Below are positions 1-64,000 of a stretch of DNA of 64,000 bases, one piece after another. How positions within the stretch are numbered: the first letter of the stretch is position 1; every line of letters starts with the position of its first letter. Under the pieces are notes generated by a model. That model ran no database searches. It saw only the letters and a list, made by a program, of their open reading frames with translations, and was not told where the DNA came from. A program made the translations under genes and the position numbers. This stretch comes from Nostoc sp. CENA543 (lineage in GTDB: Bacteria; Cyanobacteriota; Cyanobacteriia; Cyanobacteriales; Nostocaceae), in NCBI RefSeq assembly GCF_002896875.1, contig NZ_CP023278.1, positions 4,906,501 through 4,970,500 on the forward strand. The letters run 5' to 3'.

Positions 1-688
1 CTGTTGTTTCCTGAACATGGGGCGGTAAAATACCTACACCAATCCAAGTGCGATGAGGTTGTAGTTCTTTGGCTTTGCCGACGGTGTACATATCTGCTAC
101 GGTATCACCTACGTATATAATGCTGGATGTCTCTTCTGAGTTATTTTCTAATTGTTTGAGGGTCGCAAATAATCCTGTGGGATCTGGTTTACCTGGTGCA
201 TCTTCCATTGCAATCAAGACTGGAGACTGTAAACCGAGACGTTTTTCTAACACATAGGTAGCAGAACCACGAGTAGCACCACTGAAAAAACCCCAAGCAA
301 TATCCGCTTGTGTTAGTTGTTCTAAATAGCTAGGTTTTAATAATAACGGTTCATCACAGATATACCCTGTCCAATTTTCGGGGTCTGTGCCACGATAACG
401 AGATTGAAAAAATGTAACTATAGTTTCGTAGTTGAGTTGTAATTGTTCGCGTGGTGTTCCTTGGCTTGCAAAGTAACGGTAAATCAACTCCTGGGATGCT
501 TCCCAATCGTTATTCCAAATCCCTTCTGATTTGAGTTGGTCAATTTCCAACGATGTAGGACGATAAGCTTTGTTAGTAAAATGCTCTACCGTGTCTGCTA
601 ATGCCCGACGATAGGAACTGCCAACGTCACGGATAACACCATCAATATCAAATACAACGATCGCTTTTTTTGAAGATTCTTTCATCAT
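1..688 (-). CDS. HAD-superfamily hydrolase, subfamily IA (3' end outside the window)
   Basis: The open frame runs from a double ATG at 688/685 to the window edge, giving about 229 residues with no stop; the C-terminus is missing. Residues 13-19 read FDIDGVI, the HAD motif I with the nucleophile Asp and the general acid Asp. Near residue 165 GKPDP supplies the conserved Lys, and IYVGDTVADM is motif IV. The protein resembles the TIGR01548 group of cyanobacterial HAD phosphatases, whose substrate is unknown to me. No clear Shine-Dalgarno site precedes the ATG, and a GGGAATGGGGCATTGGG repeat begins only about 10 bases upstream. Confidence 0.8.
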   Translation of the reverse strand, partial: MMKESSKKAIVVFDIDGVIRDVGSSYRRALADTVEHFTNKAYRPTSLEIDQLKSEGIWNNDWEASQELIYRYFASQGTPREQLQLNYETIVTFFQSRYRGTDPENWTGYICDEPLLLKPSYLEQLTQADIAWGFFSGATRGSATYVLEKRLGLQSPVLIAMEDAPGKPDPTGLFATLKQLENNSEETSSIIYVGDTVADMYTVGKAKELQPHRTWIGVGILPPHVQETT

Positions 689-697
689 AATTCTAGG

Positions 698-741
698 AAT
701 GGGGAATGGGGCATGGGGCATTGGGCATTGGGAATGGGAAT
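698..741. repeat. GGGCATTGGGAATGGGG minisatellite
   Basis: Degenerate tandem units of the form GGGAATGGGGCATGGGG and GGGCATTGGG, a typical Nostoc intergenic repeat. It lies between the HAD gene and the four-helix-bundle gene, in inverted orientation to the array at 1171-1250. Confidence 0.85.
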
Positions 742-764
742 ATGTCTTGACTGATGTTGATGGG

Positions 765-1130
765 TTAGTTTCTGTTGCCTATGGATTTGAGATAGGCGTT
801 GAGTTTGGGTAGCAATTTGTCTAGGATGGGTTTAAAGTTGGTGACATCTTCGTCTTGCAGTAACTTTCTGACATAGGCTAACCTTAACCAACTAATTGTT
901 TCATATAAAGAACCTCTGGCAATCTTGATAAAGTGCCTGTTTTCACGGTCATTGTATCTACCTCTCCCCTCCGCAATATTTGCACAGATACTATCAGCAG
1001 AACGCACTATTTGCTTACCGACTGTATCTTTAGCGAAATTATCCCATTTCTTGACAATATTCCAAATTACATTAGCTAAATTTTCAGCCAATTTATATAT
1101 TTCCAAATCCTCAAAATCAGGTCTATTCAC
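765..1130 (-). CDS. Four-helix-bundle protein (S23 / 23S rRNA intervening-sequence family)
   Basis: This 121-residue protein matches the four-helix-bundle family first found in 23S rRNA intervening sequences. Diagnostic parts are DFEDLEIYKLAENL near the start, SADSICANIAEGRGR at about residues 45-59, and the helix GSLYETISWLRLAYV at about 73-87. The start codon is GTG at 1130 with a weak AGGGA upstream. Members are often encoded alone in bacterial genomes; their function is unknown, with nucleic acid binding suggested. The gene sits between two complementary repeat arrays (698-741 and 1171-1250), which could mark it as an inserted cassette. Confidence 0.85.
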   Translation of the reverse strand: MNRPDFEDLEIYKLAENLANVIWNIVKKWDNFAKDTVGKQIVRSADSICANIAEGRGRYNDRENRHFIKIARGSLYETISWLRLAYVRKLLQDEDVTNFKPILDKLLPKLNAYLKSIGNRN

Positions 1131-1170
1131 AACTATGTTCTATCCCTAAATATCCCTACTAATCTTTAAA

Positions 1171-1250
1171 ATTCCCAATTCCCCATGCCCAATGCCCAAT
1201 GCCCAATTCCCCATGCCCAATTCCCCATGCCCAATGCCCCATTCCCCAAT
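1171..1250. repeat. CCCAATGCCCAATTCCCC minisatellite, inverted to 698-741
   Basis: Eight or so units alternating CCCAATTCCCCATG and CCCAATG. It is the reverse complement type of the array at 698-741, so the two arrays flank the four-helix gene as arms of an inverted repeat. Confidence 0.85.
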
Positions 1251-1335
1251 TGATTTGGTTAACTGGTGAATATTGAGTTAAAATAAGCGATCGCAAACTT
1301 AGTAAGTCATAGCCGGATATTCCCCGGAGGTATAA

Positions 1336-1635
1336 TTGTCCAAGTTCATTTTGAAAATCCTTTGGCTAGATGAGAACGTTGCCCTGGCAGTCGATCAAGT
1401 TGTTGGCAAAGGTACAAGTCCTTTGACTAAGTATTTTTTCTGGCCTAGAAATGATGCCTGGGAAGAGTTGAAAAAAGAACTCGAATCCAAACACTGGATT
1501 TCTGATATCGACCGTGTAGAATTACTCAACAAAGCAACAGAAGTGATTAACTACTGGCAAGAGGAAGGCAGAAACCGTCCGATGGCAGAAGCACAGTTAA
1601 AATTCCCTGAAGTTGCCTTCACTGGTAGTGCTTGA
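1336..1635 (+). CDS. Ribosomal protein PSRP-3 / Ycf65
   Basis: This 99-residue protein matches the Ycf65/PSRP-3 family, a small-subunit ribosomal protein shared by cyanobacteria and plastids. It begins [20 protein letters not shown] and contains [18 protein letters not shown] at about residues 29-46 and [20 protein letters not shown] toward the end, all typical. The start is TTG at 1336: GGAGG lies at 1326-1330, five bases upstream, and no other start fits the family's N-terminus. It is a single-gene unit followed by repeat DNA. Confidence 0.9.
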
Positions 1636-1639
1636 TTTG

Positions 1640-1740
1640 CGGATTGGGGAATTGGGCATGGGGCATGGGGCATGGGGCATTGGGTATTTAGTATTTTGTA
1701 CTCATTACTCATTACTCATTACTCACTACTCAGCACTCAA
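1640..1740. repeat. Compound minisatellite (GGGCATGGGG, ACTCATT units)
   Basis: Tandem GGGCATGGGGCATGGGG units followed by four copies of CTCATTA/CTCACTA. The last part overlaps the stop codon of the convergent kinase gene, so its final residues (SAE) come from repeat sequence. Confidence 0.8.
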
Positions 1741-3432
1741 CTGCCATAGTCTAATCGTTTTGTCCCGGCTGCCACTAGCTATTAGTTGTGCAACTTGGCT
1801 GACGGCAACCGTGGATACTGAGTCTACATGACCTAATAGAGTAGTTATCTGTTGTGTTGTGTTGACTTGCCAAAGTTTGATGGTTTTGTCCCAACTAGCA
1901 CTAATGAGTGTTGTGCTATCGGTGGTGAAAGCTAAGGCGACTACTGCCCAAGAATGACCTAATAATGTGTCAATTAGCTGACCAGTGTTGACATCCCACA
2001 ATTTAATGGTGTTATCATCGCTGCCTGTAGCCAGAATTTTACCATCTGGGCTGAAGGCGATCGCTAAAACCGCCCGTGTATGACCTGAGATTGTTTCTAA
2101 CAAGTCATAGCATTGGCGGTTTTTCAATTGCCATAGGCGAATTGTTCTGTCAAAGCTAGCACTAGCTAAAAGTCTGCCGTCAGGACTAAAGGCGACTGCA
2201 CTCACCTGTAACTGATGTCCTATGAGGTGACAGATTTCTTGCCCTGTGTTCACATCCCACAGTTTGATTTGCTTGTCCCAACTCCCACTCGCCAAAATCT
2301 GTCCGTCGGGACTAAATGCGACTGATTTGACGCTGTTTTTATGTCCTGTGAGGGTGTAAATTACTTGTGATGTAGGTAAGTGCCATAGTTTAATACTGTG
2401 GTCATCGCTAGCGGTGGCTAAAATTTCCCCGTTGGGACTGAAAACCAGCGATGTCAAGCTTTGGGAATGTCCTGATAAGGTATTGACGACTTTTTTTGTC
2501 TCTAAGTCCCATAATTTAATTGTTTTGCTCTCGCCACCACTAGCTAAAATTTTGCCGTCAGGACTTATGGCAAGGGTGTTAACACCACTACTACCTGTGA
2601 AAGTATAAGTACATTGCCACGGTGTAGAGAATTTTTGACTTTGGAGAGAATATTGAGATGTGTTATTCATCCCCATTGCTAACATGACCGCATCGGCTGA
2701 GTGATAACGTTGGGTAATGGTTTTAGAGATGAGTTTATCAAGAATTTTGCCGAGGCGATCGCTAATTTTTGTAGTCAGGTATTGTCGCCACACCCAGCAA
2801 TCATTAGCAATGTCAAATAAATCAAAGGGTGGAATTTGAGTTAAAAGATAAATACAAGTCACACCCAAACTATAAAGGTCACTGGCAAATACTGGTTTAC
2901 CTTGAATTTGTTCTGGTGCAGCATATTCAGGATTACCAGTAATGTTGTGATTGGTGTTAATTTCTGAGACGATTTGAGTATTCGCAAAATCGACTAAGGT
3001 AAAATTTCCTGAGTTAGTGCGGATGATATTTTGGGGTTTGATGTCACAGTGAATCAGATGGCGATCGCTCATCAACTGCAAGACTGGTAATATCTCTTGT
3101 AAAAGCTGCCAAATTTGCCTCTCATTAAAACTACCTTCATCTGCCAATACTTGCTCTAAATTCGACCCACGAATCAATTCTTGTACTAAATAAAAGTAAC
3201 CATCTTCCTGAAAATGTGCCAATAAATTTGGAATTAGTGAATATTCTCCTATTGCTTGAATTAACTGTGCCTTTTCTGCAAAAGATTGGTATGTGTAATT
3301 AACACTGCTTATTTTCTGAACTATACAAGGCATTTGGGGTGATTTGCCCTCATCTACAGCCACATAAGTTTGGCAAAATCCCCCTTTACCAATTAAATTA
3401 ATTAAACAATAGCGGTTTTGTAAAATATTCAA
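1726..3432 (-). CDS. Serine/threonine protein kinase with seven WD40 repeats
   Basis: 568 residues. The N-terminal half is a Hanks-type kinase: glycine loop GKGGFCQTY at about 15-23, a candidate ATP-binding Lys in CIVQKISS, catalytic loop HLIHCDIKPQNII at about 125-137, metal-binding DFAN in place of DFG, and the APE-equivalent PEYAAPEQIQGKP. After a short linker come seven WD40 repeats (about 280-568), each ending in variants of KTIKLWDL, enough for one complete beta-propeller. Kinase-WD40 fusions are common in filamentous cyanobacteria and act as cytoplasmic signalling proteins; the substrate cannot be read from sequence. HRD is replaced by HCD but the catalytic Asp is kept, so activity is likely. 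Confidence 0.93.
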   Translation of the reverse strand: MNILQNRYCLINLIGKGGFCQTYVAVDEGKSPQMPCIVQKISSVNYTYQSFAEKAQLIQAIGEYSLIPNLLAHFQEDGYFYLVQELIRGSNLEQVLADEGSFNERQIWQLLQEILPVLQLMSDRHLIHCDIKPQNIIRTNSGNFTLVDFANTQIVSEINTNHNITGNPEYAAPEQIQGKPVFASDLYSLGVTCIYLLTQIPPFDLFDIANDCWVWRQYLTTKISDRLGKILDKLISKTITQRYHSADAVMLAMGMNNTSQYSLQSQKFSTPWQCTYTFTGSSGVNTLAISPDGKILASGGESKTIKLWDLETKKVVNTLSGHSQSLTSLVFSPNGEILATASDDHSIKLWHLPTSQVIYTLTGHKNSVKSVAFSPDGQILASGSWDKQIKLWDVNTGQEICHLIGHQLQVSAVAFSPDGRLLASASFDRTIRLWQLKNRQCYDLLETISGHTRAVLAIAFSPDGKILATGSDDNTIKLWDVNTGQLIDTLLGHSWAVVALAFTTDSTTLISASWDKTIKLWQVNTTQQITTLLGHVDSVSTVAVSQVAQLIASGSRDKTIRLWQLSAE

Positions 3433-3499
3433 CCCACCAAAACCCTTAATTAACTATATTATTCATGTAATTAGAATAGGGTAAATAATTAAATAGTTT

Positions 3500-3544
3500 G
3501 TAGTGAGAACTTTAGTTCTCAAAAAGGACTAAAGTCCTTACTAC
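3500..3544. repeat. Hairpin repeat element, copy 1 (GTAGTGAG...CTTACTAC)
   Basis: A 45-base near-palindrome: GTAGTGAGAACTTTAGTTCTC, a short loop, then GGACTAAAGTCCTTACTAC. Related copies lie at 52687-52732 and 27828-27853. Confidence 0.85.
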
Positions 3545-3579
3545 GAACTCAATCGTATAACTTTCGCATAAAATTATTA

Positions 3580-3618
3580 CACTGCCCAATGCCCAACGCC
3601 CAATGCCCCATTCCCAAT
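3580..3618. repeat. CCCAATGCCCAACGCCC minisatellite
   Basis: Four degenerate CCCAATG/CCCAACG units upstream of the kinase and directly downstream of the helicase stop codon. It is inverted relative to the array at 1640-1740. Confidence 0.8.
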
Positions 3619-3625
3619 TAATTAT

Positions 3626-5788
3626 TTACCAATTTAATACTATTTGTTGAACTTCTGCCAAATCTAAATAATCATAAACAAAAGCCTTCCGTAGAAGCGG
3701 ATACGGAATAAATTCGTCATATTTTTGCATTTGTGGTGCTTCCGCATCACTCACCAAAGCTTCAGGAATAATTTTCTGCTCACATAAACCCATAATTTCT
3801 TGACGGACATCTTTAAATTTATTTTTCCCTAACTTCATAGTCAAATAATAAGGATTTACACCACCAATACTGCTAATTTCCAACGACTCACGACAGAAAT
3901 TATTAATTAATCTGACTAAAGTCCGATAACCTACTGTCCCCATCCAAGGAAAAATACAGCATTTACCATTATCTAACCTGACGATATTCTGCTTATCTAA
4001 TCCAGCCTGCCTCACTAGCTGACGCACTGTCTGTAAACGTTGGTGAGCATTATTTTGCAAATAACTATACTCTACATCTTCTAATAATACTTGCCGCATT
4101 CTTTGCGAAACTTTAGTGTGAATCGTCCCTCCACCACCACGCCAATAACTAGTAGCTTTACCCTCTACCTGCTTCACCGCAATATTTCTTTTCTTAAAAT
4201 CTATTTCCAATACTTCCCAAGTTCTCCCAGCTAACCCAAACTGACTACCAACAGGAGGAGGTATGACAATACTACCAATAGCTGTAGACCCTTGTTTCAC
4301 ACTATATTCTTGATTATCAGCAAACACAGCATAAAATTGAAACTTACCCACTATTTTTTCTGCTGCTACACCCAAAATTAATTTACCCTGCTCAGTGCGC
4401 TGAATATGACCAATATCAATTAAATACAGCAGCAATAATTTATAATCTTCCTGAGAAATTGCCTGGAATGGTGGTAAATTTAAAACCTGTTTAGCTAATG
4501 CAGCCGGTGAAATTTCCTCTGTTGCTACTAAAACACTCATTGTCTGGTGATATAACAAACTCAAAGGATATTGAATTGGCTTAATTGGTTCAATCCAACG
4601 TTCTTCTAAATAAAGTTGAATAATAGCAATACATTGCAAGAGTTGCCAAGGAATTTGTTCTGGTAAAGAAGCATCTTTTGATAGTTCATCTTCAGCACAA
4701 ATAAAGCGCATATCAGCAGCTTCTCCCCTTCTGCCTGCCCGTCCTAAACGCTGTAAGAAACTAGCTACAGAAAGCGGTGATTCTAACTGAATAACGCGCT
4801 CTAAATGACCAATATCTATCCCTAATTCTAAAGTCAGAGTAGCCGCAGTCACAGCCGGTTGATGAGGTTCGCGCATGGCATTTTCTGCCACCTGCCGCAA
4901 ACTAGCAGAAATACTACCATGATGTACATGATAGATATCAGGTAATGCTTGATTCGCCGCCATTTCTCTCAACGAAGCAATAATTGATTCTGTTTGAGTG
5001 CGATTATTAGCAAAGATTAAACATTTACGAGATTGAGTTAAATTAAAAATATATTCCTCATAATCTGCTTGATCATCTTCCTCATTATTAATATAAAAAT
5101 GTTCCAAAGCTAATTTGATTTGGCGTTTACCTGTTGCAACGTGCGGTGTAATCACTTGTTTATCAGTTCCAGAACGTAACCAGTCCTCAGCCATTGAATA
5201 ATCACCAAGAGTAGCTGATAAACCAATGCGGCGTGGTTGTGTTTGGGCGAAGTTTGCTAAACGCTGTAATTGACAAATAATTTGACAACCACGTTCAGTC
5301 CCCATAAAAGCATGAATTTCATCAATAACAACAAACCTCAAATCACCAAATAAACGTGGTAAATCCTTATATTTATTTACTAATAAACTCTCTAAAGATT
5401 CCGGCGTAATTTGTAAAATTCCTTGCGGATTTTGTAGTAGCTTATTTTTGCGACTTTGCGCCACATCCCCATGCCAATGATAAACAGGTATATCGGCGGA
5501 TTTTAGTAAATCATTGAGCCTTTCAAATTGGTCATTAATTAAAGCCTTAATAGGGCCGATATATAATGCACCTATAGTTTTACTAGGATGATTATGTAAA
5601 ACAGTTAAAACAGGTAAAAAAGCCGCTTCTGTTTTCCCTGCGGCTGTAGCGGCGGCAATTAATAAGTGAGCATCAGTGTCAAATATTACTTGACAAGCTG
5701 CTATTTGCACTGGTCGTAATTCCGTCCAGTTGTGATGATAAATATATTCTTGAATAAAAGGTGCAAGTCGATTAAAAGCATCACTCAT
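3626..5788 (-). CDS. Lhr-like DEAD/DEAH-box helicase (candidate Shango helicase, SngC-like)
   Basis: A 720-residue superfamily 2 helicase. Motif I is AATAAGKTEAAF (about 45-56), motif II is VIDEIHAF (DEIH), motif III is GLSATLG, and motif VI is LQRLGRAGRRG. The arrangement follows the Lhr core rather than RecQ; the C-terminal 250 residues look like a winged-helix and Lhr-specific module. It is the last gene of a minus-strand run with hicA/hicB, a DUF2791-type ATPase (6650-7978) and a TerB-C coiled-coil protein (8140-9405). Helicase, ATPase and TerB protein together are the reported composition of the Shango anti-phage system. Alternatives are a housekeeping Lhr-type repair helicase or a BREX-type BrxHI. 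Confidence 0.85.
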   Translation of the reverse strand: MSDAFNRLAPFIQEYIYHHNWTELRPVQIAACQVIFDTDAHLLIAAATAAGKTEAAFLPVLTVLHNHPSKTIGALYIGPIKALINDQFERLNDLLKSADIPVYHWHGDVAQSRKNKLLQNPQGILQITPESLESLLVNKYKDLPRLFGDLRFVVIDEIHAFMGTERGCQIICQLQRLANFAQTQPRRIGLSATLGDYSMAEDWLRSGTDKQVITPHVATGKRQIKLALEHFYINNEEDDQADYEEYIFNLTQSRKCLIFANNRTQTESIIASLREMAANQALPDIYHVHHGSISASLRQVAENAMREPHQPAVTAATLTLELGIDIGHLERVIQLESPLSVASFLQRLGRAGRRGEAADMRFICAEDELSKDASLPEQIPWQLLQCIAIIQLYLEERWIEPIKPIQYPLSLLYHQTMSVLVATEEISPAALAKQVLNLPPFQAISQEDYKLLLLYLIDIGHIQRTEQGKLILGVAAEKIVGKFQFYAVFADNQEYSVKQGSTAIGSIVIPPPVGSQFGLAGRTWEVLEIDFKKRNIAVKQVEGKATSYWRGGGGTIHTKVSQRMRQVLLEDVEYSYLQNNAHQRLQTVRQLVRQAGLDKQNIVRLDNGKCCIFPWMGTVGYRTLVRLINNFCRESLEISSIGGVNPYYLTMKLGKNKFKDVRQEIMGLCEQKIIPEALVSDAEAPQMQKYDEFIPYPLLRKAFVYDYLDLAEVQQIVLNW

Positions 5789-5833
5789 GTCTGTTCATCA
5801 AAAGTATTTCCAGTGACATGATATGCTAAGGTC

Positions 5834-6223
5834 TTAAGGCGCAAGTTTTGATGTGCTTAATAAAAAAACAAGATATTGGTTAAGACTAACATTTTCTTTC
5901 TCTGCTGCTTCTGCTAAACGTCGATGTAGAGATTTGGGCATCCGCAACAGTAGTTTACCACTATAGTTTTCATCAGTGCTAGGTAGAGGAATTTCGTCTC
6001 CAGTTTCGTAAGCTGTTTCAATCCACAATTCCCTAGCTTCATTAATATTATTAATTGTTTCTTCCAAAGTCTCACCTTGGGTAAGACATCCTGGTAAATC
6101 TTTAATTTGAGCTACATATCCTCCCTCTACATCAGGATAAAGTGTTACAGGATACTGAAGATTTAAATAATGTTCTAAAGATAATTTCTCAATCTGCTTG
6201 TTCTGTACCTTCAGTGTTTTCAT
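5834..6223 (-). CDS. hicB: HicB antitoxin
   Basis: 129 residues. The N-terminal half is a HicB RNase-H-like partial fold: YPVTLYPDVEGGYVAQIKDL at about 24-43, then PGCLTQGETLEETINNINEA. The C-terminal 45 residues (KLLLRMPKSLHRRLAEAAEK, then SLNQYLVFLLS) form a ribbon-helix-helix DNA-binding domain, so it should both neutralise HicA and repress the pair. It overlaps hicA by 35 bases, which points to translational coupling. The pair sits between the helicase and the ATPase of the Shango-like group. Confidence 0.9.
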   Translation of the reverse strand: MKTLKVQNKQIEKLSLEHYLNLQYPVTLYPDVEGGYVAQIKDLPGCLTQGETLEETINNINEARELWIETAYETGDEIPLPSTDENYSGKLLLRMPKSLHRRLAEAAEKENVSLNQYLVFLLSTSKLAP

Positions 6224-6464
6224 CGCTCCACTCTTCTAGATTTAATAACTCAATTATTTGCTGGATATAGACTCCTTTAACTTTTTGTCCACTTTTTTTA
6301 GGTATGGTTAAAATTCTCCCTTGAGAGTCTCGAAAACTATGATGACTACCTTTAGACCGTTTCTCCTCAAAACCAAAAGCTTCTAAAAGGTAACGAACTT
6401 CTTCAAACCTTACCTCTGGCGGACGTTTAAGAAACTGCTCAACTAATTTTTTTAACTTGCTCAT
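6189..6464 (-). CDS. hicA: HicA mRNA interferase toxin
   Basis: 91 residues with a dsRBD-like HicA fold. KRSKGSHHSF at about 36-45 contains the conserved catalytic His in GSHH, and TIPKKSGQKVKGVYIQQII matches the family's second half. The enzyme is expected to cleave mRNA in a translation-independent way when HicB is degraded. HicA has about 20 more residues at its C-terminus (EEWSDENTEGTEQAD) than compact HicA toxins because its frame runs into hicB. A near-palindromic ATATCATATATGATATCA at 6474-6491, just upstream of the start, is a plausible HicB operator. Confidence 0.9.
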   Translation of the reverse strand: MSKLKKLVEQFLKRPPEVRFEEVRYLLEAFGFEEKRSKGSHHSFRDSQGRILTIPKKSGQKVKGVYIQQIIELLNLEEWSDENTEGTEQAD

Positions 6465-6473
6465 TGGAGCATA

Positions 6474-6491
6474 GTATCATATATGATATCA
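6474..6491. promoter_or_regulatory. Candidate hicAB operator (ATATCATATATGATATCA)
   Basis: A perfect TGATATCATATATGATATCA-type dyad lies within 10-27 bases upstream of the hicA start: ATATCATATATGATAT reads the same on both strands. Ribbon-helix-helix antitoxins usually bind such dyads at their own promoters. The assignment to HicB is inference from position. Confidence 0.5.
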
Positions 6492-6649
6492 CAGTTTTTA
6501 TAGCAATGATGGGGATAAAAATAGTAACGCAACACCTAAAGCTTTCGGTAGTTCACGTCACTACAAATTTAAGTTTCACTTAATTTATATAATTTTGCGT
6601 TCTTCTGCGTTCACCTCTGCGCCACTTCGCGTTTAAAAACCAAAAGAGA

Positions 6650-7978
6650 CTACAAACTAAACTCTGCGGCGTTATCTTCATTAACACCTGAGTTCTTACC
6701 CACAGCAGTAGGGTGAAATTGAGAACCATGAATTAATTCGCTAAATCTGATTTTGGAATTGTGGTGTAGGATATTCAACACACTAATAAAATCTCGAATA
6801 ATTTCCCCTGGTGTGAGTAATGCTTCTGCACCTAAGCGGTTAACAATTTCTTGAGTAAATTCTTTTAACTCACGACTAGTTAAAGTCTTATCATAATTAA
6901 AATGAGTAGAATGAATCTCTGTTAAGCGTTGCAATAAAGTGAGAATTTCTGTTTCACTCAAAGGATTTAATCGGATAACTGGCCCCAAAAATTCCTGAAC
7001 ATCTACTTGGGTAGCAAAACGACTTTCTTTAGTGCGTCTGCGCCAAGCTTGGTCTGCAAATAAACCTCGGTTGGGGTCTTCTAAAAATTTGGTTGTTCCG
7101 CCAATAAAAATACCTAAGTTTTCCGCTTTACACTGCATGGTGTCATTAAACATTCCTAGCAGTCGGTTATAGTTCTTTTCGCGAGTTACTGTAGTGGAAA
7201 TCTGATATATATTGACCGCTTCATCAATTAAAATTAATAGCCCTTTATAGCCAATCTCAGCCACAAATTTTGCTAAAAGTTTGACGTAATCAAACCAGCT
7301 ATCGTCATCAATAATAACGCGGACTCCTAAAGCGGCTTTTGCTTCAATTTTGGTGTTAAATTCTCCTCTTAACCAACGCAGTGCGGCGTTTTTTAAGTCA
7401 TCATTATCTAAGCGATAACCACGCCAATAGGAAATAATAACTGTACCAAAATCAAAACCGTGGACTAAATCTTCTATATACTGAACAACTTCCCGAATTT
7501 TGGCTTCTACTTGGTCATCAAACCCTTCATCATGGGGATGTAAGTTAGTTTCTTTTGCTACTTCTTGTTGGATTTTATTAATCCACCCTTCTAATATTGA
7601 AACTAATGCTCCCCCATCAGGACGCGTTTTTGTAGAGAGATGACTCATTAATTCTCGATAGGTAGCCAAGCCTTCATTGTTGCTTCCTGCTAGGCGACGT
7701 TCTGTAGATAAATCAGCATCAGCAACCACAAAACCTTGCTCAATAGCACGGTTGCGGATCATTTGCAGCATGAAGCTTTTACCAGAACCGTAGTTACCAA
7801 TTATAAACCGAAATGCGGCGACACCTTCAGCAATATCATCAAGGTTTTGTAATAGGCTTTTAAGTTCTTTTTCTCGACCAACTGCTATGTGTTCAACTCC
7901 GACTCTGGGAACTACTCCCGCACCGAGAGAATTAATTAATGCAGTTGAAGTTTTTTTCGAGAGTTTGAGCTTTGCCAT
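6650..7978 (-). CDS. DUF2791-family P-loop ATPase (candidate Shango ATPase, SngB-like)
   Basis: 442 residues. Walker A is GNYGSGKSFML at about 61-71 and Walker B is LLILIDEAVN at about 240-249, with sensor GGTTKF further on. The protein resembles the DUF2791/BrxD-like AAA ATPases that occur with TerB-domain proteins and helicases in defence loci. It starts at ATG 7978. Its neighbours are the TerB-C coiled-coil gene upstream (162 bases apart) and hicA downstream. As part of a Shango-like system it would couple ATP hydrolysis to the helicase and TerB protein, but how Shango works is not established. A BREX-associated role is less likely because pglX, pglZ and brxC are absent. Confidence 0.85.
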   Translation of the reverse strand: MAKLKLSKKTSTALINSLGAGVVPRVGVEHIAVGREKELKSLLQNLDDIAEGVAAFRFIIGNYGSGKSFMLQMIRNRAIEQGFVVADADLSTERRLAGSNNEGLATYRELMSHLSTKTRPDGGALVSILEGWINKIQQEVAKETNLHPHDEGFDDQVEAKIREVVQYIEDLVHGFDFGTVIISYWRGYRLDNDDLKNAALRWLRGEFNTKIEAKAALGVRVIIDDDSWFDYVKLLAKFVAEIGYKGLLILIDEAVNIYQISTTVTREKNYNRLLGMFNDTMQCKAENLGIFIGGTTKFLEDPNRGLFADQAWRRRTKESRFATQVDVQEFLGPVIRLNPLSETEILTLLQRLTEIHSTHFNYDKTLTSRELKEFTQEIVNRLGAEALLTPGEIIRDFISVLNILHHNSKIRFSELIHGSQFHPTAVGKNSGVNEDNAAEFSL

Positions 7979-8139
7979 GTACTTTACTGTATTTGGATGT
8001 CAATGCCTATAATAACGATTATTTTACAACGTGTGATTGAACAAGGCAAAAGTAAAAAGTTAAAAGGCAAAATGCAGAAAAATAAAAATAAGTTGTGGTG
8101 TGTCTTAATTCTAGAGTAAATTTTGTAATTTTTTACTTT

Positions 8140-9405
8140 TTAATTTGATGAGGCGTGTCTAGCCATGAGGTTTTCATACAGGTCGATCATTTGGGTGACA
8201 TGATGGATATATTCTGGATAAATTTCTAGTTTATCTCCTGTGGTATCAATGATTAATTCACCGATGACATCAGTAGCTAGTTCATTTATAGCGTCAATTA
8301 ATATATTAGGCATGGTAATATTAGATTCGGCAATTTTTTTAATCGTCGGGTAGGGGTCTTCTTGTTCGACTATAGCTTTTAATACTTGGAATTCATGTCC
8401 TGGTAGTTGATTAAAAAATCTGTCCCATATTTCGGGTAAGTTATCGGATGTTTCTCCTGTTTCCAGTAGATCTGCAAAGGGAAATATTTCAATATTATCC
8501 TCTTGTGAATTTTCAGAGATGGGTTCTTGATTAAATGTTTCTATTTGCTGGAGTAGTTCCCAAACTTGATTTTGTAATAAGTCTCGTTCTTGTTGCAGTA
8601 GGGAAATTTCATTTTTTAATTGCTGTAATTGCTCTTGTTGTTGGAACTTTTGAGATTGTAAGGAATTGATGCTGGCTGTGACATCATCTTTCTCAATTGT
8701 TGTGGCTTGTAGTAACTGATTTTGCTGATTTTTTTCTGACTCTAATTTTTGGATTTCTAAGCGCAATTCATAAAGCTTTTCTTCTAGCTGCGGTTTAATT
8801 CTACCGAGTAGTGTGATATTACTGTCTATTTCTTGTTTTTCTTGTCTGAGTTCTTGAATGTGGGTTTGCAACTGGTTAATTTCTGCGTGAAAGGCATTGT
8901 AATTAGATTCTAGGCGGCGTTTTTCTGAGATGAGTGCTGATATGGAATGCTGTAAATCCGACTGATTTTTTTCTAAATTTTGAATCTCGGTTTTTAGGTT
9001 AGAGACTTCTGTTTCTATTTGCTTTCTTTGGGAAGCAAAGTTACCTAATTCTCGGTGTAAACTATCTCTTTGGTTACGACATTCGAGAATGTGATTTTGT
9101 AGTTGCTTGGTTTCGTTGTAAAGTAAATTACGATGGGCTTCTATTTGCTCAATTTCTTTAACTACGCGAAATTTTAATCCCTCTGTTTCTTTAATGCGTT
9201 TGCGAAAGGAAGCTAAAACTAGCAGTTCATGGGTTCTGCGTCGCTTATCGACAAATAAGGCTGCGGCATAGGTCGCAACTACGGTAATTGCCCCTGTGAG
9301 GAAAGCTTGGTTAAAATCCCATTTGGGGACTAGACTCAGACCAAAGCTGACACTAAAGGCAACGATACCTAATATAAATCGATTGCTGAACATGGATGAC
9401 TGCAT
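8140..9405 (-). CDS. Membrane-anchored coiled-coil protein with TerB-C-like C-terminus (candidate SngA-like)
   Basis: 421 residues. Residues 6-50 form two hydrophobic helices (FILGIVAFSVSFGLSLV, then FLTGAITVVATYAAALFV), followed by basic DKRRRT, so the bulk is probably cytoplasmic. Residues 65-290 are a long Gln/Glu/Leu-rich coiled coil. The last 100 residues have the TerB-C pattern: IDAINELATDVIGELIID and GDKLEIYPEYI. It heads the run that continues with the DUF2791 ATPase, hicAB and the helicase. In Shango-type systems a TerB-domain protein is one of three components. The long coiled coil and two membrane helices are unlike simple TerB proteins, so the assignment rests mainly on the C-terminus and context. 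Confidence 0.7.
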   Translation of the reverse strand: MQSSMFSNRFILGIVAFSVSFGLSLVPKWDFNQAFLTGAITVVATYAAALFVDKRRRTHELLVLASFRKRIKETEGLKFRVVKEIEQIEAHRNLLYNETKQLQNHILECRNQRDSLHRELGNFASQRKQIETEVSNLKTEIQNLEKNQSDLQHSISALISEKRRLESNYNAFHAEINQLQTHIQELRQEKQEIDSNITLLGRIKPQLEEKLYELRLEIQKLESEKNQQNQLLQATTIEKDDVTASINSLQSQKFQQQEQLQQLKNEISLLQQERDLLQNQVWELLQQIETFNQEPISENSQEDNIEIFPFADLLETGETSDNLPEIWDRFFNQLPGHEFQVLKAIVEQEDPYPTIKKIAESNITMPNILIDAINELATDVIGELIIDTTGDKLEIYPEYIHHVTQMIDLYENLMARHASSN

Positions 9406-9417
9406 ATGGCTGGGTTG

Positions 9418-9470
9418 GGGATCGGGGACTGGGGACTGGGGATTAGGGACTGGGGATTAGGGATTGGGTT
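9418..9470. repeat. GGGGACTGGGGATTAGGG minisatellite
   Basis: Five or six degenerate units of GGGGACTG and GGGGATTAG between the coiled-coil gene and the DUF815 gene. Confidence 0.8.
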
Positions 9471-9562
9471 TACTCAAGATTTAGGATTTAGCATTGGCTA
9501 ACGCCGCGCTATGCTGACAGCACTTTGAAGGCGGGTAGGTGATGGTAGAAGGGGATAAATTC

Positions 9563-10906
9563 TCAATCTTGGTTTTCTGGATTTCCTCCCAAAAGTGATA
9601 GTTCTGCTTTGAGAAAATCGATAAATTGTCTTGCTGTTCTTCCAGAACGTCCATTATGGCGTGTAGCCCATTGTAAGGCTTGAAATTCTAAATCCTGCTG
9701 GGGGATGTCAATTCCGGATTGTGTGGCAAGATGTTGAATAATTTGTAAATATGTCGTTTGATCGGCGGATTCAAAGGTTAAGGTTAAGCCAAAGCGATCG
9801 CTAAAGGAAAGTTTCTCTTGCATGGTATCCCAAGCATGGACTTCTTCGTTTTGTTTGGGTGTTGGTCTATCGGCGAAGAATTCCCGAATGAGATGACGAC
9901 GGTTAGATGTAGCATACACAACTACGTTTTGTGGTCTAGCTGTTAAGTTCCCTTCTAGCACTACCTTTAAAGCTTTAAATGCGTCATCGTCTTCTTCAAA
10001 GGATAAATCATCGACAAAGATGATAAATTTCTGGGGCAAGTCGCGCAAATGTTCGACAATGGTGGGTAAATCCTGCAATTGTGATTTTGTCACTTCTAAT
10101 AAACGCAGGTGGCGATGACTATATTCATTTAACAAGGCTTTAACTAAGGAAGATTTACCTGCACCACGAGTCCCATAAAGTAATACGTGCAGTGCGGCTT
10201 CTCCAGCTAATAAAAATTCTGTATTTTTAATTAAGGTATCTTTTTGTGACTCATACCCGACTAGGTAATGTAACTTCACGGGATCAGGGTGAGGAATGCC
10301 GATAAATTCACCTGCTTGCCAACGCAAAGCGCGATATTGGGCAAATAAGCCTGTACCACATTGGCGATAGTGATTTGCTAAGTCTTCTACTAATTCTGCC
10401 CAATTATCACAATGGTGCAGAGACGATGCTAAACCTGTTGTGGTTGCTTCTGGTTCAACGTACCACACCACAGGAGACACCGCTAAATGCCCTACACCTT
10501 GTACCCATTCACTCAAAATCGCACTACTGCATTCATACAAACTCTGTAATATTTGTAAATCATGCTGGGCGGCGACGACTAAAGCTTGGGGTAAGTCCTC
10601 AAAATCTCGTTTTTGGGCGAGTTGAGTGAAGGGATTTTCCGCCATGAGAATTTGAGTGATGAGGTAGTCTTCCCAAGTTTGCTGTTGATTTGCAAGGGCG
10701 TGAAAATAACTACCATAGGCTTGCAAACAACCTCTTGCATCAGCATCGGTGTAGCGAATGGCTTGTAACAACTCCAAAAAGGCAATTCCTACTTCATCTT
10801 GCAGGACTGATTGATAAAGTAAAAGTGACGCGGCTTGGCGTTGGAGGAGTTGAACCTGGGCATAGGAAGAAGAACTTGCCGTGGGCATAGCTGAATTATC
10901 CGTCAA
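9563..10906 (-). CDS. DUF815-family AAA ATPase
   Basis: 447 residues. The N-terminal 200 residues are helical and specific to cyanobacterial members. The ATPase core begins with DPVKLHYLVGYESQKDTLIK, then Walker A GTRGAGKSSLVKALL (about 245-259) and Walker B KFIIFVDDLSFEEDDDAF (about 293-310), followed by ATSNRRHLIREFF (sensor 1). The C-terminus GRSGRTARQFIDFLKAEL fits DUF815. The family is broadly conserved, and its substrate is not known to me. It points away from the TMEM14 gene. The gap to the TerB-C gene holds repeat DNA, so I do not count it as part of the Shango-like group. Confidence 0.85.
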   Translation of the reverse strand: MTDNSAMPTASSSSYAQVQLLQRQAASLLLYQSVLQDEVGIAFLELLQAIRYTDADARGCLQAYGSYFHALANQQQTWEDYLITQILMAENPFTQLAQKRDFEDLPQALVVAAQHDLQILQSLYECSSAILSEWVQGVGHLAVSPVVWYVEPEATTTGLASSLHHCDNWAELVEDLANHYRQCGTGLFAQYRALRWQAGEFIGIPHPDPVKLHYLVGYESQKDTLIKNTEFLLAGEAALHVLLYGTRGAGKSSLVKALLNEYSHRHLRLLEVTKSQLQDLPTIVEHLRDLPQKFIIFVDDLSFEEDDDAFKALKVVLEGNLTARPQNVVVYATSNRRHLIREFFADRPTPKQNEEVHAWDTMQEKLSFSDRFGLTLTFESADQTTYLQIIQHLATQSGIDIPQQDLEFQALQWATRHNGRSGRTARQFIDFLKAELSLLGGNPENQD

Positions 10907-11052
10907 TCAAAGGAATTCAAAATTCAAAATGAAGAACTGAGCATTTTTAAGGATGACTGTATATAGATTAAATGTAGAACAGCTTAATTTAGCTTATGGT
11001 TAATTTTCTGCTGGACTGAGTAGCAAAGGCAAAATCTACATAGGGGTTAACC

Positions 11053-11373
11053 ATGAATTCAAGTATAATTGCTGCGATCGCCTATGGTGTGTTGGCGATT
11101 ATTGGTGGCATTATTGGTTACTTTCAAGCTCATAGTCAAGTTTCTCTCTTCAGTGGTTTAGTTAGCGGTTTTATACTACTTTTAGCTGCCTACTTACAAT
11201 TACAAGGACAAGCCTGGGCTTTGATTCTAGCAACTTGTGTTACGGCTGTTTTAGTTGTTTTCTTTGCTTTGAGACTAGCTAAAACACGTAAATTCATGCC
11301 AGCAGGCCTCATGACTATTTTAGGGATGTTGGCACTGACAGTTATGGTAAATCAACTTGTGACTGTCAGGTAG
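11053..11373 (+). CDS. TMEM14 family membrane protein
   Basis: 106 residues with four hydrophobic segments separated by short polar turns; YGVLAIIGGIIGYFQAHSQVS and LAKTRKFMPAGLMTILGMLA match the TMEM14/UPF0136 pattern. Plant relatives (FAX) export fatty acids from plastids, so a lipid-related role in a cyanobacterial membrane is plausible but not shown. GGGG precedes the ATG by about 7 bases (AGGGGTTAACC ATG). Confidence 0.85.
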   Translation: MNSSIIAAIAYGVLAIIGGIIGYFQAHSQVSLFSGLVSGFILLLAAYLQLQGQAWALILATCVTAVLVVFFALRLAKTRKFMPAGLMTILGMLALTVMVNQLVTVR

Positions 11374-12291
11374 CAATTGTTGACATTGTTATAGTACATC
11401 CATATTGGTTTACGAGACAATTATGGGGCATCGGGCATTGGGCATGGAAGAGGAATTGGTGCAGGGTGCAAGGGGGAGAAAAATTTCCCCATTTCTCCCT
11501 GCCCCCTGCCCCCCTGCCTTCTTTCGTCTCCCAATCCCCAATTTTGTATTCAAAGTAACCATTTACACTCACTGCAACTGGATGATTTATATCTTTCAGG
11601 AAAAATATCCGGTTGTAGTAACTTCACGGTGATAGATGAAAATAATACTCTGCCTCTGGTAGAGAAGCAAAGTGAACCTTCTGCGGCGAAATACCTTTTT
11701 GAAAGACACAACTAATATTGTTGACTGACATCTACCTAGAGACAGTTTTTGTAGTAGATGATGGCTCAATTACATAATACTGATAAAGTTGAAAATATAT
11801 AAATAAATATTTTTGAGGATTTATTATAAATAAAATATTTATGTAAAACAGAATACAAAAAATACATAAGTATAAAGTATACTTTGATGAGTAACACAAT
11901 AATTTATCCTTGATTTTCAGGTCTATCAGACTTGAAGCAGCCAAAAATAACTATTGCTATCTATGTAATATTTATTACTAGCTTGAGATAATTTTTTATC
12001 AGAAAATATCGTTTGCAACTCAATTAATTCAAGAGAATACTATCTATTTATTTCTAGCTATCAGTTTGTTTTGTATAAAGATTTAGTAGGGAAAACATTA
12101 AAAATTAAAGTAAAAATAAAGCGAATTATTGCCATTTTGGCAGGTGATAAACTCACAAATAAGATATTAATGGAATAGATTGAAAAAGATTGATATATAA
12201 ATACTTGTTGTTATCTACCATAGTTGCTGAAGTAAAAGTCAGCCTGATATTTAGAGATTTACGGCGGTTTTACTAACTAGGAAATTATATT
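11374..12291. other. Long AT-rich intergenic region without a convincing gene
   Basis: About 920 bases. The first part (11424-11535) is a repeat also found inside a kinase gene at 49975-50097. The rest is AT-rich with many stops in all frames. I looked here for a small precursor peptide for the downstream kinase/HopA1 pair and saw none with a start, a ribosome site and a Ser/Thr/Cys-rich core. Confidence 0.6.
11424..11535. repeat. Inverted-arm repeat element, near-identical to 49975-50097
   Basis: It begins GGGCATTGGGCATGGAAGAG, continues GAATTGGTGCAGGGTGCA, and ends with CCCTGCCCCCTGCC and TTCTTTCGTCTCCC. The CAGGG units on the left pair with CCCTG units on the right, giving a foldback. The same order of segments occurs inside the histidine kinase gene at 49975-50097. 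Confidence 0.85.
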
Positions 12292-13530
12292 ATGTTATCA
12301 CCACTTTATTCTCGTAATGTTATCCGGTATCTACAAGATAAAGGTCTGTGTAGCTTATTAAATAACAGTTTCGAGACTGTGAGAGAACTAAAAGCTAATC
12401 AGAAGAATTGTAATTTAGTGGTGAATTTAGAGGATAATATTCAACTCCTAGTCAAGCAAGAAAAAAATATTACAAGTGATGGAACTCCCCACGAATTATT
12501 TAATGAATGGTTGTTTCAACAACTGCTGCAACAATTCCCCGTCTTAGGTAATATTTCTGCGATCGCGCCCTTAGTGCTACATTTTGATGAAGAAAATTCC
12601 ATCCTAGTGCGTAGTTATCTCAGCGAATACCTAGATTTAAGTAACTTTTATCAACAAAACAATATTTTCCCCGTAGAAATAGCCTCAGCAATTGGCACAA
12701 CATTAGCAGCCCTCCATCGCGCTACTTTCCAACGCAAGGAATACCACGATTTTATGGCGACTGCCCCCGCAGGACAATTTCGCTATAGCTTTTACAACCC
12801 CGCCCAAGGAATAGATTCCATTACACCAGAAATTTTTGGTCAAGTTAACAGCCAATCATTACAGTTTTATACACTTTATCAACGTTATGAAAGTTTAGAA
12901 GCAGCTATTGCTGATTTAGCCTATGAATGGAATCCTTGCTGTTTGACGCACAATGATTTGCACCTGCACAATGTTCTTATTCATTCCCGATGGAATCAAT
13001 TAGATAACTGCTTAATCAGATTAATTGATTGGGAAGCTTGCGGATGGGGAGATCCCGCCTTTGATTTGGGTAATATCATAGCTAGTTATTTAAAACTTTG
13101 GCTTTATAGCTTAGTGATAGACCCAACTTTACAATTAGAAGAATCTCTACAATTAGCCATTACTCCTTTAGAGGATATCCAACCATCATTGGTAGCTTTA
13201 TTACAAGCTTATCTTGATGCCTTCCCGATGATTTTGGAATATAGTAGTGATTTTTTAATCAGGGTTATGAAATTTACCGGATTAGCATTAATTCACCAAA
13301 TTCAAGACAGTATTCATAATTGCCGCAACTTTGATAATTCTGATATTTATAAGTTAGAGCTAGCTAAAAATATTCTAACTATGCCCGAAAAATCTATAGT
13401 TAGCATCTTGGGAACTCAGGAATCAGAAATTATCAGTTCCGTAACCAAGATGAACGAAGTCACTCAACCAGAAAAAGAGAAGCAATTAGTACGGTTATAT
13501 TACGAAAAAACTCGGTTGCGTGGTTGCTAA
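12292..13530 (+). CDS. APH-fold kinase, LxmK-like (candidate RiPP serine/threonine kinase)
   Basis: 412 residues with an aminoglycoside-phosphotransferase-like fold. The catalytic loop HNDLHLHN (about 222-229) is the HxDxxxxN Brenner motif and LIDWEACGWGDPAFDLG (about 245-261) the metal-binding segment; Lys in LLVKQE (about 50-55) may bind ATP. AGGA lies 10 bases before the ATG. It is followed, after a small mobile element, by a HopA1-family gene. Such a kinase plus HopA1-like lyase pair forms the class V lanthipeptide synthetase of lexapeptide, where the kinase phosphorylates Ser/Thr for later elimination. No precursor peptide is visible nearby, so a different phosphorylated substrate is possible. 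The stop codon TAA forms the edge of the inserted element. Confidence 0.75.
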   Translation: MLSPLYSRNVIRYLQDKGLCSLLNNSFETVRELKANQKNCNLVVNLEDNIQLLVKQEKNITSDGTPHELFNEWLFQQLLQQFPVLGNISAIAPLVLHFDEENSILVRSYLSEYLDLSNFYQQNNIFPVEIASAIGTTLAALHRATFQRKEYHDFMATAPAGQFRYSFYNPAQGIDSITPEIFGQVNSQSLQFYTLYQRYESLEAAIADLAYEWNPCCLTHNDLHLHNVLIHSRWNQLDNCLIRLIDWEACGWGDPAFDLGNIIASYLKLWLYSLVIDPTLQLEESLQLAITPLEDIQPSLVALLQAYLDAFPMILEYSSDFLIRVMKFTGLALIHQIQDSIHNCRNFDNSDIYKLELAKNILTMPEKSIVSILGTQESEIISSVTKMNEVTQPEKEKQLVRLYYEKTRLRGC

Positions 13531-13651
13531 GGGGCTTCCAATTAAAAAAATATACTATCACTTTGATGGCAAGGGGGCAGGGGGCAGGGAGCAGGGGGAA
13601 ACAGTTGTTTTGAAGAAGATAAATCTGGATAGTTTATTTTCTGGAAGTCCC
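13531..13651. mobile_element. MITE-like element with 10-bp terminal inverted repeats, copy 1
   Basis: The ends are GGGGCTTCCA and TGGAAGTCCC (one mismatch), and both sides are flanked by TAA, a likely 3-base target duplication. The interior holds GGGGGCAGGGGGCAGGGAGC units. The TAA on the left is the stop codon of the kinase gene. A second copy with perfect ends is at 34107-34221. It carries no coding capacity, so it would need a transposase in trans. Confidence 0.8.
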
Positions 13652-13742
13652 TAAACTAGCGAAAAGGAAATTGATAAAAACAGTATCTATTTTCCTTGCT
13701 TGTCGGGTTTTTGATGAATGTTAACTTAATGCTGCTGGAAAA

Positions 13743-14804
13743 ATGCTAAATTCATTGAGAGATATTGCTGCTAATATCCACATTGAGCCTAACTTTTGTA
13801 TATATCATCCTAACTATCAGCCATTTGCTTTGCCAACAAAAGTAGCAGATAGATTTCAACAAAATTCACCTGATCTACAATATAAATATCTCAATTTATT
13901 ATTAAGAAATTTCCTTTACGGTATCTATTACAACGGTGCGCTACAAAACAGTTTAGCTGTTGATGGTAGTAATAATAATTATCAAGTACCTCACAATTTA
14001 GCCACTAATTCAGTTGTTGATATTGACTGGGAATTTTACGAACAACTGCAAGCCAACAATCATGGTAAAGGTTATTTTGATCCCAGTTGGGAAGTGCTGC
14101 GAAAAGAGCCTGATGGTAGTATGGCAGTGGCTAAAGATGGGTTAACTTTATATATTGAGCCTGATTGTCATCTCAAACCAGGAAAAAAATCTGCCCAAGT
14201 CGGGGAATCAGTCGCAATTTGGATGCCGAATAATCGCTTGCAAAATGGCTATTATTTAGCTGTGAGTGATGTAGGACAACAGCAAGGTAATCCAGATGTC
14301 AATTTAGGCAGTGGGAGAATCTATTTTAATTTTAGTGCAGATGGTGCGATCGCGCTGATGGATAGTCTCACCCAACAACTCAACGTCCATACTATTCCTT
14401 TTACCTTTCAAGTGCTTTATAACCCCAGTGCCTATGAACGTTATGATGCTGGGGTACTCTACTTTGAGAGTCACGACTATCCAGCAATTCACAAAATTTT
14501 GCAATTTGTTTACCAAGAAAATCAAGCTTATTTCCGTCCAGAAATCCCCTTATTTACCAAGTTTCTAGCACCAGGTTTAGGGTTAGCAGAAGAACCAACT
14601 CAAAAATTTACCGCACAAGAAAGTTTTGGGATGAATCGTTGTCAAATCTTAGCAAATGCGTTGCTAGATGCTTGGCAAACAGGTAAAAATGCTGTGGAAG
14701 AAAGAATGAAAGCTATTCAGCAACATTTTCAAGATCATGCCATTGATTTACAGCGTCCCTACCTCAACCCTACTTCTCAAGATATATATTCACCCATCAA
14801 GTAA
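13743..14804 (+). CDS. HopA1-family protein, LxmY-like (candidate RiPP lyase)
   Basis: 353 residues, matching cyanobacterial proteins annotated as type III effector HopA1 family: YKYLNLLLRNFLYGIYYNG near 46-64, YFDPSWEVLRKEPDGSMAVAK in the middle, and GQQQGNPDVNLGSGRIYFNFS. It is not an effector here; no type III secretion genes are present. In class V lanthipeptide pathways a HopA1-like protein acts with an APH-like kinase to make dehydrated residues, and the gene directly upstream is such a kinase. The pair is followed by a terminator at 14839-14865. Its actual substrate is unknown. Confidence 0.75.
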   Translation: MLNSLRDIAANIHIEPNFCIYHPNYQPFALPTKVADRFQQNSPDLQYKYLNLLLRNFLYGIYYNGALQNSLAVDGSNNNYQVPHNLATNSVVDIDWEFYEQLQANNHGKGYFDPSWEVLRKEPDGSMAVAKDGLTLYIEPDCHLKPGKKSAQVGESVAIWMPNNRLQNGYYLAVSDVGQQQGNPDVNLGSGRIYFNFSADGAIALMDSLTQQLNVHTIPFTFQVLYNPSAYERYDAGVLYFESHDYPAIHKILQFVYQENQAYFRPEIPLFTKFLAPGLGLAEEPTQKFTAQESFGMNRCQILANALLDAWQTGKNAVEERMKAIQQHFQDHAIDLQRPYLNPTSQDIYSPIK

Positions 14805-14838
14805 TTTGTATTGACATTGCAGTAGAATTAACCATAAG

Positions 14839-14865
14839 AGCAGGCTTGATACCTGCTATTTTTTT
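14839..14865 (+). terminator. Rho-independent terminator after the HopA1-like gene
   Basis: The stem AGCAGG/CCTGCT encloses a 7-base loop and is followed by A and seven T. It ends 17 bases before the menI start codon, so the men gene must have its own promoter inside or just after the stem. Confidence 0.75.
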
Positions 14866-14882
14866 ATTGTTGAAATTTATTT

Positions 14883-15332
14883 ATGTCTTTTAGTTATCAT
14901 CGCACTGTCCATTTTCAAGATACAGATGCGGCTGGTGTAGTCTACTTCGCCAATCTCCTGAGTATTTGTCATGAAGCCTATGAGGAATCACTGAACAAAT
15001 CAGGGATCAATCTTAAGGACTTTTTTACTCATCCTCAAGTGGGTTTCCCCATAGTTCACGCTAGCGTTGATTTTTTGCGTCCTATATTTTGTGGAGACAA
15101 ATTATTAGTGAATTTAATGCCCCAAAAAATCGGGACAGAAAAGTTTGAAATTAACTATGAAATTTTCTCATCTGAGGTAGCAGTAGCTAAGGCAATAACT
15201 CGCCACGTTTGTATTGATGCCAATACCCGCAATAAGCAAGCATTACCCACTAATATTATCCATTGGTTAGAAAGAAATCGCCGAGAAATAGAAGAAGCAG
15301 AAAGAAGAAAAGCTAGAGAAGTTATTTCATAA
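14883..15332 (+). CDS. menI: 1,4-dihydroxy-2-naphthoyl-CoA thioesterase
   Basis: 149 residues with a hot-dog fold. [17 protein letters not shown] at about 10-26 holds the catalytic Asp of the 4-hydroxybenzoyl-CoA thioesterase type, and the length fits the Slr0204-like DHNA-CoA thioesterases of phylloquinone synthesis. It hydrolyses DHNA-CoA to DHNA, the substrate of MenA. The convergent menE, then menC and menA on the other strand, support this function over a generic acyl-CoA thioesterase. No Shine-Dalgarno site is evident. Confidence 0.87.
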
Positions 15333-15384
15333 CGAGAATTGAGAATAGCTTTGAGTTACCAAAGTCTTCCAGATGTTGGAAATC

Positions 15385-16785
15385 TTAATCAACTTTATGG
15401 TTAAGCAAAAATTCTGTAGCTATGATTTGTAATGTTTGACGATTAATTTTACCTTGGGTGTTACGGGGTAAAGTATCTAGAGGAATCCAGTATTTAGGGA
15501 TTTTAAATTTGCTGAGTTGATTTTTGAGTGCGTTTTTCATATTTTCCGCACTGACTTCTATATTTTGAGGAACGTAAATCGCTGTTAATGCTTGTCCCCA
15601 ATCTTGATCAGGCACACCAATTACACACACATCACTAACCATTTGTGTTTGTAGGATAGCGGACTCGATTTCTATAGGATAAATGTTTTCTCCACCGGAG
15701 ATAATTTTATCGCTATTACGTCCTACTATTTTTAAATAACCTTGTTCATCCAAAAAACCTAAATCATCTACAGCAAAATTATCTTGATCATGCCAAAAAT
15801 TGGGGTAGTAACCAAGGGCTAAAGATTTAGCTTGAATGGTAATATGGCCTATTTGATTAGCTGGTAAAACTTCTCCTTGATTGTTGCGAATCTTAACTTG
15901 AGCATGGGGAAGAATTTGACCACTACTAATTTTACCATTTAGAAAATCATCAGGTTTAAGTGTAGCAATTTGAGAAGCTGTTTCTGTCATGCCATAGGTT
16001 GGTGCTAAACGGATACTGTGAAATTTAGCTTTTGCTAATAATTCTTCCCACGCAGGCGCACCACCTAAAAGAACAGTTTGGAATTTAGCTAGCCATGTAG
16101 TTAATTCTTGATTTTGTAGCAGTCTTTGTAATTGTGTCGGTACTAAAGATATAAAAAATTCTTGAGGATTAATTTGGTAATTGGGGGCTAGTTCTATTGA
16201 TTTGAAGGAAAGACTCACGAGTTTACCACCAGTAATCACGGCACGCACAAATTGCATGAAACCGCTAACATGATATAAGGGTAAAATACAAAATGAATTA
16301 ATTTGTTTTAGCTGAAAATATTCTTGAAATCCCTGCACTGATGCTGTGAGAGTTTCCCAGGTGTGCATCGCAAATTTAATTTTTCCCGATGAACCACCGG
16401 TGGGGATCATGATTAGGGAATGGGGCATGGGGAATGGGGCATGGGGAATGGGGAATGAAGAATGGAGGAATTTGGGTAAGGTTTCTGTGGCTAAGATAAT
16501 GTCGGGTTTGACTAGGGTAAATACTTGATCCCATTCTTGTTTTCCCCAATCGGGATTACATAGAAATACTTGACAGTTGGCTGCATAGGCAGCGATAAAA
16601 CTGGCTAAAAATTTGACTGGTTCGCGTTCAGCTATGATGATTTTTAATGGGTGATGCAGCTGAGATAATTGGGTGAGTTCGGTGTAAATTTTGGTGGCGA
16701 TTTGTCGGAGTTTTTGGTTATCTTCACCAATTAGCAAATCATGGTGAATTAGTTCTTGAAAAGAAATTTTGTCGCCAAGATTCAT
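15385..16785 (-). CDS. menE: o-Succinylbenzoate-CoA ligase, with an in-frame repeat insertion
   Basis: 466 residues of the acyl-adenylate family. The P-loop MIPTGGSSGKIKFAMHT, the motif YGMTETASQIA, VGRNSDKIISGGENIYP and the C-terminal catalytic Lys in PRNTQGKINR are all present, so the enzyme should activate o-succinylbenzoate as OSB-CoA for MenB. Just before the P-loop the protein reads SSFPIPHAPFPMPHSLI; this stretch is coded by GGAATGGGGCATGGGG repeats (16410-16465) that occur elsewhere only between genes. The frame is kept and the core motifs are intact. menC and menA follow upstream on the same strand, forming a menA-menC-menE unit. Confidence 0.92.
   Translation of the reverse strand: MNLGDKISFQELIHHDLLIGEDNQKLRQIATKIYTELTQLSQLHHPLKIIIAEREPVKFLASFIAAYAANCQVFLCNPDWGKQEWDQVFTLVKPDIILATETLPKFLHSSFPIPHAPFPMPHSLIMIPTGGSSGKIKFAMHTWETLTASVQGFQEYFQLKQINSFCILPLYHVSGFMQFVRAVITGGKLVSLSFKSIELAPNYQINPQEFFISLVPTQLQRLLQNQELTTWLAKFQTVLLGGAPAWEELLAKAKFHSIRLAPTYGMTETASQIATLKPDDFLNGKISSGQILPHAQVKIRNNQGEVLPANQIGHITIQAKSLALGYYPNFWHDQDNFAVDDLGFLDEQGYLKIVGRNSDKIISGGENIYPIEIESAILQTQMVSDVCVIGVPDQDWGQALTAIYVPQNIEVSAENMKNALKNQLSKFKIPKYWIPLDTLPRNTQGKINRQTLQIIATEFLLNHKVD
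16410..16465. repeat. GGAATGGGGCATGGGG minisatellite inside menE
   Basis: Repeat units GGGAATGGGGCATGGGGAATG, the same type as 698-741, lie inside the menE reading frame and code for a Pro/His/Met-rich stretch before the P-loop. Its length keeps the frame open. Confidence 0.85.
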
Positions 16786-16891
16786 AAGTTTTTACAGCCA
16801 TAAGTTGCTTAATTTAATTTTTCGATACAAGCTATAAACTTTCTCCCCTGCCCCCTGCGAATATTAATATGCAAATTCAAGGCATAACAGC

Positions 16892-17950
16892 TTATTCTGC
16901 TTGAGTAAAAAAGTGATTGATGCCAAAACCAACAGCCCTGTTTTTGTGAGATAATTCTGCTGCTAACTTGAGTGCAGCAAATCTAGCGATCGCAGTTTCA
17001 AATACCGATGAAAATACTGCGTCAATTTCATGCTGTTGGCAAAATTTTCGCAGGCGTGAAGGATAACCCGCAATGGCTGGTTTAATCACAAATATTCCTC
17101 GCCAACCTTGTTCGTAACAAGTCTTCAATTGTTGGAGTGTGGCGACGGATTCATCTAGGGCGATCGCAGTGTTATAAGATTGACTCAATGCCACCATCTG
17201 AAAAAAATCTGTTACAGCTAACGGTTGTTCAATAAATTCAATTTCAACCTGGGATTGGGGATTTTTTTGCCAATGATCACAAGTCTCTAACCATAATTGC
17301 GCCTGTTCATAATTCAAGCCACCGTTAGCATCTAAACGCAGTTTGGCAGAGTTGGGTAAAGCTTGTGTCAGTAAATCAAATATTTGGAGTTCCTGACTAA
17401 TATCATCTACGCCAATTTTCCACTTAAACGTGCGATATCCTTCCCGCCAAAGAGTTTGCCATTGATTTAAAGCTGCTTCCCCGGTGGGGAGTAAGGCACT
17501 GTATTGGGAATGGGGCATTGGGAATGGGGCATTGGGAATGAGGCAGGGGGAATGAGAAATACAGTCTACCTTGTCCCCAGTTCCCAGTCCCCATTCTGGA
17601 ATTTTGAATTTTGAATTTTGTAGGCTTGCCTTCCCGTAGGGTATTTTGAATTGATTCCCCAATACCTCCAACGCCGATTCAAAGCCAAATTGACAAGCGG
17701 GTAAATTATCAGGGATAGAAAGAATTGTTGTGGCAGTAATTTCTGGGGGGAGTTGGCGACAGAAATCTAAAGCTTGTTCGAGAGTTTCCGAACCAAACCA
17801 ACTAATAGGGGCAATTTCTCCCCAGCCGACATTCCCCGTGGAATCACACAATCTGAGAATAATGGCTTCGCGAGTATCCCAAATTCCATGACTAGTAACC
17901 AGCGATCGCGCAAATTTCCGCGATATTGTACGAAATTCAAATTGGTACAT
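16892..17950 (-). CDS. menC: o-Succinylbenzoate synthase, with a large in-frame repeat insertion
   Basis: 352 residues of the enolase superfamily, dehydrating SHCHC to o-succinylbenzoate. Catalytic Lys pair in TFKWKIG, metal ligands in RLDANGG, FIEQPL and ALDESVA, and the second catalytic Lys in FVIKPAIAG are all present. Residues of about 97-155, including SHSPCLIPNAPFPMPHSQYS, are coded by a compound block of Nostoc repeats (17495-17660), making this protein roughly 30 to 50 residues longer than compact cyanobacterial MenC (from memory of the family). The insertion falls at the junction of the capping domain and the barrel. It lies 60 bases from menA and 106 from menE. Confidence 0.92.
   Translation of the reverse strand: MYQFEFRTISRKFARSLVTSHGIWDTREAIILRLCDSTGNVGWGEIAPISWFGSETLEQALDFCRQLPPEITATTILSIPDNLPACQFGFESALEVLGNQFKIPYGKASLQNSKFKIPEWGLGTGDKVDCISHSPCLIPNAPFPMPHSQYSALLPTGEAALNQWQTLWREGYRTFKWKIGVDDISQELQIFDLLTQALPNSAKLRLDANGGLNYEQAQLWLETCDHWQKNPQSQVEIEFIEQPLAVTDFFQMVALSQSYNTAIALDESVATLQQLKTCYEQGWRGIFVIKPAIAGYPSRLRKFCQQHEIDAVFSSVFETAIARFAALKLAAELSHKNRAVGFGINHFFTQAE
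17495..17660. repeat. Compound repeat block inside menC
   Basis: It contains GGGAATGGGGCATTGGG units, CCCAGTTCCCAGTCCCC, ATTTTGAATTTTGAATTTTG units, and the Nostoc repeat AGGCTTGCCTTCCCGTAGGG, all within the menC reading frame and without a stop codon. Confidence 0.85.
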
Positions 17951-18010
17951 AGTATTGGAAACTGCGTAATAACTTCACCCTTGCCCCCTGCCTCCTTGCC
18001 CTCTACCTTC

Positions 18011-18916
18011 TCAAAACCCTGCGATCGCAAATCCTACACCCAATAACAAGCAACTCCAAAAATGTACAGCTACGGCGATGAATTTACAGTTGCTGACTTT
18101 TTCGGGGTAGTCATGATTTTCTTGGACATGGCGACACAATTTGAAGGCGTAAGGTAGACTTAGCCAGCTAAGAAGCGTCCATACTGGGAAAACTCCCAAT
18201 AAGACAAACAGTGAGGTGAGTGGGTAAATGCTAGCTGTAAACCAAGTCAGGACTTTTGCACCTGTGGCTGTGCCTAAACGCACAATGGGCGATTTTTTAC
18301 CGGCGGCGATGTCGTCTTTAACTTGGTGAAAGTGTGAGCAATATAAAATCAAACTGGTGACAATCCCTACAATAATGGAAACAGCTAAACCAGTGAGTGA
18401 CCAAGTTTTGGTTTGACTGTAGTAGGCGGCGGTGATGCCCAAAGGCCCAAAGGCAAAAAAGCAAAGAATTTCGCCTAAACCTTGGTATCCTAGACGGAAA
18501 GGCGGCCCTTGGTACATATAGCCTAAACCGCAGCATAGGAGAATTATGCCAATGACTGTGGGATCTTGTTGCCAAATGGCGATCGCTAATATCCCCAATA
18601 AACCTGCTATTAAACACAGGTTTCCTAACCAAAATACTAAATTCTTCTTACCAGTTAAATTCACCAGCGAGTGGTGTTTATTTATATCAATACCTGTCTC
18701 TGCATCAAACACATCATTACTGATATTTTCCCACGCCAGAATCAAAATTGCAGCTAAAACAAAAGTAGAAAATATTCCTACATTAAAACTTTTAGTCTCT
18801 GCAAATGCTACAGACGTTCCAACCCAAATTGGCATAATAGCTACGCTGTACATGGGCGGTTTAATTGCCGCCATCCATAATTTACTCTTGGGACGGGAAA
18901 TTTGTTTTGTAGTCAT
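18011..18916 (-). CDS. menA: 1,4-dihydroxy-2-naphthoate phytyltransferase
   Basis: 301 residues, UbiA prenyltransferase superfamily with about eight or nine membrane segments. The first Asp-rich motif is NDVFDAETGID (about 65-75, NDxxDxxxD), and a second acidic region HFHQVKDDIAAGKKS lies at about 189-203. In cyanobacteria this enzyme joins phytyl diphosphate to DHNA for phylloquinone (vitamin K1), the A1 cofactor of photosystem I. It heads the menA-menC-menE run. AGGA lies just upstream of the ATG. The divergent menF begins about 350 bases away. Confidence 0.92.
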   Translation of the reverse strand: MTTKQISRPKSKLWMAAIKPPMYSVAIMPIWVGTSVAFAETKSFNVGIFSTFVLAAILILAWENISNDVFDAETGIDINKHHSLVNLTGKKNLVFWLGNLCLIAGLLGILAIAIWQQDPTVIGIILLCCGLGYMYQGPPFRLGYQGLGEILCFFAFGPLGITAAYYSQTKTWSLTGLAVSIIVGIVTSLILYCSHFHQVKDDIAAGKKSPIVRLGTATGAKVLTWFTASIYPLTSLFVLLGVFPVWTLLSWLSLPYAFKLCRHVQENHDYPEKVSNCKFIAVAVHFWSCLLLGVGFAIAGF

Positions 18917-19262
18917 CAGTCCTAATTGTTTAAACTATCAAAAATTTACTCATAATTTATTTAGGCTGAGTGATACGTAATATACTTTCTCTTTAGTTCA
19001 GTGTATTAATTGAAAGTTAGCTATCTACTCACTCAAGAACTGAGTAATATGTTACAACTCTTTAACCTCCAGGTGGCAAATTTTACATCTTTTTATTGGT
19101 AGACAAAGACTCAGCCCCCCTAATCAGGGTTGGGGAACACCAAAAACAAAGCAAGTCATACTCTGGTGAAATGGTGACTGAATATGCTACCTGTAGAAAT
19201 ACGACCATGTTTAATTACACTTTAGGAAGATAACTTAAAAAAAATTTACTATTTCTAGATTT
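18917..19262. other. Divergent promoter region between menA and menF
   Basis: About 350 bases between two divergently read phylloquinone genes, so it must hold both promoters. The sequence is AT-rich; I see no clear operator, hairpin or small gene. Confidence 0.6.
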
Positions 19263-20678
19263 ATGACAGTTTCACCATGTCGTAGTAACTTTGCTGTAAA
19301 ACAAAAAGACCTCTACCAATTTTTGCTAGACGTTCAAGAAAACTGCCTCAAAAATAATTGTGGGCAAATTGTCAGCATTTCTCTATCAATTGATTTGGTA
19401 GATCCTTTGATAGTATTAGATAAATTAGCGCAAGCAAATGAAATAAATTTTTACTTTGAGAATAAAAGCAAAGGCGAGGCGATCGCAGCTATCGACGCGG
19501 TGAAGAAAATCCAGATTAATGGTAAAGACAGATTTCATCAAGCTGAGTATTTTATTCAATCTCACCTGAAAAACATCATGACATTTGGTGAGACAAACGC
19601 AGATTTTACTGGCCCGCACTTTTTTTGCTACTTTAGCTTTTTTGATCAACACTATACAGATGATTACCCTTTTCCTGCGGCGACAGTTTTCTTACCACGC
19701 TGGCAAATTTCTGTCAAAGATGAGCAATGTAATTTAGTAATTAATACTGTTATCAATGATAATTTTAATATTCAGTTATTTTTACAAAAAATTAGCCATA
19801 AAATAGAAAATATCCGTTCTTTAAAGCATCATACGCCCACACAAGATTATTTTCCTGCAATTTTCACCCACAAGCCTGTCAAAAATACAGAAACTTTTAA
19901 AAGTTCTGTAATATCAGTTTTAGAAAAAATTAACTCTAGTCATCTGAGCAAGATTGTTTTAGCAGATGTTTTAGATGTAAATTCCAATCAGAATTTTAAT
20001 TTATTTAATTCCTTAAATAATCTGCGAAAAACTCATCCCAATTGTTATATTTTTTCTACCAGTAACGGCAAAGGACAAAGTTTTATTGGTGCGAGTCCCG
20101 AAAGATTAATTAGTATTCATCATCAACAATTAATTACTGACGCATTGGCGGGTTCTGCACCCAGAGGGAAAACTCCAGCAGAAGATGCAGCTAATGCAAA
20201 TCGCCTACTTAACAGCGAAAAAGAAAGACATGAACATTTACTGGTGATGAATTTCATTACTCAACGCCTTACCCAATTAGGTTTATTACCCCAAGTTTTA
20301 GCACCACGCCTGAGACAATTATCTAACATTCAGCACCTCTGGACACCGATTAGTGCGATCGTTCCGGCTAATGTGCATCCTTTAAAAATTGTCGCCCAAT
20401 TACACCCCACGCCAGCCGTCGCCGGTGCAGCCAGAGATATCGCCTGTGCAGAGATTCGCCGTTATGAAAACTTTGAAAGAGGCTTATACGCTGCGCCTTT
20501 AGGTTGGGTAGACTCTCAGGGTAACTGTGAATTTATCGTGGGGATTCGTTCGGCTCTAATTGACGGCGATCGCGCTAGACTTTACGCTGGTGCTGGTATC
20601 GTCGCCGGTTCTGATCCTGAACGCGAATTTGCAGAAGTGCAACTTAAGCTTCAGGCTTTGTTAAAGGCTTTAGTTTAA
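19263..20678 (+). CDS. menF: Isochorismate synthase
   Basis: 471 residues of the chorismate-binding family. Signature segments are FIGASPERLISI, ALAGSAPRGKTPAEDAANA, IQHLWTPISAIV, LHPTPAVAGAARD, FERGLYAAPLGWVDSQGNC and GAGIVAGSDPEREF. It converts chorismate to isochorismate, the first step toward phylloquinone. The Ala-Gly-Ser-Ala-Pro-Arg-Gly-Lys segment is of the isochorismate synthase rather than anthranilate synthase type, and the men genes next door settle the function. No strong ribosome-binding site precedes the ATG. Confidence 0.92.
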   Translation: MTVSPCRSNFAVKQKDLYQFLLDVQENCLKNNCGQIVSISLSIDLVDPLIVLDKLAQANEINFYFENKSKGEAIAAIDAVKKIQINGKDRFHQAEYFIQSHLKNIMTFGETNADFTGPHFFCYFSFFDQHYTDDYPFPAATVFLPRWQISVKDEQCNLVINTVINDNFNIQLFLQKISHKIENIRSLKHHTPTQDYFPAIFTHKPVKNTETFKSSVISVLEKINSSHLSKIVLADVLDVNSNQNFNLFNSLNNLRKTHPNCYIFSTSNGKGQSFIGASPERLISIHHQQLITDALAGSAPRGKTPAEDAANANRLLNSEKERHEHLLVMNFITQRLTQLGLLPQVLAPRLRQLSNIQHLWTPISAIVPANVHPLKIVAQLHPTPAVAGAARDIACAEIRRYENFERGLYAAPLGWVDSQGNCEFIVGIRSALIDGDRARLYAGAGIVAGSDPEREFAEVQLKLQALLKALV

Positions 20679-20693
20679 AGGTAATCACTGAAT

Positions 20694-20888
20694 GGATACC
20701 ATAAACAACGTGTACATGGTTGTCTGATTCACATTGATATTATCAATGATAAGGTTTGGATTCAAAGAGATGGTACTAAAACCGGAATTGCGAATGAACT
20801 TGTCAGTGCTGGTATTCCGAAAGATAGAATTGTTCTAGCTTTTCACCCAGTTAATGTCAGACTGTATACTGACTTTGCGATCGCTTAG
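20694..20888 (+). pseudogene. XisI-family remnant, C-terminal part only (copy 1)
   Basis: Translating from 20694 gives a stretch that includes RVHGCLIHIDIINDKVWIQR, then GTKTGIANELVSAGIPKDRI and VLAFHPVNVRLYTDFAIA, ending at TAG 20886. This is the C-terminal two thirds of the XisI-like (fdxN element excision controlling factor) family, normally about 110 residues. The N-terminus and start codon are missing; menF ends 16 bases upstream. A second XisI fragment lies at 22084-22188. Confidence 0.8.
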
Positions 20889-21002
20889 GGACTTCGAGAT
20901 AAAAAATATTCAAAATTTAGGGTGCATCAGCATAAATAATTTCCGATACCGTTTCTTGATGTAGCTTGCCTGGCGTAGCCATAGATGCACTTTATTCTGT
21001 AC

Positions 21003-21032
21003 TGTAGAGACGTTGCATGCAACGTCTCTACA
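21003..21032. repeat. Perfect 30-base palindrome
   Basis: TGTAGAGACGTTGCA followed exactly by its reverse complement TGCAACGTCTCTACA. This is a widespread palindromic repeat in Nostocales. It lies between the XisI remnant and the two-helix membrane protein. Confidence 0.9.
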
Positions 21033-21155
21033 TCATTTATTTGGCGCAACTTCATAGAGAATTGGTTATGAGTATAGTTAGGTACTATCGCACTGACACA
21101 GCCTACCTAACTGATAGATAAGCTATTTTAGTAATTAAATCTAGAAGCGAAATAT

Positions 21156-21950
21156 TTAAATATCAACTATTTGGCGGATATTTTTCTCAATATCCATGTA
21201 TTTTTGATGACTAGAACCACCACTATGTAACAGCAGACTTTCCCCTGATTTAAGTATAAGATTGAGTTTGTAGGTAATTTCTATTTTCCCAGTTCTGCTA
21301 TTGCGCGAACTACTATTTTTCTCTATACAAATGTCAGAGATGTTAATATTCTCTCCACATTGCATTCTCTCGCCAAGTAACCCTTTTCTTCTAATAAAAA
21401 ACTTTCCACTTTCTTTGTCAAAGCTACACATAATATCATCTGCAAATATTGCAGATATTCCGAAAATTAATAATAATCCTCCAACTGTGTACATTACTAT
21501 TGTGTTATCTATAACATTTTTAACCTGAAAATTAGATGCTTGAGAATAATTAATAAAATCATTGATTTGGTTAACTAAACTAGATATATCTTCTTCATTA
21601 TCACCACTAGTAAAGTGTATATCACCATTTTTAGTTAGCAGCTTAATATTATACTCTACTCTCTTGCCGCCACGCACTCTGTAAGTTCTAGTCTCTAAAT
21701 TAGCTCCTTTTAACTCATTCATCGTGACTATTTTTGGTGTACTTGCTCCCCATTTATCTATCTCTTGAATCTGGCAAATTCCTCCATTAACACTATTGTC
21801 TCTCTTGCAATTAAAACTATATATGGTTTTACCAGCGTATAAGACGGGAATAACAATTCCCAGAGATGTAATAATACTGCCAATTATCCAATCTTTTAAC
21901 GCAGAATTGTGTAGTGTAAGTTTATTAGGAGTGTGTTCTGTAATTCTCAT
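21156..21950 (-). CDS. Hypothetical protein with two membrane helices
   Basis: 264 residues that I do not recognise. A hydrophobic helix at about 20-40 (WIIGSIITSLGIVIPVLYAG) and another at about 150-170 (VMYTVGGLLLIFGISAIFA) frame a soluble domain of about 110 residues. A second soluble domain follows, with alternating strands (FDKESGKFFIRRKGLLGERM, then KLNLILKSGESLLLHSG) reminiscent of a PH-like sheet. The layout suggests a membrane sensor or scaffold but no catalytic motif is seen. It lies between two XisI remnants, so it may have arrived in a mobile or fast-changing segment. Codon use is AT-rich. Confidence 0.65.
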   Translation of the reverse strand: MRITEHTPNKLTLHNSALKDWIIGSIITSLGIVIPVLYAGKTIYSFNCKRDNSVNGGICQIQEIDKWGASTPKIVTMNELKGANLETRTYRVRGGKRVEYNIKLLTKNGDIHFTSGDNEEDISSLVNQINDFINYSQASNFQVKNVIDNTIVMYTVGGLLLIFGISAIFADDIMCSFDKESGKFFIRRKGLLGERMQCGENINISDICIEKNSSSRNSRTGKIEITYKLNLILKSGESLLLHSGGSSHQKYMDIEKNIRQIVDI

Positions 21951-22083
21951 AAATATGCTACTTGAACAGCATTTTTTTCAGTTTTAGCAAGTAGCTTTTT
22001 CAGAGACAATGATAATTATACTTATTAAGTATTGGCAAGCAAGATTAAGTAGCACTGACAGTATAATGACTAATTAAACCATC

Positions 22084-22188
22084 AGTGCCGAAATTCCCAA
22101 AGATAAAATTGTTCTCGCTTTCTACCCAGTTAACGTGAGACTGGATGCTGAATTTGCAATTGCTGAGATTTACTCTAAATCTCTATGA
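22084..22188 (+). pseudogene. XisI-family remnant, extreme C-terminus (copy 2)
   Basis: The frame from 22084 reads SAEIPKDKIVLAFYPVNVRL, then [14 protein letters not shown] and TGA, clearly homologous to the end of copy 1 at 20694-20888. Everything upstream of the GIPKD-equivalent is lost. It overlaps the 3' end of proA on the other strand by 19 bases. Confidence 0.75.
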
Positions 22189-23477
22189 GTAAAGGCCTTA
22201 GCATTTGCACCAGTGTAAGTAGCAACAATATGTCCATCACCAGTTAATTGATATTTATATGTAACTAAACCTTCCAACCCAACAGGGCCACGGGGAGGCA
22301 TTTGTTGAGTGCTGATCCCGACTTCCGCACCAAAACCATAACGGAAACCATCAGCAAAGCGAGTGGAACAATTATGAAAAACTCCGGCAGAATTAACTAA
22401 GCCAAAAAATGTTTCTACCGTCGCTAAATCTTCTGTGACAATCGCATCAGTATGCCGAGAACCATATTCATTAATGTGAGCGATCGCATCTTCTAAAGAG
22501 TCTACAACTTTCACCGCTAAAATCAAATCACTGTACTCTGTTTCCCAATCGGCATCAATAGCATGGGCAATATCAGGTAATATCTTTAAAGTCCGTTCAT
22601 CACCACGTAATTCCACATCCACTGCTTGCAAAGCGGCGGCAACTTTTTGTAAAAATTCCGGTGCGATCGCTTGATTTACTAACATAGTTTCAATGGCGTT
22701 ACAAGCCGCCGCATATTGAATTTTAGCATCAACAGCAATCTGCACAGCCTTATCAATATCAGCCGCTTGATCTACATATAAATGACAAATTCCATCAGCG
22801 TGACCAAGTACAGGAATGCGAGTATTTTCTTGGACAAACCTGACAAAAGAATTAGAACCTCTAGGAATAATTAAATCTACATATTTATCTAACTTTAAAA
22901 GTTCTAAAGTTTCCTCTCTAGTTGTGAGTAATTGCACCACATCAGGACTCACATCTGTTGTTGATAAACCTTGTTTAATCGCTTTAACTATCGCCTCACA
23001 AGAGCGTACAGCTTCCTTCCCACATTTGAGAATTACACCATTACCAGATTTAATTGCCAAAGAGACAATTTGAATTGCCGCCTCTGGACGCGCTTCAAAA
23101 ATAATCCCTAACACACCCAAAGGACAAGTCACACGCTTTAAAACTAAGCCATTATCTAATTCTCGGTGAATCTGCACCTGTCCCACAGGATCAGCTAGCT
23201 TACCCACATCCCTCACCCCTGCGATCGCATCTCTTAACTTATGTTCATCCAACTGCAACCGTTTATAGAGAGGCTTGGCGATACCCGCAGCCGTCGCCGC
23301 TTCACAATCAGCAATATTCGCTGACACAATTTCATCCTTGGCTGATTCTAACGCTTGGGCAACAGAGGCGATCGCTTGATTTTTTGCCTCAGTCGAGAGA
23401 ATCGCCAATTTACTAGCAGCTTGGCGGGTTTGTTGGGCAATGTTAGTCAGGGAAGAAGCAACTTGCAGAGTAGTCAT
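22170..23477 (-). CDS. proA: Glutamate-5-semialdehyde dehydrogenase (gamma-glutamyl phosphate reductase)
   Basis: 435 residues, aldehyde dehydrogenase superfamily. The catalytic Cys is in [16 protein letters not shown] (about 255), preceded by the NADP-binding [20 protein letters not shown] and [20 protein letters not shown], and followed by [14 protein letters not shown] and [20 protein letters not shown]. It reduces gamma-glutamyl phosphate in proline synthesis. The gene stands alone; proB is not adjacent. Its C-terminal codons overlap the XisI remnant on the opposite strand. Confidence 0.95.
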
Positions 23478-23543
23478 GATTCAACAAAACAGTGATTGAT
23501 AGCACAAAACTTTCAGCTTTTCCCCATCCTATCCTTTTTGTAG

Positions 23544-23600
23544 GGTGCGTCAGTACGAGGAAACCTGATTGCACAACGAAAATATTCATTCTGACGCACC
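23544..23600. repeat. Inverted repeat GGTGCGTCAG ... CTGACGCACC
   Basis: A 10-base perfect inverted repeat with a 37-base spacer, upstream of proA. GGTGCGTCAG-type palindromes are common small repeats in Nostocales genomes. Confidence 0.8.
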
Positions 23601-23859
23601 TTCCTCTCCTATTTTTTTCCAAAGACAAGATTCCTTTGACACCAACAAACCCTATGGCTTAGTGGGTTTCTGGGGCTGTTTTATCAGTCACTTGGTATTA
23701 AAATGAATATGATAACCATTTTTATTTCGGTAAATACTGAAATTTTATCTCTTATTAAACCTCACTTACATAATTGTTAACCTTACATCTGGTAGATTTT
23801 CGCAGGGATGTACAGGTATTCAGGGATTTAGAATAGTGCTATCGGCACAAGGGCATTCA

Positions 23860-24642
23860 ATGAAACGCTCAAAATTTGAGTCCAGCACCAATCAATTTAG
23901 AGAGTCAGTTGCAATGTCATCAACTCCAGCGCAACAGAAAGTGCAGGCTCTTTGGACTGCTTTAGTTTTATTGAGCGTTTTTTTCTGTATAGAACTAGGG
24001 GCGGGACTTTGGAGTCATAGCTTATCTCTGTTAGCAGATGCTGAACATATTTTTGCTGATGTAGCCGCATTAGGTTTAGCACTAATCGCAGCCTGGTTAT
24101 CTCAATCCATATCACAACGCAACATCCTGGGACGCTATCGATTGGAAGTCCTAGCAGCCTTGATTAATGGACTGAGCCTAGCAGCCGTTGCTGGCTGGAT
24201 CATTCAAGAAGCTCTGGTGCGCTTGCAATCTCCTACCATAGAGATTAATGGTGTACCTATGTTAACAACTGCCCTCATTGGTCTACTTGTTAACGGTTTT
24301 AATGCCAAGTGTTTACACAGATGTAGTCATCATGACCTCAACATCCGAGGAGCTTTACTGCATTTGTTAGCGGACGTAGCCAGTTCTGTGGGGGCAGTTT
24401 TAGCGGCGATCGCTGTCATCTGGTTAAATTGGACTTGGGCGGATGGAGTGATTAGTCTAATTGTGGCGGTGCTGATAGCCACATTTGCAGCTTATTTAGT
24501 AATTCAAAGTGTGCAGTGTTTGCGCGGTCAAATTACAGACATCAACTGTAATTGTAATTTATCACCAGAAACTTGTACTGATGGCGATCGCGAGCAAGCA
24601 GAAAAGCTATTATTTCCTACTTTAGAGGAGCTAGTGCGATGA
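23860..24642 (+). CDS. Cation diffusion facilitator (CzcD-like), lacking the usual C-terminal domain
   Basis: 260 residues from ATG 23860, chosen because AAGGG lies 7 bases upstream; a GTG at 23836 is possible. Six membrane segments are visible. The metal site shows as LLADAEHIFADVAAL in helix 2 and LLHLLADVASSVGA in helix 5, the paired acidic/His sites of CDF zinc-type exporters. After helix 6 only about 45 residues remain, with a Cys-rich NCNCNLSPETC stretch in place of the 80-residue cytoplasmic domain of typical CDF proteins. The next gene overlaps by four bases (ATGA), so the two are co-translated. Substrate (Zn, Co or Cd) is not determined. Confidence 0.87.
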   Translation: MKRSKFESSTNQFRESVAMSSTPAQQKVQALWTALVLLSVFFCIELGAGLWSHSLSLLADAEHIFADVAALGLALIAAWLSQSISQRNILGRYRLEVLAALINGLSLAAVAGWIIQEALVRLQSPTIEINGVPMLTTALIGLLVNGFNAKCLHRCSHHDLNIRGALLHLLADVASSVGAVLAAIAVIWLNWTWADGVISLIVAVLIATFAAYLVIQSVQCLRGQITDINCNCNLSPETCTDGDREQAEKLLFPTLEELVR

Positions 24643-24845
24643 TTTCATTACTGAAACGTCATTGGCGTGTATTAGCTGGTTTTATGTTTGGTTTAATAGT
24701 GGCAATCCTATTTTCTTTCACCACACCAAACCAACAACCAGTTACTGCCTCAGTGCCAATTCAAAATCAGATTCAGGCACAATCTTTAGACTTCGGTCAT
24801 CCAGACTTTTACTATAGCCACGAAGAACCCAATTTCTATCAATAA
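24639..24845 (+). CDS. Small single-pass membrane protein coupled to the CDF transporter
   Basis: 68 residues. One hydrophobic helix (VLAGFMFGLIVAILFSF, about 11-27) follows a basic start (LLKRHWR). The tail is periplasmic by the positive-inside rule and ends with His, Asp and Glu residues (FGHPDFYYSHEEPNFYQ) that could bind metal. The ATGA overlap with the CDF gene implies a joint role in metal handling. I know no named family. Confidence 0.65.
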   Translation: MISLLKRHWRVLAGFMFGLIVAILFSFTTPNQQPVTASVPIQNQIQAQSLDFGHPDFYYSHEEPNFYQ

Positions 24846-25113
24846 TTAAGATTTAACCAAATACAATTATTCCCAAAAAAAGCAAAATATAGGATTCCGT
24901 CCTGATTTTTGAACAGATACATAGTGGCCTGGCAAGCCTTAAATATTGCATTAAAAAATCGATTTTATCCGCGTTTATCGGCGTTTATCGGCGTTTAAAT
25001 TTTTCCAATTTAATGCACTACTTTAGCCTAGACAGTCCACTACATACACTTAGATTTTTTCTCCAAATCAAATCGGTGTCGCGCTCATTTAAATTATTCC
25101 CAGACATACTGCA

Positions 25114-27075
25114 ATGATTTCATACTTAGAAAAGTACAGGCGAGTCCTATCACTCGCTATGACGAGCCTTTTTTGTGCCTTTTTTTTGGTATTTGGTAAT
25201 CCCGGCATTGAATCTGCCTTAGCTGCTGGCAATGGTATTAACGTCATCATCATGATTGGTGATGGCATGGGCTGGAACATGGCTAGAGCCGCAGCTTTAG
25301 CTAAAGGCGCGCCCTTTTATACCAGTGGGAAAGGCTCTGGTTTGAGCTTCCAAAATCTCACCGGATATGGATTGGTAACAACATACGGCACAACCATTCA
25401 AGCCAGTACACCCGCCGAACCCACCAATCAAAAACACTTCACCGGTAACTCTGCTCTAGATGGATCTAACTCCTTCACAGGACTGAGTAATGTTCGTCCT
25501 GGTTTTTCCTTCCAACCCACTCCATTGAATCCAGGCGATCGCGCCGACGGTAATAGCTCACAACCAGGAAACTTAGTTGGTTACGATGTCAGCCAAGGTG
25601 GCCCTGCTCCTTGGATTCCTTTATCTCCGGCTAATCCTGGTAGTTACAACAAAGAGTACATCAAATATAGCTATCCCGACTCTGCCAACACCGCCACAAC
25701 TCTATATACCGGTGTGAAAAGCTATAACAACGCAATGGGGGTAGATGTATACGAGAAAAAATTGAAAACTATCTTGGAAATTGCCAAAGAACAAGGCAAA
25801 GCCACAGGATTAGTAACATCTGTACCTATTAGCCACGCTACACCAGGAGCAGCCGCTTCTTACGTTAACCGTCGTAGTAAGTATGACAGTATTTACGATC
25901 CCAACAAGACCAACCAAGACAGTATTTTGCAGCAGACATTGTTAGACTTCCAACCCAATGTGCTGTTAGGTGGTGGTCATCCCCTAGATATGCAAAATAG
26001 AACAGCTGTCAGTCCGGCTTATGACTATACATACATCACTCAAGACACCTACGAACACCTGAAAAATAATCCAAGTCCTACATCCAATCGCTACGGTTAC
26101 ACCTTCTTAGAACGTGGGACAAATGCTACTCAAACCCTATTAAATACTGCTGCTAACATTGACCCCAATCAAGGCGGTAAACTCTTTGGTCTATACGGTG
26201 CGCGTGGTCAAAACGGAAATCTTCCTACAAGTTCCTCTAAGGGTGACTACAGCACCACAGGTTTAGATAACTTCTCTATCTATAGCTCTGTTGTAAGGGG
26301 TGGAACTCCCATTACCTGTCCATCAGGGAAAATCATTCCTGGTTCTATTAGTGAGTGTGTTCCGGTTTTAGACGCTAATGGTAATCCAATTAGTGGCCCC
26401 AACCCAGATACAGTTAGACCTCTAGCCCTCGGAGAAACAGACGCTAGTTTTGTGGCTAGAGAAGTTAACGAAAACCCCACATTAGCTGATTTAACCAAAG
26501 CAGCTCTGAAAGTGCTGGGCAAAGATAAAGACGGCTTTTGGCTGATGGTAGAAGGTGGTGATATCGATTGGGCAGCCCATGACGACAACATGGATAACCT
26601 CATCGGTGCAATGAATGATTTCGACAAAGCAGTTCAAGAAGTCATCACTTGGATTAATCAAAATGGCGGTTGGAGCAAGAATTTACTTATCGTCACGGCT
26701 GACCATGACCACTATCTGACTCTTAACAATGACTTCGTATCTAAGCTAACTCCTAACACTAATCCTAATTTAGCTAGAGGCTTGAAGTACAACGCCAAAG
26801 AAGCCACCTACAACAAACACAACCCCAAAGAAGCAGGTCACTTCTGGGGTTCTGATCCTACTCAAAAATACCTTTGGGGTAGTCACACTAACCGTCCTGT
26901 ACCGGTTTATTTCCAAGGAGCTTATTCTTCTGCTCTCACACGCTCCTTGGGGCAGAGTGTCAAGTTTACAGATAGCACTGGCAATACTTACACCGTTCCA
27001 GGTGTGAGGGGTGTAGTTGACCAAAGCCACATTTTCCAAGCGATGAAAACTGCTTTGACTAGCCCAGCTTCGTAA
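25114..27075 (+). CDS. Alkaline phosphatase, PhoA superfamily, secreted
   Basis: 653 residues. A signal peptide covers about 1-38 (SLAMTSLFCAFFLVFG ... ALAAG). Metal and phosphate sites: NVIIMIGDGMGWNM (first Asp), DSANTATTLYTGVKS with the nucleophile Ser/Thr region, ISHATPGAAASYV, VEGGDIDWAAHDD, TADHDHYLTL and GSHTNRPVPVYFQG. It would release phosphate from monoesters in the periplasm. It is longer than E. coli PhoA because of inserts around residues 95-160 and 330-440. There is no obvious Pho box that I can establish; phosphate-starvation induction is expected from the family. A PEP-CTERM gene follows after a repeat element. Confidence 0.92.
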   Translation: MISYLEKYRRVLSLAMTSLFCAFFLVFGNPGIESALAAGNGINVIIMIGDGMGWNMARAAALAKGAPFYTSGKGSGLSFQNLTGYGLVTTYGTTIQASTPAEPTNQKHFTGNSALDGSNSFTGLSNVRPGFSFQPTPLNPGDRADGNSSQPGNLVGYDVSQGGPAPWIPLSPANPGSYNKEYIKYSYPDSANTATTLYTGVKSYNNAMGVDVYEKKLKTILEIAKEQGKATGLVTSVPISHATPGAAASYVNRRSKYDSIYDPNKTNQDSILQQTLLDFQPNVLLGGGHPLDMQNRTAVSPAYDYTYITQDTYEHLKNNPSPTSNRYGYTFLERGTNATQTLLNTAANIDPNQGGKLFGLYGARGQNGNLPTSSSKGDYSTTGLDNFSIYSSVVRGGTPITCPSGKIIPGSISECVPVLDANGNPISGPNPDTVRPLALGETDASFVAREVNENPTLADLTKAALKVLGKDKDGFWLMVEGGDIDWAAHDDNMDNLIGAMNDFDKAVQEVITWINQNGGWSKNLLIVTADHDHYLTLNNDFVSKLTPNTNPNLARGLKYNAKEATYNKHNPKEAGHFWGSDPTQKYLWGSHTNRPVPVYFQGAYSSALTRSLGQSVKFTDSTGNTYTVPGVRGVVDQSHIFQAMKTALTSPAS

Positions 27076-27077
27076 AT

Positions 27078-27285
27078 ATAGGGGTATAGGGGTGTAGGGG
27101 TATAGGGGGAAGAAGAGCAGCCTAACCTAACCATTAGGTTAAAAGCACTGCTCCTTGGGGCAACCGAACCGTGTTGGACGGAGACTCAAACCCCACTCAA
27201 AACTTTCAACCTCTACAACCTTAAACCCTTAAACCCTTAAACCCTTAAACCCTTAAACCCCTACACCCCTACACCCCTAATAAAA
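27078..27285. repeat. GGGGTGTA/TTAAACCC inverted-arm element, copy A
   Basis: Left arm: GGGGTATAGGGGTGTAGGGG units. Right arm: five TTAAACCC units, then CCCCTACACCCCTACACCCC. Between them is a core with AACCTAACCATTAGGTT and CTCCTTGGGGCAACCG. The core is shared with copy B at 30321-30506, so this is a dispersed element rather than simple sequence. Confidence 0.8.
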
Positions 27286-27311
27286 AAATTCTTCTTTCAC
27301 CAAGGAAAAAA

Positions 27312-27803
27312 ATGATTAACTCCATCCTCAAAAAGCTAGCAGTTGCTACAGCCGGGACGACTCTCATGTTTACCTTGGGAGAAATTACACCCACCCAAGC
27401 TGCAAACATTACCTATAATTTCTCTAACGCTGATCAGACTCTCACAGGCTATTTTTCTTTTAACCAAGCGGCTGCGGCTGATCAATTTGTAGAAGTTTCA
27501 GAAGGTTTAAAGATTTTTGCTAACTACAATGGCCTAACTTTTACGGAAGCTGATGATCCTATCGCCGCAGTTTTAACAGATTTTGTTGGCAACATTCCCA
27601 AGGGACAGGGATTAGGTTTGCAATATGTAGTACCAAATCAATTTTTTGTATTTAGCGAGAACTTTCTCAATGCTGATGCAACTGCAAATCAATCTGTAAA
27701 CTATACTCGTGTTCCAGAACCAGGTTCTCTGCTGGGTTTATCTATTGTGGGACTAGGTTTATTTTGGGGTAGAAAGAAACAACTTTCTCAATCAATCAAT
27801 TAA
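27312..27803 (+). CDS. PEP-CTERM sorting domain protein
   Basis: 163 residues. A signal peptide (about 1-30, ending PTQA) is followed by a beta-rich domain of about 100 residues and a C-terminal sorting signal: VPEPGSLLGLSIVGLGLFW, then GRKKQ. PEP-CTERM proteins are exported and processed by an exosortase, often with exopolysaccharide. AAGGA precedes the ATG. The mature domain is not one I recognise. It follows the alkaline phosphatase but the repeat element between them argues against a tight operon. Confidence 0.85.
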   Translation: MINSILKKLAVATAGTTLMFTLGEITPTQAANITYNFSNADQTLTGYFSFNQAAAADQFVEVSEGLKIFANYNGLTFTEADDPIAAVLTDFVGNIPKGQGLGLQYVVPNQFFVFSENFLNADATANQSVNYTRVPEPGSLLGLSIVGLGLFWGRKKQLSQSIN

Positions 27804-27827
27804 GTAAAACGCCAGATTTGATGTTTT

Positions 27828-27853
27828 GTAGTTAGGATGAAAGTCCTGACTAC
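27828..27853. repeat. Hairpin repeat element, short copy (GTAGTTAGG...CTGACTAC)
   Basis: GTAGTTAGGATGAAAGTCCTGACTAC, a 26-base near-palindrome related to 3500-3544 and 52687-52732. It occupies the gap between two convergent stop codons (27803 and 27857) and could terminate both transcripts. Confidence 0.75.
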
Positions 27854-27856
27854 AAA

Positions 27857-28768
27857 CTATAATTTTTTTGCCACGTTTTTCAGAATATTCATTGGGGTTT
27901 GATGTTTGAGAAGTTCCATTTCAGATGCGTTTCTCACCAGCATTGCACCGGCGAAGCCTAATGAGTTCACAGAAATCGATTGAAAATGTTCTTGCGATCG
28001 CGGTACGATGAGCATCCATTCTCGTGTTGCTAGTAAGTTATAAGCACCCGATTGTCTATCACCATCAATTGCACCTAAACCTACAGCTTGCAATAAGTTT
28101 TGATAAATCTCTAAAGTTGCCTTAGCACCTGTCAAGGGAGATTCTAGCCACTCTGGATTTAACTTAGCAAAGCCGTGTATAAACGGTAATCCAGGAATAG
28201 TGCCAATTTCACCCTCAAATTTAGCCTCAGCTAAAAGCGGTTCTATAGGTGTTTTGATTCCTGAAGGTGTGAGGGGTAGGGGTACTAACTGTAAGTGTTT
28301 ATGTCGTTGACTTGCACCCGCATTTTTACCTGCGTTATAGAAGGCTAAACCATCCATCCCCGCTAAACAAGCCCACATAGCTGCAAAATCTGCCAGGGTG
28401 AGTAAGCTTTCTTGCTCTTCAAAAGCGCGGGTAATAATTAATAAGTGATAGTCAACGACGTTGAATTTATTCAATATACAGACATGAGTCTCTGAGATAT
28501 CAGCGACAAATAAATCTTGTTCATAGGGTAAGAAGGGATTAAACTCTTTACCACTAGATTGGGTTTGCTTGTCTTGTTGTTTTTTAGCAGTATCTTTACG
28601 GACAAGATTAGATAAAATTCGTACCAAAAATTTCACCCCATCCTGTTCGACAAATTCAAATTCTGTTGGTATGGATAGTAGCGCACCGCATTCTAAAGCA
28701 TGGTGCGTCTGTTTTTTCAGGCTATCCCATAATGTGGCAGGTTGCAGTAAAATTTTTTCGTCAGGCAT
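27857..28768 (-). CDS. ATP adenylyltransferase (Ap4A phosphorylase)
   Basis: 303 residues from ATG 28768; a GTG at 28795 would add nine. The active site ASQRHKHLQLVPLP (HxHxQ with preceding Ser) marks the GalT-branch HIT-like Ap4A phosphorylases, which split Ap4A with phosphate to ADP and ATP. Supporting segments are NPFLPYEQDLFVADI and KFNVVDYHLLIITRAFEEQ in the N-terminal half and SYNLLATREWMLIVPRS-like text (YNLLATREWMLIVPRSQEHF) near the end. It is probably a single gene; a strong hairpin lies upstream. Confidence 0.9.
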   Translation of the reverse strand: MPDEKILLQPATLWDSLKKQTHHALECGALLSIPTEFEFVEQDGVKFLVRILSNLVRKDTAKKQQDKQTQSSGKEFNPFLPYEQDLFVADISETHVCILNKFNVVDYHLLIITRAFEEQESLLTLADFAAMWACLAGMDGLAFYNAGKNAGASQRHKHLQLVPLPLTPSGIKTPIEPLLAEAKFEGEIGTIPGLPFIHGFAKLNPEWLESPLTGAKATLEIYQNLLQAVGLGAIDGDRQSGAYNLLATREWMLIVPRSQEHFQSISVNSLGFAGAMLVRNASEMELLKHQTPMNILKNVAKKL

Positions 28769-28846
28769 AGTTGAGTCTGTTTGCTGTATCCCCACTCACC
28801 AGATTTTAAGGTGAAATGTGACTCTACTCAGCTCTTACCTATAGAA

Positions 28847-28881
28847 TTTCCTGCCATTGCCATCAAAGCAATGACAGGAAA
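28847..28881. terminator. Strong hairpin, possible terminator of the IaiH-like gene
   Basis: TTTCCTGCCATTGC, a 7-base loop, then GCAATGACAGGAAA: 14 pairs with one G-U type mismatch. It lies 135 bases downstream of the IaiH-like stop codon on the minus strand. A U-run is lacking, so RNA 3'-end protection is as likely as termination. Confidence 0.5.
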
Positions 28882-28937
28882 CAAGTGACTAATAACTGTG
28901 TTAACAAAATTTAGGGGGTTTAAATCCCCGTTACAAC

Positions 28938-29003
28938 ACATAATTGCGAATTGCGTTAGCGTAGCGGGACGTTAGTCCATTGCGAATTGCGAATTGCGAA
29001 TTG
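28938..29003. repeat. AATTGCG tandem repeat
   Basis: Several AATTGCG units surround the Nostoc repeat GCGTTAGCGTAGCGGGACG. It abuts the 3' end of the IaiH-like gene. Confidence 0.8.
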
Positions 29004-29015
29004 GTTTAATCCCCA

Positions 29016-29936
29016 TTACCAATCATCAGCTTCCGCCTGACGTTCAATTTGCCCAATCGCTAATTTTGCTAAAACTCTCACTACCTGTTGTTCATCGTCA
29101 AGTAATGCTTGTAAAGGTTCTAAAGCAGTGCGATCGCCGATTTTTCCTAAAGAGTTAATCGCGGCTTTTCTGACATCTAAGTCAGTATCTTGGAGTGCCA
29201 AAATTAGATGCGGTACTGCTGGTAAATAATTTACCTGTCCCAATGCGGCTGCGGCTTCGGTACGAATCAAGGCTTCTGGGTCAGTCAATGCTGCAACCAA
29301 CAGACTACAGGATTTCTCATCAGATTGTTCTTGGGCTACGTGACCCAATGCCCCAATTACCGCACACCGCACATCTACGGAAGCATCATTTAAGGCTTTG
29401 TATAAATAGTCTGCTGCCTCAGAACCAATAAACGCTAATGCCCAAGCTGCATGACCTTTAATATCTTCTGGCTGATTAGATGCTAGTACCTCCAATAAAC
29501 TCGGTACTGCGGCTTCTCCAGTTCTCGCTAGCGCACCTACAGATGAACCCTTCACTACTGTATCCTCATCATTGAGGAAGGCATAGAGCAAGTTAGGTAC
29601 AGCTTTCGGGTCGGCAATAATGGTCAGGGTTTTAGCTGCCGCCCGACGGACAACGACATTGCTATGATTTGCTAAGGCATCTAATAGAAAAGGGGTGGCA
29701 ACTTCGCCAATTTCTCCCAATGTTTCCGCAAACCGCAACCGTACTAGACCCCGTGGATCTCCTAAGCCTTCAACCAACTGTTTTAAAATTTGGTCGCTGA
29801 CTTCAAAGGTACCCATCGTAATCTGCTCATTGACCCTCTCAATTAGGGCATCGTTCTCCGATTGAATTTGCTCTGTCTTAACTGGCGGGACTGGCTGATC
29901 CACTGTTGCAGAGTCGGAGTTAAGTGAGTGATTCAT
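29016..29936 (-). CDS. HEAT-repeat protein, IaiH/CpcE-related
   Basis: 306 residues: about 45 disordered residues, then seven or eight HEAT units of the PBS-lyase type, for example GLVRLRFAETLGEIGE, SNVVVRRAAAKTLTIIAD and DLDVRKAAINSLGKIGD. In Synechocystis a protein of this kind (IaiH, Slr1098) binds the iron-sulfur carrier IscA1; relatives act as bilin lyases or as NblB-like phycobilisome degradation factors. I lean to IaiH from the length and N-terminal extension. AAGGA lies 7 bases before the ATG. A coiled-coil small protein is 15 bases upstream in the same direction, and the phycocyanin island begins 2 kb away. Confidence 0.7.
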   Translation of the reverse strand: MNHSLNSDSATVDQPVPPVKTEQIQSENDALIERVNEQITMGTFEVSDQILKQLVEGLGDPRGLVRLRFAETLGEIGEVATPFLLDALANHSNVVVRRAAAKTLTIIADPKAVPNLLYAFLNDEDTVVKGSSVGALARTGEAAVPSLLEVLASNQPEDIKGHAAWALAFIGSEAADYLYKALNDASVDVRCAVIGALGHVAQEQSDEKSCSLLVAALTDPEALIRTEAAAALGQVNYLPAVPHLILALQDTDLDVRKAAINSLGKIGDRTALEPLQALLDDEQQVVRVLAKLAIGQIERQAEADDW

Positions 29937-29951
29937 CAGATATTCCTTATG

Positions 29952-30191
29952 CTAATTACCAGAGGAAAGAGCCGCTTGACGATCGCGCAGTGCTTGGATT
30001 TGAGCGTCGATTTGGGCTAAGTTCGGCTCTAAATAAGCCATAGCTTGCGCTTTCATCACTTTGGCGCGTTGTGCCATAGAGAGGGTATCATTCACCAATC
30101 TTTCCCGATATTGTTCCAACTCAGAAATAATTTCGGTGAGTTCTTCAGGGGTTGCCTGTTCGATGGGCATGGATTCTTGACTATCAGCCAT
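29952..30191 (-). CDS. Small conserved coiled-coil protein upstream of the IaiH-like gene
   Basis: 79 residues, almost wholly helical: EELTEIISELEQYRERLVND and EPNLAQIDAQIQALRDRQAA look like two coiled-coil helices. No catalytic motif, Cys or signal is seen. The 15-base gap to the HEAT-repeat gene indicates co-transcription, so it may be its partner. AGGA lies 11 bases before the ATG. Confidence 0.7.
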   Translation of the reverse strand: MADSQESMPIEQATPEELTEIISELEQYRERLVNDTLSMAQRAKVMKAQAMAYLEPNLAQIDAQIQALRDRQAALSSGN

Positions 30192-30320
30192 ATATTTATG
30201 TGTTTCCTAAAGATGATTAAAAGAAGGTCTATATTTTAAATTTCTATATTTGATCTTCTCAGATTGCGTCACCAATGAGCAAAGCGATCGCACAGACTTT
30301 GCAAATTACCAAGCTCCGTT

Positions 30321-30506
30321 GGGGTGGGTGTAGGGGTGTAGGGGTATAGGGGTGTAGGGGGAAGAACTATACCCCGCCAACCTAACTCTTGGGTTAAAAG
30401 CCCTGCATCTTGGGACAACCGTATTGGGTTCTTTTTCAATCCCTGCCCAATACCTTAAACCCTTAAACCCTTACACCCTTACACCCTTAGACCCTTACAC
30501 CCCTAA
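30321..30506. repeat. GGGGTGTA/TTAAACCC inverted-arm element, copy B
   Basis: GGGTGTAGGGGTGTAGGGG arm on the left and CCCTTAAACCCTTACACCC arm on the right, with a core containing TAACTCTTGGGTTAAAAGCC and ATCTTGGGACAACCG that matches copy A (27078-27285). It fills the gap between the SnoaL-like gene and the small coiled-coil gene. Confidence 0.8.
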
Positions 30507-30512
30507 TGAACA

Positions 30513-30893
30513 TCAATCAATGTCGCCAAAATACTCTCGGATGCCGGAAATTTTCTCCCCTGTAATGTCGAAGGAAATGAGATTGCGGCTTTGATAGGGT
30601 TGCTCTCCTATAGTCCCTTGACTAGCAAATTCTAGGGTAACGGTAGTTTCATTGCTGGTGATGCGATCAGGGGGATGGAAGATGAGGCGATCGCCTGTTG
30701 CTGTGCGCGCTTGGAGTCTGGCAATTAGCTGCTGTTTATCTTCGTATGTAAAGCCTGTGTCTCGCTGCTTGCCTACCGGCAGCCAGAAAACTACATCATC
30801 TGCCAGCATATCGATGAAGGGCCGAAAATCCCCTGTTGCCCATCCTGTAGCTAAATTTTCAAAAGCTTGTTGCGCGATTGGAATGTTTGTCAC
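30513..30893 (-). CDS. SnoaL-like / NTF2-fold protein
   Basis: 126 residues with the NTF2-like cone pattern: AFENLATGWATGDFRPFIDM, LADDVVFWLPVG, and a last strand GEKISGIREYFGDID. Such proteins include ketosteroid isomerase-like enzymes and small-molecule binders; no specific substrate can be given. It has no close partner gene; repeat element B follows its stop codon. Confidence 0.8.
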   Translation of the reverse strand: MTNIPIAQQAFENLATGWATGDFRPFIDMLADDVVFWLPVGKQRDTGFTYEDKQQLIARLQARTATGDRLIFHPPDRITSNETTVTLEFASQGTIGEQPYQSRNLISFDITGEKISGIREYFGDID

Positions 30894-31638
30894 CTCTGTT
30901 CCCCTACCTACTCACGGCGATCGCATATTATAGCGGTTTGGAAATGGTACTTAGCTCAATATTTACTACTATGTTTTTCATCAAGCCATATTTTTTATTA
31001 CAGTTTGTAAATATTTTAGAAAAAAATGTAATCACGACTGCTTTTTTTCTATTTTTTTAGTGTTTGCAAATACATTCTCTGAATAAAAAAATCTATTTAC
31101 GCTCTTAATTATGAAAATTAAAGATTATTTTTCAGCACATTATTAGACAGTAAATTTATATCGAGTTATCGCATTTTTTAAATCAAATATTCATTGTATG
31201 TCCTGCCGTACAAGCATTTCCCGCTTTATATTTATATTATTAACAAATATATTTAGATTATTAAAAATTTTATTATTCTGAAAATAGAGATAATGTTTTT
31301 GTTTTTACTGCTATAAAAATTATCCTAAACATTTCTTAACAAAAATCCTATACGAAACAGTATATAAAAATATTTTGTAAGGGTTAAACACAAAACAAAG
31401 TCAATAAAAACTCAAAACATTAGAGAATTTATTGCTCTTGTTCATGACGGAAAAACTTCCAATATTGGAAAAATTGCCTAGTCTTTCTCGTCAAATTAAT
31501 GTGGTTGAGAAATTGAAATATTACTTAGTTAGACATGATGTTCTGTTTGATAAAAAGTAAAAGCTCAAGTGTTCAATTTCTGACTGCAACCCTCAATCAA
31601 TAAATTCCGCATTAATCAAAATTTAGGAGATTAAAACT
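30894..31638. other. AT-rich upstream region of the sulfur-poor cpc operon
   Basis: About 745 bases, strongly AT-rich, holding the promoter and leader of the cpcBACD operon starting at 31639. I cannot point to a defined binding site. The only open frame of note is a 38-codon ORF at 31444-31560. AGGAG lies 9 bases before the cpcB start. Confidence 0.6.
31444..31560 (+). CDS. Possible 38-residue leader peptide upstream of the sulfur-poor cpcB
   Basis: ATG 31444 to TAA 31558 encodes a peptide that begins MTEKLPILEKLPSLSRQINV and ends VRHDVLFDKK. It has no Met besides the start and no Cys, like the operon it precedes. No Shine-Dalgarno site is visible and the length is short, so it could be a chance frame. 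Confidence 0.3.
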   Translation: MTEKLPILEKLPSLSRQINVVEKLKYYLVRHDVLFDKK

Positions 31639-32160
31639 ATGGTGCAGGATGCTTTTTCCAGAGTTGTTTCCCAAGCTGACACCAGAGGAGACTATTTGAG
31701 CGATGGCCAGTTAGATGCTCTCATCGCTTTGGTAAAAGACGGTAACAAGCGTGTTGATGTTGTTAACCGGATTTCTAGCAACGCCTCTGCAATTGTTGCT
31801 AACGCAGCTCGTTCGTTGTTTGCTGAACAACCTCAACTGATTGCACCTGGTGGAAATGCTTACACCAGCCGCCGCGCAGCTGCTTGTGTGCGTGATTTGG
31901 AAATCATCCTTCGTTATGTCACCTACGCAATTTTTGCTGGGGATGCTAGCGTTCTCGATGACCGCGCCCTCAACGGATTACGGGAAACATATTTGGCTTT
32001 GGGAACTCCTGGGGCTTCCGTTGCTGTTGGTATTCAGAAGTTAAAAGAAGCTTCTATTGCTATTGTTAGCGACCCCAACGGAATTACTCGCGGTGATTGC
32101 AGCAATCTGATTGCTGAAGTTGCATCCTATTTCGATCGTGCTGCTGCCGCAGTAGCTTAA
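31639..32160 (+). CDS. cpcB: C-phycocyanin beta subunit, sulfur-poor isoform
   Basis: 173 residues, a complete beta phycocyanin. The bilin-binding cysteines are Cys83 and Cys154 (the Cys84 and Cys155 sites of the family). These are the only cysteines: the normal third Cys (Cys109 in the minus-strand copy) is Ala110 here. Met occurs only at the start, against seven Met in the other CpcB of this window. This is the signature of the phycocyanin that Calothrix PCC 7601 makes under sulfur limitation. First gene of cpcB-cpcA-cpcC-cpcD, with AGGAG upstream. Expression is expected when sulfate is scarce, by analogy only. Confidence 0.96.
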
Positions 32161-32271
32161 AACCGCACACACTAGACCTCTTGCATCAGAGTTTCATCAG
32201 ACTCAAACAGCGACTTTTGCAAGAAGTCTATTCCCACAAATTTTTTAAAAGCAATTAGGAGAAATCTTGCC

Positions 32272-32763
32272 ATGACAAAAACACCCTTAACTGAAGCAAT
32301 TGTTGCTGCTGATTCCCAAGGTCGTTTTTTAGGTAGCACCGAAATTCAAGTTGCTTTCGGTCGTTTCCGTCAAGCATCTGTTAGCTTAGAAGCAGCTAAA
32401 ACACTCTCTAAAAAAGCATCTAGCTTGGCTGAGGGTGCTGCTAATGCTGTTTACCAAAAGTTTCCCTACACCACCAACACCCCAGGCTCTAACTATGCTT
32501 CTTCCCAAACTGGGAAAGACAAGTGCGTTCGTGATATTGGCTATTATTTGCGGATTATCACTTACGGATTAGTAGTAGGTGGTACAGGCCCCATCGATGA
32601 TTATTTGATTGCCGGTTTAGCTGAAATCAACCGTACCTTTGAACTATCTCCCAGTTGGTACATTGAAGCTCTCAAATATATCAAAGCTAATCATGGTTTA
32701 ACTGGCGATCCTGCCGTGGAAGCTAATTCTTACATTGATTATGTCATCAATGCTTTAAGCTAA
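32272..32763 (+). CDS. cpcA: C-phycocyanin alpha subunit, sulfur-poor isoform
   Basis: 163 residues. The single bilin site is Cys85 in [13 protein letters not shown]. The second Cys of the normal alpha subunit (Cys98 in the minus-strand copy, ITYCLVV) is Gly99 here (ITYGLVV), and Met residues at two internal positions are replaced by Thr and Ile. The only Met is the initiator and the only Cys carries the bilin. TTAGGAGAAATC precedes the ATG by a few bases. It forms the alpha-beta monomer with the CpcB encoded 111 bases upstream. Confidence 0.96.
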
Positions 32764-33231
32764 TACCTTCCAGGGTCAATACAGCAGTGAGTGCTGAGTT
32801 AATTGACCATATAAGTTTTGCAGTTTTGTGTGACTAGGATGAGAAGTGAATTTGGTAATTATGCGATTGAGATGAAAAAGATTACCAGAGCATTTTGAGC
32901 CGTCTGTAATTTAGTTACACCAAAACTGAATGTTAAGTTTGCAAAAGCGTCGAGCATTTGCGTAGTAATTTGGAAAAGTTTTTAATACTGGATGTACACT
33001 GTGTTAGTTGTCAATTTTAATTGCCTACAATCTTTGTACAGAGAGCATTTATAACGTTTCAATTTATTACGCAAGGCTTTTTCCTAATCATTAAAAAACT
33101 TTTTAAATTGTTATCTAGTCATCGATAAAATAAGTTTCAACAAAAATTTTTGGATATTTTTGACACACCTTATCCATAGTTTAAAAACGGGCTTCTTAAC
33201 TACTAGCACCTTTGACAAGGAGAATATTGCA
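32764..33231. other. Intergenic region between cpcA and the rod linker gene
   Basis: About 470 bases, unusually long inside a cpc operon, with no gene I can support. Cyanobacterial cpc operons often have a processing or attenuation site after cpcA, but I see no strong hairpin here. Confidence 0.5.
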
Positions 33232-34098
33232 ATGGCTATTACGACAGCAGCATCTAAACTCGGCACTTCTGCATTTAGTAACGCTGCGGCGATTGAATTA
33301 CGTTCTAATGCGACTCAAGCAGAAATTAAACAAATAATAGCAGCTATTTATCGTCAAGTTTTAGGTAATGATTATTTACTACAATCGGAACGCTTGACCA
33401 GTTTAGAATCACTGCTGATTAATAGAAATATTACAGTCCAAGATTTTGTAAGACAGTTAGCAAAGTCTGATTTGTACAAGTCAAAGTTTTTTTCTAATAA
33501 CTTTCATAGCCGATTTACGGAACTCAATTATAAACATCTGCTTGGTCGCGCTCCCTATGATGAATCTGAGATTGCTGATCATCTAGATTTGTATCAAAGT
33601 CAAGGATATGAGGCTGATATTGATTCCTATATTGACTCTATCGAATATCAAAGTAATTTTGGGGACAATATAGTGCCTTATTATCGGGGATTCAGCACTC
33701 AATCTGGACAAAAAACTGTAGGCTTTACCAGGATTTTTCAACTTTATCGCGGTTATGCCAACAGCGATCGCTCCCAAATCACGGGTAAATCTGCGCGTTT
33801 AGCTAGTGAATTAGCCAAAAATACTGCGTCTCCAGTCATCGCGCCTGCGGGTAGTAACAATGGCTTTGCCTATCTTCCTTCCCCCAGAGGACAAACCCCC
33901 AGCACTGCATTTCAAGGCTCACAGGCGTTTGGTAGAGGCAGATTGTATCGTGTGGAAGTAGCCAGTATTTCTCAGCCAGGCTATCCCAAAGTGCGTCGTG
34001 TCAACCAAGCTGTAGTTATCCCCTACGAAGAACTATCTAATTATTTCCAACAAGTTCAGCGTCGCAATGGCAAAATTGCCAGCATTACACCGCTTTAA
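33232..34098 (+). CDS. cpcC: Phycobilisome rod linker, sulfur-poor isoform
   Basis: 288 residues from ATG 33232, chosen over an upstream ATG because AAGGAG lies at 33217-33222 and the product [15 protein letters not shown] matches CpcC N-termini. Residues 20-150 form the Pfam 00427 linker domain ([32 protein letters not shown]); about 235-288 form the CpcD-like domain ([20 protein letters not shown]). No Cys occurs and the only Met is the start, matching the sulfur-free design of the two subunits before it. It joins phycocyanin hexamers in the rod. Confidence 0.93.
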
Positions 34099-34106
34099 AG
34101 AACTAA

Positions 34107-34221
34107 GGGACTTCCAAATATGCAATCGCTGTGGTGGGCAGGGGTGCAGGGTGCAGGGTGCAGGGGGAAAAATCAAAATATTCTCTCTCAAAAATTGAAT
34201 CATTTATTTTCTGGAAGTCCC
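34107..34221. mobile_element. MITE-like element with 10-bp terminal inverted repeats, copy 2
   Basis: Perfect ends GGGACTTCCA and TGGAAGTCCC, flanked on both sides by TAA. The interior has GCAGGGTGCAGGG units. It is inserted between cpcC and cpcD of the sulfur-poor operon, 9 bases after the cpcC stop. Copy 1 is at 13531-13651. Confidence 0.85.
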
Positions 34222-34371
34222 TAATACCATTTTGGATTTTGGAATGTTTTACTGGTGAGCTTTCCAGAAATTCATTTGTCGCAATCATTTCCCAAATTGG
34301 TATAAACAAGGCAAAAAACACACAAGAAAGAATAAAAAACCTTAAGTCTCCTTTGTTGACAGGAAATCAAT

Positions 34372-34584
34372 ATGGTTTATCAGAATCGCAGTTTTCAGGT
34401 TGAAGTATCGGGTTGGCATCAAAATGAGGTGACAGACCAAAACAATTTTCCGATTCGTTCTAGTGGTAATGTGTTAATTACAATACCTTTCAGTCGGTTT
34501 AATCAAGAACTTCAACGGATTAATCGTTTGGGTGGCAAGGTTGTCAATATTAAACCCCTAACTTTGCAGATTGGTGAAAATTAG
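34372..34584 (+). CDS. cpcD: Small rod-capping linker CpcD, sulfur-poor isoform
   Basis: 70 residues, a stand-alone CpcD domain: FQVEVSGWHQNEVTDQNNFP and ITIPFSRFNQELQRINRLGG, ending IKPLTLQ. It caps the distal end of the phycocyanin rod. Met occurs only at the start and Cys is absent. The MITE between cpcC and this gene lengthens the gap to 273 bases, so coupling may be weakened. The gene converges on cpcF of the other cpc operon. Confidence 0.92.
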   Translation: MVYQNRSFQVEVSGWHQNEVTDQNNFPIRSSGNVLITIPFSRFNQELQRINRLGGKVVNIKPLTLQIGEN

Positions 34585-34618
34585 TCAACCTTTAGCATAT
34601 TAACGTGAATTCGACGAC

Positions 34619-34727
34619 CTCTCCCCAAACCCCTCTCTCTTGAAAAGTTCTGTTCGCCCTTGGCGTTGGCGAAGCCATCGGAGGAAACCTCCGCTCAGAC
34701 TTTTCGCTCCGACGCGGAGAGGGGCTT
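34619..34727. repeat. Inverted repeat CCCCTCTC ... GAGAGGGG between convergent operons
   Basis: CCCCAAACCCCTCTCTCTTG on the left pairs with GCGGAGAGGGGCTT on the right; the interior has further foldbacks (GGAGGAAACCTCC). This is a known type of Nostoc intergenic repeat. It separates cpcD from the cpcF stop and could serve as a two-way terminator. Confidence 0.75.
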
Positions 34728-34788
34728 AGATATCTTGAAAATCAAGACAGTCGCTGCTCTTTTTTAATTTATTTTTCAAATGAAACTA

Positions 34789-35607
34789 CTATTCTTCGGT
34801 ATGGTGAGCAATTGACCCTGCTAATTCTCGATAACGGCGCGGATCACCTTCTGCTAAGAGTAGTCTTTCTTGTCCTTTACGCTCATAAAGTTTATCCAGA
34901 ATCATTTGCCAATCGGTAGCAGATAGTGGCGAAGGTTGTTCTGTGATTTCTGGTGATTGTTTTGCTGTCTCGCTGTGAATTTGCTGTTGTGCCATGCCAG
35001 CACGCGCCCGGACTGCCCAACTGCTATCGTTGTTTAACATCTGCTCTAATTGGGCTTGAATTTGCGATCGCCATTCTGTATAACTAGGGGCAATGGCATT
35101 CGCTAGGGCTTGTAATCCCACAACCGCAGAGTAGCGTACCACCCATTCATCATCTTGCTGCGCCACAAATAGTAAAGCTTCTAATGCCTCTTCTTGGGCA
35201 ATTTCTAATAAATCTTCTGGAAACCAATGCCATTTCATCATTCCCAACCCCCTCGCGGCTGCCCGCCTCACACTTAAGGCAAAGTCGGCGGTGGCGACTC
35301 CTAGTAAGGTGACTAATCCCCTGGGATCACCAATACCGGCAAGAGCGCGAATTGCCCAGGCTCTGGCAGTGTAGTTGTGGCGATCAAGTTGCTCTAGGAG
35401 TGCGGGAACTGCTGGTTCTCCCAATAGAATTAATCCATCAACTGCGGCTACTGCTGCGCCTGGATTATTATAGCTGAGGGCTGCAATCAAGGTGGGAATT
35501 GCTCCTGCTTGTCGAGCCGCCGCCAAGTTCTGCACTGCTTCCAACAAACGACTAGAAGAGTCTGCGGCTTCTACAGCCCGAATTAAGGAGGAAAGATGAT
35601 CGGCCAT
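34789..35607 (-). CDS. cpcF: Phycocyanin alpha-subunit phycocyanobilin lyase, CpcF subunit
   Basis: 272 residues of HEAT repeats (PBS lyase type): GAAVAAVDGLILLGEPAVPA, YTARAWAIRALAGIGDPRG, ALSVRRAAARGLGMM, WAVRARAGMAQQQ. Together with CpcE it attaches phycocyanobilin to Cys84 of the alpha subunit. The HEAT part ends near residue 215; an additional 50-residue tail (DWQMILDKLYERKGQERLLL...) extends beyond compact CpcF proteins of about 200 residues. It is the last gene of cpcB-cpcA-cpcE-cpcF, 60 bases after cpcE. Confidence 0.9.
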   Translation of the reverse strand: MADHLSSLIRAVEAADSSSRLLEAVQNLAAARQAGAIPTLIAALSYNNPGAAVAAVDGLILLGEPAVPALLEQLDRHNYTARAWAIRALAGIGDPRGLVTLLGVATADFALSVRRAAARGLGMMKWHWFPEDLLEIAQEEALEALLFVAQQDDEWVVRYSAVVGLQALANAIAPSYTEWRSQIQAQLEQMLNNDSSWAVRARAGMAQQQIHSETAKQSPEITEQPSPLSATDWQMILDKLYERKGQERLLLAEGDPRRYRELAGSIAHHTEE

Positions 35608-35667
35608 AGGTCATGAGGGGAGGTATGATTGCTACCTTCTATATTTTAATGTCTTCAGGTTGGACTG

Positions 35668-36495
35668 TTACAACAATTCATCCATCAAGGTCATGACTTT
35701 GATTGCCCCTGGTGACAATTCTAGGGGTGTGGTGAATTTTAGTTGTGCTTCTAATACGCCTTTGAGGGAGATCAACTTGAGGCTATTTTCTGCTAGGGTT
35801 TGAGCGATCGCATCGGCTGCTGGCAAGTATCCTATTGCACCTAAATCTGCTAATACGGCGCGCCGCAGTTGCAAATCTTCGTTAGCCAGGGCTTGCACTA
35901 AGCGATCGCCATACTGACTCGCCAATTGCGGCTCTGGAGTCAGTTGATACATAGCACGGGCGGCAGCAAACTGCACGCGGGGAACAAAATGATCAAGAAA
36001 AGGCAAAATATCAGGAATCGCTTCCTGTGCGCCGAGAGTTCCCAAGGCTTCTAAAATTGCATCAAAAGGTTGAGCTAGTTGAGGCGGTTCTGGTGCGGGT
36101 AATGTACCAGGAACTTGATCACTAAGTAACTCGATTAATCTGGGAATACAAGATAAATCTCCCAACATTTCCAAGGATTGGGCGGCTGCTTCTCGGACGT
36201 AAAAATCAGAACATTCCAACGACCGAATCAAAGCTGGAACAGCTCGCTTGTCTCCTAATTTGCCTAAAGCTCTAGCTGCATTGCGTCGTAGAGGATAACC
36301 ACCTGCATCTGTGCGATCGTCCTCATCTTCTAAAGAGGCGATTAAGACATCAATTGCTGCTGGCTCATTCACCCGAAACCGTCCCAACCACCAAGCAGCA
36401 TAAACACGCAAGCCCAAATCCTCACCTTGCAGATTGGCGATCGCTTGTTCTACCGTTAATGAACCATCACTTTGAATTTCAGAGACTTCATCCAT
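35668..36495 (-). CDS. cpcE: Phycocyanin alpha-subunit phycocyanobilin lyase, CpcE subunit
   Basis: 275 residues of HEAT repeats: LGLRVYAAWWLGRFRVNEPA, YPLRRNAARALGKLGDKRA, FYVREAAAQSLEMLGDLSC and LQLRRAVLADLGAIGYLPA, with the characteristic DDRTDAGGYPLRRNA segment at about 60-74. It forms the heterodimeric lyase with CpcF. The cpcB-cpcA-cpcE-cpcF order without linker genes is that of the constitutive cpc1 operon of Calothrix PCC 7601. A repeat and a hairpin separate it from cpcA. Confidence 0.93.
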   Translation of the reverse strand: MDEVSEIQSDGSLTVEQAIANLQGEDLGLRVYAAWWLGRFRVNEPAAIDVLIASLEDEDDRTDAGGYPLRRNAARALGKLGDKRAVPALIRSLECSDFYVREAAAQSLEMLGDLSCIPRLIELLSDQVPGTLPAPEPPQLAQPFDAILEALGTLGAQEAIPDILPFLDHFVPRVQFAAARAMYQLTPEPQLASQYGDRLVQALANEDLQLRRAVLADLGAIGYLPAADAIAQTLAENSLKLISLKGVLEAQLKFTTPLELSPGAIKVMTLMDELL

Positions 36496-36536
36496 AACTT
36501 TTAATTGGGAAGGGCTTGATTATATCTCGGAATAGA

Positions 36537-36650
36537 AGGGGTGTAAGGGTGTAAGGGTGTAAGGGTGTAAAGATTTAATTGATTATTTTCTCCTATACCC
36601 CTACACCCCTATACCCCTATACCCACCCCTACACCCCCATACCCCTAAAC
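36537..36650. repeat. GTGTAAGG / CCCCTATA inverted-arm minisatellite
   Basis: AGGGTGTAAGGGTGTAAGGG on the left and CCCCTACACCCCTATACCCC units on the right, separated by about 40 AT-rich bases. It is the arm sequence of the 27078-27285 type element without the shared core, placed between cpcA and cpcE. Confidence 0.8.
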
Positions 36651-36657
36651 ATAGCAA

Positions 36658-36715
36658 TGCCCGGAGGAGTAAACAACAACTAACCTGAGTCAGCAATTGC
36701 ATACCCCTCCGGGCA
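36658..36715 (-). terminator. Stem-loop just after cpcA (attenuator or RNA-end protector)
   Basis: TGCCCGGAGG and CCTCCGGGCA form a perfect 10-base stem with a 38-base loop, beginning 16 bases after the cpcA stop codon. There is no U-run. In cpc operons a structure after cpcA commonly keeps the cpcBA mRNA abundant while limiting readthrough into downstream genes such as cpcE and cpcF; that role is inferred here from position. Confidence 0.7.
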
Positions 36716-36730
36716 AAGAACTATCGCTAA

Positions 36731-37219
36731 TTAGCTTAATGCGTTGATAGCGTAGTCGATGTAGGAGTTTGCTTCAACAGCAGGATCACCGCTCAAACCG
36801 TGGTTAGCTTTGATGTACTTGAGAGCTTCAATGTACCAGCTAGGAGACAAGTCGAAGGTGCGGTTGATTTCAGCAATACCACTGATGAGGTAGTCATCTA
36901 ATGGGCCTGTACCACCAACAACTAAGCAGTAGGTGATCATCCGCAAGTAGTAGCCGATGTCACGTACACACTTGTCTTTACCGGTTTGGGTAGAAGCGAA
37001 GTTAGGCCCTTGCATGGAGGTGGTGTAAGGGAATTTTTGGTAAACTGCGTTAGCAGCACCAGAAGCCAAGCTAGAAGCCTTTTCGGTCAATGCTTTAGCA
37101 GCTTGGATGCTAGCAGAAGCTTGACGGAAACGACCAAAAGCGATTTGAATTTCGGTGGAGCTGAGGAAACGGCCTTGGGAATCAGCAGCTGCTACTGCTT
37201 CGGTTAGAGGGGTTTTCAT
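36731..37219 (-). CDS. cpcA: C-phycocyanin alpha subunit (normal isoform)
   Basis: 162 residues. Cys84 in [13 protein letters not shown] carries the bilin; Cys98 in ITYCLVVGG is the usual second Cys. There are three Met. GGAGAG lies about 12 bases before the ATG. The protein differs from the plus-strand alpha subunit at many surface positions but keeps all chromophore contacts I can recognise. Second gene of cpcB-cpcA-cpcE-cpcF. Confidence 0.96.
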
Positions 37220-37312
37220 TGTCGGATTCTCTCCAAATAATCTTGTTTTAAGGATTTTATTGATGACTCAAAACCGCTTGTGGCGGGTTAAATGATTGGC
37301 TCAGTCGCCTTC

Positions 37313-37831
37313 TTATGCAACTGCTGATGCAGCCTTATCAAAGTAGCTAGCTACTTCAGCCATCAATGCAGAGCAATCACCACGGGTAATACCATTGGTA
37401 TCACCTGCGATCGCCAATGCAGCATCCTTCATTTTTTGAACGCCAACTGCTACGGAAGCACCGGGAGTTCCCAAAGCCAAGTAGGTTTCTTTCAAACCGT
37501 TGAGGCAGCGATCGTCTAATACACTTGCGTCACCAGCGAAGATTGCGTAGGTGATGTAGCGTAAGATGATTTCCATGTCGCGCAAGCAAGCAGCCATACG
37601 ACGGCTTGTGTAAGCATTTCCACCAGGTGCGATCAATGCAGGCTGTTCTGCGAACAATGCACGAGCTGCATTTGCAACGATTGTAGAAGCATTGCTGGTG
37701 ATGCGGTTTACGGTGTCCATGCGCTTGTTGCCATCTGCAACCATTGCGCTCAGAGCATCTAGTTGGGAAGTGGTGAGATAGTCACCGCGTGCGTCAGCTT
37801 GGGAAACCACTTTTGCAAAAGCGTCGAACAT
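37313..37831 (-). CDS. cpcB: C-phycocyanin beta subunit (normal isoform)
   Basis: 172 residues with bilin-binding Cys82 and Cys153 and the free Cys109, and seven Met. Segments [20 protein letters not shown] and [16 protein letters not shown] are typical of CpcB. The conserved Asn of the N-methylation site region is in [14 protein letters not shown]. First gene of its operon, with GGAG before the ATG. It converges with the sulfur-poor operon 3 kb away. Confidence 0.96.
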
Positions 37832-38388
37832 ATAACGTCAATCTCCGTAATGGATTTATTCGAGTCTGGTTCAGGTTACAGCCAAACTGGATTCAGATCA
37901 AATGCCTTCGCCAGTGGATGACAACCCTTGAAATGCTCCCTGGTCTTCCACAGGGAAGCTTGGGAAAATTTACATTTCTTTAATAGTCGGAAAACTTTAT
38001 TCATACAGATGACTGGGTATATCTCACCGCCACCTTGTCCTTAAGTTTTCCATTACTTTGTTTATACTATGTCGTTGGATCGATATTTATTACAAATTGC
38101 AAACACTTGTTTCGTTATACCAAGGCTGTAAACACAGGTTTATTGCTTACAGAGCAAGACTTTCAAGGCATAAACTGCCCTATAAAGCTTAATGAAACGC
38201 AATCAATTACATAAAAATTCGTCCGGGAATATTGAGCTATAGGAATCTGAGCGGCAAATATTAAGAAATGTTGCGAAAATGAAAGGGTTTGGGCATTGGG
38301 CATTGGGCATTGGGCATTGGGCATCAGGATAAAATCTACCTTGTCTACCTTTCCTCCCCTGCACCCTGCCCCCCTGCCTGAGATTCCC
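37832..38388. other. Leader and promoter region of cpcBAEF
   Basis: About 560 bases upstream of the normal cpcB. The half next to cpcB is unique sequence and should hold the promoter and a long 5' leader. The far half contains GGGCATTGGGCATTGGG repeats (38284-38322) and a CCCTGCACCCTGCC stretch. I cannot place the -10 box with confidence. Confidence 0.55.
38284..38322. repeat. GGGCATT tandem repeat
   Basis: Five near-perfect GGGCATT units in direct tandem. Confidence 0.9.
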
Positions 38389-39138
38389 TTACTCACTGGT
38401 TACGAGTAGTTTTCGTTCTAGGTCAAATAAGAAGCCATGAATATACTCTTCTGTCCATTCCGCACCGTAAAAGCGGGTAAACATTCCCCTGGCGGGGTCT
38501 TTCTCCGCCCGATAGCGTAAATAACTTAGCTGTGCCTGCTCAATATTCTTTAAAGACTGAGTATCGGTAATGGGTTCTGCTTGCTCTACAAAATCCAAAT
38601 AAGCCTGGAGATAGTCTTTAAATGCAGCAAAAACGTGAGTTTCTACAACTTCCGTTTGTTGGGGACGTGTCCAGAGAAACGCAGGCGAGAAAAAAGGTTG
38701 AGCTTCGGCGGGAAAGTCGCCTCCCCAGGGTAAATGTTGTTGATGTGCTTGAAAAATTGGCAGGATAGGCTGGGTATATTTCGCCTGATAGGTCGGTTCA
38801 TCCCGAAATAAAGGCTGCATATCCAAGGCAATCAAGTGTCCTCCGGGCAGAGTAACTAAATCTGCGCCAAAAAACGGCAAATCATAGTTTAAATGCGGGA
38901 AAATCACGAAATTTAACACTTGGAGGGATTTTCCTCCCTGCACATGAGCTGCACGAATTTGTCGAAGTTTAGGAGATTGATAGGCGTAGCTAGTCGTCAA
39001 GACTTCTTCTTGATGTTTACCTTTACCTACAGTTGCTTGCTTCGATTCAAAGCCGACAGGAATAGGATAAGGACGCAAATCCAAACGCTCCTGCAACAGC
39101 GCGATCGCATAATCTAAAAACGGCTGATAGAGAGTCAT
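38389..39138 (-). CDS. pebB: Phycoerythrobilin:ferredoxin oxidoreductase
   Basis: 249 residues from ATG 39138; the frame is open further to a TTG, but that part is ATTCAAA repeat sequence. It belongs to the ferredoxin-dependent bilin reductases. [20 protein letters not shown] and [11 protein letters not shown] (with the conserved Asp) match PebB, which turns 15,16-dihydrobiliverdin into phycoerythrobilin. Its tandem partner at 39235-39966 is PebA-like. The presence of both implies a phycoerythrin (or another PEB-bearing protein) outside this window. Confidence 0.88.
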
Positions 39139-39235
39139 ATTTAATTCAAAATTCAAAATTCAAAATTCAAAATTCAAAATGATTAATAACTAATGACTAA
39201 TGACTAATGACTATTGACTATTGACTATTGACTCT
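39128..39235. repeat. AAAATTC and GACTATT/GACTAAT tandem repeats between pebA and pebB
   Basis: Five ATTCAAA units followed by TGACTAATGACTAATGAC and TATTGACTATTGAC units. They fill almost the whole gap between pebA and pebB. Confidence 0.88.
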
Positions 39236-39966
39236 TATTTACCAACCTTAGCGGCTAAAGGCACAGCATCTTCAAACAAAAACTCATGTAAAAACCGTTC
39301 TGACCACTCATGACCAAAATAGCTGCTAAATAAACCAGAGGCGGGGTCACGGTCAGCACTGTATTGGTCATAATCCTTTTGAGCCTTGACAATCCTTTGA
39401 ATATCTGACTGATCACTTAGAGGCTCTGCGGCTTCTAGCATGTGCCAGTATAAATCCAGATAATCTTTGAAGGCGGCAAAGACCCGTGTTTTCACTGTTT
39501 CTGCATCGGTTTTAGCAAACAGCAGATATTTTGAGAAATACTGATTAGCATCATAAAACTTCATTTCCAAGTCTTGTGACAGGTCTGGATATTTCTCATG
39601 CAATGTCTGCAACGGCTGAATATATTTTTTTAGATAAGCTTCATCCTGAAATAAGGGCTGGAAATCCATCACAATTAGGTTTTTCACCTGACCAAAAGAC
39701 AGAAAGTCTATACCTAGTAAGGGTAAATCATAGTGGTGACTAGGATAAATCACACTATTCATAATTTGCGCGCTTGCGCCTGCATCAATGTATGTATAGC
39801 GAATTTTCCGCAACTCAGGACATTGATAACACCAGCTTTGGATGGTAGCAGGGTTTCTACCGCGATCGCTAACTTTATACTCTAGTCCTGCTGGAATTGG
39901 GCGACTCTGTAATGAAAACCGTTGCAAAAGCGATTTTTCTAGATGCTCAACAAAGCACTTATACAT
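39235..39966 (-). CDS. pebA: 15,16-dihydrobiliverdin:ferredoxin oxidoreductase
   Basis: 243 residues, ferredoxin-dependent bilin reductase family: PELRKIRYTYIDAGASAQIM, YPSHHYDLPLLGIDFLSFG with the central Asp, LIVMDFQPLFQDE, and the C-terminal DRDPASGLFSSYFGHEWSE. PebA reduces biliverdin at the 15,16 bond to give the substrate of PebB. I assign PebA and PebB by similarity to each family and by the usual pebA-pebB order. A CpcS/CpeS-type lyase gene lies upstream in the same direction. Confidence 0.88.
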   Translation of the reverse strand: MYKCFVEHLEKSLLQRFSLQSRPIPAGLEYKVSDRGRNPATIQSWCYQCPELRKIRYTYIDAGASAQIMNSVIYPSHHYDLPLLGIDFLSFGQVKNLIVMDFQPLFQDEAYLKKYIQPLQTLHEKYPDLSQDLEMKFYDANQYFSKYLLFAKTDAETVKTRVFAAFKDYLDLYWHMLEAAEPLSDQSDIQRIVKAQKDYDQYSADRDPASGLFSSYFGHEWSERFLHEFLFEDAVPLAAKVGK

Positions 39967-40182
39967 AAGAATTTATAGACTCATCTGCCTTAACCCATCA
40001 GAATAAAGGATTCCAGGACAGGTAGTCTCGAATACGTTAAACAAAGTAACGATCCTTAACGTGACCCATAGAGATATTGCCAAAACTTGGAGAACAGCCG
40101 ATTTTTGCTTTTGTTGTTCCCTGTTTCCCGTTCCCTTACAAACTTTATAATTCCCATTCCCCATTCCCATTGTCTAGATAGT

Positions 40183-40770
40183 TCACACTGATGCTCTAGA
40201 CAAATTGTGTTGCATCATGGTTGCTAAATTCGCATCAGTTAAATAGCGGCGTTCGGAGCAGTATGTCATTAAATAGACACCGTTCATCATCCGCACGGTA
40301 CTAACACGCACGCGGAAATCATCCGTCATAAACCAACAGCGTTCTTGTCCTTGGTTACTCTCATACTCAGTATCGATAGTTAAAATCCCATCTTTACCAA
40401 ACCAGTAGCGACTAACCACAGGTATCCTTTCTACATAGCCTTGATTACGAAGTAATTTACCTGATGTGCCAGTTTCGTCATCAGGTACATCTACCAGTAC
40501 AGCTGCATGATCAGGATTGGGTTCTCGGTCATCTTCATGTTCTTGCCACATGAAGCTAGCTCCACCGTTGGCTTTTGTAGGATCAATACCTTGCTGTTCA
40601 CAAATGGCTTGAACTCGCGGGTCATCAACTGTAATCACGCCTACGTAAAGCTTTGATTCTCCCGACTGATCCGCCACCGTATCAAAGTGATGTACTGTAC
40701 GTTGTGTAAACCAGACCCCTTCACTCTTACGAAAGAAGTCCATCATATTCATTGGTGGTAAAAATGGCAT
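40183..40770 (-). CDS. CpcS/CpeS-type phycobilin lyase
   Basis: 195 residues with the lipocalin-like lyase pattern: MMDFFRKSEGVWFTQRTVHH at the start, YVERIPVVSRYWFGKDGILT in the middle, and RVRVSTVRMMNGVYLMTYCSE then RRYL near the end. CpcS/CpeS lyases attach bilins to Cys84-type sites of beta subunits and allophycocyanin; type III members work on several subunits, and CpeS members prefer phycoerythrobilin. Being upstream of pebA and pebB, a role with PEB is possible. The start may be six codons later (ATG 40752); no Shine-Dalgarno site decides it. Confidence 0.83.
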   Translation of the reverse strand: MPFLPPMNMMDFFRKSEGVWFTQRTVHHFDTVADQSGESKLYVGVITVDDPRVQAICEQQGIDPTKANGGASFMWQEHEDDREPNPDHAAVLVDVPDDETGTSGKLLRNQGYVERIPVVSRYWFGKDGILTIDTEYESNQGQERCWFMTDDFRVRVSTVRMMNGVYLMTYCSERRYLTDANLATMMQHNLSRASV

Positions 40771-41101
40771 AAAAAATTTTAGATTTGGGATTTTGAAATT
40801 TATTTAGTCAATAGTCAATAGTCAATGGTCAATAGTCAACAGTCAATAGTCATTAGGGGCGGTTTCCGTGAGATATTCACTTTATAAAACAGATATTTTG
40901 GTTAAAATCGCCCGTACATTAATTAGTCAATAGTTAAACAATTTTAGATTGACTGCACCCATAAAAGGGTGCTACGCCAACGTAGAGGACGCAGCACAGC
41001 GATTATTTTAGATTTGTTCCACCCACGGTGGAGTTTGTACCAAAAACAATCCAAAATCCAAAATTTAAAATTTAAAATTCGGAGGGTCATTAGTTAAAGA
41101 A
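40771..41101. other. Repeat-rich intergenic region
   Basis: About 330 bases, largely GTCAATAGTCAATAGTC units (40804-40855), the Nostoc repeat GGGTGCTACGCCAACGTAG near 40968, and AAATCCAAAATTTAAAATT units near 41050. No gene is visible. Confidence 0.75.
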
Positions 41102-41395
41102 TTACCATATCTGATACTCTTTTGATTCTATTAACTCGTAGGTATTACCAACGGCTTGGCTAAACTTCTGCTCTATGGTGGCTAAATCTTCTAGAGGGAT
41201 GGCAAACCACTGTTCTTTGGTTGCCCAACGAATAATAAATGTAACTTCTGTAGGATCATGGGGGTTAATCCATACTTCTTTGCCTAAAAACCCTGGATAC
41301 TTAGCTAAGGCGGTTGTCCAAATAGCGGCATCCTGTTGGAGATAATTGTCTCGTGTTTCAGGAGCAACTTTAAACTTCAGAAATTCTATAACCAA
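41102..41395 (-). CDS. TIGR03792-like small protein (antibiotic biosynthesis monooxygenase-like fold)
   Basis: 97 residues. VIEFLKFKVAPETRDNYLQQ at the start and PGFLGKEVWINPHDPTEVTF in the middle match the cyanobacterial family known as TIGR03792, with a ferredoxin-like ABM fold; function unknown. The start is TTG at 41395 with AAAGG a few bases upstream; no ATG fits. It stands alone. Confidence 0.7.
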   Translation of the reverse strand: MVIEFLKFKVAPETRDNYLQQDAAIWTTALAKYPGFLGKEVWINPHDPTEVTFIIRWATKEQWFAIPLEDLATIEQKFSQAVGNTYELIESKEYQIW

Positions 41396-41532
41396 AACCT
41401 TTCACCCCGTGTCTTCGCCAATTTGCCAAAATAGAGCTGTAGGCTAGATTAAACTAGGCTTCCAGCATAGCTTGATTGCACACACTCACAAGCAAGGATC
41501 AGCTGGTTTGAAATAAATAACAGGAAGGAAGT

Positions 41533-41856
41533 ATGGACAGCAACAACTGGTTGCAGCAACTAATGATGCTTGGTATTGGGACAACTTCTCTAATGGCGGA
41601 GAAACTCAAAGAAGTGAGCGATGAATTGGTAAAGGATGGCAAACTCAATCCTGAACAAGCAAAAACTGTCATGGATGACATTGTAGAGCATTTAAAGTCC
41701 GAGCAGGGAACTTGGGAAACTCAAATGCAAAGGCAAATGCGAAATATGATGCAGGATTTAGGAGTGGCGCGTCAGTCAGAGGTAGATGAACTGCGGGGGA
41801 GAATTGACCGTTTAGAAAGGCAAGTCAGAGATTTAGAGAATAAGCTTTGGCGTTAG
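41533..41856 (+). CDS. Phasin-like coiled-coil protein
   Basis: 107 residues. An N-terminal hydrophobic helix (WLQQLMMLGIGTTSLMAEKL) is followed by a turn and a C-terminal heptad coil: QSEVDELRGRIDRLERQVRD, then LENKLWR. This layout resembles PhaF/PhaI-type phasins and cyanobacterial PHA-granule proteins, but the family is loose. AGGAAGGA precedes the ATG by three to ten bases. It is followed closely by an FKBP gene on the same strand. Confidence 0.65.
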   Translation: MDSNNWLQQLMMLGIGTTSLMAEKLKEVSDELVKDGKLNPEQAKTVMDDIVEHLKSEQGTWETQMQRQMRNMMQDLGVARQSEVDELRGRIDRLERQVRDLENKLWR

Positions 41857-41934
41857 GATCTGCTTGTGCTTTAAACTAATTTTGTCCTGTTGGTAATTTT
41901 CGTTGCCAAACTACCTCTGTAGGGAGGGCTAATT

Positions 41935-42474
41935 TTGAAAGCAATTTTACTCAGCGTGGCTGTCATGCTGGTCTGTGTTGTAGTGTTAGTGTTGTCACAA
42001 ATTGGCGGTAAGCAGGAATCTGCTATTGCTGGGATTGTGACCTCAACTACTCCAGTGGTAGCCGCAAGTGTTACAGAAAACAATACCTTAATAGCGAATA
42101 ATCATATGTCTGATGCTTTGTCTGATGCTTCTAACGCCGTTACTACCCCTTCTGGTCTAAAGTATGTGGAACTAGAAGAGGGAACTGGTGCAACACCAGA
42201 AAAGGGACAAACTGTGACAGTACATTACACTGGTACTTTAACAGACGGTACTAAATTTGATAGTTCCCGCGATCGCAATCGTCCCTTTAGTTTCATTATT
42301 GGCGTTGGGCAAGTAATTCAAGGCTGGGATGAGGGACTTAGTACCATGAAAGTTGGTGGTCGTCGTCAATTAATCATCCCCCCAGAACTAGGTTATGGTT
42401 CTCGCGGTGCCGGCGGCGTGATTCCCCCTAACGCTACCTTGTTATTTGATGTGGAATTATTAGGGGTGAAGTAG
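41935..42474 (+). CDS. FKBP-type peptidyl-prolyl cis-trans isomerase, membrane-anchored or exported
   Basis: 179 residues from a TTG start at 41935; AGGGAGGG lies about 6 bases upstream, and no ATG gives the signal segment. Residues 1-23 are a hydrophobic anchor or signal ([17 protein letters not shown]). The FKBP domain covers about 68-179: [55 protein letters not shown], and [17 protein letters not shown]. It catalyses proline isomerisation during folding outside the cytoplasm, probably in thylakoid lumen or periplasm. Confidence 0.92.
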
Positions 42475-42525
42475 ATTATAGGGGTGTAGGGGTATAAGGG
42501 TATAGGGGTTTAGGGGTAAAATCCT
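42475..42525. repeat. GGGGTGTAGGGGTATA minisatellite
   Basis: Six degenerate GGGGTGTA/GGGTATA units directly after the FKBP stop codon. Confidence 0.85.
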
Positions 42526-42576
42526 ATCCTCAATACCCAGTCAACAGTCAACACTTAGCAGTCAAAAGTCCCCATC

Positions 42577-43296
42577 ATGTCTAAAAATTCTTCTTACAGT
42601 CCTTTATTTTCTCTCAATTCTCAACAGGAAAAATGGCAGCAACGCATAGCACAGGTTGCACTTCGATTTAATAAACAATATCAAAATCAGCCTTTTGAAT
42701 TGCCTGAAGAAGTGGAGGCGATGCCTATATTTCAAGAGTGGAAATCGGGACTGTTGACAGGAAGAATTGTTTCGCCTTTTTGGGAAATAGCTAAACCCCA
42801 AAAAAATCACCACTGTTTAGATATTGGTTGTGGTGTGAGTTTTTTGATTTATCCTTGGCGTGATTGGCAGGCGTTTTTTTACGGTCAAGAAATTAGTAAT
42901 GTGGCGCGAGATACGTTGAATTCTCGTGGTTCACAGTTGAATTCTAAGTTATTTAAAGGGGTAGAGTTAGGGGCAGCACATCAATTAAATTATGCCCCAG
43001 GGACATTTGATTTAGCGATCGCTACCGGTTTTAGCTGCTATTTCCCCCTAGAATATTGGAGTGCGGTCTTAGCAGAAGTTAAACGGGTGTTGAAACCAGG
43101 CGGGCTGTTTGTTTTTGATATTCTCAATCCCGAACACCCTTTAGCAGAAGATTGGGCGGTGCTAGAAACATATTTAGGTGCAGAAGTGTTTCTAGAAACT
43201 GTTAATGAGTGGGAAAAAATCATCAAAGCATCTGGGGCAAAAATCGTTACCAGACTAACGGGAGACTTATTTGATTTATATAAAATCAAGTTTTAA
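42577..43296 (+). CDS. Class I SAM-dependent methyltransferase
   Basis: 239 residues. Motif I is HCLDIGCGVSFLIYPW (about 75-90), a motif II-like acidic region follows in FYGQEIS, and motif IV/post-I is FDLAIATGFSCYFPLEYW; VLKPGGLFVFDILNP is motif VI. It should bind SAM; the methyl acceptor is unknown. The N-terminal 65 residues are helical and family-specific. No operon partner is evident. Confidence 0.85.
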   Translation: MSKNSSYSPLFSLNSQQEKWQQRIAQVALRFNKQYQNQPFELPEEVEAMPIFQEWKSGLLTGRIVSPFWEIAKPQKNHHCLDIGCGVSFLIYPWRDWQAFFYGQEISNVARDTLNSRGSQLNSKLFKGVELGAAHQLNYAPGTFDLAIATGFSCYFPLEYWSAVLAEVKRVLKPGGLFVFDILNPEHPLAEDWAVLETYLGAEVFLETVNEWEKIIKASGAKIVTRLTGDLFDLYKIKF

Positions 43297-43368
43297 GCAG
43301 TTAAGTTTGGCAACAGTAAATAATACTGTCTTGGTTGATTTTCCCGATTCCTTGCCCAAAAGGCTTAA

Positions 43369-44370
43369 TTATTCATTTTGCTGGAATGCTTGTATAGCAA
43401 GTAACATTAATAAAGCTCCTGTACCCCACTGAAATATAGGTAACTTACCCAAGGCATCAGTAATACTGGGTATAACTAAGTGACGATAATCTCCGTCAAC
43501 TCTGCTGTCTTCAGGAACTGGTTGATAAAAATTGTTGGGTGCATCTTCTGATTTGGGTTCATTACTACGTTGTAAATTAAAACCAATCGCTAATAGCAAC
43601 GAATCTACCAAGGAAGGCGAGATTTTTTGAGCTAAATCGAGTAATTTAGCGACATCTCCCACTAATAAGTCTCGAATGGGGTGTTCGGCTGCATAGAGTA
43701 TGGCATCAGCGACAATTTTGGGATCATAGTAAGGTGGTATTCCTGACGGTTTTACGCCTAGTTTGGTCAAACCATTATTCCAGAAGGGAGTGTTAATGAC
43801 GGCTGGCTTAATACTGGTGACACTGATAGGCCATTTTTCATGTATTAATTCAATCCGCATAGCTTCGAGAAAGCCTTCTACACCGTGTTTAGCTGAAGAG
43901 TAAGCACTTTGATAAGGAAGCGATCGCCTGCCTTCCATTGATGATATATGAATTAAAGCCCCTCTTCCTTCTCGTTTGAGATGGGGTAAAGCCGCCATCG
44001 CGCCATACACTTGACCCATTAAGTTAACATCAATGACGTGTTTAAATTCTTCTGGTGTGGTGTTGTCGAAGGTGGCAAATAAACCAATCGCTGGAACGTG
44101 TACCCAAGTATCGAGCCGTCCATAAACCTCTACTGCTCGATTTGCGATCGCGCTTACTTGTTCAAATACTTGCACATCAGCAACAATATGGGTTGCTTCA
44201 CCGCCAAAATTGCAGATTTCTTCCACCAATGACTTTAACTTTAACTCGCCGCGAGCCGCAACAACTACCTTTGCGCCCTGTCTGGCAAATTGCAGTGCGG
44301 CTTCTCGTCCAATACCGCTAGAAGCTCCAACTACTGCCACAACTTGCTGATTGATTGGTTTTAATTGCAT
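43369..44370 (-). CDS. Short-chain dehydrogenase/reductase with C-terminal hydrophobic tail
   Basis: 333 residues from ATG 44370, chosen because AGGAG lies 8 bases upstream; the frame extends 17 codons further through repeat-like DNA. The Rossmann motif VVGASSGIGREAAL and the catalytic set (Ser in IHISSMEG, YQSAYSSAKHG with Tyr and Lys) are intact. The last 25 residues (FQWGTGALLMLLAIQAFQQ) may anchor it in a membrane. The substrate is not known. The stress-protein gene lies 89 bases upstream on the same strand and crtO beyond it. Confidence 0.88.
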   Translation of the reverse strand: MQLKPINQQVVAVVGASSGIGREAALQFARQGAKVVVAARGELKLKSLVEEICNFGGEATHIVADVQVFEQVSAIANRAVEVYGRLDTWVHVPAIGLFATFDNTTPEEFKHVIDVNLMGQVYGAMAALPHLKREGRGALIHISSMEGRRSLPYQSAYSSAKHGVEGFLEAMRIELIHEKWPISVTSIKPAVINTPFWNNGLTKLGVKPSGIPPYYDPKIVADAILYAAEHPIRDLLVGDVAKLLDLAQKISPSLVDSLLLAIGFNLQRSNEPKSEDAPNNFYQPVPEDSRVDGDYRHLVIPSITDALGKLPIFQWGTGALLMLLAIQAFQQNE

Positions 44371-44459
44371 AGATGTTACTCCTGGAAGGGGTGATTGGGG
44401 ACGAATCAATTCAAAATTCAAAATGAAAGATTGCTGGGAATTGGGGAAGGTGGCTAAAA

Positions 44460-45023
44460 TTACGTATTTGATTGAACTGAAGTAGAATCATATACACCCC
44501 AATATTGAATGCCATGCTGGTTTAATATTGTTTGAGCGCGGTGGATTTCCGTTTCTGTACCCTCTAGGATGAGCAAATATTCATTTTGCTGGAGGCGATC
44601 GCTATAAACTCTTGCTCTCTCTTCAGGTATACCTAAATTAGTTAATGCTGTGACCAAATTTTGATTTGCGGCGGCTCCTACAGCCACCCCTGCAACACTA
44701 GCAACTAAGGCTACACCCACAGAACCAGCTGCTAATACGGCACCTAAACCTGGGAGTGCTAGACTACTCAAACCAACTAACACACTACCCCAAGTCGTGG
44801 CTGTGAGTGTATCGCCGATTGCGCTTGTCGTGTTGACATTTTGATTCCCGATGTGATTTTCTAGTTCTGCTTCGCCTACGCGCTCACCCGGCTTCACATC
44901 TTTAGCGATCGCAGAAATCTTCTCTATTGGCAAACCAGCAGCTTTCAACTCATTAATCGCTAGCTCTAATTTTTGGGAGTTAGCAAAGACACCCAATGCA
45001 AGTATAGTGTTCTTAATTACCAT
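44460..45023 (-). CDS. General stress protein 17M-like (YflT-type) protein with glycine-rich hydrophobic core
   Basis: 187 residues from ATG 45023, with AGGA 6 bases upstream; an upstream start at 45092 would overlap crtO. The N-terminal part (ILALGVFANSQKLELAINEL) is the heat-stress 17M-type domain. Residues 80-130 are Ala/Gly/Val-rich (GLGAVLAAGSVGVALVASVA), typical of membrane-inserting glycine-zipper regions. The C-terminal domain repeats the fold (LQQNEYLLILEGTETEIHRA). Role in stress inferred from family only. Confidence 0.72.
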   Translation of the reverse strand: MVIKNTILALGVFANSQKLELAINELKAAGLPIEKISAIAKDVKPGERVGEAELENHIGNQNVNTTSAIGDTLTATTWGSVLVGLSSLALPGLGAVLAAGSVGVALVASVAGVAVGAAANQNLVTALTNLGIPEERARVYSDRLQQNEYLLILEGTETEIHRAQTILNQHGIQYWGVYDSTSVQSNT

Positions 45024-45084
45024 GATTTCCTGATTGCTGTTTGAATATACGTCAAAAAACTTAGAAAAACCAATCTTTCTGGCT

Positions 45085-46776
45085 TTAATCACTACTTACG
45101 CCAAACACGGATGTCAGAGTAGCTTTCATCGAATCTCCGGCTTTCTTGATTGTCTGAGATATTGGCTTTTTAGTATCTAAAAATACTCGCGCACAGTTAC
45201 GTCCTGGCATTCCCGAAATTGCTCCACCAGGATGAGTCCCCGCACCAGTCAGATATAAATTCTCAATAGGCGTTTTATAGTTAGCTAACTCTGGCAAGGG
45301 ACGAAAACAAAGCATCTGCTCTAGAGTCATATCAATGTGATAGTAATTTCCTTTATATGACCCTAAGCGTTCTCCTAATTCCGCCGGACTTTCTACATGA
45401 CGGGCAATAATAGAATGGTTGAGATTGGGGGAATACTGGGCTAATTTTGCAATTACCTTGTCTGCAACTTGATTTTTCAGTTCATCTGTCCAACCCGTTC
45501 CTTTTAAACCTGTACCTTCCCTCCCCGTAATTTGGTAGGGTGCAAAAAACTCAATCCACAGCGTATGTTTAGCTTCAGGAGCCATTGTCGGATCAAGTGC
45601 TGTGGGCATTACTAGATACATCGAAGGGTCATCATCAGGGATTTTTCCCAAAGTAATTTCGCTGTGGGCTTGTTCTACATGATTAACAGAATCTGCAATC
45701 AACACCGAACCCATTAAATATTCATCTCGATGATTGTGGTACTCAAAACGCAACGGCTCAGATAAAGCACAATCAATTTTGAGAATAGTTTCATTATTGT
45801 TGACAATGCGGCGGTCTAGTCTTTGGCGTAAGTTTGGATCTACATCATCAGCATCCATCAATTGCAGAAATAAACGCTTGACATCAATGCTAGAAATTAC
45901 ACCTTGATTAGCACGATATTCTTTACCACCAGCAACGCGTACACCTACGGCTTTACCATTATCTATTAAAACTTTGTCTACCTTTTGGTCAGTAAAAATC
46001 TTGCCACCTTGACTTTTCACCAATCTCACCAAAGCTTCAACCAGCGCACCGCTACCGCCCCTTGGTCTAGCCATCCCTGGATTGTGACGTAATAACAACA
46101 TCATTGCCCCAAAAGACATGGCTTTTTGTGAAGGTGGGGAACTCAATTCGGCAGAGAGTCTAGCAAGGGGTGCTTTAACAAATTCTGAGTCAAAATACTC
46201 GTTGATATTATCTACAGGGCTGCTCAAAACAGTCCGAATTAAATCGAGGGTCGTATCAGTCCCACCTACAATGGAAAACAAGTCTCGTAAATTACTGAGA
46301 TTGTAGTTGCCAATAATATCAACTATTGATTTAGGAGGAGCATTAAAAAAGGGAGTAATAGCGGTGACAAAACGCTGCCAGTAATCGATATATTTAGCGT
46401 ATTGTTCAGCATCATGTTGACTATAACGGGCGATTTCTGTACAAGTAGCTGCCACAGATTTATGAGCTAAAAAATATTTGCCATCAGGATGAGGACAAAA
46501 CGCCACTGGGTCACAAACAAGATATTCTAACCCGTATTTGTGCAGTTCTAATTCTGCGATCACAGACCCTAAAAAAATAAACAAATGATTCATCGCACAG
46601 GGGTTAAATTTAAACCCTGGTGCTTCATTAGGCATAAGTTCTTCAGTTGTGCAACCCCCACCAGGAAGCGATCGCCCTTCTAGTAACAAGACGCTATAAC
46701 CTGCTTTGAGTAAGTAGCCGGCACATACTAAGCCATTGTGACCAGCACCAATAATCACTACGTCATACGCTTCCAT
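45085..46776 (-). CDS. crtO: Beta-carotene ketolase, CrtO type
   Basis: 563 residues of the CrtI-like FAD oxidoreductase family. The dinucleotide motif is VVIIGAGHNGLVCAGYLL (about 6-23). NHLFIFLGSVIAELELHKYG, SSPPSQKAMSFGAMM, ARPRGGSGALVEALVRLVKS, and GAGTHPGGAISGMPGRNCAR follow closely the Synechocystis CrtO sequence as I remember it. CrtO adds 4-keto groups to beta-carotene, giving echinenone and canthaxanthin; echinenone and its derivatives also serve in photoprotection with the orange carotenoid protein. The gene precedes a stress-protein gene in the same direction. Confidence 0.92.
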   Translation of the reverse strand: MEAYDVVIIGAGHNGLVCAGYLLKAGYSVLLLEGRSLPGGGCTTEELMPNEAPGFKFNPCAMNHLFIFLGSVIAELELHKYGLEYLVCDPVAFCPHPDGKYFLAHKSVAATCTEIARYSQHDAEQYAKYIDYWQRFVTAITPFFNAPPKSIVDIIGNYNLSNLRDLFSIVGGTDTTLDLIRTVLSSPVDNINEYFDSEFVKAPLARLSAELSSPPSQKAMSFGAMMLLLRHNPGMARPRGGSGALVEALVRLVKSQGGKIFTDQKVDKVLIDNGKAVGVRVAGGKEYRANQGVISSIDVKRLFLQLMDADDVDPNLRQRLDRRIVNNNETILKIDCALSEPLRFEYHNHRDEYLMGSVLIADSVNHVEQAHSEITLGKIPDDDPSMYLVMPTALDPTMAPEAKHTLWIEFFAPYQITGREGTGLKGTGWTDELKNQVADKVIAKLAQYSPNLNHSIIARHVESPAELGERLGSYKGNYYHIDMTLEQMLCFRPLPELANYKTPIENLYLTGAGTHPGGAISGMPGRNCARVFLDTKKPISQTIKKAGDSMKATLTSVFGVSSD

Positions 46777-47002
46777 GAGTGTACTTATACTAATTTGGGA
46801 TTGGGAATTTGCATATTAGAAATCAAACTATCTTCCCAGATGTTAGAAAATATATTAGATATCTCAATCTTTCATTGGTTATAAGTAGAATGGGGTAAAT
46901 CAATAGGGCAAAAAATAAGAATTAGGAAGAACGACAATTTTAGCTTCATAGATTTCATATCAAGCTATTTTTCTATACTGATTCCCGATTCCTGATTCCC
47001 TG

Positions 47003-49294
47003 TTAACTCATAACTTGGTTTAAAGCCAACAACAATTCGTTAATAGTGTAAGGCTTAGATAAAAACGTTGCCGCGCCGGTGTTGACTATTTCTCCCAGCT
47101 TATTTTTAGCAATTAAGCCACTGGTGGCAACAATTTTGACATCAGGGTTAATTTTTTTGAGAGTACGGATAGTAGTTAAACCATCCAGCCCTGGAAGCAT
47201 GAGATTTACTAGTACAGCACTAATTTTATCGGTATATTTAGCGTAGATGGCGATCGCCTCAATCCCATCACTAGCAACTAAAGTTTGATATTCGTGGCTT
47301 TCTAGAGATGTTTTGGTAATATCGCGGATTGCTGGTTCATCATCTACAATCAAGATTAATTCGCCCTTGCCTGTGGATGGAATCAACTCATCTGTACTAA
47401 AGATTTCTGTACTTTCTACGGCTGGCAGGTAAACTTTAAATATAGTACCACTCCCTAAAACGCTATCTACATTCACAAAACCACCGTGGCTTTTCACAAT
47501 CCCAATTACTGTCGAAAGTCCCAAACCTGTGCCTTGTCCTACGGCTTTGGTAGTAAAAAACGGTTCAAAAATGCGGTCTAAGTTTTCTTCAGAAATTCCC
47601 ACACCTGTATCTGCAACCGTCACCACTATATAAGGGCCGACGGTAGCTTCCAAGTTCATGCGCGCATAATTTTCATCAATTAGGAGATTTTCCGCCGTAA
47701 TCGTCAGAGTTCCCCCATGAGGCATGGCATCACGAGCATTGACACACAGATTCATCATCACTTGATGTAACTGGGTACTATCTCCAGAAATCATCCATAA
47801 ATCTTTCGATATATCTGTAACCACTTCAATAGATTTAGGCAATGTTTCTTTCAAAACTTTGGCAAGTTCTGCAATAATATGCCTCAATTGCAAAGTGATA
47901 CGTTTACCTTCTACACCTCTAGCAAAAGACAATACTTGTTTCACTAAATCAGCACCACGTTTAGCATTGATTTCTAAAATTTCTAATAAATGCTGCGTGC
48001 GTTCATCTACGTCGGGAAATTTTAGAGGTAATAATTGCGCTCCGGCTAAAATCGGTGTCAGAATATTATTCAAATCATGGGCAATACCACTAGCTAAAGT
48101 GCCTATACTTTCTAATCTTTGGGTACGCAATAATTGTGCTTCTAAATATTTTTTCTGGGTAATATCTGTGTCTACAGTCAGAATTGATTTTGGTTGATTA
48201 TCTTCATCACGAACTAAACTCCAGCGACTAGCAACAACAATTTCTTTGCCATTTTTAGTCACTTTGTTTAATTCTCCTTGCCATTTACCTTGAGAAATGA
48301 CTTGTAGTAGAGCCAATTCTATCTCTGGGGAAGGTTCACGAAACAATACTTCACTGGCATTTTTTCCGATTACCTCTTGCGCTTGCCAACCGTATAAATT
48401 TTCTGCACCTTTATTCCAAAAAAGTATCTGATTTTGTAAATCACGTACACAAATAGCATCGGTGCTGATGTTTATTAATGCTGCTTGCTCACGAATTTTA
48501 GCTTCTGCTAACTGACGCTCTTGTAAAGCAGTTTGTTGTTCAGTAATATCAATACTGGCACAAGTTATACCAACAATTTCTTGTGATTCATTCCGCAATG
48601 GTTCAACAGTCAAGTCATAATATCTAATACCTTTATTAGTTGTAATCGATACTTCCGCACGAGTACCTATACCTGTAGTTAAAACATGATACTTAATTGC
48701 GGTTAACCCTTGGGCATCGGCATGGGGCATGATTTCACAGTCTTGCTTGCCCAACATTGTTTGTTCTGTCCACCCAGCCCTTTGGTTATAAACCCAGGTA
48801 TAACGTAAGTCTCTATCTTGATTGAATACAAAAATGGGGGAATTTTTTAAAGCTACTCGGAATCGTTCTTCACTTTGACGCAGTGCATCTTCTATGTGTT
48901 GACGTTCTATGGCGTAACGCATAGAACGGACGAGTAAATCGCCAGTTACTTGTCCTTTGACTAAATAATCCTGCGCGCCTTCTTGCATGGCTCTTAAGGC
49001 CAAGTTTTCATCATCTATACCAGTCAGGACGATAATAGGAATGGTTTTAGCTTGGTTATAAGCTTGAATAAAAGTTTCAATGCCTTGGCTATCGGGTAAG
49101 GATAAATCTAACAATATGACATCAAACTCAGAGCCATTAACATCTCTAGTTATCAGGTGAACAACTTCTGATAATTGCTCAACTGTCTGTAAATTTACAC
49201 TAACTGTATGAACTTCTTTGATTAACTCTTGAATTAAAAAAACATCACCAGGATTGTCTTCTACTAATAAAACTTGAATATGTTTATCTGCCAT
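47003..49294 (-). CDS. Hybrid sensor histidine kinase: REC-PAS-PAS-HisKA-HATPase-REC
   Basis: 763 residues from ATG 49294 (GGAG and AAGG upstream, 4 bases after the previous stop). Order: receiver (VILLDLSLPDSQG, Asp present), two PAS domains (about 140-255 and 265-385), HisKA with His in SIGTLASGIAHDLNNI, HATPase (NLCVNARDAMPHGG, DTGVGISEENLDRIFEPFFT, GTGLGLSTV), and a second receiver (LILIVDDEPAIRDI). In the second receiver the phosphoacceptor position reads AVLVNLMLPGLDG, with Asn for Asp, so it probably cannot be phosphorylated. It is the last gene of a three-gene signalling operon. Confidence 0.92.
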   Translation of the reverse strand: MADKHIQVLLVEDNPGDVFLIQELIKEVHTVSVNLQTVEQLSEVVHLITRDVNGSEFDVILLDLSLPDSQGIETFIQAYNQAKTIPIIVLTGIDDENLALRAMQEGAQDYLVKGQVTGDLLVRSMRYAIERQHIEDALRQSEERFRVALKNSPIFVFNQDRDLRYTWVYNQRAGWTEQTMLGKQDCEIMPHADAQGLTAIKYHVLTTGIGTRAEVSITTNKGIRYYDLTVEPLRNESQEIVGITCASIDITEQQTALQERQLAEAKIREQAALINISTDAICVRDLQNQILFWNKGAENLYGWQAQEVIGKNASEVLFREPSPEIELALLQVISQGKWQGELNKVTKNGKEIVVASRWSLVRDEDNQPKSILTVDTDITQKKYLEAQLLRTQRLESIGTLASGIAHDLNNILTPILAGAQLLPLKFPDVDERTQHLLEILEINAKRGADLVKQVLSFARGVEGKRITLQLRHIIAELAKVLKETLPKSIEVVTDISKDLWMISGDSTQLHQVMMNLCVNARDAMPHGGTLTITAENLLIDENYARMNLEATVGPYIVVTVADTGVGISEENLDRIFEPFFTTKAVGQGTGLGLSTVIGIVKSHGGFVNVDSVLGSGTIFKVYLPAVESTEIFSTDELIPSTGKGELILIVDDEPAIRDITKTSLESHEYQTLVASDGIEAIAIYAKYTDKISAVLVNLMLPGLDGLTTIRTLKKINPDVKIVATSGLIAKNKLGEIVNTGAATFLSKPYTINELLLALNQVMS

Positions 49295-49298
49295 AGCC

Positions 49299-49724
49299 TT
49301 ACTCCGGTGGCAGTTTGACGATCGCAAACCAAAAGTTTTCTATAGATTGTACAATTCTAACGAATTGATCAAAATCAACTGGCTTGGCAATATAGCAGTT
49401 AGCGGCTAAGTTATACGCTCTAAGAATATCTTCTTCCGCTTGGGAAGTTGTCAGCACCACTACAGGAATGCGCTTGAAATGGTCATCGGTTTTAATCTCT
49501 GCTAAGACTTCCCGTCCATCTTTTTTCGGCAAATTCAAATCCAGTAGCACTATATCGGGATGGGGTGCATCGGCATACTTGTCTTGTTTTCGCAAAAATG
49601 CCATTGCTTCCACTCCATCTTCGACAACATTGAGATTGACGGAGATTTTGCTGTCTTCTAAAGCAATGCGTGTCAATTCCACATCCCCTGGATTGTCTTC
49701 TACTAACAAAACCTGAATTGGCAT
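49299..49724 (-). CDS. Single-domain response regulator (Rcp1-like)
   Basis: 141 residues from ATG 49724: MPIQVLLVEDNPGDVELTRI, phosphoacceptor Asp in DIVLLDLNLPKKDG, conserved Thr/Ser in PVVVLTTSQAEED and Lys in NCYIAKPVDFDQF. It is a receiver alone, of the Rcp1 type that serves phytochrome-like kinases. It starts 14 bases after the stop... of the overlapping kinase frame and lies directly downstream of the cyanobacteriochrome kinase gene, its likely partner. The stop is 4 bases before the hybrid kinase start. Confidence 0.92.
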   Translation of the reverse strand: MPIQVLLVEDNPGDVELTRIALEDSKISVNLNVVEDGVEAMAFLRKQDKYADAPHPDIVLLDLNLPKKDGREVLAEIKTDDHFKRIPVVVLTTSQAEEDILRAYNLAANCYIAKPVDFDQFVRIVQSIENFWFAIVKLPPE

Positions 49725-49737
49725 AACATTATTGGTA

Positions 49738-52365
49738 TTAATCACGATTGTTGACCTGCTCTGGAATTGTGAAGTAGAAAACTGAGCCTTCACCTGGTTG
49801 AGACTCAACCCAGATTTGACCTCCATGACGCTCAATAATTTTCTTGCAAATTGATAGCCCTATTCCAGTACCGGGATATTTACTGCGTCCATGCAGGCGT
49901 TGAAAAATCACAAAAATACGTTCTATATATTGTTTTTCTATCCCTATACCATTGTCGCGGACTGAAAATAGCCATTGGGAATGGGCATTGGGCATGGAAG
50001 AGGAATTGGTGCAGGGTGCAGGGTGCAAGGGGGAGGAAAATTTTTCCATTTCTCCCTGCCCCCTGCCCCCCTGCCTTCTTTCGTCTCCCATTCCCTCAAC
50101 TACACCAATATGAATCTCGATGGGAACTTCTCGCCGGAATTTGATGGCGTTCGCAATTAGGTTTTGGAAAACTTGGGTGAGTTGAGTGGGATCGGCGGTA
50201 ACTGTGGGTAAAGGATCATGGGTGATGATTGCACTAGATTCTTCTATGGCGATTTTGAGGTTAGTTTTGACTCGTTCTAAAATGGCGGCACAATCTACTG
50301 AGACGAAGGGTTGTCCACGGGTGGTGAGACGAGAATAGTTTAAGAGATCGTTGATCAGGGTTTGCATCCGTTGCGCTCCGTCAACGGCGTAACTGATAAA
50401 CTGTTCTGCGGTGCTGTCTAGTTGAGGTTTATAGCGGCGTTCTAGTAATTGTAAGTAACTAGTGACCATCCTTAATGGTTCTTGCAAGTCATGGGAAGCG
50501 ACGTAAGCAAAACTTTCTAATTCGGCATTGGAACGGGCTAGTTCTTGGCTTTGGCGGGTTTGTTGTTCTAGCAACTGCGCTTGGTATAAGGCTATACCTA
50601 TTTGGTTGGCTAACTGTTGTAGTAAATCCAACTCGAATTGATTCCAGTGGCGGGGTGCATGACATTGATGGGCGACTAGTAAACCCCAAATGCCTTCACG
50701 GTTGAGAATGGGGACGACAAGGTTAGCTTTTACACTAAATTGTTGTAAGAATTCTCGATGACAATCTTGAATATCTGCCTGAGTGATATCTGTAATGGCA
50801 CTGATTCTACCTTGACGATATTTTTCTACATAGCCTTGTTGAAAGCAAGGATCAACAATGCTTTTGCCTAAAATCACAGGCCATTCTGGTAACACGGCTT
50901 CTTGTTCTACTGTGCCTGAACCGTCAGGCCACAGACGAAAAATTACAACCCTGTCAGCTTGTAGGAGTTTTTGTACTTCTTGGACTGAAGTTTGGAGAAT
51001 TTCTTGAATGTGTAGGGTTTCACGAATTTTAACGGTGATTTCTGCAAATAGTTGCGATCGCAAATTTTGCTTTTGGAGTTCGGCTTCTGTTTGTTTGCGT
51101 TCTGTAATATCTGTATGGGAACCCACCATTCGCACTACATTACCAGTTTCATCCCAAAGTGCTTGTCCCCGATCCAAAATCCATTTATAGGTACCGTCTT
51201 TACACTGGACTCGATGTTCTGTAATGTAATACGGTGTTCTCCGGTCAAAATGAGCTTGAATAGCCTGCATTACCCAGTCTAAGTCATCGGGATGGACTCG
51301 CTCTGACCACTCCTCTAGATTGTTAGAGATTTCATGGTCTGCATATCCCAACATTTGTTTCCAACGTGGAGAAAAAAAGACTTGATTAGTTTTGAGATTC
51401 CAATCCCAAATCCCATCGTTGTTACCTTGTAGAGCTAGTTGCCAACGTTGTTCACTTTCTTTGAGTGCGGAGGCTGTGTGATGTTTTTCTGTAATATCTT
51501 GAAAATACACAGATAAACCGTTTTTACTAGGATAAGCATGAACGGCAAAACATTTATCTAGCGGTGGATAGAATTCCTCAAATTCGACGCTTGTTTGTTG
51601 GGCTACCGCTTTTTGATATTCTCGCTCAAAGGATGTGCCTAATGTTGCGGGAAATGTTTCCCAGATATTTTGACCTAGTAATTCATTGCGATTTTTCTGC
51701 CATAACTGGGCAGCTTGGTTATTAATGTAAGTAAATCGCCATTGTTGATCTAGGGCGAAAAACGCATCGGTGATACTTTCGAGGATATTACTAATGCGAT
51801 CGCTCACTTTTTCGGATTCTCTGCGTGCATTCTGCTCTTGATTGATCATTTGCGCGCTCATCTGTGCGACATGAGCCACATTCCGCCTAAGTTCTAGTTG
51901 AGCAATTACTAGGTGACTTAAAGCTACAAGCGCATCAATTTGTTGTTGACTCAAGGCTTTGGGTTGTTGATCAAGCACACAGAGAGTTCCTAACATCTGA
52001 CCTTGCGGACTCAGTAGGGGTACACCTGCGTAGAATCGCACGTATGGGTATGCGGTTACTACTGGGTTTTGGGCGAGGCGATCGTCAGCTAATGTATCAG
52101 GAATGACGACAACATTCTTTTGTTGTTGGCATAGATATGAAAAACCCACATTACGCGGCATTTCTGAGACATCTAAACCTAATTTTGCCTTAAACCACTG
52201 GCGATGTTCATCAATAAAATTTACCAAAGCTATAGATGTACCACAGATAAAGGCTGCTAAATGTGCCAAGTTATCATAAGCCGCCTCTGGTTCAGTATCC
52301 AGAATTTGATACTGATATAGTTCTGCCAGTCTCGCCTGTTCCTGATTAGTAAAGTGAGATGTCAT
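49738..52365 (-). CDS. Cyanobacteriochrome-type sensor histidine kinase (GAF-PAS-PAS-GAF-HisKA-HATPase), with in-frame repeat insertion
   Basis: 875 residues. A GAF domain (about 20-160) lacks bilin cysteines; PAS domains follow at about 185-295 and 300-425. The second GAF (about 440-600) has the dual-Cys pattern of DXCF cyanobacteriochromes: Asp505-Pro-Cys507-Phe and Cys535-His536 in IQDCHREFL, 28 residues apart, plus the typical YVEKYRQGRISAITDI and VKANLVVPIL. HisKA has His625 in YVASHDLQEPLRM; HATPase has NLIANAIKF, DNGIGI and GTGIGLSICKKI. Between the N box and DNGIGI about 40 residues (758-797) are coded by an intergenic-type repeat (49975-50097). The response regulator gene is immediately downstream. 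Light sensing is inferred, not shown. Confidence 0.88.
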   Translation of the reverse strand: MTSHFTNQEQARLAELYQYQILDTEPEAAYDNLAHLAAFICGTSIALVNFIDEHRQWFKAKLGLDVSEMPRNVGFSYLCQQQKNVVVIPDTLADDRLAQNPVVTAYPYVRFYAGVPLLSPQGQMLGTLCVLDQQPKALSQQQIDALVALSHLVIAQLELRRNVAHVAQMSAQMINQEQNARRESEKVSDRISNILESITDAFFALDQQWRFTYINNQAAQLWQKNRNELLGQNIWETFPATLGTSFEREYQKAVAQQTSVEFEEFYPPLDKCFAVHAYPSKNGLSVYFQDITEKHHTASALKESEQRWQLALQGNNDGIWDWNLKTNQVFFSPRWKQMLGYADHEISNNLEEWSERVHPDDLDWVMQAIQAHFDRRTPYYITEHRVQCKDGTYKWILDRGQALWDETGNVVRMVGSHTDITERKQTEAELQKQNLRSQLFAEITVKIRETLHIQEILQTSVQEVQKLLQADRVVIFRLWPDGSGTVEQEAVLPEWPVILGKSIVDPCFQQGYVEKYRQGRISAITDITQADIQDCHREFLQQFSVKANLVVPILNREGIWGLLVAHQCHAPRHWNQFELDLLQQLANQIGIALYQAQLLEQQTRQSQELARSNAELESFAYVASHDLQEPLRMVTSYLQLLERRYKPQLDSTAEQFISYAVDGAQRMQTLINDLLNYSRLTTRGQPFVSVDCAAILERVKTNLKIAIEESSAIITHDPLPTVTADPTQLTQVFQNLIANAIKFRREVPIEIHIGVVEGMGDERRQGGRGQGEMEKFSSPLHPAPCTNSSSMPNAHSQWLFSVRDNGIGIEKQYIERIFVIFQRLHGRSKYPGTGIGLSICKKIIERHGGQIWVESQPGEGSVFYFTIPEQVNNRD
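49975..50097. repeat. Inverted-arm repeat element inside the kinase gene
   Basis: Segments GGGCATTGGGCATGGAAGAG, GAATTGGTGCAGGGTGCAGG, CCCTGCCCCCTGCC and CTTCTTTCGTCTCCC occur in the same order and spacing as at 11424-11535, where the element is intergenic. Here it is read through in frame. Confidence 0.9.
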
Positions 52366-52599
52366 AGCACTTTGATTAAAAATATAGTCAGTGGTGTCAA
52401 ATTTGCAACACCATAGTTGTTATTACAACTAGTTTTCTGTTAGAAAATGCAACAAAATTTGATTTAAATATCTATTTCTAGAATAAAACGTTGCATTAAT
52501 TTTAGGATATAAAAGTTAATTTAAATAAATTAACTTTCTGATCAGTAAAACAAAAATTCCATCTGAATATTTCTCACTTCAGAATCATTCCAAACAAAC

Positions 52600-52635
52600 A
52601 ATATCCCCAACTTTTGGGGAAAAGTCGGGGATATT
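52600..52635 (-). terminator. Strong stem-loop, likely hisG terminator
   Basis: AATATCCCC pairs with GGGGATATT and ACTTTT with AAAAGT around a GGGG loop, a 15-pair stem with one mismatch. It lies about 165 bases after the hisG stop on the minus strand, followed on that strand by TGTTTGTTTGG. Confidence 0.6.
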
Positions 52636-52686
52636 TACTCCATAAATTTGCTTAATAAGTAGCTAGGCAAAAATAATTAAAGGTTT

Positions 52687-52732
52687 GTAGTAAGGACTTT
52701 AGTCCTTCTCGGAGGACTAAAGTCCTCACTAC
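52687..52732. repeat. Hairpin repeat element, copy 2
   Basis: GTAGTAAGGACTTTAGTCCT, a short middle, then AGGACTAAAGTCCTCACTAC. Same element as 3500-3544. Confidence 0.88.
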
Positions 52733-52800
52733 GAGCCTAATCGAATTTTTTTACATTACTTAATGTAGTTTGATTGATTTTCGCCCACTTACTTACTTGA

Positions 52801-53445
52801 TTAGGCTGGTGTTAAAACTGCATCCCGAAGACGTTCAACTAAATTATGTAAGTTACCTGTATTCAGGCGATAGCTAAGAGGATGAGCAATTAATCTGGCT
52901 GTGCTTTCATACAAAGTAGTAATCTCTACCAAGCCATTTTCTCTTAGAGTTCTGCCACTAGACACCAAATCAACGATCGCCTCTGACATCCCTGTAATCG
53001 GCCCTAGCTCCACAGAACCATAAAGCGGCACAATTTCCACTGGTAAATCTAAACTTTGAAAGTATTCATTGGCGCAATTAACATACTTAGAAGCAACCCG
53101 ACTATGGGGTGGTAAGTCCACAGGCGATTTATAAGGACTAGATGCTTTCACCGCCACTGACATCCGACAATAGCCAAAACCCAAATCTACTAAATGAGCA
53201 ACTTGTGGTTGTTTCTCTCGCAGAACATCGTAACCAATAATACCAATTTGCGCCTGACCATATTCTACATACACAGGCACGTCTTGCCCTCTGACTAACA
53301 ATCCTTTGGCTGTTCCGCTAGCATCAGTAATTTGCAATTGGCGAGTTCCTGAGTCTAAAAAAGCACTAAAATCCAAACCCACAGATTGCAGCAGGCGGAT
53401 GCTATTTTTTAGTAGTTCCCCTTTCGGCAGTGCAACAGTTAACAT
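52801..53445 (-). CDS. hisG: ATP phosphoribosyltransferase, catalytic subunit (short form)
   Basis: 214 residues. [20 protein letters not shown] at the start, [19 protein letters not shown], the PRPP-binding-like [12 protein letters not shown], and [20 protein letters not shown] mark HisG. The length is that of the short form that lacks the C-terminal regulatory domain and needs HisZ, which is not in this window. It joins ATP and PRPP in the first step of histidine synthesis. Single-gene unit. Confidence 0.94.
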
Positions 53446-53760
53446 TCTCTTTCTTGGTATCCTTGGCTATGGACACTTTATCAGGATTTATGCAAGGGTG
53501 TAAGGGTGTGGGGGTGTGAGGGTGTAGGGGTGTGAGGGTGTAGGGGTGTAGGGGTGTGGGGGATAAATAATTAATTGGTGTTGCTGATTGATAATATGAA
53601 TTTGTCTTACGTATATTGCTTCGCAAAACCCACAGTATCAGTAAAACAGTAGGAAGAAAAAAGGTGATTTTGGTGTTTCCTACTCTGACTAAAGCCGAAT
53701 CATTGATATTCTTCTTTCCCCTACACCCCTACACCCCTATACCCCTATACCCATAGCAAT
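53446..53760. other. Intergenic region between hisG and the response regulator
   Basis: About 315 bases between divergent genes, taken up largely by the inverted-arm repeat of 53493-53757. The two promoters must lie in or between the arms. Confidence 0.6.
53493..53757. repeat. GGGGTGTAGGG / CCCCTACACCC inverted arms
   Basis: Left arm 53493-53562 consists of about nine GGGTGTAG/GGGTGTGG units; right arm 53718-53757 of CCCCTACACCCCTATACCCC units. The arms are complementary with about 155 bases of other sequence between. The right arm stops three bases from the response regulator ATG, so that gene has no visible Shine-Dalgarno site. Confidence 0.82.
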
Positions 53761-54453
53761 ATGAAAATTTTACTCGTTGATGATGAAGTAGAACTCACCG
53801 ATCCTTTAAGCCGTGTCTTAACGCGGGAAGGTTACACCGTCGATGCGGCTTATCATGGTGCAGTCGGTAGAGAAATGGCACAGTCAGGTAGTTATGACTT
53901 ATTAATTTTAGACTGGATGCTGCCTGGTAAAACTGGCTTGGAAATTTGCCAGGAATTACGTAATCAAGGACAAATTACCCCTGTTTTGTTTCTCACAGCT
54001 AAAGATACATTAGATGATAGGGTAAAAGGTTTAGATGCTGGTGCGGATGACTATTTAGTCAAACCCTTTGAACTGCGGGAATTATTGGCTAGAGTCCGCG
54101 CCTTGTTGCGGCGTTCAGGTTCGCAAAGCTATGAAACAACTACAGCCAGATTAACTGTAGCTGATTTAGAACTGGACTATGATAATCAAGTCGCCTACCG
54201 TCAAGGTAGAGTCATTGAACTTTCCCAGAAAGAAAGTCAGCTGTTGCAATATTTTATGGAACGTACGGGACAGTTACTCACTCACGCCCAAATTTTGCAA
54301 TATCTTTGGCAAGATGAAGAACAACCTAGCAGTAATGTGATAGCTGCTTTAATTCGGCTACTGCGGCGGAAAATTGAGGTAGGTAAGGAAGAACCCTTAA
54401 TTCATACAGTTTATGGTAAGGGCTATCGTTTTGGAACTTCATCTGTAGAGTAA
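53761..54453 (+). CDS. OmpR-family response regulator (RppA-like)
   Basis: 230 residues: receiver (KILLVDDEVELTDPLSRVLT, Asp in DLLILDWMLPGKTG, Lys in DDYLVKPFEL) and a C-terminal winged helix (VIELSQKESQLLQYFMERTG, then LLRRKIEVG and IHTVYGKGYRF). It is close in kind to the RppA regulator of photosynthesis and photopigment genes, but the name is not certain. No histidine kinase gene follows, so it is an orphan here. Confidence 0.9.
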   Translation: MKILLVDDEVELTDPLSRVLTREGYTVDAAYHGAVGREMAQSGSYDLLILDWMLPGKTGLEICQELRNQGQITPVLFLTAKDTLDDRVKGLDAGADDYLVKPFELRELLARVRALLRRSGSQSYETTTARLTVADLELDYDNQVAYRQGRVIELSQKESQLLQYFMERTGQLLTHAQILQYLWQDEEQPSSNVIAALIRLLRRKIEVGKEEPLIHTVYGKGYRFGTSSVE

Positions 54454-54569
54454 AATAGATTCAGCTCAAAATTATAGATGAGAAGCTAGTAAATACATAA
54501 GTTATTCAAATGATAGATTTATTTAACTATTGTACTAATAGTTTTTTGAGAAACTACTAGTAGAAAATA

Positions 54570-55208
54570 TTAAGTTCCTGGACGAGAGCGGAGATGATCG
54601 GGTATATGATGGCGATCGCCTAATATTTCTAACAAAGGCCCATTAACATCAAATTTAACCATACTTACGGACGCAACTAAAATATTCACCCGATAGCGAT
54701 AGCGTCCTAAATCAATTCCCAGCAAACTGCAAAGTATAATCCGAATCGTGGCTTTATGGGAAACTACTAAAACATTTCCTTGGGGATGTTTTTCTTGAAT
54801 TTCAGCAATTACCGTCATAGAACGGTTTGCAATCTCTACCGCCGTTTCTCCACCTATTGGTGCATTCCAAGCAGGTTCTGTCATCCATTTTACATAGTTA
54901 TCTGCGTAATTTTCTTGAGCAAAGGATTTACTCTTAGCCTCCCATGCGCCGTAACTACCTTCTCTGAGTCCATCTCGCAACTGCATCTCCATACCAGTAG
55001 CATCACAAAATGGCTTGGCAGTTGCAATTGTGCGCTTCATGGGGCTAGCATAGACTGCTTCCCACTTCAATTTTTGATAAACATCAGCAAAACTCCTGGC
55101 CATCTGTATTCCTTCTGATGTCAACTCCGCATCAGTTGCACCGCAGAAATTACCACTTTGACTAAAAGTAGTTTCTCCATGTCGCAGTAAGTATAAATTG
55201 AGTGTCAT
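54570..55208 (-). CDS. Histidine phosphatase family protein (phosphoglycerate mutase-like)
   Basis: 212 residues from ATG 55208; the frame extends 31 codons upstream to another ATG, but the family begins at LNLYLLRHGETTFSQ. RHGE holds the phospho-accepting His; YASPMKRTIATAKPFC, the acid region LREGSYGAWEAKS, and VLVVSHKATIRIILCSLLG with the second His are present. It could be a phosphatase acting on sugar phosphates or nucleotides. The acyltransferase gene lies about 100 bases upstream. Confidence 0.85.
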   Translation of the reverse strand: MTLNLYLLRHGETTFSQSGNFCGATDAELTSEGIQMARSFADVYQKLKWEAVYASPMKRTIATAKPFCDATGMEMQLRDGLREGSYGAWEAKSKSFAQENYADNYVKWMTEPAWNAPIGGETAVEIANRSMTVIAEIQEKHPQGNVLVVSHKATIRIILCSLLGIDLGRYRYRVNILVASVSMVKFDVNGPLLEILGDRHHIPDHLRSRPGT

Positions 55209-55314
55209 AGCTTGTATGTTGATGGGATCAAGGAGTCTGTGCAAATATAAACTACCATCACTTTCACAATCGAATGTGTCATAACAGGACAAAGTCATCA
55301 ACCAAAAAAGTCAA

Positions 55315-56379
55315 TTAACCACAGACTTTTGAAATGGAAGACAATTGAGTTAGTCGTTGGTTAATTTGCATTTGTAATTGTTCGCGCAATTGATTGGCTT
55401 GTTGATAAACTAATCTTCTACTATTACTGCCTTGGTGATTACACTCTATTTTGCTGTTGATGGTTGCTAATGGTTGAACAAAATAACGTAGGCGAGTTTT
55501 CATTGCCCAAACTCCCATTGAAGGAAAGAGAATGAGTATGAACATTAAAGGCGAGATGGGACAAAAGGGTAAATTAAATAGTCTTTGTAACTTTTGTAAG
55601 TTGACTGTCCAAGGATGTAAAGATTCGCTACCAATACAAACGACTGGCAAAATCGGAATATGATAGCGATCGCTTAACTGTAAAAAACTCACATCAAATT
55701 TTTGCAGTTGATAGCGTTTCCCCCAACCTTTCAAGGGGCCGCGTAAACCTTCCGGTGCATATAACAAAGTTTTACCCTGGGAAATAGCCTCCTCAAAATC
55801 AGCCAATTCTGCACGCACACCACCCAAAACCTGCGACCATTTTGGAGGTAGCCACCACACCATCCAAGGATGTTCAAATAATGATACTCCCGCTACAGGT
55901 TGCACTGTCCAACCCTGTTTTTCCCCTAACAAATAACCCAAACTAATAAAGTCCCAAGGAAAACACATCCCTGCATGGTTCATAGCCACAATTAACGCAC
56001 CTGTAGAGGGTAAATTATCTACTTGGTGCAATTCTCCGCGAAAATAATATTTCACAATAAAAGCTAAAATTTCTTCACGAAAAGCCCGTTGATAGTCAGG
56101 ATTAAATTCTACAATTTCTGTTCGAGGAGAACGACAACCCAAACGCAACCATCGACTCAAAAACGCCAGATAAAATCCCCCAGGAATTAAAAATAGTAAA
56201 TATTCTAGCCAATGCCAACCGTCGGGATCTGCGTGATAATGTTGCCAATGACGGTTAAATAAAATTAACCACCCAGGAGGATACCACAAACAAAACCAGT
56301 CAACCCAGCTAAATTGATATGGTTGCTGAGTTGTAGTTGCTGAAGAATGTATCAGACTTGCAGAATGTTGATTAAACAC
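55315..56379 (-). CDS. PlsC-like acyltransferase
   Basis: 354 residues. LIVAMNHAGMCFPWDFISLG (about 127-146) is a variant of the NHxxxxD motif, and TLLYAPEGLRGPLKGWGKRY is the PEG-type acyl-acceptor site. Two hydrophobic stretches precede them (about 30-45 and 75-95). These features fit glycerolipid acyltransferases of the PlsC superfamily (cyanobacterial hemolysin or DGAT-like branch). The active-site spacing (HAGMCFPWD, seven residues between His and Asp) differs from canonical HX4D, so the acceptor is uncertain. Confidence 0.8.
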   Translation of the reverse strand: MFNQHSASLIHSSATTTQQPYQFSWVDWFCLWYPPGWLILFNRHWQHYHADPDGWHWLEYLLFLIPGGFYLAFLSRWLRLGCRSPRTEIVEFNPDYQRAFREEILAFIVKYYFRGELHQVDNLPSTGALIVAMNHAGMCFPWDFISLGYLLGEKQGWTVQPVAGVSLFEHPWMVWWLPPKWSQVLGGVRAELADFEEAISQGKTLLYAPEGLRGPLKGWGKRYQLQKFDVSFLQLSDRYHIPILPVVCIGSESLHPWTVNLQKLQRLFNLPFCPISPLMFILILFPSMGVWAMKTRLRYFVQPLATINSKIECNHQGSNSRRLVYQQANQLREQLQMQINQRLTQLSSISKVCG

Positions 56380-56543
56380 AACTACCGAGTAAATAAGATA
56401 TCAATTATATTTGGCTGCTATCTTAGCCTGATAAATTTATAATGTGTATCCAACTACAGGCGTAAAAAATACTACATCAATATCACAGGGTTACGATCAA
56501 CAAAATCTATCAAACGAGCTAGCTTAGATATAAGTTTCTGTGA

Positions 56544-57203
56544 GTGGCAATGATGTTATTAGAACTCAAGCGCATCTATATTCCACCTGGACAAACAGTA
56601 GTGTTACGAGATGTAACTTGGCAAGAATTAGAAACCATTCTCGAAGAGTTAGGAGAACACCGCGCCGCCCGCATTGCTTATGATAGGGGAATGTTAGAAA
56701 TTATGGCACCATTGCCAGAGCATGAATACGGTAAAGAAATTATTAGCGATTTATTGAAGGCACTGTTAGAAGAACTAGACACCGAATTTATTAGTCTTGG
56801 TTCTACCACCTTCAAGAATCAATTCATGGCTCAAGGTATAGAACCTGACCAGTGTTTTTATATCAAAAACGAACCTCAAATTCGTGGCAAAAATAGACTA
56901 GATTTAACGATAGATCCTCCACCAGATTTAGCCTTAGAAATTGATATTACTTCTCGCACCCATCCCAAAATTTATCAATCGCTGCAAGTACCAGAATTGT
57001 GGCGGTTTGAAAAAGGTAATCTACAAATTAATGTTTTGCAAGATGGTATTTATATAGAATCTGAAACTAGCTTAATTTTTCCCAACTTGCCTTTAATTGA
57101 TGTCATACCCCAATACCTGGAGCAAAGTAAAATCATTGGCAGAAACACTACTATCAAGAACTTTCGGATTTGGGTAAGACAGCAGCTAATTGGCGGATCA
57201 TAA
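56544..57203 (+). CDS. Uma2 (DUF820) family nuclease-fold protein
   Basis: 219 residues with a PD-(D/E)XK-like Uma2 fold: RIAYDRGMLEIMAPLPEHEY, SDLLKALLEELDTEFISLGS, EPDQCFYIKN and PPDLALEIDITSRT (catalytic Glu/Asp region), LWRFEKGNLQI. The family is greatly expanded in filamentous cyanobacteria, and its biological role is unclear. A second Uma2 gene follows 78 bases later. Confidence 0.88.
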   Translation: MAMMLLELKRIYIPPGQTVVLRDVTWQELETILEELGEHRAARIAYDRGMLEIMAPLPEHEYGKEIISDLLKALLEELDTEFISLGSTTFKNQFMAQGIEPDQCFYIKNEPQIRGKNRLDLTIDPPPDLALEIDITSRTHPKIYQSLQVPELWRFEKGNLQINVLQDGIYIESETSLIFPNLPLIDVIPQYLEQSKIIGRNTTIKNFRIWVRQQLIGGS

Positions 57204-57281
57204 TGACAGATGTAGGTTGGGTTGACGACAGGAAACCCAACACCAAGATTAATATTGTATGTCTAAAATTGGTAAATTAAA

Positions 57282-57845
57282 ATGACAGCTATAGTTACAA
57301 CAAACAGCACATTAGTAGAATTTTTACAACTTCCATATATAGATGAGTCACCAGCATGGGAATATATTAACGGACAGGCAATTCAAAAAACTATGCCAGG
57401 TGGAAAACATAGCCTTTTACAAAAACGTTTAGTGGGAGTAATTGATACAGCAGGAAGTAATTACGAAGCTTTTCCTGAATTGCGTTGTACTGTCGGTAAT
57501 CGTTCCATAGTTGCTGATATTGCAGTAGTGGCTAGTAACGAAATTCCATTAGATGAAAATGGCGATATTAGCAGCACGGGTATTAATTTTGCACCAGCTT
57601 GGATAATTGAAATTCTCTCACCTGATCAAAGTCAAACTAGAGTAACAGGTAATATTCTGCACTGTATGAGAAATGGTACTCAACTAGGATGGTTAATAGA
57701 TACCTATGAACGCTCAATTATAGTTTATCGTTTAGCTTGCCTCCCCGATATATTATCAGGAGCAGATGTATTACCAGTCCTAGAAGGTATGAATTTAACG
57801 CTGGACGTTAATGATATCTTTGCTTGGTTGCAAAGAGTTAGCTAA
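57282..57845 (+). CDS. Uma2 (DUF820) family nuclease-fold protein
   Basis: 187 residues: AWEYINGQAIQKTMPGGKHS, LRCTVGNRSIVADIAVVAS, APAWIIEILSPDQSQTRVTG and NGTQLGWLIDTYERSI show the Uma2 core. It differs from its neighbour at 56544-57203 and belongs to a different branch (it has SPDQS instead of SRTHP). Its stop codon overlaps the end of arsC on the other strand by 8 bases. Confidence 0.88.
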   Translation: MTAIVTTNSTLVEFLQLPYIDESPAWEYINGQAIQKTMPGGKHSLLQKRLVGVIDTAGSNYEAFPELRCTVGNRSIVADIAVVASNEIPLDENGDISSTGINFAPAWIIEILSPDQSQTRVTGNILHCMRNGTQLGWLIDTYERSIIVYRLACLPDILSGADVLPVLEGMNLTLDVNDIFAWLQRVS

Positions 57846-58233
57846 GAGATGAAATTAATTTTACAACTCTTTCTTTGACTTCATCACGAACACGGCGAAA
57901 TGTGTCTATAGATTCTCCTTCGGGGTCATCTAATTGCCAATCTTCAAATACTTCTCTAATAACCCAAGCTTCTGGTAAATTCACACCACAACCACATAAA
58001 GAAATGACTATATCGTAATCTTTGGGGTTGAAATTATCTAAAGGTTTAGAATACTGCTGACTAATATCAATACCAACTTCTGACATGACTTGCACAGTGA
58101 TGGGATCTACTTCATTGATTGCCAAACCTGAACTTGTAACGTTAATTTTTCCCTCTCCTAATGTTCGTGCAAAACCTTCTGCCATTTGAGAACGGCGGGA
58201 GTTATGCTTGCAGACAAACATCACATTTCTCAT
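57838..58233 (-). CDS. arsC: Arsenate reductase, low-molecular-weight phosphatase fold
   Basis: 131 residues. The P-loop is VCKHNSRRSQMAEGFAR (CX5R, Cys8) and a later VISLCGCGVNLPEAW gives the additional cysteines; this is the Synechocystis-type ArsC that uses glutathione/glutaredoxin. It reduces arsenate to arsenite, which the upstream-encoded Acr3 pumps out. AGAGGGG precedes the ATG. Last gene of the ars operon, 56 bases after arsI. Confidence 0.92.
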   Translation of the reverse strand: MRNVMFVCKHNSRRSQMAEGFARTLGEGKINVTSSGLAINEVDPITVQVMSEVGIDISQQYSKPLDNFNPKDYDIVISLCGCGVNLPEAWVIREVFEDWQLDDPEGESIDTFRRVRDEVKERVVKLISSLS

Positions 58234-58289
58234 ACTACCCCTCTAGAATTTAATAGAGATGAAATCCTCCTCTGTTAAGAAATTTATAT

Positions 58290-58739
58290 CTATGCACAAC
58301 AAGGTTTATTAACAGTCTGAACTTCTCCCGCAGCAGTCGTGACCACATTTTTTTCTGGTGCTGTATCTGCTACTTTTACAACAAAAACCTCCCAACGGTT
58401 GCCATCGGGATCTGTCACCCACACTTTATCTTGCAAAGCGTAGCAACAATCGGTGTTGTCCTCTCTAAATAATGCTAGTCCTGCATCTGTAAAACGTTTG
58501 ATAGCTGATTTTACCTCGTCGCTACTTTCAACTTGTACACCTAAATGAGACAATGCGCCGCCAGTCTGCACACTATTAGTTAAATTGAGTGTCAGATTTA
58601 AAGCTGGGTTAGAAATATCAAATTTGGCATAGTCAGCTTTGTATTTTACAGGTTCTAAGCCAAACATAGCCCGATAAAAAGTCACGGACTTTTCAAGATT
58701 AGTCACATTCAAAGCGACATGAGTTTTCATAGCTGTCAT
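58290..58739 (-). CDS. arsI: ArsI/CadI-type VOC metalloenzyme (C-As lyase)
   Basis: 149 residues with a vicinal-oxygen-chelate fold: KTHVALNVTNLEKSVTFYRA, SHLGVQVESSDEV and DKVWVTDPDGNRWEVFVVK (metal His, His and Glu). The vicinal pair in DNTDCCYALQDK and the terminal NKPCCA are the thiols expected of ArsI, which binds trivalent methylarsenicals and cleaves their C-As bond with Fe(II) and oxygen. AGGAG lies 7 bases before the ATG at 58739. The ars context favours ArsI over CadI. Confidence 0.88.
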   Translation of the reverse strand: MTAMKTHVALNVTNLEKSVTFYRAMFGLEPVKYKADYAKFDISNPALNLTLNLTNSVQTGGALSHLGVQVESSDEVKSAIKRFTDAGLALFREDNTDCCYALQDKVWVTDPDGNRWEVFVVKVADTAPEKNVVTTAAGEVQTVNKPCCA

Positions 58740-58769
58740 AATTTTTCTCCTAATAGTTTTTGTCTTAGG

Positions 58770-59888
58770 TTAATGCAAAGAATTAATACAGCGTGGATCT
58801 GGTAAACTTGCCTTTTCTGGCTCTCGTGGAAACCAGGGTGCTGTGCGCTTACAAAATTCCACCAGCATTAACATAACTGGGACTTCGATTAATACGCCTA
58901 CCACAGTGGCGAGTGCTGCACCAGAATTTAAGCCAAACAGCATAACGGCTGTAGCAATGGCAACTTCAAAGTGGTTGCTAGCTCCAATTAAGGCGGCAGG
59001 TGCAGCGTCTTCATAAGAAAAATTGAGTTTTAATGCTGCCACATAACTAATTAAGAAAATAAAATTAGTTTGAATAAATAGTGGCACAGCAATTAATAAA
59101 ATATGAAAGGGATTGTTGACAATTAATTCACCTTTAAATGCAAATAGCAAGATTAAAGTAATTAGCAAAGCTGTAATAGCAACGGGACTAAGATACTTCA
59201 AAAATTGCCCTTCAAACCATTCTCTGCCTTTATATTGGAATATCCAGTAACGGCTGTAAATCCCAGCAATTAAAGGCAAACCTACATAAATTAACACTGA
59301 TAAAACTATGGTTTGCCACGGTACAGTTAGATCATTTGCTGCTAGCAACCATCTGCCTAACGGTGCGTATAAAAATAGCATGGCTAGAGAGTTAACTGCC
59401 ACCATCACCAAAGTGTGTCCTTGATTGCCGTAGGACAGATAACCCCACATCAACACCATTGCTGTACAGGGTGCAATTCCTAGTAAGATTGTGCCAGCGA
59501 TGTAAGAATTTGCGATCGCTACTTCACTACCACGAATCAATTCTGTACCAGCAATTAACGGACGAAATAACCAACCGAGAAAGAATTGAGCAAAAACTAC
59601 CATCGTGAATGGTTTAATCAACCAATTCACCACCAAGGTAAGAATGACAGGCTTGGGAGTACGAAGTGCATTGACAGCCTGGCTAAAATCAATCTTCACC
59701 ATGATGGGGTACATCATGAAAAACAGACATACCGCAATAGGTATTGATACTTGATAAATACTAATAGCATCAAGTTTTACCGCTACCTCTGGAAATAATC
59801 TACCCAGGGTGATGCCGGCAAAAATGCACAGAAACACCCACAGGGTAAGATATCGTTCAAAAAAGCTGAGATTACTCTTGGGTTTCAT
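58770..59888 (-). CDS. Arsenite efflux permease, ACR3 family
   Basis: 372 residues, ten membrane helices. [20 protein letters not shown] and the conserved Cys in [19 protein letters not shown] are ACR3 signatures, and [18 protein letters not shown] with [15 protein letters not shown] ends the protein. It exports arsenite with the proton gradient. The codons begin right after a minisatellite (59893-59930), leaving no Shine-Dalgarno site. arsI follows 30 bases downstream. Confidence 0.93.
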
Positions 59889-59892
59889 TTTT

Positions 59893-59930
59893 AGGGGTAT
59901 AGGGGTGTAGGGGTGTAAGGGTGTAAGTGT
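59893..59930. repeat. GGGGTATAGGGGTGTA minisatellite upstream of acr3
   Basis: Five GGGGTGTA/GGGTGTAA units four bases upstream of the acr3 ATG, followed further upstream by TTTTGAATTTTGAATTTTG units at 59936-59960. They occupy the ribosome-binding region. Confidence 0.85.
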
Positions 59931-59964
59931 CTTTTTGAATTTTGAATTTTGAATTTTGAATTGT

Positions 59965-61224
59965 TTAGTCTCCCTCTCCGGCTTTCCAGGCGATCGCTTT
60001 ACTGGGTTTCGGGTCGGGTAATTTCACTGAAACTACGGCTGCCCCTAGTACCAAAAACATCGATGTCCACAGACAACCTACCAACCCCAGCCATTGATAT
60101 ACCAAGCCAGATAAAACCGTACCAGCTAACCTACCGCCGGAGTTAGCCATATAATAGAAGCCAACATTCAGGGCTACTTTGTCATCATCGGTAAAAGCTA
60201 ACACCAGATAAGAGTGAACCGCAGAGTTAAAGGCAAACACCACACCAAATAACAGCAGTCCCCCCACAATGGCGATATTAGCGGGGATACCTAATTGTAG
60301 AGCAAGGGCGATCGCAGCTGGCACGGCTGTTAAGGTAAATGTCCAAAACTGGATAGTTTTAGACTGTGGCGGACGACCAGAACCAAAGCGTCTAATTAGT
60401 GTTGGTGCTGATGATTGAATAATGCCATAGCCAATCACCCACAACGCTAAAAATCCACCAACTTGATAAAAAGACCAACCTAAAACCTCACGCAAGAACA
60501 CAGGTAAGGCCACCACAAACCACACATCCCGCGAACCGAATAAAAAGAATCGGGCAGCCGAAAGAATATTAATTTCTGGACTCTTAGAAAACAGTTGGCT
60601 AAATTTAACTTTCTTCTTAATTTTGCCCATGCCTTTCGGCAGCATCAAGCCAGTAAACATCAGCAGGAATAAACCACCTGCCATTATTAATAAGGAATTG
60701 ACAAAACCAAATCCACCCAACAAAGCACTACCAACAAAAAAACCAACTCCCTTGAGAGCATTTTTAGAACCAGTCAGCACCGCCACCCACTTAAACAAAG
60801 CAGACTGAGCATCTTGAGGAACTACCAACCGAATCGCACTTTTAGAACTCATCTTAGTTAAGTCTTTGGCAATTCCAGAAAATGCCTGAGCCGTCATCAC
60901 AAACAAGACTGCAAACCACTGCGCCCAACTGGGATTCAGATACGCCAGCATCACCAAAGAGAAAATCTGCAATCCAATGCCAGTATAAAGAGTTACTTTT
61001 AATCCTAATTGTGAACCAATCCAACCGCCTAAAAAATTAGTGACAATGCCAAAGACTTCGTAAAACAAGAATAGAGAAGCGATTTGTAATGGCGTATAGC
61101 CAATTTTATTGAAGTAGAGCAACACTAGCATTCTCAGCGCACCATCTGTAATGGTGAAACCCCAATAGGCAAGTGTTACCAGAATATAGTTTTTGAAATT
61201 TGCTTTAGATGCTGTAGTAGTCAT
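59965..61224 (-). CDS. arsJ: Organoarsenical efflux MFS transporter ArsJ
   Basis: 419 residues with about twelve membrane helices. The start [20 protein letters not shown] followed by [20 protein letters not shown], and [19 protein letters not shown], are typical of ArsJ. It exports 1-arseno-3-phosphoglycerate, which the GAPDH encoded upstream makes from arsenate; the compound then falls apart outside the cell. The gene order gapdh-arsJ supports the call over a generic MFS. Repeat DNA (61227-61275) sits in the 85-base gap to gapdh. Confidence 0.9.
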
Positions 61225-61226
61225 GG

Positions 61227-61275
61227 GGGAAGGTAGAAGCAGGGGGCAGGGAGCAGGGAGCAGGGGGCAGGGGAG
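61227..61275. repeat. GCAGGGGGCAGGGAG minisatellite
   Basis: Six GCAGGGA/GCAGGGG units between gapdh and arsJ. Confidence 0.85.
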
Positions 61276-61309
61276 CAGAGGAGAACAAATTTTACCCAGT
61301 CCCCAGTCC

Positions 61310-62323
61310 CTAACGAAGATTCAATGCAACTTTACGAGCGAGTTCAACCATGCGGTTGACGTAACCCCATTCGTTGTCATACCAAGCCAGAATTTTTACT
61401 TGTGTCTCGTCAACCACCATCGTGGAAAGGGCATCAATAATGGAAGAACGAGGATCATCTTTGTAGTCAATAGATACTAAAGGACGCTCCTCATAGCCAA
61501 GGATGCCTTTCAGGGGTGCTTGTTCAGAAGCAGCTTTTAACAGGCTGTTAATTTCTTCTACTGTGGTAGGTTGTACTACCTCAAACACACAGTCTGTCAA
61601 CGAAGCGTTAAGTAGTGGGACTCTGACTGCAACACCGTTAAGTTTACCGTTGAGTTCGGGATAAATTAACCCGATGGCTGTAGCAGATCCTGTAGTGGTA
61701 GGAATTAACGAGAGACTGCTAGCACGCGCCCGACGCAAATCTTTGTGAGGTGCATCGACTAGGGTTTGAGTATTGGTGTTGTCATGGATGGTAGTAATAA
61801 TTCCATGTTTAATACCCAAGCCTTCATGAATAACTTTGACTACTGGTGCTAAACAGTTGGTTGTACAAGAAGCCGCAGTTAATAGGTGATGTTTGTCAGG
61901 TTCATAGAGATTATCATTTACCCCCATGACTATATTTAAAGCTTCTTCCTTCACCGGAGCAGCTACAATTACCTTCTGCACTCCCCGCTTAAAATAGGGG
62001 TCAAGGGTGGCAGGTGTGCGAAACTTACCAGAACATTCCAGCACTATATCCACACCGAAATCTTCCCAAGGTACATCACCTGGTTTAGCATACTCAGTAA
62101 AGCTGAGGGGTATACCATCAATGAGAACTCGTTCACCTTCTGCTTCTACTTCGGGTGTCCAGCGTCCATGTACAGAATCAAACTTGAGTAAATGAGCTGC
62201 TGTTACAGCCCCACCTTTGATTTCATTAATATGAACAAATTCTAGTTCTGGCCAACCCCAAGCAGCTCGCAGTGCTAGCCGTCCCATCCTACCAAAACCG
62301 TTAATGCCAACACGAATTTTCAT
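61310..62323 (-). CDS. ArsJ-associated glyceraldehyde-3-phosphate dehydrogenase
   Basis: 337 residues. NAD-binding [15 protein letters not shown], catalytic Cys in [17 protein letters not shown], active-site His near [12 protein letters not shown], and [15 protein letters not shown] at the end. It belongs to the GAPDH type found in ars operons next to arsJ, which uses arsenate instead of phosphate to form 1-arseno-3-phosphoglycerate. The ars location separates it from the central-metabolism gap1 and gap2 genes, which would lie elsewhere. Confidence 0.9.
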
Positions 62324-62349
62324 TAGCTTAGATAAATAAATTTCTCAAA

Positions 62350-63408
62350 CTAAAACTGCTTTTGTTTGCGTAACAATTCGCTAATTGTTAGGTCTAATTG
62401 CGCTTTGCCACCAAAAACTGTGCCGGCTTTACCTTGGTTTAAATGCACATAATCGATGTGATAGGCTTCATTTGGTAAAGGTACATAACCCACTATAGGT
62501 ACAGTTTTCGGTGCTTGTTTAATGTAGAAATCTACAAATTGGTAAACTGCACTTTTATCTTTGGCTGACCAAGGATTAACGTAGATAAATAAGGGTCGAG
62601 AAAGTGGTTGATACTTGGATTTTTCAACAGTTTCTCGTGATGGTAGAATTGCACCTTTACCACTATCTACGGCTAGCAATTTGAGCTTATTCTTATGCTC
62701 TTCATAGTAGGCATAGCCAAAGTAACCCAAAGCATTTGGATCTTTGACAATTCCATCCACTAAAACTTCATCGTCTTCACTAGCTGTATAGTCATTACGA
62801 CTGGCTTTGGCTTTACCTGTAATAGCTTCTGTGAAATAGTCAAATGTCCCAGACTGTTTACCCGCACCATATAAATTCAGTGGACGATCTGGCCAAGTTG
62901 AGCGGACTTGATTCCAACGGGTGATTTTGCCTTCTGCTCCAGGTTCCCAAATCTTCTTCAATTCAGCAATTGTAATATCTTTTGCCCAGTCATTCTGGGG
63001 ATGAACCACAATTGTTAAGGCATCAAAAGCAATAGGTAATTCTATATACCTCACACTGTTTTTGTTACAAGCTGCCATCTCTGCCTGAGAAATTGGTCGA
63101 GAGGCATTATTAATATCTGTTTTACCAGTACAGAATTTTTCAAATCCGCCGCCTGTACCGGAAAAATTTACTTGAATTTGTGTATTATTTTTAGAGTTGG
63201 CTTGAAACTCTTTAGCGATCGCCTGGGTAATCGGATACACCGTACTCGAACCATCAATGGTAACTTTCGCCACCTGTTCAGAATTAGTGACTTCGGTGAC
63301 GACTGGTGACTGTTGAGTTTGAGTTGATGAATTGGATGTGGCTGTACAACTACTTGCTACAGCTAATATCCCAAATGCGAGAGCCAATTTTGTTGCTACT
63401 GCGTTCAT
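62350..63408 (-). CDS. PstS-family phosphate (or arsenate) binding lipoprotein in the ars operon
   Basis: 352 residues from ATG 63408, preferred to GTG 63417 because AGGTGAGG lies just upstream. A lipobox LAVASSC at about 12-18 anchors it outside the cytoplasmic membrane. KVTIDGSSTVYPITQAIAKE, FSGTGGGFEKFCTGKTDINN, RPISQAEMAAC and the later GAGKQSGTFDYFTEAI give the oxyanion-binding loops of PstS. No pstC, pstA or pstB genes follow. In ars operons such a protein could favour phosphate over arsenate or sense arsenate; this is inference. Confidence 0.88.
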   Translation of the reverse strand: MNAVATKLALAFGILAVASSCTATSNSSTQTQQSPVVTEVTNSEQVAKVTIDGSSTVYPITQAIAKEFQANSKNNTQIQVNFSGTGGGFEKFCTGKTDINNASRPISQAEMAACNKNSVRYIELPIAFDALTIVVHPQNDWAKDITIAELKKIWEPGAEGKITRWNQVRSTWPDRPLNLYGAGKQSGTFDYFTEAITGKAKASRNDYTASEDDEVLVDGIVKDPNALGYFGYAYYEEHKNKLKLLAVDSGKGAILPSRETVEKSKYQPLSRPLFIYVNPWSAKDKSAVYQFVDFYIKQAPKTVPIVGYVPLPNEAYHIDYVHLNQGKAGTVFGGKAQLDLTISELLRKQKQF

Positions 63409-63504
63409 TGACCTCACCTGTATGGGTGATTTGAAATGTATATTTCTATCATTTCAAAAAAAATTGATATGTCAATTACACAGAAGGCTATATTCACAAA
63501 AATT

Positions 63505-63522
63505 CATCAAAAAAAGTTGATG
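63505..63522. promoter_or_regulatory. Candidate ArsR operator (CATCAA-N6-TTGATG)
   Basis: A perfect 6-base inverted repeat with a 6-base spacer in the gap between arsR and pstS. It fits the ATCAA-N6-TTGAT style of operator reported for ArsR of Synechocystis, as I remember it. TTGATATGTCAA at 63464-63475 and TTGAAATG with CATTTCAA at 63431-63457 are further dyads nearby. It lies downstream of the arsR stop, so it would control the pstS promoter rather than arsR itself. Confidence 0.5.
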
Positions 63523-63524
63523 TA

Positions 63525-63854
63525 TTAGGAAATGTTATCACAGCAACGTGCTGGTAATATCTGACCCAAGCGGTGGAAATCTGCTAAATACTGCTCTAAA
63601 ACAGCAAATTGAGGTAAATTGAGGCTGTAATAAATCCAACGCCCTTGCTGACGAGAGTTAACTAAACCAGCTTCTTTCAAGGTCTTCAAATGAAAAGATA
63701 ATTTGGACTGACTCACCCCCAAGGCTTCACATAAGTCACAAACGCACAATTCACGCTGACGTAGTAATTCTAAAACATTAATTCTAATGGGGTCAGAAAG
63801 TGCGTGAAAGCCTGCAACAATCAAGCTGGTAGTGGTAGCATTAGGAAATTGCAT
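63525..63854 (-). CDS. arsR: ArsR-family metalloregulator
   Basis: 109 residues, a winged helix-turn-helix: FHALSDPIRINVLELLRQRE, CDLCEALGVSQSKLSFHLKT as recognition region, and RQQGRWIYYSLNLPQFAVLE as wing. The metal-site motif ELCVCDLCEA has three cysteines as in ArsR sensors of arsenite. The terminal residues include an additional Cys pair, CC in LPARCCDNIS. It should repress the operon until arsenite or antimonite binds. It lies 116 bases upstream of pstS. Confidence 0.93.
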   Translation of the reverse strand: MQFPNATTTSLIVAGFHALSDPIRINVLELLRQRELCVCDLCEALGVSQSKLSFHLKTLKEAGLVNSRQQGRWIYYSLNLPQFAVLEQYLADFHRLGQILPARCCDNIS

Positions 63855-64000
63855 TAACTTAACCTTGGTTCGGCAACGGTATAAATCTTGCTATATTCAA
63901 GCATTTCTAGTCTTGCTCATTTATTTGTCTCAAATAGCGGACTTCTTCCAGTAATATATTAAATCTCTGATCGTTTTTGGCGTTAATTAATATCCTCTAT

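Follow-up and report, generated by a model that had tools for sequence, protein, structure and literature searches.

Because a cyanobacterium makes few proteins in larger amounts than phycocyanin, stripping the latter of its sulfur amounts to a large saving, and PC3, the phycocyanin encoded by the cpc3 operon of Calothrix sp. PCC 7601 (also called Tolypothrix or Fremyella), is the standard example of atomic economy in proteins. The gene order of that operon is cpcB3A3H3I3D3, which provides a pair of rod linkers plus a capping linker, all of them presumably purged as well. To our knowledge, low-sulfate expression of PC3 is known for PCC 7601 only. The purging of Met and Cys from this phycocyanin was reportedly described by Mazel and Marliere in 1989 (Nature 341:245) and by Gutu et al. 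in 2011 (J Bacteriol 193:1449). The stretch of Nostoc sp. CENA543 DNA analysed here (64 kb; the window) carries what its sequence identifies as a further operon of this type, a sulfur-free extra copy beside normal phycocyanins, as a preliminary description had proposed.

The operon cpcB3A3C3D3 spans positions 31639–34584 of the plus strand (Table 1). Residue counts bore out that the initiator Met is the sole Met of each of the four proteins and that Cys is confined to three bilin sites (Cys83 and Cys154 of CpcB3, Cys85 of CpcA3), and both linkers, CpcC3 and CpcD3, are present and purged as well; the four-protein total is 694 residues rather than the 594 given before. The normal cpc1 and cpc2 operons accompany PC3 in the genome, each with a CpcB containing six internal Met. 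CpcB1 and CpcA1 have the seven and three Met and the additional free Cys attributed to them, these Cys being replaced by Ala110 in CpcB3 and Gly99 in CpcA3, and by Met plus Cys count the sulfur of an alpha-beta protomer falls from 15 atoms in PC1 to 5 in PC3. Met poverty is not shared by all phycobiliproteins of the strain, as the other subunits encoded in the genome keep 1–6 internal Met.

Table 1. Features of the PC3 operon and the facing cpc1 operon (positions in the window).
Feature	Position	Strand	Details
Candidate distal regulatory element, TTACAGTTTGTAAA-N15-TGTAAT	30998..31032	+	-641 to -607
Core cpc promoter-like element	31359..31387	+	~264 bases upstream of cpcB3
cpcB3, S-free phycocyanin beta	31639..32160	+	173 aa; Met1 only; Cys83, Cys154
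cpcA3, S-free phycocyanin alpha	32272..32763	+	163 aa; Met1 only; Cys85
A3-C3 intergenic stretch, without cpcH3	32764..33231	+	orthologue comparison, tblastn
cpcC3, rod linker	33232..34098	+	288 aa; PBS_linker_poly and CpcD domains; 0 Cys, 0 internal Met
cpcD3, rod-capping linker	34372..34584	+	70 aa; 0 Cys, 0 internal Met
cpcF (name presumed) of normal cpc1 operon, HEAT-repeat lyase subunit	34789..35607	-	5 internal Met
cpcE (name presumed) of normal cpc1 operon	35668..36495	-	4 internal Met, 2 Cys
cpcA1, normal phycocyanin alpha	36731..37219	-	Met 1, 69, 94; Cys 84, 98
cpcB1, normal phycocyanin beta	37313..37831	-	Met 1, 30, 38, 79, 86, 134, 157; Cys 82, 109, 153

The resemblance to PCC 7601 is one of pattern and lies in an extra Met/Cys-purged operon with linkers beside normal ones; the layout of cpc1 (BAEF), cpc2 (BAHID) and cpc3 in CENA543 presumably matches that of PCC 7601. 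The CENA543 operon differs from PCC 7601 cpc3 in having one rod linker (CpcC3) plus CpcD3, with cpcH3 absent, and in facing cpc1 across 204 bases (earlier put at 200) to the stop of the convergent cpcF. This facing arrangement, to which the preliminary description drew attention, is shared with a congener (L045) and with genome G072 (L058).

Phycobilisome linkers are poor in Met and Cys anyway (H2 and I2 of this genome have two internal Met each and no Cys), which lends some plausibility to the view that their absence reflects drift or chance in small proteins. However, ~10.3 internal Met would be expected in the 694 residues at the rate of the other window ORFs, giving P(0) = 3e-5 in this one genome, and Fisher's test set CpcB, CpcA and CpcC together apart from five paralogues of the strain, which have 17 Met in 958 residues (P = 2e-4). 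Across 13 distinct PC3 operons, these three proteins contained 0 internal Met against 1724 Ile, Leu and Val residues, and CpcD likewise contained none in the 10 operons where it was found. The bilin cysteines were retained, and the tree required at least 3–4 changes of state, which we read as repeated gains although losses are also possible; we therefore give drift or chance a negligible probability.

The sulfur-free linkers singled out at first are indeed purged in this operon but are no speciality of the strain. The start Met aside, CpcC3 was free of Met and Cys in 13/13 close orthologues fetched, CpcD3 in each of its 11 detected copies, and CpcH3 in the six of genus g7. What is peculiar to CENA543 among the 14 operons compared is the absence of the rod-linker gene cpcH3, which is present in every one of the 13 close orthologues. 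About 350 bases of the A3-C3 stretch (to 33113) aligned with the spacer that separates A3 from H3 in the congener, and tblastn with the congener's CpcH3 as query detected no cpcH3 remnant in that stretch. The loss could mean shorter rods or decay. A decaying remnant, in which cpcH3 has already gone and CpcC3 and CpcD3 can no longer build normal rods, would accord with the missing gene and with the 273-base C3-D3 spacer containing short repeats, but the four remaining frames are intact and closely similar to those of the congener (98% identity for CpcB3, 98% for CpcA3 and 91% for CpcC3), purging is still complete, and G072 retains a sulfur-free B3A3C3 without H or D, so that we regard decay as very improbable.

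The window operon grouped in one clade with the sulfur-free operons of Calothrix brevissima NIES-22, Nostoc linckia FACHB-104 and Scytonema tolypothrichoides. This clade comprised 18 rows including the window, the Microcystis-like group g112, f18, f38 and g19; its support was 93/98, marginally short of the level that the program stars. The sequences thus place Microcystis-like genomes and another order in the clade, an extension that is apparently new. The g112 pair belongs to the same sulfur-free clade as the window and is likewise accompanied by a normal cpc operon in its genomes, but it consists of cpcBA only, with no linkers found within 7.5 kb, and has adjacent sulfur genes, which the window lacks. 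Outside the close relatives, sulfur genes adjoined PC3 in 4 of 6 lineages compared with 0 of 69 other (control) loci, the families tested having been picked after being seen near PC3 loci. These genes were cysK (TIGR01139) and a gene for a two-rhodanese-domain protein in g112, a sulfate-binding protein gene followed by cysT-cysW-cysA in G419, genes for a sulfate-binding protein, cysT, cysW and cysK in G578, and a rhodanese relative in g19; none were found in the outer lineages G494 and G482, the latter on a short contig. Neither the 64 kb window nor any of the other 13 core-clade loci scanned (one spanning only 6 kb) contained sulfur genes of the kinds searched. Neighbours of this kind in other cyanobacteria nevertheless strengthen the case for a sulfur role of the clade.

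Purging was also observed in the main phycocyanin operon of Nostoc (g38), where CpcB and CpcA were sulfur-free in 34 of 52 operons, and no other CpcB was found in 31 of those 34 genomes (31 of the 52 examined). This Nostoc/Desmonostoc cpcB-A-H-C-D-E-F operon is like PC3 in its purged sites, bilin Cys and permissive position 2, but it usually holds the only CpcB found in the genome, has lyase genes attached and encodes an unpurged CpcD. Its replacement residues agree with those of PC3 at B80, B87, B110, B135 and other sites, are distinct at B39, A70 and H169, and for the most part also at B158 and H232. The window operon has no cpcE/F attached, is not the sole phycocyanin and falls outside the Nostoc clade. 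A single origin of all sulfur-free phycocyanin was rejected in a 68-row B+A+H+C set (AU P = 0.00036), whereas an earlier 95-row B+A+C set without CpcH did not reject it (P = 0.38); the groups tested were defined once the trees had been seen. Nostoc phycocyanin thus seems to have been purged separately from the PC3 clade, which is apparently new. A deposited beta subunit (PDB 6jpr_B; 171 aligned residues) is near the Nostoc sulfur-free type; it lacks Met and has Cys only at its two bilin sites.

Val2 of CpcB3 and Thr2 of CpcA3 should allow removal of the start Met, which would leave 3 sulfur atoms per alpha-beta protomer, the bilin cysteines alone. Residues expected to be permissive for this removal occupied position 2 of both subunits in 48/48 pairs without internal Met. 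An N-terminus unique to sulfur-free proteins was rejected as a strict rule, since both residues were permissive in 8/94 other pairs, yet the pattern of the sulfur-free pairs appears to be new. Among the literature matches listed, the titles, abstract starts and passages contained no report of sulfur-free phycocyanin in Nostoc or Microcystis, nor of the position-2 pattern.

We have high confidence that PC3 is a dedicated sulfur-sparing phycocyanin. On sulfate shortage, rods of CpcB3/CpcA3 with CpcC3/CpcD3 would be built instead of those of the sulfur-rich PC1 and PC2, and the bilin lyase CpcE/F of cpc1 would presumably serve PC3 too, a borrowing made plausible because lyase is needed in catalytic amounts only. 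From sequence comparison we infer that sulfur limitation would induce PC3 in CENA543, and start-Met removal, assembly into phycobilisomes and lyase sharing are likewise predicted. With such a spare sulfur-free antenna, an old and widespread adaptation, the cell can very probably go on harvesting light under sulfur scarcity. Met and Cys are also oxidation targets, and a low-sulfur antenna might instead be made constantly or in response to a different cue (light colour or oxidative stress), with sulfur economy or oxidation resistance as a standing benefit. The many Nostoc genomes in which the sulfur-free CpcB is the sole CpcB found demonstrate that purging can occur without an inducible pair and that sulfur-free phycocyanin by itself is no evidence for stress induction, and both the lack of nearby sulfur genes of the kinds searched and a core promoter-like element shared with some other cpc operons would suit constant production. 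CENA543, however, keeps two normal phycocyanins, which makes a conditional role of PC3 more likely, and distant members of the same clade adjoin sulfur genes. Furthermore, PCC 7601 is reported to acclimate to low sulfate by making antenna proteins in which sulfur-containing amino acids are depleted. We consequently judge a standing antenna unlikely and favour the conditional, sulfur-sparing one.

Taken together, the data incline us, with some reserve, to see PC3 as an old sulfur-regulon antenna, a single sulfur-free lineage over two orders that in Microcystis-like genomes sits among cysK, a rhodanese gene and often the gene for a sulfate-binding protein free of Met and Cys. Purging would then have been repeated independently in Nostoc and Anabaena-type main operons, many Nostoc making sulfur-free phycocyanin their sole one, and the N-termini of both subunits in every sulfur-free pair read should allow the start Met to be recycled. 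The survey provides a comparative system, with a sulfur-free extra paralogue in one clade, sulfur-free phycocyanin as the sole type in many Nostoc, graded forms in between and repeated shifts of state, and it singles out sulfur-linked antenna genes of Microcystis-like bloom formers as candidates for testing.

Upstream of cpcB3, no riboswitch or other known RNA matched Rfam in the window or in 30850-31660, eight aligned leaders yielded no consensus RNA structure, and by eye no leader ORF was common to several genera. Scans for Sigma-70 promoters and terminators gave no excess over shuffles, and dyads sought as a sulfur operator common to distant PC3 genes spread over no more lineages in the real sequences than in shuffled ones. 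The negative Rfam, structure and dyad results weigh against the sulfur-sparing reading, as does the absence of nearby sulfur genes of the kinds searched. Shared upstream words, counted without a shuffle control, were AT-rich or came from the ribosome-binding region, and no element shared with sulfate-binding-protein loci was seen in the one upstream region read by eye. The element at -264 was rejected as PC3-specific and is not sulfur-specific, since comparable core elements precede some other cpc operons by 259-290 bases (the 8 best of 74 listed). The candidate distal element coincides with a block that aligned in PC3 operons of four genera, clearly in g1, g7 and g23 and more weakly in g8, and the genome contains a single copy of the exact composite.

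The operon cpcB3-A3-C3-D3 (cpc3) is a PC3-type sulfur-sparing phycocyanin operon. Matches to the phycobilisome, linker and CpcD families placed its genes where the preliminary description had put them, and the sulfur purging reported there was borne out: each protein contained one Met, at its start, and Cys was confined to beta 83, beta 154 and alpha 85. The total of 594 residues given there was wrong; CpcB3, CpcA3, CpcC3 and CpcD3 sum to 694. If Met were as frequent as in the rest of the window's ORFs, the cpc3 proteins would be expected to hold ~10 internal Met (P(0) = 3e-5), and comparison of B+A+C with the strain's CpcB1, CpcA1, CpcB2, CpcA2 and rod linker I2 (17 Met in 958 residues) gave a Fisher P = 2e-4. 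Operons of this kind are known from Calothrix/Tolypothrix PCC 7601 (Mazel and Marliere 1989; Gutu et al. 2011), as cited in passages of PMC4424289 and, for Gutu et al. 2011, PMC12016511; a review passage also covers Mazel and Marliere 1989. Within the limits of our literature search, the breadth of the sulfur-free clade and its sulfur-gene neighbourhoods appear to be new, as do repeated purging, the many Nostoc whose sole CpcB is sulfur-free, and the start-Met pattern.

Features of the cpc loci and their surroundings (window positions unless marked C1, the chromosome)
Feature	Position	Strand	Description
cpcB3	31639-32160	+	phycobilisome family match; Cys at beta 83, 154
cpcA3	32272-32763	+	phycobilisome family match; Cys at alpha 85
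cpcC3	33232-34098	+	linker family match
C3-D3 spacer	34099-34371		repeats
cpcD3	34372-34584	+	CpcD family match
-641 block	30998-31032		candidate operator
cpc1	in window	-	cpcB1A1EF
Pigment genes	38389-40770	-	upstream of cpc1, same strand
cpc2	C1:3835806 onward		cpcB2A2H2I2D2

The 7.2-Mb genome, in which the window corresponds to C1:4906501-4970500, contained three cpcBA loci (cpc1, cpc2 and cpc3), together with what we take, from their sequences, to be cpeBA and allophycocyanin subunit genes. Internal Met numbered 6 each in CpcB1 and CpcB2, 5 in the cpeB-like protein and 1–3 in the allophycocyanin-like subunits, with 3 Cys in each of the two CpcB and 6 in the cpeB-like protein; the strain's phycobiliproteins are thus not equally Met-poor, a possibility the preliminary description had raised against its own reading. 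The lyase-like genes adjoining the pair, presumably cpcE and cpcF, were part of cpc1 and unpurged. Upstream of cpc1 lay a gene for a CpeS-like lyase and two for ferredoxin-dependent bilin reductases, so the cpc1/cpc3 pair sits within a pigment gene cluster. Downstream of cpc2 was a 193-aa phycobiliprotein-like ORF whose type was not clear (L009 12749-13330, minus strand).

A family-wide search with CpcC3 returned 14 of 217 genomes at 80–100% identity, the next match following a gap at 73%. These belonged to the window's genus (2), g7 (6) and g8 (6), and included Trichormus sp. M33_DOE_039, Calothrix brevissima NIES-22, Nostoc linckia FACHB-104 and Brasilonema/Scytonema strains; the same search found no PC3-type CpcC in three g7/g8 genomes (G017, G018, G023). 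Besides the window, CpcC3 had no internal Met and no Cys in 13/13 orthologues fetched, CpcB3 and CpcA3 were purged in all 12 whose contig extended to both, and CpcD3 in all 11 where it was found. All 13 also carried cpcH3, a second rod linker gene between A3 and C3, with no internal Met in CpcH3 of six from g7 and one in the other seven. cpcH3 was absent from the window, and tblastn detected no remnant in the A3-C3 spacer, which aligned with the A3-H3 spacer of its congener over ~350 bases and then diverged. The C3-D3 spacer held a short run of GTGCAGG-type repeats. The convergent cpc1/cpc3 arrangement recurred at L045 and in G072 (L058), where B3A3C3 was likewise sulfur-free. Core PC3 operons shared two upstream blocks, near -264 and at -641; the former belongs to cpc promoters more generally, and the exact composite of the latter occurred once in the genome. 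Searches of PC3 leaders and upstream regions found no riboswitch, no consensus structure in the leader and no sulfur operator in common.

PC3-type genes were also sought in 388 genomes at order level and by profile in 386 genomes of the phylum, where eight genomes scored at least 349 bits and the next 334. Eight compared genomes of genus g112, which we take to be Microcystis since their normal CpcB shared 98–100% identity with the Microcystis viridis FACHB-1342 protein, all had the sulfur-free pair; G423 and G440 of this genus each gave one CpcB with a normal-type score in the phylum search. Further carriers were G494 and G482 (f8), G419 (f18) and G578 (f38, another order) outside the family, and G062 and G065 (g19) within it, outside the close group. 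These outer carriers and the window's operon formed one tree group (support 93/98, just under the starred level), in which internal Met was absent from 18/18 rows; the L273 contig held beta only, and L274 kept one extra Cys. Separately, G808:C1:532202-544902 (f41, 2.6-Mb genome) showed six tandem CpcB matches with a constant 2437-base spacing.

Neighbouring genes were read and scanned, ten chosen proteins per library being named. Sulfur genes lay close to the sulfur-free genes in four of six lineages outside the core clade. In g112, the pair was flanked on one side by cysteine synthase A (TIGR01139, above cut-off) and on the other by a protein containing two rhodanese stretches; a Crp-type regulator lay 3–4 kb away and, in 3/5 loci with long enough flanks, a sulfate-binding protein 2.6–3.1 kb further. 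In G419, PC3 genes adjoined a sulfate-binding protein-cysT-cysW-cysA set, all above TIGR family cut-offs, with a LysR-type regulator on the opposite side. In G578, cpcB3A3C3 faced cysteine synthase A; a sulfate-binding protein lay ~5–8 kb away, as did cysT and cysW, both identified by BLAST. In g19, a protein related to the g112 rhodanese one lay ~3 kb off (64–65% identity, BLAST only). No sulfur gene lay beside the G494 copy, and the G482 contig ended shortly after cpcB. Scanned in the same way, the window and the 13 further core-clade loci yielded none, nor did any of 69 other loci of at least 9 kb fetched around CpcC-like linkers (68 holding CpcB, L134 without). Because the gene families were selected after being seen near sulfur-free loci, this contrast between clade and controls should be taken as a strong lead, not as the outcome of a planned test. 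The three g112 sulfate-binding proteins (L334 12849-13931, L336 4314-5396, L344 12842-13924) all lacked internal Met and Cys, which makes this protein a second sulfur-economy candidate.

Sulfur-free main operons (cpcB-A-H-C-D-E-F) were also numerous in Nostoc and Desmonostoc. CpcB matched in 52 of 53 genomes of genus g38, and all 52 operons were read: CpcB and CpcA had no internal Met and only bilin Cys in 34, one had a single Met and 17 were intermediate. CpcH and CpcC also lacked internal Met in 32 of the 34. A second CpcB at E ≤ 1e-60 was absent from 31 of these 34 genomes, mostly draft assemblies; G119, G120 and G129 had one further CpcB. In G126 (L217 1819 onward), an otherwise sulfur-free Nostoc CpcB had a single Met, perhaps a reversion.

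One origin for both groups was weighed with trees from which every column with Met or non-bilin Cys in any row had been dropped. The Nostoc operons then separated from the window's group, PC3 support being 100/100 on a 68-operon B+A+H+C set; a single sulfur-free clade was rejected on that set (AU P = 0.00036) and was not on an earlier 95-operon B+A+C set (P = 0.38). Replacement residues differed between PC3 and Nostoc at beta 39 (Val vs Ala/Thr), alpha 70 (Thr/Leu vs Gln) and CpcH 169 (Phe vs Leu/Ile), mostly differed at beta 158 and CpcH 232, and were the same at other sites. L318, from a congener of the window, and L326 (G073) held sulfur-free cpcB-cpcA-cpcC (cpcC read in part) in another main-operon type, possibly one or two additional origins of purging. 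On a 63-row tree, the sulfur-free state required at least 4 changes, 3 forced by starred branches; we interpret them as gains, although the number of changes by itself is also compatible with losses.

The start Met was considered in 142 distinct CpcB+CpcA pairs, taking by script the Met nearest the homologous start. Position 2 was G, A, S, T, C, P or V in both subunits of 48/48 pairs without internal Met and 8/94 others (related rows, not independent trials); normal pairs mostly began ML/MF and MK. Judging from these residues and the known methionine aminopeptidase rule, sulfur-free subunits should lose the start Met and most normal ones should retain it. Portions of mass-spectrometry reports on normal phycocyanin (PMC13022049, PMC9542875) are in line with this expectation, with no start-Met loss assigned for alpha and 0–1 losses for beta in one paper.
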